Origin: a virus
Strand: one strand, 5' to 3'
Virus record (IMG/VR): IMGVR_UViG_3300041955_000238
Coordinates: 1 to 25,586 of that record
Length of the DNA stretch: 25,586 nucleotides
Positions 1 to 25,586 of the stretch are shown here, one piece after another. The first letter of the stretch is position 1, and every line of letters starts with the position of its first letter. Below the pieces are notes generated by a model. It made no database searches. It was given only the letters and a program-made list of their open reading frames with translations, and had not been told where the DNA came from. Both the position numbers and the translations under genes were made by a program.

Positions 1-78
1 GGCGGCGTAGGCGGCGTAGGCGGCGTAGGCGGCGGCGTGGGCGGCGTGGGCGGCGTTGGCGGCGGCGTGGGCGGCGTA
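1..78 (-). repeat. GGCGGCGTA-type tandem repeat coding for Ala-Ala-(Tyr/His/Asn)
   Basis: The plus strand shows eight units of nine or twelve bases (GGCGGCGTA, GGCGGCGTG, GGCGGCGTT and the longer GGCGGCGGCGTG). On the minus strand they read as two or three alanines followed by Tyr, His or Asn, in the frame of the leftward gene. The unit length keeps the frame, so the tract can grow or shrink without breaking the gene. It runs off the left edge, so its full size is unknown. Confidence 0.9.
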
Positions 79-480
79 GTCCCTATTTTTGCTTGATAGC
101 CAATTATCTGCCCACTCGTTCCACTCTTTGTTTTTGTACACAGCTTTGGCGCAGAGGATGGCAAACGCCACTTTTTGGGTTATGGTGATGGTGGGCAAAG
201 GGATTTGTTTGATGGTTGTGAGCGAGCGGCAACCACATTTGAGTTGGCCGTAGTCGCGCTTGCCGATTTCACCTTCTGCTTCCCATAATTGGGGGTTGCG
301 GAAGTCTGCGCCGATTGGATTGAGGAGGACGGCGAGGAGAGGGTGCTCGTAAGCGTGAATCCATCCGTCGGTGCAGAGTGGTTGCGTGTCTTTTCCAGTC
401 GCGGCGTGGGTGACGCCTTCGCCCCATTGAGTGTTGTTGAAGGTGCGCGAGTTTTCGTCGGTGAGTTTGTAGAGTTCCAT
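1..480 (-). CDS. Phage alanine-repeat protein, 3' end cut by window edge
   Basis: Leftward gene of unknown function; 160 codons are visible and no stop is reached. The start is the ATG at 480-478, with AAAGGA eight bases upstream. The N-terminus begins MELYKLTDENSRTFNNTQWG and is followed by GEGVTHAATGK, DGWIHAYEHPLLAVLLNPI and LWEAEGEIGK. From memory these match a family of small phage proteins that start with LYKLTDE and end in a long Ala-Tyr repeat. From about residue 134 the chain becomes DYAAHAAANAAHAAHAAAY and continues as YAA units to the edge. It is the last visible gene of the leftward group, six bases after its neighbour. Probably an accessory protein; the function is unknown. Confidence 0.8.
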   Translation of the reverse strand, partial: MELYKLTDENSRTFNNTQWGEGVTHAATGKDTQPLCTDGWIHAYEHPLLAVLLNPIGADFRNPQLWEAEGEIGKRDYGQLKCGCRSLTTIKQIPLPTITITQKVAFAILCAKAVYKNKEWNEWADNWLSSKNRDYAAHAAANAAHAAHAAAYAAYAAYAA

Positions 481-485
481 TGTAG

Positions 486-710
486 TCATCCTTTCACGGA
501 ATAGCTGTCTTTTGATACGGCGCGTTGGTAGGCGCGCGTCAGCGTGACAAGGCCGCCGATGTACCATTCGTAGGCGGTGCGGTTTGTGACGATGGAGGTG
601 GACTGGACGCGGGCGCGGAGATAGCGGAAGACGCGTTGGGGCATGTTATCGTCTTCGTGCGCTTCGAGCCATGCAAGCGTGCGTTCGGTGAAGGTTGGGG
701 GTCCGGGCAT
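486..710 (-). CDS. Small hypothetical phage protein (74 aa)
   Basis: Leftward gene, not recognised. The start ATG at 710-708 was chosen because GAGGAG lies eight bases upstream; a longer in-frame reading to 842 has no comparable ribosome-binding site. The protein starts MPGPPTFTERTLAWLEAHED and continues with VFRYLRARVQSTS and NRTAYEWYIGGLVTLTRAYQ, which suggests a small soluble mostly helical protein. It ends five bases before the start of the next leftward gene, which implies cotranscription and coupled translation. No catalytic or metal-binding motif is visible. Confidence 0.7.
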   Translation of the reverse strand: MPGPPTFTERTLAWLEAHEDDNMPQRVFRYLRARVQSTSIVTNRTAYEWYIGGLVTLTRAYQRAVSKDSYSVKG

Positions 711-748
711 GGTTGGTGCTCCTCGTGAGGGTGATCGTGAGAGATGCA

Positions 749-862
749 TTAGCGAGCGGGTGCGGTGCATTCGGGCAAGCCATCGGGACATGGGTGTACG
801 TGGCGGCCACAGTTGGGGACGAATGCAAGCAGTAAGCAGCAAGCGAACAATAGGTGTTTCAT
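749..862 (-). CDS. Very small exported or membrane peptide (37 aa)
   Basis: Leftward gene with ATG at 862-860 and stop TAA at 751-749, preceded by AAAGGA nine bases upstream. It reads MKHLLFACCLLLAFVPNCGR and then HVHPCPDGLPECTAPAR. The basic start and hydrophobic core look like a Sec signal peptide or a single membrane anchor, followed by a short Cys- and Pro-rich tail. The VPNC site does not fit a good lipobox, so a lipoprotein is only possible. It is the first gene of the leftward group, about 85 bases from a good promoter. Small size limits confidence. Confidence 0.5.
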   Translation of the reverse strand: MKHLLFACCLLLAFVPNCGRHVHPCPDGLPECTAPAR

Positions 863-948
863 CGTCGTCGTCCTTTCGTCGTTTAGGTTGTCGTGGGAAT
901 CGTCGTGGTGGGGAGAGTCGTCGTGCCTATCTCTATCTTACTAATACA

Positions 949-977
949 ATCATAACAGATTGCAAGCGACTTAGCAA
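949..977 (-). promoter_or_regulatory. Leftward sigma70-type promoter
   Basis: On the minus strand TTGCTA (977-972, four of six consensus bases) is followed after exactly 17 bases by TATGAT (954-949, five of six). It points at the three leftward genes, and its -35 side faces the box array at 1011-1098. Transcription would start near 942, giving a leader of about 80 bases. Confidence 0.7.
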
Positions 978-1004
978 GAGGATAAGTTGGATTTAGCGAA
1001 TAAT

Positions 1005-1098
1005 GTCTAGTGAGACTATAGGGTTAATTCCAGTCTCACGATTGAGTCTCACGCTGAGACTCAAGAGTGATACTAGGAATGATACTGGGCTTGAGACT
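1005..1098. promoter_or_regulatory. Operator-like array of seven TGAGACT/AGTCTCA boxes
   Basis: Five exact boxes are seen: TGAGACT at 1011, 1055 and 1092, and its complement AGTCTCA at 1032 and 1045. Two variants, TGATACT, lie at 1068 and 1080. Start-to-start distances are mostly 12-13 bases (1032 to 1045, 1055 to 1068, 1068 to 1080, 1080 to 1092), close to a helical turn. Boxes 1010-1017 and 1032-1039 form an 8-bp inverted pair, and a GTCT/AGAC pair spans 1005-1016. The array sits between the two divergent promoters, as expected for a phage operator region; a replication iteron array is the alternative. The binding protein is not shown; the next gene (1222) is a candidate. Confidence 0.75.
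1042..1064. repeat. Perfect 10-bp inverted repeat with CGC centre
   Basis: The arms TTGAGTCTCA (1042-1051) and TGAGACTCAA (1055-1064) are exact reverse complements around the three bases CGC. This is the densest site of the box array and the best candidate for high-affinity dimer binding. There is no following T-run, so it is not an intrinsic terminator. Confidence 0.9.
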
Positions 1099-1138
1099 AG
1101 AGCGAAGGAAAAGCGAACAAAATAGTTCAATTTTTCTC

Positions 1139-1167
1139 TTGACATGTAAACATGATAGGCGCATACT
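1139..1167 (+). promoter_or_regulatory. Rightward sigma70-type promoter
   Basis: A perfect -35 TTGACA (1139-1144) is followed after 17 bases by CATACT (1162-1167, four of six). The start would fall near 1174, giving a leader of about 48 bases before the gene at 1222. The nearest box of the array ends about 40 bases upstream of the -35. Confidence 0.7.
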
Positions 1168-1189
1168 TGAACTGTAAGATGAAAGATAG

Positions 1190-1207
1190 GGTAGTGACCT
1201 ACCACTA
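1190..1207 (+). promoter_or_regulatory. Competing small hairpins in the leader of the 1222 gene
   Basis: GGTAG (1190-1194) pairs with CTACC (1199-1203) around TGAC, and TAGTG (1192-1196) can instead pair with CACTA (1203-1207). The second fold reaches the first base of the AGGAG ribosome-binding site (1207-1211). The stems are only five base pairs, so control of translation is a guess. Confidence 0.35.
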
Positions 1208-1221
1208 GGAGAATAAAACAA

Positions 1222-2025
1222 ATGGCAAAGCGAAACGAAAAAACGACAGGCAGCACAGCAGCAGAGAAACTACAAAAGACAGTCGCGAAAACTTGGATGG
1301 AGTCACTTTCCAATGTGTTGACCGATGTGGCGAAGTCAGCGCACAAGATAGTGACCGAATCGACTGGGCGCATCCTTCATGCGCTGGAACAGAACGCACA
1401 CAACTGGTACACGGTTGGAAGTGAACTGTTGACCATTGCGAAGTCAACGAATGAGCGACAGTTCTCACGGCTGATTAACGAAGTGTTCAGTCGGTTTGGA
1501 TTGAGCAAGCCAACGGCATACCGATGGATGGGCAATGTTGAAGTGCTGGCGACGGCCTTGCCGTATGCCCCTGCACGCGATGCCTTGCTTACCGTATTCA
1601 ATGGGCAGGGAATTGTGGTACGAAAGGATGGTGCCGCCAGCATCAATGGCGCAATTGCTGGTGCGTTTAAGAAGCATCCCGTTCCAGTCACTGGTACTTA
1701 CAGTGAGTGCATGGACTGGGCGCGGGAAGTGCAGGTGATCGCTGAGAAAGCGGAAAACTCCACCAAGGCTAGTGTGGAGGAGTTTTTCAAAGCGATCAAT
1801 GCCCGGTTTGCCAAACTGCTCAGCAAACGGTACGACCTCGCAGTTGAGTGTGTAGTGATTGCGTACCGCGCAATCGAAGTGAAGTCTGAACCGTTAGCGG
1901 CCGCATGCTTTGAGGCTATCGAAGATAGCAGCATCGCACCTGCGACCGCTGGGAAGAACGCACTCGCGGCACTCAAGAGAGCACAGCAAGGCAGCAACGT
2001 TGCCGACACTGCAAACGTTGCCTAG
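1222..2025 (+). CDS. Helix-turn-helix-like phage protein next to the control region (267 aa)
   Basis: Not assigned to a named family. The start ATG has AGGAG ten bases upstream. Residues 1-60 are basic and helical. Residues about 85-103 (INEVFSRFGLSKPTAYRWM) look like a helix-turn-helix, with SKPTAYRWM as a typical recognition helix. The rest is alanine-rich and helical, with no enzyme motif. The gene is monocistronic: it has its own TTGACA promoter and an intrinsic terminator 22 bases after its stop. Its place beside the TGAGACT array suggests a DNA-binding regulator or replication-initiation protein acting on those boxes; this is inference. Confidence 0.65.
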   Translation: MAKRNEKTTGSTAAEKLQKTVAKTWMESLSNVLTDVAKSAHKIVTESTGRILHALEQNAHNWYTVGSELLTIAKSTNERQFSRLINEVFSRFGLSKPTAYRWMGNVEVLATALPYAPARDALLTVFNGQGIVVRKDGAASINGAIAGAFKKHPVPVTGTYSECMDWAREVQVIAEKAENSTKASVEEFFKAINARFAKLLSKRYDLAVECVVIAYRAIEVKSEPLAAACFEAIEDSSIAPATAGKNALAALKRAQQGSNVADTANVA

Positions 2026-2047
2026 CAACAGCACGTGCAAGGACTGA

Positions 2048-2073
2048 CCCCAGCTTAACCGCTGGGGTTTTTT
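2048..2073 (+). terminator. Rho-independent terminator
   Basis: CCCCAGC (2048-2054) pairs perfectly with GCTGGGG (2061-2067) around the loop TTAACC and is followed by six T residues (2068-2073). It ends the transcript of the gene at 1222 and separates it from the packaging genes. Confidence 0.95.
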
Positions 2074-2090
2074 AGTACCTAAAAACGGCA

Positions 2091-2099
2091 TGGTAGAAT
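2091..2099 (+). promoter_or_regulatory. Extended -10 promoter, probable leaderless start
   Basis: TGG followed by TAGAAT (2094-2099) matches the extended -10 form TGnTATAAT in eight of nine positions. A transcript starting about seven bases after the -10 would begin at or next to the GTG at 2106. No convincing -35 is visible. Confidence 0.6.
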
Positions 2100-2105
2100 T
2101 GAATT

Positions 2106-2567
2106 GTGGGCATCAATCAAACGGAATCAAGCGAAAATCAAACGGCGCAAGGCAGGCGAGGTGGAGCAAGGCAAGGTGCGGGGCGCAAGCGGATGAACTA
2201 TGATGCGCGGACGCTGAGCGCTAGGTTTGCGGGGTATACGCCCATGCACGCGGGAGTTATCTTGTCGCAATGCTGTGACGAGCGCAAGGTTTGGACGCGC
2301 ATACTCACGAGCGAAGATGATCGATGCGTGCTAGCGGCGATGCAGTTTTTAGTGTCAATGCGCGATGGCAGACCAGCGCAACAAATCAATCTGACATCAT
2401 TCAATCTGAGTGTGAGCGCTGAGGATATTGCGAGCGCACGTGCTATTGTGCGAGAGTTGCGTGGTGAGCATTCGCCTGTTGTTCTCCCACGAAGGGAAAG
2501 CGAAAGCCAGAGCGAAGAAATGGCGAAAGCTCCGCTTATGCTTTCGGGCGACGAGGGGGGGAAATAA
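2106..2567 (+). CDS. Small-terminase-like DNA-binding protein (153 aa)
   Basis: Residues 18-28 (RGGARQGAGRK) match the N-terminal glycine/basic motif common to phage small-terminase and related packaging proteins. The following part (SARFAGYTPMHAGVILSQCC, then RILTSEDDRCVLAAMQFLVS) is helical. Together with a large terminase 1.5 kb downstream, this makes TerS the best guess: it would recognise packaging DNA and pass it to TerL. The start is GTG at 2106, six bases after a -10 box and with no ribosome-binding site. A later ATG (2193) would remove the conserved motif, so the leaderless GTG is preferred. The C-terminus is polar and probably disordered. Confidence 0.55.
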   Translation: MGINQTESSENQTAQGRRGGARQGAGRKRMNYDARTLSARFAGYTPMHAGVILSQCCDERKVWTRILTSEDDRCVLAAMQFLVSMRDGRPAQQINLTSFNLSVSAEDIASARAIVRELRGEHSPVVLPRRESESQSEEMAKAPLMLSGDEGGK

Positions 2568-2674
2568 CATTACCATACCCATACAAGACCCAACAGTGCC
2601 CAAAATCAATAGTTTACAGGGAATTGAGATCATGCTCACAGGCGATACCAATCCATTGCGGTGCCCGGCGATAG

Positions 2675-2680
2675 TACAAT
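2675..2680 (+). promoter_or_regulatory. -10 box directly before the SprT-like gene
   Basis: TACAAT (2675-2680) lies six bases before the ATG at 2687, so a transcript would start at or beside the start codon. The 119 bases between 2568 and 2686 hold no credible gene and no clear ribosome-binding site. No good -35 is seen. The spacing copies that of the 2106 gene. Confidence 0.45.
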
Positions 2681-2686
2681 CGGTCC

Positions 2687-2980
2687 ATGAACCTCGACCG
2701 CACCTACGCCCGATACAACCGCCTGTACTTCCGCAACTCGTTACCACGCAACACGATAGTCAAATTCGGCCGCCTAAGCGATTGCATCGCGGAGGTGACG
2801 TGGGCCGAGCCGCCCATCATAGTGATTCACAAGCGGTTCCGGCCGTGGAAGAAGCTGGTGCTGTTCTCCCTGCTGCACGAGATGGCACATTTGGGCAGCG
2901 AGGACTTCGGGCATGGGCAGGCGTGGCAGCGGGAGATGATGCGGCTGGCGCGCGCGGGTGCATTCGCCACACTTTGGTGA
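2687..2980 (+). CDS. SprT-like zinc metalloprotease domain protein (97 aa)
   Basis: A minimal SprT/Spartan-type domain. YARYNRLYFRNSLP (residues 7-20) is the typical start of the fold. LLHEMAHL contains the HExxH motif (residues 64-68, two zinc-binding histidines and the catalytic Glu65). FGHGQAWQREM supplies His76 as the likely third ligand. Family members cut proteins bound or crosslinked to DNA. Its position between TerS-like and TerL genes suggests a role in clearing or processing DNA-bound proteins during packaging, but that is inference. There is no ribosome-binding site; a -10 box six bases upstream points to a leaderless message. It is complete for the catalytic core and lacks the zinc ribbon found in cellular SprT. 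Confidence 0.75.
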   Translation: MNLDRTYARYNRLYFRNSLPRNTIVKFGRLSDCIAEVTWAEPPIIVIHKRFRPWKKLVLFSLLHEMAHLGSEDFGHGQAWQREMMRLARAGAFATLW

Positions 2981-2997
2981 TCGCAAGGGCGATCACC
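2976..2997 (+). terminator. Perfect 9-bp hairpin over the stop codon (terminator-like, no T-run)
   Basis: GGTGATCGC (2976-2984) and GCGATCACC (2989-2997) are exact complements around AAGG. The left arm contains the TGA stop of the SprT-like gene. It could protect or end the upstream RNA, but without a T-run it may equally be an operator for the adjoining promoter. Confidence 0.5.
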
Positions 2998-3011
2998 TAG
3001 ATATAATCTAG
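2997..3011 (+). promoter_or_regulatory. TATAAT promoter box inside a CTAGAT palindrome
   Basis: CTAGAT (2997-3002) and ATCTAG (3006-3011) are perfect inverted arms around ATA. A consensus TATAAT (3002-3007) lies inside the palindrome. A start near 3014 would give a short leader with AAAGGAG (3017-3023) before the ATG at 3031. No -35 is evident. A dimeric repressor bound here would cover the promoter. Confidence 0.55.
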
Positions 3012-3030
3012 GCTCTAAAGGAGTTACGCG

Positions 3031-3306
3031 ATGCTAAGTTGGGACGATTTCGACAACCGAACGACCAAAATCATTTGCGACAGTTGCCACAAGGAGATCA
3101 CCGACGCTGCCAAGCGCTATCTCAAGCGTGAGGGCATTCCACAACGTCAGCGTGATCTGTGGGAATTGCAGAGTCAACACACCATCAAACTATTCGGTAA
3201 AGTGTTTGTAGTCATGAACTTCAACAAAGGAGATTCACATGTCTGGTTCCGAAACATTGTCAAATACCTACGATCTGGGTTCTCTCAAGTTCTGGGCGCT
3301 CGGTGA
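3031..3306 (+). CDS. Small hypothetical protein with one CxxC pair (91 aa)
   Basis: Not recognised. The start ATG has AAAGGAG seven bases upstream. Residues 14-21 (KIICDSCHKE) carry one CxxC pair; the middle is charged and likely helical, and a hydrophobic strand (IKLFGKVFVVMNFN) follows. The last 22 codons overlap the start of the co-chaperonin gene by 68 bases, a long overlap for this phage, so the C-terminus may be dispensable. It directly precedes the GroES-like gene, probably on the same transcript, so a related role is possible but not shown. Confidence 0.65.
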   Translation: MLSWDDFDNRTTKIICDSCHKEITDAAKRYLKREGIPQRQRDLWELQSQHTIKLFGKVFVVMNFNKGDSHVWFRNIVKYLRSGFSQVLGAR

Positions 3307-3763
3307 TCGCGTTCTGATCGAGGAAGATCAATTCAAGACCGGCTACGAATGTCCAGTCTGCGACGGCGCGCAGAAGGTGCCGTGCGAGGCTTGCGGTGGT
3401 ACAGGCCGAAGTGCTAGAGTAAAAGCAGCCCGATGTGCCACCTGTGCCGGGGAAGGCTCTACAGTGTGCCCAGAATGCGCGGGAAAGGGTGGTCTGCTGA
3501 TTGCCCCGGACACCGCCCAGCGCCGTCCCACCACTGGCTGTGTGGTCAGCATAGGCCCAGAATGCAAGACGCTCAAGGTCGGGGACAACGTACTCTATTC
3601 AAACTTCGCGGGTTACGACCTTCAACTCGACCGCGCCGGGCGCAAAGTGGTGCTCCGTATCCTCCACGAACCCGAAATCCTGTGCGCGATGGATGGCCAC
3701 CTCGACCTACGCTCTCTCCGCCACCAGTCCCAGATCGCGGAGTTCGGAGGCACTCATGGCTAA
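3239..3763 (+). CDS. Chimeric co-chaperonin: GroES (Cpn10) fold with a DnaJ-type zinc-finger domain in the mobile loop (174 aa)
   Basis: Residues 17-33 (KFWALGDRVLIEEDQFK) match the first GroES strand region, with its hallmark DRVLI. The chain then breaks into four DnaJ-type repeats: CPVCDGAQ (38-45), CEACGGTG (49-56), CATCAGEG (66-73) and CPECAGKG (77-84). Eight cysteines can bind two zinc ions as in DnaJ. GroES resumes at GGLLIAPDTA (84-93), TTGCVVSIGPE, VGDNVLYSNFAGYDLQLD and EPEILCAMD. The insert therefore sits at the tip of the mobile loop, and L86-L87-I88 could be the hydrophobic tripeptide that docks on GroEL. Cellular GroES is about 97 residues; the insert explains most of the extra length. 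AAAGGAG precedes the ATG by six bases. Probable role: capsid-protein folding with host GroEL, with added client binding through the zinc domain (inference). Confidence 0.85.
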   Translation: MSGSETLSNTYDLGSLKFWALGDRVLIEEDQFKTGYECPVCDGAQKVPCEACGGTGRSARVKAARCATCAGEGSTVCPECAGKGGLLIAPDTAQRRPTTGCVVSIGPECKTLKVGDNVLYSNFAGYDLQLDRAGRKVVLRILHEPEILCAMDGHLDLRSLRHQSQIAEFGGTHG

Positions 3764-4055
3764 CCCCATCATTCCACTCGATCCTGCGCAGCAAGGGCAG
3801 GTTTGGCAGTACGCCGCCCGTGAAGGCTACCCCTACCGCTGCCTCGTAGCGCTCGACATGTTTGCCAACACATTGACCGGTGGCTACTTATGCGAGACCA
3901 TCAGCTCCCGCTCCGCCCGTGCTGACCGCGCGGGCAAGTGGTGGGGCACCGCCATGTCATGGTTCCTTGACCTGTTCGAGTACGACCACGGCGCAAAGGC
4001 AATGGCGGCTGATGCGGAGAGAGCCACCTTCATTCAATCAATCGAGCACCAGTGA
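3756..4055 (+). CDS. Small hypothetical phage protein (99 aa)
   Basis: Not recognised. The ATG at 3756 was chosen because GGAGG ends five bases upstream and because it overlaps the co-chaperonin stop by only eight bases; an upstream in-frame start would lie deep inside that gene. The protein starts MANPIIPLDPAQQGQVWQYA and contains YRCLVALDMFANTL and GKWWGTAMSWFLDLFEYD, aromatic-rich and probably helical. No motif is recognised. It is translated with the co-chaperonin and precedes the large terminase. Confidence 0.7.
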   Translation: MANPIIPLDPAQQGQVWQYAAREGYPYRCLVALDMFANTLTGGYLCETISSRSARADRAGKWWGTAMSWFLDLFEYDHGAKAMAADAERATFIQSIEHQ

Positions 4056-4058
4056 CAA

Positions 4059-4089
4059 TATATATCTACTCTCTCTAGAGAGATATATA
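4059..4089 (+). promoter_or_regulatory. AT-rich interrupted palindrome before the terminase gene
   Basis: A perfect CTCTCT/AGAGAG palindrome (4071-4082) is flanked by TATATAT (4059-4065) and ATATATA (4083-4089); five bases (4066-4070) bulge on the left side only. It fills most of the 47-base gap between stop and start, just before the AGGAAG ribosome-binding site (4091-4096). It could be an operator, an RNA processing hairpin or a translational control element. There is no T-run. Confidence 0.5.
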
Positions 4090-4102
4090 CAGGAAGTAAC
4101 AA

Positions 4103-5752
4103 ATGCGTTGGACCCCCCTCGACATCCCGGTCAACCCAAGCCAAAAGGTGCTCAAACTCGTCTACCGCCTTAACGCCCTCGGCTCCCTCTACTTCTTCGA
4201 GAAGAACATCCTTGGCCGCGACCGCCTCTCCCCCACCTTTCACAAAGGCGTCCTCACCCGCCTCGAAGCCGACCGCCCACGCTATCTCCTTGAAGCACCA
4301 CGAGATCACTACAAAACCGTGATGGTGACCGAGGGCCGGAACATGTGGCGCTCCCTCCCCTTCAACGAGGCCGACGAAGCCGCCATGCGCGAACTAGGCT
4401 ACGACGACGCTTGGATCGCTTGGATGAAGCGCACCCACAACCCCAAACGCCGCACCCTCGTTGTTTCCGAAATCCTTGAAAACGCCATCAAGATCGGCTC
4501 CCGCATCGACTGGCACTACCGCGAGAACGCCGCCTTCAAGTTCACCTTCCCCGAAATCATCCCCGACAAGGACTGCATTTGGAACAACGAAACCAAAACC
4601 CACAAGTGCGGCCAGCGCGGTCCCCAAGGCGAAGGCACATACGACTACCTCGGCGTCGGCGGCGCTCTCCAATCCCGCCACTACCACGACGTTTATGAGG
4701 ACGACGTGGTGGGCAAAGAGGCCCTCGAATCCGAGCTGGTGATGGAAAAGACCCACAACTACCATCGCCTCCTGATCGGCGCATTCGAGTCCTACAAAGA
4801 CGCCTCATGGGTCGTGGTCAACAACCGGTGGTCGCCGAATGATCTCAGCGGCTGGATTCGCAAGAACCAGCCCGAGTTCTACATCGAGTCCCACTCCGCC
4901 CTTGGCGGCTGCTGCGCCGAACATCCTCCCGGCGTCCCCATCTTCCCAGAGGAGTTCTCCATCGAGACCCTCGCCGAGATCAGGCGCGTCCAAGGCCCCT
5001 ACTACTTCTCTCACCAGTACCTCAACCTCCCCGTCAACCCGGAGGAGTGCATCTTCAACAAGGACTGGATTCGCTTCTACAGTCCCGTCAAATCCCCTAC
5101 CATGAGCGACCGTCAATGGCTCCGCCACGATGTCCGCAACGGCGAGACGATCCATGACCTCGACCCCCGCACCCTTGTGCGCTCGATGGTAGTCGATCCC
5201 AACCACGCCGAAGAACACGGCCGCTGCCACCACGGCATCGTAGTCACCGGCTTTGATCCCGATACCGACCGCATCTACCTTCTCGACGTTTGGGCCAAGA
5301 GTTCGTCCTACGATGAACTCGTCCACAACATCTTCTGCATGGCCAAGCGCTGGGGCCTCCCCGAGTTCTGGCTGGAGACCAATGCCGCCCAGCGGTTGCT
5401 GCGGTATCCGGTCGAATACGTCAACAAGTCCGGCTTCACCTATGAAGGCCAACACGTCCAATACCGTCTCACCATCAAGGAGCTAAAAGCCGACCGTGGC
5501 GCTAATGCCAAGCGAGTCCGCATCGAGGCGCTCGAACCACTGTTCCGCGAGGGCCGGTTCTGGGTCCGCACCGACCAAGAGGAGTTCTTGGAGGAATACT
5601 ACAACTATCCCGGCGGCCGCACGGTCGATGTGCTCGACTGTCTCGGTTACGCCACCCAAACGTGGAATGCCATTCACGCCCGCCGCATCCTCGATCTGGT
5701 CCGCGAACGCAAAGAGAAATGGAAAGGCTATCACTCCACGATCAGGGCGTGA
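4103..5752 (+). CDS. terL: Terminase large subunit (549 aa)
   Basis: The DNA-packaging motor ATPase and nuclease. Residues 64-72 (EAPRDHYKT) are a degenerate Walker A of the terminase type. HDVYEDD (195-201) is Walker B with its acidic pair, and VVVNNRWSPND (237-247) fits the coupling motif. The C-terminal RNase H-like nuclease shows Asp365 in MVVDPNH, Glu425 in WLETNAAQ and Asp512 in VDVLDCLGY, the usual acidic triad. The length is normal for TerL. The ATG has AGGAAG upstream. An insert with CIWNNETKTHKCGQRG (158-173) between Walker A and B contains two Cys and one His; its role is unknown. It acts at the portal, with the TerS-like protein as likely partner. Confidence 0.93.
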   Translation: MRWTPLDIPVNPSQKVLKLVYRLNALGSLYFFEKNILGRDRLSPTFHKGVLTRLEADRPRYLLEAPRDHYKTVMVTEGRNMWRSLPFNEADEAAMRELGYDDAWIAWMKRTHNPKRRTLVVSEILENAIKIGSRIDWHYRENAAFKFTFPEIIPDKDCIWNNETKTHKCGQRGPQGEGTYDYLGVGGALQSRHYHDVYEDDVVGKEALESELVMEKTHNYHRLLIGAFESYKDASWVVVNNRWSPNDLSGWIRKNQPEFYIESHSALGGCCAEHPPGVPIFPEEFSIETLAEIRRVQGPYYFSHQYLNLPVNPEECIFNKDWIRFYSPVKSPTMSDRQWLRHDVRNGETIHDLDPRTLVRSMVVDPNHAEEHGRCHHGIVVTGFDPDTDRIYLLDVWAKSSSYDELVHNIFCMAKRWGLPEFWLETNAAQRLLRYPVEYVNKSGFTYEGQHVQYRLTIKELKADRGANAKRVRIEALEPLFREGRFWVRTDQEEFLEEYYNYPGGRTVDVLDCLGYATQTWNAIHARRILDLVRERKEKWKGYHSTIRA

Positions 5753-5758
5753 TAAAAT
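5750..5758 (+). promoter_or_regulatory. Extended -10 promoter at the end of terL
   Basis: TGA followed by TAAAAT (5753-5758) fits TGnTATAAT in eight of nine positions and overlaps the terL stop codon. A start near 5765 would leave a leader of about 12 bases before the ATG at 5777. It may drive the virion gene block. Confidence 0.5.
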
Positions 5759-5776
5759 GTGGGGAAGGGGTAAACT

Positions 5777-6427
5777 ATGGCCGTAGCACGCACACAATCC
5801 ATCGCAGGAACCAACGGGGCAGGCGGCCCCCTCAAAGTAACGCTTAGCTCAGCCGTCACGGCAGGCGATCTGTTGTTCATCGTCGTCGGCCAGTATGGCA
5901 AGACTTCGGCGGGTGCTCTCGCTACCCAGACGAACTGGGAGAACCTTCCCGTTATCCAAGACAATCTTGGCTCGCAGTCGGGCTACAATGCCATCTGCGA
6001 CCGCCTCATCAGCCTTTATCACCGCGCGACCATCTTTGTCGTGCCCGTCGTCTCGGTCACCGGCCTCCAGAGTTTCACCATTTACACCGCCGCCCCCGCC
6101 ATCGTGTACGCCGTGGAGTACAGCGGCCTCGCAGGCATCTTCGACGGGGCCACGCAAGCCCTTGTCAACTTCGGCACCACATGGGCGTCACCCGCCATCA
6201 CGACCAGTGGCACCGGTATGGTATTCACCTATGTTGGTCTTGCGCTCGCGCAGTCCGTCACGCTTGCGGCAACGCAGGGCACGCTCTTGTCCGAAACCGA
6301 TAACGCCACGGCCGTGTGTTCGGCCGGATGCGTAGAACACATCAACACTGCCGCAGCCACTTACAACCCCGCCGGAACCACGGCGGCCACACAGGAAGTC
6401 GGCACGATCACGGTCGCGTACAAATAG
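5777..6427 (+). CDS. Beta-rich virion or fibre protein (216 aa)
   Basis: Not assigned to a family. The ATG has a purine-rich GGGGAAGGGG upstream. The chain begins MAVARTQSIAGTNGAGGPLK and continues with alternating strands rich in Thr, Ala, Val and Gly (for example VTAGDLLFIVVGQYGK and TTWASPAITTSGTGMVFTYV), which suggests an all-beta sandwich as in fibre, decoration or receptor-binding domains. No transmembrane segment or catalytic motif is visible. It sits between the terminase and portal genes. Its TAG stop lies inside one copy of the dispersed spaced repeat. Confidence 0.6.
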   Translation: MAVARTQSIAGTNGAGGPLKVTLSSAVTAGDLLFIVVGQYGKTSAGALATQTNWENLPVIQDNLGSQSGYNAICDRLISLYHRATIFVVPVVSVTGLQSFTIYTAAPAIVYAVEYSGLAGIFDGATQALVNFGTTWASPAITTSGTGMVFTYVGLALAQSVTLAATQGTLLSETDNATAVCSAGCVEHINTAAATYNPAGTTAATQEVGTITVAYK

Positions 6428-6447
6428 CCCCTTTACCGGAGGTATCG
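6425..6447 (-). repeat. Dispersed spaced repeat, copy A
   Basis: On the minus strand: CGATACCTC, centre CGGT, then AAAGGGGCTA. The plus-strand copy contains the TAG stop of the upstream gene and the GGAGG that serves as ribosome-binding site for the next small gene. One base of the second half (A for G) differs from the other copies. Confidence 0.75.
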
Positions 6448-6449
6448 CC

Positions 6450-6638
6450 ATCTGTAAACACTGCCACCTGCATCGAGTCATTCTGAACGGGTTCGCGTAC
6501 ATGTGCTGCGATTCCTGCGACGAGATATTCGTGGACCCCACACAACCAACCATCAAACCCGATACCTCGGCCAGAGGGGCTTCCCAAGCCACGTTCGCGC
6601 GGCTGCTGCCGAACGGTGAGAAAGAGTGGGGCTGCTAA
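6450..6638 (+). CDS. Small zinc-ribbon-like protein with probable ATC start (62 aa)
   Basis: An open frame without ATG, GTG or TTG near its ribosome-binding site. GGAGG (6438-6442) is seven bases upstream of ATC at 6450, and the frame ends with TAA overlapping the next ATG (TAATG at 6636-6640), typical of coupled translation. The product would read ICKHCHLHRVILNGFAYMCC, then DSCDEIFVDPTQPT: two Cys knuckles (CKHC and CDSC) of a zinc ribbon. The only internal ATG (6501) would lose the first knuckle. Initiation at ATC is rare, so a sequencing error or a small start change is possible. The function is unknown; it may bind nucleic acid or protein. Confidence 0.5.
   Translation: MCKHCHLHRVILNGFAYMCCDSCDEIFVDPTQPTIKPDTSARGASQATFARLLPNGEKEWGC
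6560..6582 (+). repeat. Dispersed spaced repeat, copy B
   Basis: CGATACCTC, centre GGCC, then AGAGGGGCTT, inside the zinc-ribbon frame where it reads DTSARGA. It lies in inverted orientation to copy A, 112 bases away. Confidence 0.85.
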
Positions 6639-6979
6639 TGTACATCCACCCGCGCACTATCATGGGCGACCGCAACCGCGAACACGTTGTTCGCATCCTC
6701 AACAATATCGTGCCCAACTACCCCGGCCATGCCAACGCGGGCGCGATGACCTCCTTCTACCAGTTCAAGGTCGTGTGCTCCTGCCAGTTCGAGGTGTTGT
6801 GCCGCGATCAGGCCGAGGCGGATATGTGGAAGGCGCAGCATCTCTCGTGCCACGGCGTCTCGGCTGCGGTCGAGGTTGCGCCCACGCTGCGCAGTCCGCA
6901 CGATCCCACCGGTTCCGGCAACCCCCACGCAACAGCGGACAACAAGGTAGTTGCAGTCGAGCCAAAGACGAATGCCTGA
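6638..6979 (+). CDS. Small Cys/His-containing hypothetical protein (113 aa)
   Basis: Not recognised. The start ATG at 6638 overlaps the upstream stop (TAATG); a GTG twelve bases earlier is also in frame but less likely. The protein begins MYIHPRTIMGDRNREHVVRI and contains FKVVCSCQFEVLCRDQAEAD followed by MWKAQHLSCHG. The CSC, Cys, His and CH positions could bind a metal. The C-terminal 40 residues are polar and low-complexity. It overlaps the portal gene start by eight bases, so it belongs to the head-gene transcript. Confidence 0.65.
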   Translation: MYIHPRTIMGDRNREHVVRILNNIVPNYPGHANAGAMTSFYQFKVVCSCQFEVLCRDQAEADMWKAQHLSCHGVSAAVEVAPTLRSPHDPTGSGNPHATADNKVVAVEPKTNA

Positions 6980-8930
6980 TAAGTTCCAGCTCGTAGATGT
7001 GGATTTCGGCAAGGACGCCGAGTGCGACATCGAGCACTACATCAAGCAGCAGCTTGAATGGCTTGACATGGCGCACCGCGAGCTGCACCAGAACAAGCTG
7101 CCGAAGTGGCGCAAACTCTACCTCGGCACTCCGGCCGAGATGTCGCGCAACTTCCCCTTCCCCAACGCCGCCAACACGATTGTGCAGGTGGTGGGCGCGA
7201 CAACCGATACGATGGTCGCGCGCGTCATGGGGCTGGTGTATGCCACGCATCCGTTATGGCCGTTCACCAACTATGCGAAGGCGGGCAGCAACGACGAACG
7301 CAAGGTGAATGAGGTCCGGCGCACCTGCCTAGAGAACTTCATGGAGATCGTGGGCATGGAGCCGTCCGAACTCGATCTCCAGCGCGTCGAGGCACAGTGG
7401 TTCACGGACGCATCCAAGCTGGGCACTGGATTCATTGCCGTGTCGGTGGAGGATCAGGTTGAGGCGGTCGTGGTGGGATACGACGAGGCCAGCAGCAAGA
7501 AGAAGATCAAAGGCGAGGAGACCACGATCTACAGCGGGCCACGCGTAACCAAGCTGCGGCACGAGGATGTGATGGCCGACCCGTCCGCACAAACTTTGGA
7601 GGACGCGCCGTTTGTCAGTAAGCGATGCAGGCTCTACAGAACCGATCTTGAGGACCGCGCTCATCGTGAAATCTACGATAAGAAGGCCGTCGATTCGATC
7701 ATGGGCAACCCGGATCGAAGCGCGCCACGAGAACCGGAGCGTCAAGAGTTACAGGATCAAGGGATCGCCACTCCTGCCTACCCCGAGTCCGCGGCGGAAT
7801 GGGACATCTACGAATGCTACTTCCCGTGGTGGCACAACGGCCGCAAATACCGGCTGATCTATAGCTACCACAAAAAGAGCAAGACTGTACTGCGAAAGGT
7901 TTTCAATTTTTTACCCAAGAACGAACTGCCCGTCAAGCGGGCCAAACTGGGCTACCGCACCGACGGTCTTTATGGCCACGGCTATTCCGAGTTGCTCGAA
8001 AACTACCAAGAGGAACTTTCGACAACACATAACCAGCGTTTGGACAACGCTACGGTGGCCAACATTCGTGCTCTGCGTGTATCTCCTCGCGCACGCGCCC
8101 TCGACGCCAACATGGAACTTTACCCGAGCGGCCTCCTCATTGGTGAGAAGGACGAGATCGAGGCGATTGCGGTTGGCGACGTTTATCCATCCACATTCAA
8201 AAACGAGGAGATGACCCTCGGGCTGGTTGCACAGCGCGCTGGCATTACCCCGGCGGTTAGTGGCGCAGGCAGCGGAGGGATGCAGAAGAAACCCGCTGTC
8301 TATACGGCGCAAGGCACGCTGGCCACAATGCAGGAGAACAACTCGGTGGTCGGGTTTGCGACGAGTGAATTCCGCCACGCGCACGTCATCCTTGGGTCGT
8401 TGCTGACGGCCTTATATGGCAAGTTTGGCACGAACGGCCGCGAGGAGATGTTCGGCCTCGACGCCGATGTGCTCAAGGACGCGCTCCGCGAGTTCGAGCG
8501 CGAACGCCTTCGCATCCCAATCCGAGCATCGACGGGATCGCTCAATCGGGAGATCGACAAGCAGACCGGAATGTTGATGGCAGGGCTGATGCAGCGTTAC
8601 ATGACCGCACAGGTCCAGATGCTGCAAGCCATCTCTAACCCCATCGTTCCTCCGCTCGTGCGGGAGAACATGACCAACTTCCTGCAAGCCGGGGAGTTGC
8701 TCCACAAACGCATATTGAAGGACTTCGGATATGAGCAGCCTGACATCTACGTCCCCGAGACTAAAGTTGGCGAAGGACAAAATGCGCCAGCTCCACCGGG
8801 AGGGCAAATGGCCCCCGGCGGGGCACCCGCTCCGGGAGCTGGCCCTGCTGGACCCGCAGGAGGTGGAAACCTTCTTCCGGGGCAAAATCTGGGCGGCGCT
8901 GGTATCGGGCCTCCAACAGTTCCAAAGTAA
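6972..8930 (+). CDS. Portal protein (652 aa)
   Basis: The dodecameric ring at the capsid vertex through which DNA enters and leaves. The ATG at 6972 overlaps the upstream stop by eight bases and gives MPDKFQLVDVDFGKDAECDI. FPFPNAANTIVQVVGATTDT, MVARVMGLVYATHPLW and KLRHEDVMADPSA are typical of large phage portals, where NAAN is followed by a helix and a wing domain. The long helical stem and crown region (residues about 500-590) is followed by a Pro-Gly-rich tail (about 600-652, APAPPGGQMAPGGAPAPGAG). Size and position just upstream of a scaffold-like and a capsid gene support the call. The 3' end overlaps the next gene by up to 200 bases. Confidence 0.85.
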   Translation: MPDKFQLVDVDFGKDAECDIEHYIKQQLEWLDMAHRELHQNKLPKWRKLYLGTPAEMSRNFPFPNAANTIVQVVGATTDTMVARVMGLVYATHPLWPFTNYAKAGSNDERKVNEVRRTCLENFMEIVGMEPSELDLQRVEAQWFTDASKLGTGFIAVSVEDQVEAVVVGYDEASSKKKIKGEETTIYSGPRVTKLRHEDVMADPSAQTLEDAPFVSKRCRLYRTDLEDRAHREIYDKKAVDSIMGNPDRSAPREPERQELQDQGIATPAYPESAAEWDIYECYFPWWHNGRKYRLIYSYHKKSKTVLRKVFNFLPKNELPVKRAKLGYRTDGLYGHGYSELLENYQEELSTTHNQRLDNATVANIRALRVSPRARALDANMELYPSGLLIGEKDEIEAIAVGDVYPSTFKNEEMTLGLVAQRAGITPAVSGAGSGGMQKKPAVYTAQGTLATMQENNSVVGFATSEFRHAHVILGSLLTALYGKFGTNGREEMFGLDADVLKDALREFERERLRIPIRASTGSLNREIDKQTGMLMAGLMQRYMTAQVQMLQAISNPIVPPLVRENMTNFLQAGELLHKRILKDFGYEQPDIYVPETKVGEGQNAPAPPGGQMAPGGAPAPGAGPAGPAGGGNLLPGQNLGGAGIGPPTVPK

Positions 8931-9069
8931 CGCCCTTGGCACCGCCATGTCCAGCCGTGACATGGCTTTGCGGGACGAAGCACGCGGGGTATATCGGATG
9001 TGTGGTGATATGATGGAATGGGCGGACGAAGTTCGCGCTTTCCACTCCGCAATCAAAGAAGGAGATTGA
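8731..9069 (+). CDS. Hypothetical protein overlapping the portal 3' end (112 aa)
   Basis: A second frame within the end of the portal gene, continuing past it. The ATG at 8731 has AAGGA eight bases upstream; the ATG at 8782 with GAAGGA is an alternative. The protein contains LAKDKMRQLHREGKWPPAGH, PLRELALLDPQEVETFFRGK and MMEWADEVRAFHSAIKEGD, a well-formed helical protein. By contrast the portal frame over the same bases is Pro-Gly low complexity. Its unique part (8931-9069) encodes charged helices. The function is unknown; position suggests a head-assembly role. It ends two bases before the scaffold-like gene. Confidence 0.65.
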   Translation: MSSLTSTSPRLKLAKDKMRQLHREGKWPPAGHPLRELALLDPQEVETFFRGKIWAALVSGLQQFQSNALGTAMSSRDMALRDEARGVYRMCGDMMEWADEVRAFHSAIKEGD

Positions 9070-9071
9070 AT

Positions 9072-9776
9072 ATGGCAGTTGACTGGAGTCCTTGGAAGAA
9101 ACCGGAAGTGAAGCCGCCTGTAGTTGAGGAGGGCGCGGAGCATCCTCCCGAAAAGACCCCCGCCGAGATTATCGCTGAGTCCGTGTCGGCGGCCGTGACC
9201 GCTGGGCTAAAGCCGATCTCTGAGCAGATCGAGGCGCAGAATGCGCGTTTCACCAAGCTGGAGGAGCAGACCAAACCGCGAGAGGTCAAGCCGCCTGTAA
9301 CGCCGGGCGAGCCGACCAGCGTGCTGGACGACGAGAACCTTGCGTTCGCGCAGAGGTTGACGCCGATTCTGGCGCGGCAGTTCGAGATGGAGTCCACGAT
9401 TGTGCGGGACAAGATCGTGCGGGAGTACATGACTTCTGGCTACGGTGATCTCGTGACCCAGTTTGAAGGAGAGATCAACACCATCTTGGACAGCGCACCG
9501 CTCGTGACCAACGAGGGCAAGCCGTTCCGGGGCGATCCCCAGTACGTGCGCAACGTGATCGACATGGTGCTTGGCAGGGCAGCGCGCAAAGCGGGTATGC
9601 GCTTCGACGGCAAGAGCAAGGGATTCTTCCTTGAGCCTGCCAATGGAAGCGCGAACGACAGCACCCGTGAGAGCGGCGACGGCATGACTGAGAGCCAGCG
9701 CAAGGTGTTTGGACGGATGGGTGTGCCGCTTGAGGAAGCCAAGAAGGTAATGAGCAAACTGCACTTCGTTGCATAG
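9072..9776 (+). CDS. Scaffold-like protein (234 aa)
   Basis: The ATG at 9072 follows AAGGAGA by six bases and gives MAVDWSPWKKPEVKPPVVEE. The N-terminal 75 residues are Pro- and Glu-rich, with a predicted coiled coil (AEIIAESVSAAVTAGLKPIS, EQIEAQNARFTKLEEQTKP). The middle is helical and the C-terminus is charged (TESQRKVFGRMGVPLEEAKK). Length, charge and place between portal and major capsid genes fit an internal scaffolding protein that guides procapsid assembly. There is no protease motif. Sequence alone cannot exclude a minor head protein. Confidence 0.6.
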   Translation: MAVDWSPWKKPEVKPPVVEEGAEHPPEKTPAEIIAESVSAAVTAGLKPISEQIEAQNARFTKLEEQTKPREVKPPVTPGEPTSVLDDENLAFAQRLTPILARQFEMESTIVRDKIVREYMTSGYGDLVTQFEGEINTILDSAPLVTNEGKPFRGDPQYVRNVIDMVLGRAARKAGMRFDGKSKGFFLEPANGSANDSTRESGDGMTESQRKVFGRMGVPLEEAKKVMSKLHFVA

Positions 9777-9786
9777 GAGCTAAACA

Positions 9787-10014
9787 ATGGCAGACAATGG
9801 AGTTAAGGTAGAGCAGAAGGTCGCACATGTGCTGGAGCTAACCATCCGATTCGTGCCGGAAACGGGTGAGATCAGGATGGCGGCCAGCGCCGCCGATCCG
9901 GTCACGCTGCTGGGCATGTTGGAGTTCGCCAAGGTAGCCATGATCGAGCAGCGGGCAGCGCAGGCAAGCGGCAAAGGACCGAGCCTGATTGTGCCGGGCA
10001 GGTTCGCATCGTGA
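9787..10014 (+). CDS. Small hypothetical head-region protein (75 aa)
   Basis: Not recognised. It starts MADNGVKVEQKVAHVLELTI and continues RFVPETGEIRMAASAADPV, TLLGMLEFAKVAMIEQRAAQ: two strands and a helix. A GGAGC motif precedes the ATG. The stop codon overlaps the next GTG (GTGA). Small genes between scaffold and capsid are common in phage head operons; no function can be inferred. Confidence 0.65.
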   Translation: MADNGVKVEQKVAHVLELTIRFVPETGEIRMAASAADPVTLLGMLEFAKVAMIEQRAAQASGKGPSLIVPGRFAS

Positions 10015-10217
10015 TACCTCAGCCAGAGGGGCTTATGAATCGACGATGTGTTACAATTGATCCAACTGTGGAGATGATACACGCGGAATTCGAGCATGAC
10101 CATCTCTATGGCGAGGTTGTGGTAAAATATGAAGCAGGCCGACCCGTAATCATTAAGAGAACGGAGTCGATCAAACCAACCGAGCAGCGGACCAGCCGCG
10201 ACGAGAGTGGGCAATGA
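10011..10217 (+). CDS. Small hypothetical protein (68 aa; start uncertain)
   Basis: The GTG at 10011 overlaps the upstream stop, but an ATG at 10035 preceded by AGAGGGG is an equally good start and would give 60 residues. The first residues (IPQPEGL) are encoded by a copy of the dispersed repeat. The conserved-looking core is TIDPTVEMIHAEFEHDHLYG and EVVVKYEAGRPVIIKRTESI, which resembles small phage proteins seen near head genes. The function is unknown. Confidence 0.6.
   Translation: MIPQPEGLMNRRCVTIDPTVEMIHAEFEHDHLYGEVVVKYEAGRPVIIKRTESIKPTEQRTSRDESGQ
10012..10034 (+). repeat. Dispersed spaced repeat, copy C
   Basis: TGATACCTC, centre AGCC, then AGAGGGGCTT. Its last 21 bases are identical to copy F at 25263. 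It lies over the start region of the 68-residue gene and supplies the purine run before the ATG at 10035. Confidence 0.9.
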
Positions 10218-10225
10218 GCATTTGA

Positions 10226-10873
10226 GTGCTGACTACTGAAACCGGAACCAAGCTGGGCCAGTCCGTCGTCACCGACGTAAACGCGAACGTCCCTCTCCCA
10301 CCCAATCCTCCCCGATCCATCTCACCCGAGGCAGCGCTTTTGTTCGATAAGAGCGTGGTTGCTCGGCCGCTGATGGTCCCCGAAGTCTGTTCGATCCGCG
10401 TCAAGAATACCGAGTATCGCTATCGCTGGGTTAACCGTGATGGTCAAGGCGGGCGTATTTATACACAGAGGCGGGCGCAGGGCTTTCTGAACGCCACGAA
10501 AGACGATGTTGAGATTTTGGGCGGCGATGCGGAGAGCAAGGACGGCGAGATCAGGGCGGGCGATCTGGTGCTCATGAAGATCAGGGCCGATATTTATGAC
10601 GCTGCCATGAAGTACAACATGCAGCGGGCGATGGCACAGGCGCGAATGCGCGGCGTGCATCTGGAGGGCGCGTCCAGCGATGTGTTCGCGGACGACAAGC
10701 CCCAACGAGTTTCTGTGGCGGACGAACCCTTCAACCGAAGCGGCAAGGCCGTCGCATTCATTCCTTCCAGCGCAGAGGCGGAAGCGATGATTAACGATTC
10801 GATCAAGGCAGGACGCAACGAGGAAGCGCGTCAGGCTATCGAGTCTGTCCGCACCAAGGCGGAGAAGAAGTAG
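10226..10873 (+). CDS. Hypothetical phage head-region protein (215 aa)
   Basis: The start is a GTG at 10226 with no strong ribosome-binding site, eight bases after the previous stop. Proline-rich N-terminus, then CSIRVKNTEYRYRWVNRDGQ, GGRIYTQRRAQGFLNATKDD and VLMKIRADIYDAAMKYNMQR. This pattern of a basic RYRWVN...GRIY module followed by a helical region recurs, from memory, in phage proteins next to the major capsid gene. The C-terminus is charged and helical. Probably a minor head or assembly protein; exact role unknown. Confidence 0.6.
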   Translation: MLTTETGTKLGQSVVTDVNANVPLPPNPPRSISPEAALLFDKSVVARPLMVPEVCSIRVKNTEYRYRWVNRDGQGGRIYTQRRAQGFLNATKDDVEILGGDAESKDGEIRAGDLVLMKIRADIYDAAMKYNMQRAMAQARMRGVHLEGASSDVFADDKPQRVSVADEPFNRSGKAVAFIPSSAEAEAMINDSIKAGRNEEARQAIESVRTKAEKK

Positions 10874-10882
10874 GAGCAATTC

Positions 10883-11524
10883 ATGGCTATCACTGCAATT
10901 CCCATCCTTCCGGTTGAGTCTGTCTCTGGAAACAGTTTTCGAGCCTTCCGCCTGATTGAAGAAGCGACCCAGACGTTTAAGGTCGGCACCCCGGTCGCCA
11001 TTGCTGCCGGTGACGGTGGTGTGCAGGCTTGGTCGGCCAATACCGGCGCGACCGGCGTCAACCTTGGGCAAGGCGGCATTTGCGGCATCAGTTATGAGGC
11101 CGCATCGAACCTTGGCTCGACGGGTCTTGGTGCTCCGGTTCCCTTCTCGCCCGTGACGGGGCTTGGTGCCGCTGCTGGCACGTTTGGCAGCGTCCCTAAC
11201 CAGTCGCTGGCCAAGAACATTGCGCATGGCGCGCCGCTTAACGATGGCCGCGTGGGCTTTATTCTGCCCGCGCCGGACACCGTTTTCTCGGCGGTTCTGG
11301 GCAACAACGGTTCGCCGGTGACGCCCGCCGCGACCGATGTGGGCAAGGGTTATGGTCTTACGCTCGACTCGGGTGGCAACTTCTGGTACGTGGATCGCAA
11401 CAAGACCACTGTCGGCACGAGCGTTGTGCTGACCGTGATCGCTTTGGATTTGCGCGACGTGCCGGGCGCTGGCACGCGCGTTCTTTTCACGTTCATCAGC
11501 AACTACGTTAACCTGATCGGGTAA
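10883..11524 (+). CDS. Decoration-like head protein (213 aa)
   Basis: A Gly/Ala/Thr/Val-rich all-beta protein: MAITAIPILPVESVSGNSFR, AFRLIEEATQTFKVGTPVAI, VGKGYGLTLDSGGNFWYVDR and LTVIALDLRDVPGAGTRVLF. A weak GGAGC precedes the ATG. The FKVGTPV module and the final Asp-Val loop resemble phage head-decoration or capsid-stabilising beta-barrel proteins. It directly precedes the major capsid gene, the usual place for such proteins. The assignment rests on composition and position. Confidence 0.55.
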   Translation: MAITAIPILPVESVSGNSFRAFRLIEEATQTFKVGTPVAIAAGDGGVQAWSANTGATGVNLGQGGICGISYEAASNLGSTGLGAPVPFSPVTGLGAAAGTFGSVPNQSLAKNIAHGAPLNDGRVGFILPAPDTVFSAVLGNNGSPVTPAATDVGKGYGLTLDSGGNFWYVDRNKTTVGTSVVLTVIALDLRDVPGAGTRVLFTFISNYVNLIG

Positions 11525-11550
11525 CGCGGGACGCTTTAGGAGTAGTTCTT

Positions 11551-12501
11551 ATGATGGTACGCGGTACATTCGCACAAACGCTGGCTCCCGGCGTCCACCA
11601 CTGGTTCCTGCATTTCCTCGATTTGCAGATGCGCGAGGAGGAGTACACCCACGTTGCGAACGTCGAAACCTCGCAACAGGCGTACGAGGACGAAGTGGAG
11701 ATGGCTGGTGTCGGCATGATGCCGGAAAAGCCGGAAGGCTCGTCGGCCATGTACGACGACATGATTCAGGGAGGCACCAAGCGGTACGTCCACCTGAGTT
11801 ATGCCCTTGGCTCCCGCGCTTCTTGGGAACTGATCGAGGACGACCAGTATGGCATCCTCAAGCAAGTGCCCAAGTCGCACGCCCGCTCGGCGCTGTTCGC
11901 CCGCGAGATGGTGTTCTTCAACGTCTTTAACCTCGGGTTCTCCACGATTGTGACGACCGATGGCGTATCGCTGTTCAACACACAGCACCCGCTGTTGGGA
12001 GGCACGGCCGCGACGAACGTGGGGCCGGGATTGACCAACGTGATCTTTGCGGCTGGCACCTATCCCAACCGGCCATCGCCGGACATCGACCTCTCCTTCA
12101 CGGGAGTGCAGTTGATGGTCAACCAGTTCGAGCGCATGATCGACTCGCAGGGCATTCCTGTGCGGGTGAAACCTCGGCATGTGCTGATCCCGCCCGAACT
12201 CAAGTTCATCGCGCGCGAGATTCTGGGTTCGCCGGGCAAGCCCTATACGAACGACAACGAGATGAACGCGCTGTTGGGCGAGCATCTGTCGTTCCGCGTC
12301 ATCCACTACCTCACCTCGCAGAGCGCGTGGTATGCGGTAGCGGAGAAGGACGCGCATCAGGTGAAGTTCTTCGACCGTCATCCCATCGACACCGATTACG
12401 ATGACGATTTCGATACCCGCGCCACCAAGATGATTACGTTCCAGCGCTTCTCCGCCGGTGCGACTTCTTGGATTGGGACGTGGGGCAGCAACGGGCCGTA
12501 A
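11551..12501 (+). CDS. Major capsid protein (316 aa)
   Basis: The main shell subunit, probably with an HK97-type fold. LFNTQHPLLGGTAATN (141-156) is typical of Mu gpT-like major head subunits as I remember them. MVNQFERMIDSQGIPVRVKP followed by RHVLIPPELKFIAREILGSP matches the segment before the axial domain, and the C-terminus (TRATKMITFQRFSAG) matches the usual last strand. The acidic N-terminal region (EVETSQQAY-like, residues 36-60) could be the N-arm. An ATGATG start allows two adjacent starts; GGAG lies about ten bases upstream. No separate maturation protease is seen in the head block. Confidence 0.75.
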   Translation: MMVRGTFAQTLAPGVHHWFLHFLDLQMREEEYTHVANVETSQQAYEDEVEMAGVGMMPEKPEGSSAMYDDMIQGGTKRYVHLSYALGSRASWELIEDDQYGILKQVPKSHARSALFAREMVFFNVFNLGFSTIVTTDGVSLFNTQHPLLGGTAATNVGPGLTNVIFAAGTYPNRPSPDIDLSFTGVQLMVNQFERMIDSQGIPVRVKPRHVLIPPELKFIAREILGSPGKPYTNDNEMNALLGEHLSFRVIHYLTSQSAWYAVAEKDAHQVKFFDRHPIDTDYDDDFDTRATKMITFQRFSAGATSWIGTWGSNGP

Positions 12502-12510
12502 GGAGAACAT

Positions 12511-12666
12511 ATGAGCAAGTTTTGGCACGCCGCCTTGCATGTGCTGGCGATTGCGTTGCAGATTGTGAACGTGGTGGCAACTCCGTCGCCTTACCAGTTG
12601 CCAGTGACTGTAACCATTACGGCGCTACAAGGTGTACTTGCGGTGGCGAATCATGGCAGTAACTAA
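12511..12666 (+). CDS. Small hydrophobic phage protein (51 aa)
   Basis: The ATG at 12511 follows AGGAG by five bases. It reads MSKFWHAALHVLAIALQIVN and then VVATPSPYQLPVTVTITALQ, a hydrophobic helix, a proline turn and a second mildly hydrophobic stretch. From memory a family of tiny phage proteins beginning with FWH and an Ala/Leu helix is common near head genes. It could be a membrane peptide; a holin is possible but nothing proves it. Confidence 0.6.
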   Translation: MSKFWHAALHVLAIALQIVNVVATPSPYQLPVTVTITALQGVLAVANHGSN

Positions 12667-12748
12667 GGCAAAGGTGAAGAAGGCGTTCTCGAAGGGTGGA
12701 GCCAAGCGTGCGCGTGAGGCGACACCGCGCGGACGAAGGAATCGCTGA
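12653..12748 (+). CDS. Very small basic protein (31 aa)
   Basis: Starts inside the end of the upstream gene and ends with TGATG overlapping the next start. The product is MAVTKAKVKKAFSKGGAKRA followed by REATPRGRRNR, strongly basic, probably disordered and able to bind nucleic acid or a capsid surface. Support is the tight coupling on both sides and the clean composition; there is no homology evidence. Confidence 0.45.
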   Translation: MAVTKAKVKKAFSKGGAKRAREATPRGRRNR

Positions 12749-12897
12749 TGGCGGGCGGGATCAAGAAGAACACGATCAAGCCGGTTGGTGGCATTATCAA
12801 AGGCATGGTCAATGATCTCCAAGGTATCGTGCGCGGGCCGATTGGGAAGCCCAGCAAGTACCGGGGCAGCAACAAGTTTGTTAAAGTGAAGGTCTGA
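12748..12897 (+). CDS. Small basic hypothetical protein (49 aa)
   Basis: Coupled by TGATG at both ends. It reads MAGGIKKNTIKPVGGIIKGM, then VNDLQGIVRGPIGKPSKYRG and ends SNKFVKVKV. The glycine-rich, basic, amphipathic first half could form a membrane-active or DNA-binding helix. The function is unknown. Confidence 0.5.
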   Translation: MAGGIKKNTIKPVGGIIKGMVNDLQGIVRGPIGKPSKYRGSNKFVKVKV

Positions 12898-13157
12898 TGC
12901 CCTTATGGCGATCACAACGAACCAATGTTTACCACGAGTGCATGAGATGCGGTTTTCGCCACCCGCTCTCGGAGATGCGGTGGCAAAACGGAATCTTGGT
13001 CTGTCAGGGCACAAACTGTGTGGACACGGCCATCATTGGTAAGAGAGATATTGATGTGGCTCGGGCGGTTGCCATTAACCGGCACGAACTTGAGCCTGAT
13101 CCGAAGATAACGACTCCTGTGGAGCGCAAGAACGACCAACTGGACGTTTTGTACTAG
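12897..13157 (+). CDS. Zinc-ribbon-like phage protein (86 aa)
   Basis: The start overlaps the upstream stop (TGATG). YHECMRCGFRHPLSEMRWQN (13-32) followed by GILVCQGTNC gives two Cys pairs, Cys16/Cys19 and Cys37/Cys42, in the spacing of a small treble-clef or zinc ribbon. From memory this Cys-rich layout (CxRCGF...W.G..VC) is shared by small phage proteins found among virion genes. The C-terminus is charged. Likely a minor virion or assembly protein; role unknown. Confidence 0.7.
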   Translation: MPLWRSQRTNVYHECMRCGFRHPLSEMRWQNGILVCQGTNCVDTAIIGKRDIDVARAVAINRHELEPDPKITTPVERKNDQLDVLY

Positions 13158-13166
13158 AGAGGAATT

Positions 13167-13898
13167 ATGGGTAAGCCGTTTGGCGGATTGGTATTTTACG
13201 GGGCTGCTGGACTATCGCTTCCCGGCGTACAAGAAGCCTTGACGGGCACGGCAAACTTGATGACGCTTACCCGCGCGGCTACGGGCCAGTGGTATTGGCT
13301 GAATGGCAGCGGCTCCGGTGCGACCTTTAACTTTATTGCCGACAACTCCATCGTGCAGCGCCCCTATATAGTGTTCCCCGATCTCCCCGGCCAGTACGAA
13401 ACATCGGCGGGCGTGATTGCGTTGGGCAACGAATTTCAGGAAGCCTTTGGCACTACCCCCGCGACTCCGGGCGCAACTGGTCCGGGCAACCCATTTAGCG
13501 GTGTTGCCGCCGGATCGACCGCAACCGCAGGCTCGTTGGCGACGCCTCAGTTTGGCACGCCGCAGGTTCCTTGGGGCGTGGCCCTCATTGATGTGTTCGC
13601 GGTTTATGCGGTACAGACGGTTGGATTAACCGCTGCCACCATCGCGGTGAACCGCAACATTTTTTCGGAGAACGTCGCGTTTACTAATACCGCCGTAGTT
13701 GCTCCGCAGACGCTGGCACTGACTACGACAACCAGCGCATCGACACCCCACGTTCAGAAGTACACGCTGCCGCAGCCAATCGTGTTCGAGATGGCGGACT
13801 ATTCACAGTTGGTGATTGAGTTGGCTATTCAGACTGCAAGCACTGGCTTGGCCTATGTGTATGGCATCGGCGCGCACTACGCGATTGTTTGCAGTTAA
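13167..13898 (+). CDS. Beta-rich virion protein (243 aa)
   Basis: Not assigned. The ATG follows GAGAGG. The chain begins MGKPFGGLVFYGAAGLSLPG and is rich in Thr, Ala, Gly and Val with many aromatic strands (RAATGQWYWLNGSGSGATFN, SQLVIELAIQTASTGLAYVY). A low-complexity Pro/Thr/Gly linker (residues about 97-130) splits two beta domains. The composition fits a structural or fibre protein. There is no signal peptide or enzyme motif. Confidence 0.6.
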   Translation: MGKPFGGLVFYGAAGLSLPGVQEALTGTANLMTLTRAATGQWYWLNGSGSGATFNFIADNSIVQRPYIVFPDLPGQYETSAGVIALGNEFQEAFGTTPATPGATGPGNPFSGVAAGSTATAGSLATPQFGTPQVPWGVALIDVFAVYAVQTVGLTAATIAVNRNIFSENVAFTNTAVVAPQTLALTTTTSASTPHVQKYTLPQPIVFEMADYSQLVIELAIQTASTGLAYVYGIGAHYAIVCS

Positions 13899-13907
13899 GG
13901 AGTAAGC

Positions 13908-14417
13908 GTGGCAAATCTTGGAGCGAATCCGTGGGCGATCTTCCCCGCCGACTGCGTGATCTCGACTGCATCGTCCATTACTCAGAATGCAGATGGAACG
14001 GTTTCGGTTACCACATCGGCCCCGCACAACATCTCCGCTCCCCCTCCCGCATCGTGGGCCACTCTTTACGGCACTAGCGTAGCGGGCTATCAAGGCTTCT
14101 ATTCCGTAACCACGGTACCATCCGGCACGTCGCTTGTTCTCCAACCACAGTTTCCTATAGCCTCTGGCCTATCCGCCGGGGCGACCGGTGGCGTGGCAAA
14201 AGTTCTGTGGCCTTGGGAGGTTCGTGTCGAGGACATCTCGTGGCAGAATGCGGCAGCGGCTGGTAATACGCTTGATCTACGCGACCGCAACGGCAATCCT
14301 CTGTGGCAGGCAACTGCGACGGCGGCCGGGTCGCAGAATCGCGGCAAGGTATTCTGGGTAGCAGGCATTACGCCTGTAGTCATTACAGCGGGGGTGGTCC
14401 TTGCGACGATTAATTGA
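13908..14417 (+). CDS. Beta-rich virion protein (169 aa)
   Basis: A GTG start with AAGGAG five bases upstream. It reads MANLGANPWAIFPADCVIST, then ASSITQNADGTVSVTTSAPH and later WPWEVRVEDISWQNAAAAGN. Ends in strands with KVFWVAGITPVVITAGVVL. An all-beta protein with a proline-rich loop, probably part of the tail or fibres. The last 17 bases overlap the following TTG-started gene. Confidence 0.6.
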   Translation: MANLGANPWAIFPADCVISTASSITQNADGTVSVTTSAPHNISAPPPASWATLYGTSVAGYQGFYSVTTVPSGTSLVLQPQFPIASGLSAGATGGVAKVLWPWEVRVEDISWQNAAAAGNTLDLRDRNGNPLWQATATAAGSQNRGKVFWVAGITPVVITAGVVLATIN

Positions 14418-14883
14418 TGCTATAGCTGCGGCGATCTTGCTGCTCGTGCTTGGCGTAGCGATTATGCAAGCACCTAAGCTGTTGGGGCAGGCCACAGTGC
14501 CAGTCGCGGTCGATCCGTGCATGTCCAACACGTCGAAGTCCAGCGTCGCTATCAATATAACTTCGGCGGTTACAACCCAGCTTGTGGCGATCTCGGGCAC
14601 CAAGTCTGTGTATGTGTGTGGCGGATTCATGTCCATCAACTCGGTCGTGACCACGGCCACCACCGCACAGTTTGAGTATGGCACGGGTTCTCTATGTGCG
14701 ACTGGCACGGTTGTCTTGACGGGGCCGATTGGAACAGGTGGCATTACGGCAGGCACGCCGATTCCGGTAGAGTTGCCCAGCGATTATACTTCGTTCTCGG
14801 CACCATCCGGCAATGCGCTGTGTTTAGTCAGCGCGGGCACGACCGTGGCTATAGGTGGGTTCATTACATATATTCAGCAGTAG
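14401..14883 (+). CDS. Exported beta-rich protein with signal peptide (160 aa)
   Basis: The TTG start at 14401 gives MRRLIDAIAAAILLLVLGVA, then IMQAPKLLGQATVPVAVDPC: a basic N-terminus, a hydrophobic core and a plausible cleavage site near LLGQA. The mature part (KSSVAINITSAVTTQLVAIS, GTKSVYVCGGFMSINSVVTT, FEYGTGSLCATGTVVL) contains Cys pairs and resembles, from memory, proteins frequent in acidobacterial genomes and soil metagenomes. A Sec-exported protein among virion genes is unusual; it may act at the host surface or be a membrane-anchored spike. It starts 17 bases before the upstream stop. Confidence 0.6.
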   Translation: MRRLIDAIAAAILLLVLGVAIMQAPKLLGQATVPVAVDPCMSNTSKSSVAINITSAVTTQLVAISGTKSVYVCGGFMSINSVVTTATTAQFEYGTGSLCATGTVVLTGPIGTGGITAGTPIPVELPSDYTSFSAPSGNALCLVSAGTTVAIGGFITYIQQ

Positions 14884-14892
14884 GCTAGGCAT

Positions 14893-16278
14893 GTGGCTAA
14901 GTTCGAGATCACTTATAACCCGTCTCAGTGGGACGCACCTCCCGGTGGCATAGCACAGGCATGGTCCGTCCCCTACGGCGGACTGAACGTACAAACTCCC
15001 GAAAATCTGATCGGCCCGTCGTACTCCCCCAGCATGAACAACTTCATGCTGCGCAATGCCGAGCTGCGTTCGCGTCCGCTCTTTCGGCGTTATCTGCCCG
15101 GACCGGATGGGGCGAATCCCATCCTTGGCATGACCTCCTTCCTGTCCGTGAACAATGTGTGGCACACTTGTGCGTTCACGGTCAATGGGATGTTCCAGCT
15201 TCTTTATAACCCGGTCGCGCAAGCCAATGCTGGCGTCAATCCGTGGACGTGCGTTGGCGGTCCTGCTATTCCATTCAACAACTTCGTTCGTGCCCGCGTA
15301 TTCCAAGGCATTCTCTATTACACCAATGGCTCTGGCCACCTCAGCGCGTGGGATGGCGCGGCCCTTACACCGATTACGGACGTGGCATTCACCGGTTCTG
15401 TTTTTCCGCTGCCGTCCAACTACACCGGCAATACGTTCGGTAGCCTGTTCCTTGGAGAACTCGACAGCCATATTATGATGGCGTACACCACCGAAATCCC
15501 CTACACAAGCGGCGTAGCTGGAACGATGGCTACGTATCCACAGCGGATACGATGGAGCAACAACGGCTTTAATCCATCGCTTGCCGGAGTGTTCGGCGGG
15601 AACCTTGGCACAAGCGGGGCGACCTTCGATCCTTCTGTATTCTTGAATGCGGGCCTGAACGACTTCTTGGATGTGCCGGACTGGATCACGGGCACCATGT
15701 ACATCGGCAGGACGGGCTATGTCTTCCGGTCGAACGGCATCACCGAGATCAGCACTACAGGCAATGGCAACGCACCGTTCGACTTTAACCACATGTGGGC
15801 CTCAGAACAGGGCATCGGCAACGTCTATTCCACTACAGCCGCGCAATATGGCAGCTTTGGCATATTCGTAGCCAACGACAACATCTATATGATTACGCCT
15901 TCCTCTGTCACGGCGATTGGTGGTGGCGCGCGCGATGCCATCATGACGGACATCTCCAACACCGCACAGCAACCCACAGCCGTAATCTCCTATGCGTACA
16001 CGCTTGGTTACACCTACCTCGTGTACAAGCTATTCATCTCGCTGCCAAACGGTTCGACGCGTGTGTGGGTCTATTCGCTGGAGGACAACAATTGGGCACC
16101 GTGGACAATCACGAACGCCATTGTTGGCATCCCCAATACTTGCTGGGTTGGCGCAGTCCCGATTGCCGTAACCACAGTTGTGGGTGCCAGCACGCCTGTT
16201 AGCAGCCCCTCTAGAGGAGGTAGCGGCTATGGTGGTGGTGGTCGTGGTGGTGGAGGAGGGGGACACCAAATTAAATGA
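14893..16278 (+). CDS. Beta-propeller-like tail protein with Gly-rich tail (461 aa)
   Basis: A GTG start with only a weak AGG upstream. After MAKFEITYNPSQWDAPPGG the chain shows NNFMLRNAELRSRPLFRRYL, repeated blade-like units (FTVNGMFQLLYNP, RVFQGILYYTNGSGHLSAWD, GTMYIGRTGYVFRSNGITEI, FIANDNIYMI-like) and KLFISLPNGSTRVWVYSLED. This periodicity fits a beta-propeller, as found in tail hub or stabilising proteins of short-tailed phages. The last 20 residues are glycine-rich (GGSGYGGGGRGGGGGG), an odd RGG-like end. The role is inferred from fold pattern and position. Confidence 0.6.
   Translation: MAKFEITYNPSQWDAPPGGIAQAWSVPYGGLNVQTPENLIGPSYSPSMNNFMLRNAELRSRPLFRRYLPGPDGANPILGMTSFLSVNNVWHTCAFTVNGMFQLLYNPVAQANAGVNPWTCVGGPAIPFNNFVRARVFQGILYYTNGSGHLSAWDGAALTPITDVAFTGSVFPLPSNYTGNTFGSLFLGELDSHIMMAYTTEIPYTSGVAGTMATYPQRIRWSNNGFNPSLAGVFGGNLGTSGATFDPSVFLNAGLNDFLDVPDWITGTMYIGRTGYVFRSNGITEISTTGNGNAPFDFNHMWASEQGIGNVYSTTAAQYGSFGIFVANDNIYMITPSSVTAIGGGARDAIMTDISNTAQQPTAVISYAYTLGYTYLVYKLFISLPNGSTRVWVYSLEDNNWAPWTITNAIVGIPNTCWVGAVPIAVTTVVGASTPVSSPSRGGSGYGGGGRGGGGGGHQIK
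16204..16225 (-). repeat. Dispersed spaced repeat, diverged copy D
   Basis: On the minus strand: CGCTACCTC, centre CTCT, then AGAGGGGCT. One base of the first half differs from the others (C for A). It lies in the coding region for the junction of the propeller and the Gly-rich tail (SSPSRGG). Confidence 0.55.
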
Positions 16279-16736
16279 CTATACCTTTTGGAGAGAATGG
16301 TGGCTTCGTAGCATCCACGTTTTATCTAATGGTGCCGGTGCAATCGGCGGACCTCAGTCGCGTGTATGTCGGCATCTTCGACCCGAGCAGCTTCGATGAC
16401 CCGCTCGATCCCTCTTACTATGCCTATCGTATGGAGGACATCCAACCATGCCGCGTTCCGGTCGTGCGGCGCGTCCTGCTCACCTACCGTGACATAGGCG
16501 TTGCATCCCTGATCGTGACCCTGACCGGCGTGGACGACAACGACAATGCCGTGGTCTCCACCAGCACACAATCGCTGGGTACTCCGGCTGCGACTGGACG
16601 CCTGCTCACACAGATCGTGGACATTACTCTTGCGGCGTTTCGTCCACAGTTATCGTGGACCCGGAATGCTGGGAGCGGACCGGTCTCGATTGTCAGCGCT
16701 ACCATGATCGGCGAAGTGGAGGACGTTGAGCTGTGA
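16275..16736 (+). CDS. Hypothetical virion protein (153 aa)
   Basis: An ATGA overlap with the upstream stop implies coupling. MTIPFGENGGFVASTFYLMV, DPSSFDDPLDPSYYAYRMED, VPVVRRVLLTYRDIGVASLI and VTLTGVDDNDNAVVSTSTQS suggest an all-beta protein with acidic loops. No family recognised. Part of the tightly packed tail gene group. Confidence 0.65.
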   Translation: MTIPFGENGGFVASTFYLMVPVQSADLSRVYVGIFDPSSFDDPLDPSYYAYRMEDIQPCRVPVVRRVLLTYRDIGVASLIVTLTGVDDNDNAVVSTSTQSLGTPAATGRLLTQIVDITLAAFRPQLSWTRNAGSGPVSIVSATMIGEVEDVEL

Positions 16737-17095
16737 AGCCGCCCCGCTCATTCCTGAGTTCGCTTGTGCCCGAGCGCATTCGGTACAATGTCGAGCAATT
16801 GGCGAAGGTGGTGTCCAACATTAGCTTTGGCATCACCACGTCCAATACTGACCCGGACATGAACATGGCGGTGTGGAAGGCGACAAGCACGACGCCGGGA
16901 ACCGCCAACACCGCGTTCACGGTGCAGCACAATCTTAGCCATGTGCCGGTCGGCTTTTTGATCGCCCGGACTAACAAGGCGTGTCACATCTTTGACTCAG
17001 GCGCAACGTGGACCCCGGCGACCAAGACGGCGCTGGGAACGATCTCGCTGGAGTGTGACACTGCCACAGTCGCCTTCACTATCATCATCTGGTAG
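16733..17095 (+). CDS. Small virion protein (120 aa)
   Basis: The GTG start overlaps the previous TGA (GTGA). It begins MKPPRSFLSSLVPERIRYNV and has an Ala/Thr beta part: VQHNLSHVPVGFLIARTNKA and ATWTPATKTALGTISLECDT. The QHNL.H.PVGFL motif is one I remember from small phage tail proteins (VVHNLGR.P.GW-like). Probably a structural or fibre-assembly protein. It ends just before a promoter-like box. Confidence 0.6.
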   Translation: MKPPRSFLSSLVPERIRYNVEQLAKVVSNISFGITTSNTDPDMNMAVWKATSTTPGTANTAFTVQHNLSHVPVGFLIARTNKACHIFDSGATWTPATKTALGTISLECDTATVAFTIIIW

Positions 17096-17097
17096 CG

Positions 17098-17106
17098 TGG
17101 TAGAAT
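17098..17106 (+). promoter_or_regulatory. Extended -10 promoter-like site
   Basis: TGG followed by TAGAAT (17101-17106) directly after the stop of the upstream gene. With the preceding TAGCG it closely matches the site at 23466. A transcript start near 17113 would leave only about eight bases of leader before the ATG at 17121. Confidence 0.5.
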
Positions 17107-17120
17107 AGATTGGAGTCTCT

Positions 17121-17534
17121 ATGTCCGCTAACATTAACGCCCAACTCGCGGCCGCGAACCTTCAAGTGATTGATAACACGGCGAGTGTGCAACGCGTCAA
17201 CAGCCCTATTGCCACCATCGTAGCACAGGCTACTGCCTTCATGTATGACGGTTATATGTTGATACCGACCGCTGCGCCGCTCTCGTTGCCACTGCCAGCT
17301 TCCCCATGCTGGACGCTATTCGTCCGCAACATCAGCGGCACGAACAACGTCAGCGTGATCGTGACGCCAAATGGCGGGGTAGCTTGGACCAGCCCTTATG
17401 TGATAGTGCCCACATCTGTTTTCTTGGTCATTGCCAATTACAGTACAAACCCGGCTGCGGGAGGGTTCACGGCCGTGACTCTGCAATCCAGCGGAACAGG
17501 GCCAAATTACGCGGAGGTGTTGCTTGCGGCATAG
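17121..17534 (+). CDS. Beta-rich virion protein (137 aa)
   Basis: The ATG follows GGAG by five bases. MSANINAQLAAANLQVIDNT, ASVQRVNSPIATIVAQATAF, PCWTLFVRNISGTNNVSVIV, then TPNGGVAWTSPYVIVPTSVF describe a single all-beta domain. It probably belongs to the fibre or tail tip. The last eleven bases overlap the next gene, which starts at TTG. Confidence 0.6.
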   Translation: MSANINAQLAAANLQVIDNTASVQRVNSPIATIVAQATAFMYDGYMLIPTAAPLSLPLPASPCWTLFVRNISGTNNVSVIVTPNGGVAWTSPYVIVPTSVFLVIANYSTNPAAGGFTAVTLQSSGTGPNYAEVLLAA

Positions 17535-18630
17535 CTTAGTTCTCGCTTTCATTCTCGCTGTTGCCTCGCTATCGTGGGGCCAGAACGTCTGCATTCAAGC
17601 GCAGGCCCTTACATCGCGGCAGGGATTCAGCAACCTCGCGGCGGTCGTACCACAGGCGTCTATTAGCATATCGCCGGGACCAATCTACATCAACCAAACC
17701 TCGACCACGACCGCGACCAATCCCGCGACCGCTGACAGCTATGGCAACTACAACATCTGCGCGTTACCGGGCACGGTTCAGACCATCACAGTAAGTGGTC
17801 CTAACATGCAAGTTTTGACATACACTGTGACCTTTGGACCACTTACTAACAGCAGCAACACTTGGACAGGGACTAACATTTTTAGCGGGCCAACAACGTT
17901 CGCTGGTCCTTTGGCATTTCCTAACTCGGTCGCATTTAACAGCATTACAGCGACAAATATATACCTTTCCGGCATAGTACAAAGTATAAGCAACACCACT
18001 TTTGGCTTGTTTGGTTATTCCCCAACATCTTCTGGTGCTGGCGGAGCAACAGCAATCGTAGGAGGAAACGCTAACACGTCGGGCTTTGGTGGTGCAGTTC
18101 TCTTAACTGGCGGACAGGATGCCCCTAGCGGGCTTGCACATCCCAATAACATCTACGCCAATACAACCTTTGGACAGTATGGTGGGCTGCAAACGTACAA
18201 CAATGGTGTGCCTGTGGAATACACCGCTGGGGTCGATCTAGTCGCGCAAAGTGCGTCCATTGGAACTACGACGCTATATGCTGTTCCTTCGGTCACGCCA
18301 ATGAACGGTGTCACAGGTGCGGGGCAATACCGCGTGTCATGGAATACCAAGGTGACCACGGCAGCGACCACTTCCAGTAGCCTTAACGTCACCATTGTGT
18401 ACACCGACCCGGATGGGAACACCATAACGTTGGCGGCAGCAGGACTTAGCTCGGCGGGTGCGATTGCACTTACACCTACCAACAGTGTAACTTCGACCGG
18501 CGTACTGATCGGCGTGCCGCTCACCCTGAACTGCAAAGCAGGTACCAACATTACCTATTCCACAACTTACGCGTCGTCCGGTGCGACTGCGATGCAATAT
18601 AACCTGCACATTAAACTTGAGGAGCTGTAA
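17524..18630 (+). CDS. Tail-fibre-like protein with N-terminal signal peptide (368 aa)
   Basis: A TTG start at 17524 gives MRHSLVLAFILAVASLSWGQ, a clear Sec signal-type sequence. Residues 23-100 (SISPGPIYINQTSTTTATNP, ADSYGNYNICALPGTVQTIT) match, from memory, carboxypeptidase-regulatory-like modules common in Acidobacteriota. Residues about 105-140 (TWTGTNIFSGPTTFAGPLAF) look like a trimeric fibre shaft. The C-terminal domain (GAGQYRVSWNTKVTTAATTS, SLNVTIVYTDPDGNTITLAA) resembles a phage fibre tip. The middle has lower GC than its neighbours. This mix of an exported N-terminus and fibre modules is odd; an alternative is host-derived recombination. Confidence 0.6.
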   Translation: MRHSLVLAFILAVASLSWGQNVCIQAQALTSRQGFSNLAAVVPQASISISPGPIYINQTSTTTATNPATADSYGNYNICALPGTVQTITVSGPNMQVLTYTVTFGPLTNSSNTWTGTNIFSGPTTFAGPLAFPNSVAFNSITATNIYLSGIVQSISNTTFGLFGYSPTSSGAGGATAIVGGNANTSGFGGAVLLTGGQDAPSGLAHPNNIYANTTFGQYGGLQTYNNGVPVEYTAGVDLVAQSASIGTTTLYAVPSVTPMNGVTGAGQYRVSWNTKVTTAATTSSSLNVTIVYTDPDGNTITLAAAGLSSAGAIALTPTNSVTSTGVLIGVPLTLNCKAGTNITYSTTYASSGATAMQYNLHIKLEEL

Positions 18631-19386
18631 ATGCCGGTTCTCTCGCCACTCAGTTCGCTCACACCGACTGGCACGATCCAGACGATCCAGCAGGACGTGA
18701 TCGACGCCTTGCAGGGCCGCACGGATGTGTCCGCCGCGATGGTAGCGAACTACGTGGCTAAGTCGGTGTGGGAGATCACAGAGTCCAATCCGTTCGAGGA
18801 GCTGCGCACGACCGGACCCCAGTTCGTGTTGACGGCGCAACTCAATATCTATCCGCTTGCGCTCTTTATGAACGGCGGCGATGACTACACATCGAACGAG
18901 TCGTTCGTCATCTACATCGACTATCCCACGAACACGGTGGTGAACAGCCTCAGATATAGGACGCCCAAAGCCATCGAGATCATGATGGGTTCGGCGACGC
19001 AGGGCATTCCCGCGTATTGGAGCCGCTTCGGCCCCAACATCCACATCGCGCCTGTACCATACCAAGCATACACGATGTACATGCGTTATCAGGTGCGGCA
19101 TCCGTTCTCGACGCCGCCCGCGATCACGGACCCGCTCTATATCACCAACAGTTGGTTCGACATCATCGCGTATGCGGCGGCCATGCGCATCTGCATCGTC
19201 AAGCGGTGGACAGACCAACGCAAGGAGCTGCACGATCTGCTCTACGGCGACCCAGAGTACATCGCGTCAGAAGGTAAGAAGGGGCGTCCGGGCTTAATCC
19301 AAGCGCGACTCTATCAAGTCGAGCGCGACCAGAAGTTCGACACGCGGCAGTTTACGCCCACGATTCCGCGTTACAATAGTAGGTAG
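18631..19386 (+). CDS. Head-tail connector/adaptor-like protein (251 aa)
   Basis: It begins directly after the fibre-like gene stop (GGAG of GAGGAGCTG upstream). MPVLSPLSSLTPTGTIQTIQ, then a helical domain (WEITESNPFEELRTTGPQFV), IYIDYPTNTVVNSLRYRTPK, PVPYQAYTMYMRYQVRHPFS and IIAYAAAMRICIVKRWTDQR. As I recall, this pattern (PFEELR...PVP...Y.MRYQ..HPF followed by a helix) appears in head-to-tail adaptor proteins of short-tailed phages. Likely binds below the portal. The assignment is from memory without search. Confidence 0.6.
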   Translation: MPVLSPLSSLTPTGTIQTIQQDVIDALQGRTDVSAAMVANYVAKSVWEITESNPFEELRTTGPQFVLTAQLNIYPLALFMNGGDDYTSNESFVIYIDYPTNTVVNSLRYRTPKAIEIMMGSATQGIPAYWSRFGPNIHIAPVPYQAYTMYMRYQVRHPFSTPPAITDPLYITNSWFDIIAYAAAMRICIVKRWTDQRKELHDLLYGDPEYIASEGKKGRPGLIQARLYQVERDQKFDTRQFTPTIPRYNSR

Positions 19387-19389
19387 CTT

Positions 19390-20133
19390 ATGGCAACTGG
19401 CATGACAGGTGTTCCGGGCAGTAATCCAAGCGGCAGCCAAACTACGGTCGGCGTTGATCCCAACACCACCGCCGCAATCGGCGGCACATCCAATCCGCTC
19501 CAGAACATGACGGCGATGCCCACCGGCACGAGTGGTGTGCCCAGCATCAGCGCTCTCGGTGCGCTCAATCCTAGCGGCACGACTACCCAAACTGGCACCA
19601 ACGCACAGGGGGGCAACATTGGCGGCTTGGGCACCAGCTCCATCGTCGAGGCGTTCCGCAAGGCAGGCTACAGCAGCGGCGACGCCTACCTAATCGCGCA
19701 GTTTCTCGAAGGGGGCGCTGGATACAACCCACAAGTCGCGCAAGCACTAATCGCCGCGCTTGGTCCCAGCATTCAGGCCGGGCAGGCCAATATCATGGAA
19801 CAGTTCAGCGCCGAGGGCCTACGTTCGAGTTCGCCCGCCGCCTATGGCCTTGGCTCGTTCGACGCACAGGTCACGCTGGACGAAGGACAGATTCTATCCC
19901 AGTTGTATGAGCAGAGCGTGCAGAATTACATGGACGTGTTGCTCGGAGGCAAGGCTGGCCAGCCCAACGCCCTCAGTGGCCTTGGTGCGATCATGGGTGG
20001 CGCAGGCTCCGCAATCCAAGGCGTAAGCAATCTAGTGCCGCAAGGTGGCGGCAGTAGTAGTACGCCAGCCGTGAGCACGGGCAGTGGCTCTTACTCTGGA
20101 CCCACTTCCGGCATTAGCGGTCCCGACGAATAA
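19390..20133 (+). CDS. Internal virion/ejection-like protein (247 aa)
   Basis: The N-terminal 85 residues are Gly/Thr/Ser/Pro-rich and probably disordered. Then AFRKAGYSSGDAYLIAQFLE, GGAGYNPQVAQALIAALGPS, IQAGQANIMEQFSAEGLRSS and ILSQLYEQSVQNYMDVLLGG form amphipathic helices. The C-terminus is again Gly/Ser-rich. This layout fits small internal or ejection proteins of podoviruses placed before longer ones. No lytic motif is visible; role inferred from position. Confidence 0.5.
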   Translation: MATGMTGVPGSNPSGSQTTVGVDPNTTAAIGGTSNPLQNMTAMPTGTSGVPSISALGALNPSGTTTQTGTNAQGGNIGGLGTSSIVEAFRKAGYSSGDAYLIAQFLEGGAGYNPQVAQALIAALGPSIQAGQANIMEQFSAEGLRSSSPAAYGLGSFDAQVTLDEGQILSQLYEQSVQNYMDVLLGGKAGQPNALSGLGAIMGGAGSAIQGVSNLVPQGGGSSSTPAVSTGSGSYSGPTSGISGPDE

Positions 20134-20143
20134 AGGATAACGC

Positions 20144-21997
20144 ATGAGCGAGCGAGACACACTCGGAAAGATGTGGGGTTCCAAGCAGGGAGGCAAGACC
20201 GCCGGTAGTCTTGGCGGCGGCATTGTCGGCAGCTACTTTGGTGGGCCTGCTGGCGGCGCAGGTGGTAGTGCGCTCGGCGGCGCAATTGGCAGCCACGTCC
20301 CCGTCAAATACCAAGCGGTTATTGGTGTACTCGACTCTGGCACTCCCAGTGTTCCCGTCAGCGGCCCCTACCAACTACAAGCGGGCGAGAAGGTCATTCC
20401 CGCCGACCAGAACCCCGACAACGCGGCAGGCGGCGCGGCCGACGCTTCCAAGCAGAAACTCGACGCACTGGTGCAGCAACTTCTAGGCAAGGCCACGGCC
20501 GCGCAATCGCAGTTGCGTCAGCCCAGCGCCCGCAGCTCCCCCGACGCACTCAAGCAGGGCGAGTACGACATGGGCGAGAAGAAAACGAAGGGCGGCGAGA
20601 TTGGCAGCGCCATCGGCAACTTCGGCACCTTCATCCACAACATGGCGGCGCAGCACAAGCAGCGGCAGATTCAAGATGCGATGGTCGAATGGCAGGGCAT
20701 CAACGGCGCATACGAGCGCGCGAAGCTGTTGGCAGGCGATCCTCCCAATGGCAACCCTAACGATCCACAGTACAAGCAGAAGCTGATGCAGGCGTTCATG
20801 CAAGACCCGTGGGCGAAGGCGAACCTCGACCCAGCAAATCCCAAGAACGTCAAGCGCCTCAAGAACATGTCGAAGGCGCTTAACTTCGATCCGCTCGGCG
20901 GCGACGAGGAGAACGTCCATCGCCAAGGTCTGCTCAAGCACTTGAAGGTGCAGGATGCGCTCAAGAAAGTGATCGGCGCAAAACAGAAGCGCGACGAGCA
21001 CAAACAGCAACAGTCGCAGAAGCAGGCCGCCTCGCCCCAGCAATTGCAGGACGTGATCGGCCGAATCATGTCGCAGACACAGGTGCAACAGCCCGAACCC
21101 AAGGACACAGAGGCTGTTGCCAAGATTTTGGAATCACAGGCTGGGCGAGAGGAAGCACTAGAATATCGTAAGCAAGCACATCTCGATCAACTCCAAATGC
21201 AGCAACAGCAACTCGACCTTCGCCGTGACCAGCTTGAGCAGCAAATGCAAAACAAGCAGCAAACGATGGAGGAGACCACACGACACAACAAGGAGATGGA
21301 GGAGCTGCGTCGGCAATTCAACGAGATACAGCGTGACAAAGCTGCTACGACCGGCGACATTTCGGGTCTCGTGCAAGCGGTCAAGACAGGAACTCCCATC
21401 ACCCAGATCGACGCGAAGGATCGTTCCAAAGTAATCGCGGCCTTCTCTGCCGAAGGCAAGCGTGTGCCCCAACCTATCAGTCCTTCTGAACAAACCACGC
21501 TTGATGACGCCTATGCGCAGACCAGCAAGGCCGAAGTATGGCAAGAAACCCTAAAGCAGCAATTTAGCGATGCCAACGGTGAACTCCCCAATAAGCCCGG
21601 CGCGACCACATGGGATCGTGTCAAGTACAAATTCGGGGCGGCTCCCCCGGATGCGGCGTTGATCTCCGACTTCTCCCGCGAGAAGTGGGCAGCGGTCGCT
21701 GGTCTTGTCAAGGGGATGCGTCGTGGGGATGTGCTCAAGGACATGACTCAGCACACACCCAATCCCTACATCGACTCGCCCAAGCTGATGTATATTAAGC
21801 TGGATGCCCTCAAAGCCAACTACTCCCTCGCACGCGCTACGGCCTTGAAGGATCACGGGTTCGAGCAAGACCCGCGCGATGGCAGCAATCTCGACGACAA
21901 CATCAAGAGTTATGAGAACCACTTAAAGGCTGCCAAGAGCGACATCGAGAACATCGGCAAGCCCAAGACCTTGGCACCGGGCGCGGAGATTCCATAA
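20144..21997 (+). CDS. Large ejection-protein-like virion protein (617 aa)
   Basis: The N-terminus has a glycine-zipper segment (GKTAGSLGGGIVGSYFGGPA, GGAGGSALGGAIGSH; residues about 17-50) able to insert in membranes. A Gln-rich coiled coil follows at about residues 280-400 (QLQMQQQQLDLRRDQLEQQM, QNKQQTMEETTRHNKEMEEL). The C-terminal third is charged and helical. The pattern and size fit internal or ejected proteins that carry phage DNA across the cell envelope. No peptidase or transglycosylase motif is seen. It overlaps the next gene by one base (TAATG). Confidence 0.6.
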   Translation: MSERDTLGKMWGSKQGGKTAGSLGGGIVGSYFGGPAGGAGGSALGGAIGSHVPVKYQAVIGVLDSGTPSVPVSGPYQLQAGEKVIPADQNPDNAAGGAADASKQKLDALVQQLLGKATAAQSQLRQPSARSSPDALKQGEYDMGEKKTKGGEIGSAIGNFGTFIHNMAAQHKQRQIQDAMVEWQGINGAYERAKLLAGDPPNGNPNDPQYKQKLMQAFMQDPWAKANLDPANPKNVKRLKNMSKALNFDPLGGDEENVHRQGLLKHLKVQDALKKVIGAKQKRDEHKQQQSQKQAASPQQLQDVIGRIMSQTQVQQPEPKDTEAVAKILESQAGREEALEYRKQAHLDQLQMQQQQLDLRRDQLEQQMQNKQQTMEETTRHNKEMEELRRQFNEIQRDKAATTGDISGLVQAVKTGTPITQIDAKDRSKVIAAFSAEGKRVPQPISPSEQTTLDDAYAQTSKAEVWQETLKQQFSDANGELPNKPGATTWDRVKYKFGAAPPDAALISDFSREKWAAVAGLVKGMRRGDVLKDMTQHTPNPYIDSPKLMYIKLDALKANYSLARATALKDHGFEQDPRDGSNLDDNIKSYENHLKAAKSDIENIGKPKTLAPGAEIP

Positions 21998-23463
21998 TGC
22001 CGGACGGTCAACTCACCCTATATCGTGGCTCTAGCGAGCAGATGCTAGTCGATCCCCACGACTACCAATCGCGTCGATCCTCTTTCGACAAGAAAGGTTG
22101 GTCGCGCATCAAAGCCGAGCCAACTACTCCGTTTATCAACTATCTACAAACCGCATCCAAAGCAAAGCCGGAGTCTGCTGATCCCGGTCGTGGCTTTAGC
22201 CTAAAAGGAACCGGTACCGCACTCAACCGCGAGCTAAACGCCCTTGGAGAAACCATCATGGGTGCGCCGGGTGCAATCAAGAGTTCATTCAAGGAACCGC
22301 CCAGCAAAGAGGAGCAGAAGCAACTAGGCATCAGTGATAAGCCCGGCATGGTGGGCAAGTTCGGCCTCGGTATTGCACGCAACGTAGGCGAGCCTCTTGC
22401 TATCGCCTCCGAGTGGTACAAGCGCGAATATGATGCTATCAAGGCAGGCAAGCAATCGTTCGGTGACACCGTAGACAATATGCTGACGGTCGCACCAGAA
22501 GGTATGGGGACTGCGGGCGCAACTGAGATTATGGGCAACGCGCTCAAGGGAATGCCGGAACGCACAGGCAAAGTCCTAACGCCCGAAATGATGCACGAGG
22601 CTCTTAGGATAACCAAGCCCATCGCGGAAGCGACCGACCGCATCCTTAGTGGCAAACACACCGATGTGTTGCAAGAGATGGAGAACTTCCGCAAGGAAAT
22701 CAAGGCCAAGCCTTCCGCGCGTCAGAAAGACGTTGCCAACGTCAAGCATAAGGCGCTTAACATGCGAAAGGACGCCGAGTGGCAAAAACTATTTGGTGGT
22801 CTCAAGAGCCAACCCACTGATGCTCTTGCTATACAACGCACTTTAGGCAAGCTGGCAGAAGTCGATCCAGTAGTACAGAAGTGGTTAGATGACAATATCG
22901 TGGAGTCAAAGACGGGTGAGTCCGTCAGCGCGCCATTGTGGCCAAAAGTGCGCGAGCTGTCCTCACAAATCAACAAGGACATGAGTAACCCAAGGCTGGA
23001 CCGCGTGCATCAGGCTGAACTCAAACCAGCTCATGACGGCCTCGAAGCACTACTTAAAGAAGCGGCTGATAACCAAGGGATGCGCGGGCAATATGAAAAA
23101 GCATACCAGCTAAATCGCAAGGTTGAGAACCTAAAATTTCATACAGCATATGGGGCCGAGAAGGTCAAGCCGTCTCCCCTATTCGGCGCGGCTGGTGCTA
23201 TTACAGGACTAGCGGCGGCCGAGTCTGGTGTTGCCAGTTCTCTCGGACATGCGTTCATCGGAAAGATGATCGGCGACATTTTTGGCAAGTGGTTAACGCC
23301 CAAGAACGAGTGGACGATACCTAAACGCTCGATTGCTGGTGAGAGAGCTATCTGGAAAGAGTTAGGGCAAAAGCCACCAAAAAGCTATAAAAAGACAAGA
23401 GTTAACATCTCCAAGGAGGGAGGCCAGCCCACGGACCCGGCTGCGTTAGGGCCTGCCCCATAG
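21997..23463 (+). CDS. Second large ejection-protein-like virion protein (488 aa)
   Basis: Coupled to the upstream gene by TAATG. It begins MPDGQLTLYRGSSEQMLVDP; a helical body follows (EALRITKPIAEATDRILSGK, KHKALNMRKDAEWQKLFGGL, DRVHQAELKPAHDGLEALLK). Near the C-terminus a hydrophobic Gly/Ala segment (LFGAAGAITGLAAAESGVAS, residues about 396-415) could be membrane-active. The basic tail ends in a disordered Pro-rich stretch. Likely an internal or ejected virion protein paired with the 617-residue one; no enzyme motif. Confidence 0.55.
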   Translation: MPDGQLTLYRGSSEQMLVDPHDYQSRRSSFDKKGWSRIKAEPTTPFINYLQTASKAKPESADPGRGFSLKGTGTALNRELNALGETIMGAPGAIKSSFKEPPSKEEQKQLGISDKPGMVGKFGLGIARNVGEPLAIASEWYKREYDAIKAGKQSFGDTVDNMLTVAPEGMGTAGATEIMGNALKGMPERTGKVLTPEMMHEALRITKPIAEATDRILSGKHTDVLQEMENFRKEIKAKPSARQKDVANVKHKALNMRKDAEWQKLFGGLKSQPTDALAIQRTLGKLAEVDPVVQKWLDDNIVESKTGESVSAPLWPKVRELSSQINKDMSNPRLDRVHQAELKPAHDGLEALLKEAADNQGMRGQYEKAYQLNRKVENLKFHTAYGAEKVKPSPLFGAAGAITGLAAAESGVASSLGHAFIGKMIGDIFGKWLTPKNEWTIPKRSIAGERAIWKELGQKPPKSYKKTRVNISKEGGQPTDPAALGPAP

Positions 23464-23465
23464 CG

Positions 23466-23474
23466 TGGTATAAT
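23466..23474 (+). promoter_or_regulatory. Consensus extended -10 promoter
   Basis: TGG followed by TATAAT (23469-23474): all fixed positions of TGnTATAAT match. It starts two bases after the TAG stop of the upstream gene. A start near 23481 gives a leader of about 27 bases with a small CTCCC/GGGAG hairpin (23482-23486 with 23492-23496) and AAAGGA before the ATG at 23508. Confidence 0.65.
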
Positions 23475-23507
23475 GAATTGACTCCCCTCGTGGGAGAAAG
23501 GACAACC

Positions 23508-23759
23508 ATGAGCTATTCACAAAGTCATGCCACGGCCATTGCTGAGATGGCTGCAATCGAGGAAAGCGATAACACCCATTCCAACGTGGGTTCGGCGATC
23601 CTCCACGGTTATTCCAGCGAGCAGGGCGGCCCCAAGGGTGAAGTCCCCGCAGGTGAGACGCTAATGCCCGGCCGTCTCCGTAAGGGGATCAAAACGCCGC
23701 GTACCCGCACCGATACGCTTACCCGTCATTACGGGAGCACGGGCAGTGGTGCGAAGTAG
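23508..23759 (+). CDS. Small hypothetical protein (83 aa)
   Basis: The ATG at 23508 follows GAAAGGA by five bases; an upstream in-frame TTG would place the start on top of the promoter and is rejected. MSYSQSHATAIAEMAAIEES, then DNTHSNVGSAILHGYSSEQG and a basic tail (GRLRKGIKTPRTRTDTLTRH). Not recognised. It is first on the transcript from the extended -10 promoter, before the ATP-grasp gene. Confidence 0.65.
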   Translation: MSYSQSHATAIAEMAAIEESDNTHSNVGSAILHGYSSEQGGPKGEVPAGETLMPGRLRKGIKTPRTRTDTLTRHYGSTGSGAK

Positions 23760-23889
23760 GCAGAAGTTCCTCGCTGAATACGCGAGGGTGTCCGAGATGA
23801 TCGACGGTCTCGCTATGGCGATGGCTGTCGCTCATCACCCGGCGCTCCTCGTCATGCCCGACGGCCGCACCCACCTTCGATGGAGATAG
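23749..23889 (+). CDS. Very small helical protein (46 aa, GTG start)
   Basis: It starts at a GTG within the end of the upstream gene, with GGGAG about 12 bases before, and ends four bases before the ATP-grasp gene. It reads MRSRQKFLAEYARVSEMIDG, then LAMAMAVAHHPALLVMPDGR and ends THLRWR. An amphipathic helix followed by a strand-turn-strand. It is supported only by the clean frame and tight packing, so it remains a candidate. Confidence 0.45.
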   Translation: MRSRQKFLAEYARVSEMIDGLAMAMAVAHHPALLVMPDGRTHLRWR

Positions 23890-23892
23890 CAT

Positions 23893-25149
23893 GTGCGCAT
23901 CCTCTTGGTCAGCGTCAACGGTGACGGAACATGGTTCGCGCACATCCTCGCCAAAGAAGGCCACGATGTCCAATGGGTCTGCGCCTCCGAGAAGGACGCC
24001 ACCTCTCTCGCCGGAATCGTCCCTGCCCCCCTCAAGCGAGTACCTTCTCCCGACGCCTACGACCTTATCGTATTTGATTCCTCCTCTCTCGGCGATGCGG
24101 CCGATTCCGCCCACACTATCACACCCACAATCGGTTCCAGCGCCCTCGCCGACAAGCTAGAGCACGACCGCATCTTCGGCATCGAGTCGATGGAGGACGC
24201 GGACATCAAAGTGCCCTCGTGGCAGTCCTTCGACAAGCCCTCCGAGGCCATCGCTTGGCTCAAGAAGAACGACGCCAAGTGTGTCCTCAAGCCGGTCGGC
24301 GACGCCCCCTCCGACTGCACCTACGTCGCAAACGACGCCGAGGACATGATCCACTACATCGAGAACCAGCTCCACCCCAAGGTCAAAGCGTTCGTGCTCC
24401 AAGAGTTCGTGGCGGGCGTGGAGGTCAGCACCGAGGCATGGTGGACCGGCACCGAGTTCGTCGCCATCAACCACACGCTGGAGGAAAAGAAGTTCATGGC
24501 CGGAGGCATCGGTCCCAACACCGGCGCGGCAGGCACGGTCTTGTGGATGCCCGACGGCCCCAACGTCCTCTACGAGCAGGGTCTCGCTAAAATAGCCCCT
24601 CTGTTGGAGGTATCGAATTTTGTGGGTATGCTCGACCTGAACACCATCGTTACGGAGGGAGGCGCGTATGGACTGGAATGGACTCCACGCTTTGGCTACG
24701 AGGGCACTTGCAATCTCACCCGTCTGTTACCTTGCGGCTTCGGCGACTTTATGCTTGGCGTGGCGACAGGCCATGCGCCGACTCTCGCGTCCCCGAAGGC
24801 CCGGTTCGCGGCTACGATCCGCCTATCGGTGCCTCCGTACCCCAACGCCGAAAGCAGCCGCAAGCACGAGCACGTCCCCATCAGCGGTATTGACCTCGAC
24901 CACCTCGAACGATTCGTCCTCTACGACGTGATGCTCGACGGGGACCAGCTCGTCACCGGCGGCACCTACCAAGTGATCGGCAGCCCCATCGGCTGCGGCG
25001 AGACCATCGAGTCCGCCTTCGAGGAGGTGGATGCTGTCATCAAGGCGCTCAAGGTGCCTAACCTCCAATACCGCAACGACATAGCAAGCTGCGTCCGCAA
25101 GCGCTACGACCAGCTTGAGCGGTGGGGGTGGCTGCGTCATGTGCGATAA
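23893..25149 (+). CDS. PurD-like ATP-grasp enzyme (418 aa)
   Basis: The length and layout match phosphoribosylamine-glycine ligase (PurD, about 420 residues): MRILLVSVNGDGTWFAHILA at the N-terminus, Lys133 in CVLKPVG binding ATP, LQEFVAGVEVSTEAW (169-183), MAGGIGPNTGAAGTV (202-216) and the metal-binding end of the domain, Asp248-Asn250 and Glu262 in GLEWTPRFGYE. The usual PurD NARFGDPE is changed to WTPRFGY, so the acceptor may differ. ATP-grasp enzymes join a carboxylate to an amine using ATP. A lone copy among late phage genes is not a purine pathway; it may modify a nucleotide, peptide or virion protein. GTG start with GGAG seven bases upstream. Confidence 0.75.
   Translation: MRILLVSVNGDGTWFAHILAKEGHDVQWVCASEKDATSLAGIVPAPLKRVPSPDAYDLIVFDSSSLGDAADSAHTITPTIGSSALADKLEHDRIFGIESMEDADIKVPSWQSFDKPSEAIAWLKKNDAKCVLKPVGDAPSDCTYVANDAEDMIHYIENQLHPKVKAFVLQEFVAGVEVSTEAWWTGTEFVAINHTLEEKKFMAGGIGPNTGAAGTVLWMPDGPNVLYEQGLAKIAPLLEVSNFVGMLDLNTIVTEGGAYGLEWTPRFGYEGTCNLTRLLPCGFGDFMLGVATGHAPTLASPKARFAATIRLSVPPYPNAESSRKHEHVPISGIDLDHLERFVLYDVMLDGDQLVTGGTYQVIGSPIGCGETIESAFEEVDAVIKALKVPNLQYRNDIASCVRKRYDQLERWGWLRHVR
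24593..24615 (-). repeat. Dispersed spaced repeat, copy E
   Basis: On the minus strand: CGATACCTC, centre CAAC, then AGAGGGGCTA. It lies inside the ATP-grasp gene (residues IAPLLEVS), in the orientation of copies A and D. Confidence 0.85.
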
Positions 25150-25258
25150 TACTTATGAGCCTCCTGATGAGGAAGCTGATGCGGTAGACGAGGATGCTTA
25201 TGTCGAATCAGACTGTGAACCCGAACCCTACACCGACGGATACGAAACCGAAACCTGA
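25139..25258 (+). CDS. Very small acidic protein (39 aa)
   Basis: The ATG at 25139 overlaps the end of the ATP-grasp gene by eleven bases. MCDNTYEPPDEEADAVDEDA followed by YVESDCEPEPYTDGYETET: about half the residues are Asp, Glu or Tyr and there is almost no basic residue. Such DNA-mimic-like acidity is seen in some phage anti-defence proteins, but no specific match is claimed. A GGTGGGGGTGG run precedes it. Its 3' half overlaps the next frame. Confidence 0.45.
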   Translation: MCDNTYEPPDEEADAVDEDAYVESDCEPEPYTDGYETET

Positions 25259-25373
25259 GGGCATACCTCAGCCAGAGGGGCTTGTAAAACCAACGAAGAA
25301 GCATTGGTATAGCAAGATGTTGGAGGGACTGGGCAACGCGATTGGCGAGAGTCTGTTTGGAGGGGATCGGTGA
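25200..25373 (+). CDS. Small hypothetical protein carrying IPQPEGL (57 aa)
   Basis: It starts at an ATG inside the acidic frame (AGGAT-like upstream) and ends one base into the lysin start (TGATG). MSNQTVNPNPTPTDTKPKPE, then GIPQPEGLVKPTKKHWYSKM and LEGLGNAIGESLFGGDR: a Pro/Thr-rich head and an amphipathic C-terminal helix. IPQPEGL comes from a copy of the dispersed repeat, as in the 10011 gene. The function is unknown. Confidence 0.5.
   Translation: MSNQTVNPNPTPTDTKPKPEGIPQPEGLVKPTKKHWYSKMLEGLGNAIGESLFGGDR
25263..25283 (+). repeat. Dispersed spaced repeat, copy F
   Basis: ATACCTC, centre AGCC, then AGAGGGGCTT: 21 bases identical to copy C. Here the repeat encodes IPQPEGL in the 57-residue gene. 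Confidence 0.9.
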
Positions 25374-25586
25374 TGGTCACACCGATTGACGCGACCGCAA
25401 TGGCGATTTTTATGTTCGAGGGTGCGAACCTGCACTCGCCGCTGGTGCGGAACGTGCGCAATAACAATCCCGGCAACCTGCGGCCGTACATGGCGGATCA
25501 GGTGACGGACGCCGATGGATACCGCACGTTCTACTCGTTCTTACAGGGATGGTCGGCGCTGGTGCAGGACATCCATGCGAAGGTGT
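25373..25586 (+). CDS. Peptidoglycan hydrolase-like protein, 3' end cut by window edge
   Basis: 71 codons are visible. MVTPIDATAMAIFMFEGANL is followed by RNVRNNNPGNLRPYM (27-40), the RNNNPGNLR signature shared, from memory, by lysozyme-like phage proteins, and by DADGYRTFYSFLQGWSALVQ, the usual next strand and helix. Glu16 in FEG could be catalytic by analogy. It probably is a virion-associated or lysis enzyme that cuts peptidoglycan. The start overlaps the upstream stop (TGATG). The C-terminal half is outside the window. Confidence 0.7.
   Translation, partial: MVTPIDATAMAIFMFEGANLHSPLVRNVRNNNPGNLRPYMADQVTDADGYRTFYSFLQGWSALVQDIHAKV

Follow-up and report, generated by a model that had tools for sequence, protein, structure and literature searches.

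Can the mobile loop of a phage co-chaperonin carry a folded zinc-binding domain, and what might such a protein do during infection? The question is raised by one gene in a virus record of 25,586 bases, which is referred to here as the window; coordinates are window positions unless another record is named. An initial annotation, made from the letters of the window alone, had read the product as a GroES-type protein (Cpn10) interrupted at its mobile loop by a complete DnaJ zinc finger, and had proposed that it joins GroEL docking with client or disulphide handling in the service of capsid folding.

The gene is an intact open reading frame on the plus strand, with its ATG at 3239 and its stop codon at 3761-3763 (Table 1). 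The 174-aa product starts with a short N-terminal extension, followed by a GroES strand (ALGDRVLIEED), a loop leg (QFKTG) and a cysteine-rich stretch, after which GG-LLI-APDTAQRRPTTG, with GG-LLI at residues 84-88, leads into the rest of the GroES barrel. A small CxxC-containing ORF at 3031-3306 (+) shares 68 bases with the 5' end of the co-chaperonin gene; it was not found in the other lineages described below and is a doubtful gene.

Table 1. Features of the co-chaperonin locus and its conserved neighbours
Feature	Position	Strand	Basis
SprT-like HExxH protein, conserved upstream neighbour	2687..2980	+	Pfam SprT-like 2.7e-5, slightly under cut-off; synteny
Ribosome-binding site AAAGGAG of the co-chaperonin gene	3226..3232	+	Read in sequence; ATG 6 nt further 3'
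Predicted zinc-insert Cpn10 (GroES-type co-chaperonin), 174 aa	3239..3763	+	Pfam, family scan, model, structure matches
N-terminal Cpn10 strand and first leg of mobile loop, residues 16-35	3284..3343	+	Alignment; model strand 24-29
Putative zinc module within mobile loop, residues 36-83	3344..3487	+	Four CxxC pairs, pLDDT, BSD2 match
Motif 1, CPVCDGAQ	3350..3373	+	Sequence
Motif 2, CEACGGTG	3383..3406	+	Sequence
Motif 3, CATCAGEG	3434..3457	+	Sequence
Motif 4, CPECAGKG, adjoining the GroEL-binding segment without gap	3467..3490	+	Sequence, family alignment
Cpn10 barrel, C-terminal part, residues 84-153	3488..3697	+	Pfam Cpn10; pLDDT 88-97 at 101-150
Hydrophobic tripeptide LLI, residues 86-88, equivalent to GroES I25-V26-L27	3494..3502	+	Alignment
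PECKTLK, short turn replacing the GroES roof hairpin	3557..3577	+	Alignment
Downstream gene, no Pfam match	3756..4055	+	ATG overlaps co-chaperonin stop (ATGGCTAA)
Large terminase subunit, conserved downstream gene	4103..5752	+	PHROG 38, 6.5e-51; synteny

The Cpn10 assignment was recovered readily by profile comparison. Pfam Cpn10 (PF00166) matches residues 80-149 of the window protein (5.1e-10; 39.7 bits, cut-off 21.1), and the PHROG family 'co-chaperonin GroES' matches it at 2.9e-7. The initial annotation had proposed a check with Cpn10 and DnaJ profiles; of the profiles for the insert, Pfam DnaJ_CXXCXGXG scores 15.5 bits in this protein, under its cut-off of 32.7, and BSD2_CRD 25.9 bits, slightly under its cut-off of 27. 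Across the scanned members of the family alignment, Cpn10 is matched by 18 of 18, and DnaJ_CXXCXGXG, the DnaJ central domain, by 13 of 18 at E <= 0.1 (best 8.4e-6).

The CxxC pairs of the insert begin at residues 38, 49, 66 and 77. The description of four CxxCxGxG-type repeats holds for the four CxxC pairs and for three full motifs (CEACGGTG, CATCAGEG and CPECAGKG), but the first motif lacks the last glycine. When the 174-aa sequence was shuffled 200,000 times, at least four CxxC arose in 292 shuffles (0.15%) and at least two full CxxCxGxG in 5. From the cysteine pattern, two zinc ions per module are expected. 'Complete DnaJ zinc finger' was apt insofar as this is a DnaJ/BSD2-type module of four CxxC pairs; judged by its 11/17/11 spacing, however, the insert is nearer the compact BSD2 domain than the full DnaJ domain. 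We assign it to the BSD2 type because it combines four CxxC pairs with a BSD2 sequence match, the structural similarity (Z about 7) being weak by itself. No J-domain match was obtained in the window protein or anywhere in the 25.6-kb record.

For structure prediction with AlphaFold2, the family rows were supplemented with 13 rows of insert-free viral Cpn10s. The resulting model of the protein alone has a mean pLDDT of 82.8, with 91-95 at residues 41-80 and 88-97 at residues 101-150. On the family alignment alone, the zinc module was again predicted (pLDDT about 90) and the Cpn10 part stayed below 50, with no Cpn10 body, so that confidence in the modelled body depends on the added insert-free GroES rows. 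In the model obtained with these rows, the window protein has the GroES beta-barrel fold, as the initial annotation had anticipated: its body superposes on solved Cpn10s of M. tuberculosis (Z 11.2) and Xanthomonas (Z 10.7), on gp31 in its GroEL complex (Z 10.3, VIA-align) and on E. coli GroES 1AON (Z 8.1), while residues 34-87 superpose on BSD2 (Z 7.1, 30% identity). Foldseek probabilities for the structure matches were 1.00. In the alignment, the window protein has no roof hairpin, a 7-residue turn standing in place of the 15 residues of ordinary GroES.

We scanned IMG/VR with the window protein, with growing family alignments and with the terminase, and recovered 21 distinct insert-bearing proteins from about 20 metagenome data sets, the window protein included and one clipped by a contig end. 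Identity to the window protein ranges from 41 to 63%. In the 14 records searched for it, Cpn10 scored above its cut-off in all 14, with one Cpn10 per record. The insert is thus conserved, and the outcomes that the initial annotation had named as telling against its reading did not arise: a Cpn10 fold, an unbroken frame and the same architecture in related phages were found. Eighteen members have four CxxC pairs and two have two (the L003 and L012 type); the clipped member shows the last pairs only. The docking tripeptide was correctly singled out as kept, since its position is hydrophobic in nearly all 21 members and the GroES-like glycines that flank it are retained across the 21 proteins; in one or two, the loop end is atypical (L037, GGVAVP; L048, MLLEIP). 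The last CxxCxGxG abuts the GroEL-binding tripeptide with no linker.

The site of insertion could be located by comparison with phage Cpn10s that lack the insert. Three records (L050, L051 and L075) encode near-identical proteins of this kind, which have the segment DTAQRRPTTG in common with the window protein. In L050 and L051, DPFK-YEGLIKIP stands at the position of DQFKTGYEC...CAGKGGLLIAP in the window protein, and the empty site in L050 runs REDPFK-YEGLIKIPDTAQRRPTTG; the insert therefore lies within the mobile loop, immediately before the docking segment. With Pfam Cpn10 and the model, this empty site supports the original proposal that a DnaJ-type zinc module interrupts a Cpn10 fold in its mobile loop. 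In a tree built from the Cpn10 part only, which has several long branches and unsettled bootstrap values, the 20 full-length insert-bearing proteins cluster (89/76) with L050 and L051 adjacent, and ordinary viral GroES is separate (100/98). The two-pair members sit in two different groups with four-pair members in the same tree (97/91 and 93/88), a placement that suggests two separate reductions; from their spacing of 17 and 21, the pairs that were kept appear to be the inner ones, motifs 2 and 3.

The two parts of the protein have evolved at different rates. The eight cysteines are invariant in the 18 four-pair members, the remaining insert positions show a mean conservation of 45%, and the Cpn10 core one of 70%. 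In six pairs, the insert had a higher dN than the Cpn10 part by a factor of about 2 to 7, a comparison confined to dN as synonymous sites are mostly saturated. Such a pattern would be the expected look of a zinc-held scaffold with an adaptable surface.

Searches beyond this family delimited its distribution. Narrow search patterns, built on the family alignment and on the terminase, turned up no homologue in 84,980 bacterial species genomes, and no close terminase or portal relative was found among 50,697 records of isolated phages. Plasmid matches proved to be ordinary GroES aligned on the Cpn10 part only. One further hit (H11) was discarded as not a Cpn10, being a protein of many CxxC repeats from a 636-kb uncultured phage; L006:2-1492 (+), in a 636-kb uncultured phage, codes for an N-terminal domain without assigned function followed by over ten repeats of the CxxC type. 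In addition, L052:2920-3288 (+) encodes a roofed phage GroES whose C-terminal extension has cysteines in a zinc-ribbon-like arrangement (CLHTG...CVDCG); this may be a second route to a metal site on a viral co-chaperonin.

The position of the gene beside the terminase, pointed out at the outset, is a property of the family: in 19 of 21 lineages it lies upstream of a related large terminase gene on the same strand. Often an SprT-like HExxH gene precedes it, as does a candidate small terminase gene, and an SU10-type portal gene follows; in the exceptions, L047 and L049, no similar terminase lies within 3 kb. Since the start of the next gene falls inside the co-chaperonin stop codon, the two genes are probably translationally coupled. 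A search for Cpn60 in the window record and 15 related ones of up to 49 kb found none, a weak negative because most of these phage records are fragments; the GroEL partner is on this basis presumed to be that of the host. Several other features of these records deserve mention. In the records of L047 and L049, which are among the most distant members, a further small gene encodes a protein that has a J-domain at its C-terminus (L076:233-724 (+) and L077:442-1074 (-)), so that these phages carry an Hsp40 J-domain plus a zinc-insert Cpn10. At L036:1835-3736, about 680 bases separate two parts of the large terminase match; an intein, an intron or an inserted gene is a possible cause. The window also encodes, at 23893-25149 (+), an ATP-grasp protein with PurD (GARS) domains (Pfam GARS_A 1.9e-15, GARS_C weak), unusual for a phage, and positions 1-190, at the contig end, form a low-complexity repeat whose minus-strand translation is rich in Ala (AAHAAYAAY).

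Which proteins such a co-chaperonin might serve can be approached from their sizes. The likely major capsid protein (11551-12501) is a 35-kDa protein that should fit an ordinary GroEL-GroES cage, and it has no cysteines at all; on these grounds the suggested disulphide handling for the capsid is not favored, and a role specific to capsid folding is not supported. The T4 protein gp23, of about 56 kDa, has been called slightly too large for the GroEL-GroES cage (PMC6318259). Both the window terminase (predicted 64.5 kDa) and the portal (73 kDa from the listed start) are larger than gp23, and either is at least as plausible a client as the capsid protein.

Taken as a whole, the protein is, in our estimation, rather probably a phage GroES-type lid for host GroEL, roofless and carrying a client-contacting zinc module in each mobile loop. 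Sequence comparison and the model support the fold, the insertion site, the conservation, the invariant cysteines, the fast-changing surface, the missing roof and the gene context. The subunits would form a seven-fold ring that caps host GroEL in late infection in place of host GroES. Having no roof hairpin, as in gp31, the dome would leave the cage open on top and tolerate larger clients. A folded BSD2/DnaJ-type hairpin with two zinc ions would occupy the N-terminal leg of each mobile loop, joined directly to the tripeptide that grips GroEL, and capping would place seven such modules at the rim of the cage; a large module in this position might, conversely, hinder docking. The variable surface of the module would then most likely contact a folding or emerging client, which may be a packaging or head protein encoded nearby, by analogy with BSD2 holding RbcL after its release from the chaperonin. 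A stiffer loop with higher affinity for GroEL could follow as a side effect. We favor client contact because the zinc domain of DnaJ has a part in binding substrates (PMC4428491), because the nearest fold is BSD2 and because the surface of the module changes fast. BSD2 itself stabilises RbcL assembly, acting after the chaperonin (PMC5859369). A bolder version, which we put forward only tentatively and hold to be somewhat doubtful, is a co-chaperonin that doubles as an assembly chaperone, its seven rim modules holding the client during or after release and thus combining cage folding and hand-over in one protein.

The main rival to client contact is a mechanical role in loop stiffness and affinity. 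The module would then be a rigid collar that orders the mobile loop, ordinarily a disordered one, and alters GroEL affinity or cage height, allowing the phage protein to outcompete host GroES with no contact to the client. The direct fusion of the final zinc motif to the docking tripeptide speaks for it, as do the tuning of co-chaperonin specificity through changes in loop and affinity (PMC3514286) and the longer loop of gp31, which goes with a cage 8% larger (PMC6318259); the exact size of the insert, moreover, is seemingly not critical, two members having two CxxC pairs, one zinc site and another length. A pure spacer or stiffener, however, has no obvious need for two zinc sites in nearly all lineages, and the surface of the insert changes much faster than the docking body. 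On balance we regard this explanation as unlikely, while taking it seriously.

Reuse of the Cpn10 fold, for instance as a terminase regulator or assembly factor whose zinc module binds DNA or terminase and which does not dock on GroEL, is more improbable still. It would account for the tight, long-lasting linkage with the terminase gene, and zinc hairpins of this kind also occur as inserts in phage proteins other than chaperones, for example the HMO-2011-type DNA polymerase (PMC9038755). Against it stand the retention of the docking tripeptide and its flanking glycines in 21 proteins, and a Cpn10 core under more constraint than the insert. We give very little credence to a redox device, in which the cysteine pairs would act as thiol catalysts for caged clients or let the lid be switched by its redox state: the cysteines hold zinc-hairpin spacing, the likely capsid protein offers none as substrate, and most bacterial hosts have a reducing cytoplasm. 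The DnaJ cysteine-rich domain does have weak thiol-reductase activity (PMC4428491). Finally, a fusion of two genes by frame or assembly error, of negligible probability, is ruled out by the homologues: 21 distinct proteins with unbroken frames, drawn from many metagenomes, show this split and have conserved neighbors.

If the lid reading is right and the protein docks on GroEL, the mobile loop will have been shown able to carry a folded domain, nature would have supplied a means of equipping the chaperonin lid with new functions, and it could be tested directly whether a co-chaperonin shares in recognising or releasing clients. Proteins with no insert, one zinc site and two zinc sites occur as a natural series, which makes this an experimentally clean question.

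No paper in the openly accessible published literature that was searched describes a mobile-loop zinc module in a GroES. In keeping with the initial annotation, the combination of Cpn10 with a DnaJ/BSD2 zinc module thus appears to be undescribed, and precedents exist for each half. With the GroES/Cpn10 family (PF00166), the window protein shares the profile match, the barrel fold and the GG plus hydrophobic tripeptide; it differs in its mobile-loop zinc module of about 48 residues, its short N-terminal extension, its C-terminal tail and its lack of a roof hairpin. The insert resembles BSD2, a chaperone of Rubisco assembly in chloroplasts, and the cysteine-rich domain of DnaJ in being a compact hairpin with four CxxC pairs, but BSD2 is a free plant and algal protein and DnaJ carries a J-domain, whereas the module described here sits inside a Cpn10 with no J-domain. 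The HMO-2011-type family-A DNA polymerase has part of a DnaJ zinc domain, with two CxxCxGxG motifs, inserted between its own domains (PMC9038755); there the carrier is a polymerase rather than a chaperone. HspA of Helicobacter pylori likewise combines GroES with a metal-binding part (PMC3856676), in that case a His/Cys-rich C-terminal tail that binds nickel as opposed to a folded zinc module in the mobile loop. A close counterpart among phages is T4 gp31, which caps host GroEL and serves the head-assembly pathway (PMC6318259). Like the window protein, it is a phage Cpn10 fold with an altered mobile loop and no roof loops; the initial remark that gp31 only enlarges the loop was accurate as to the longer loop and overlooked the missing roof (PMC6318259). 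The loop of gp31 is merely longer (22 versus 16 residues) and has no zinc module, and the gene of the window protein, for its part, adjoins the terminase.
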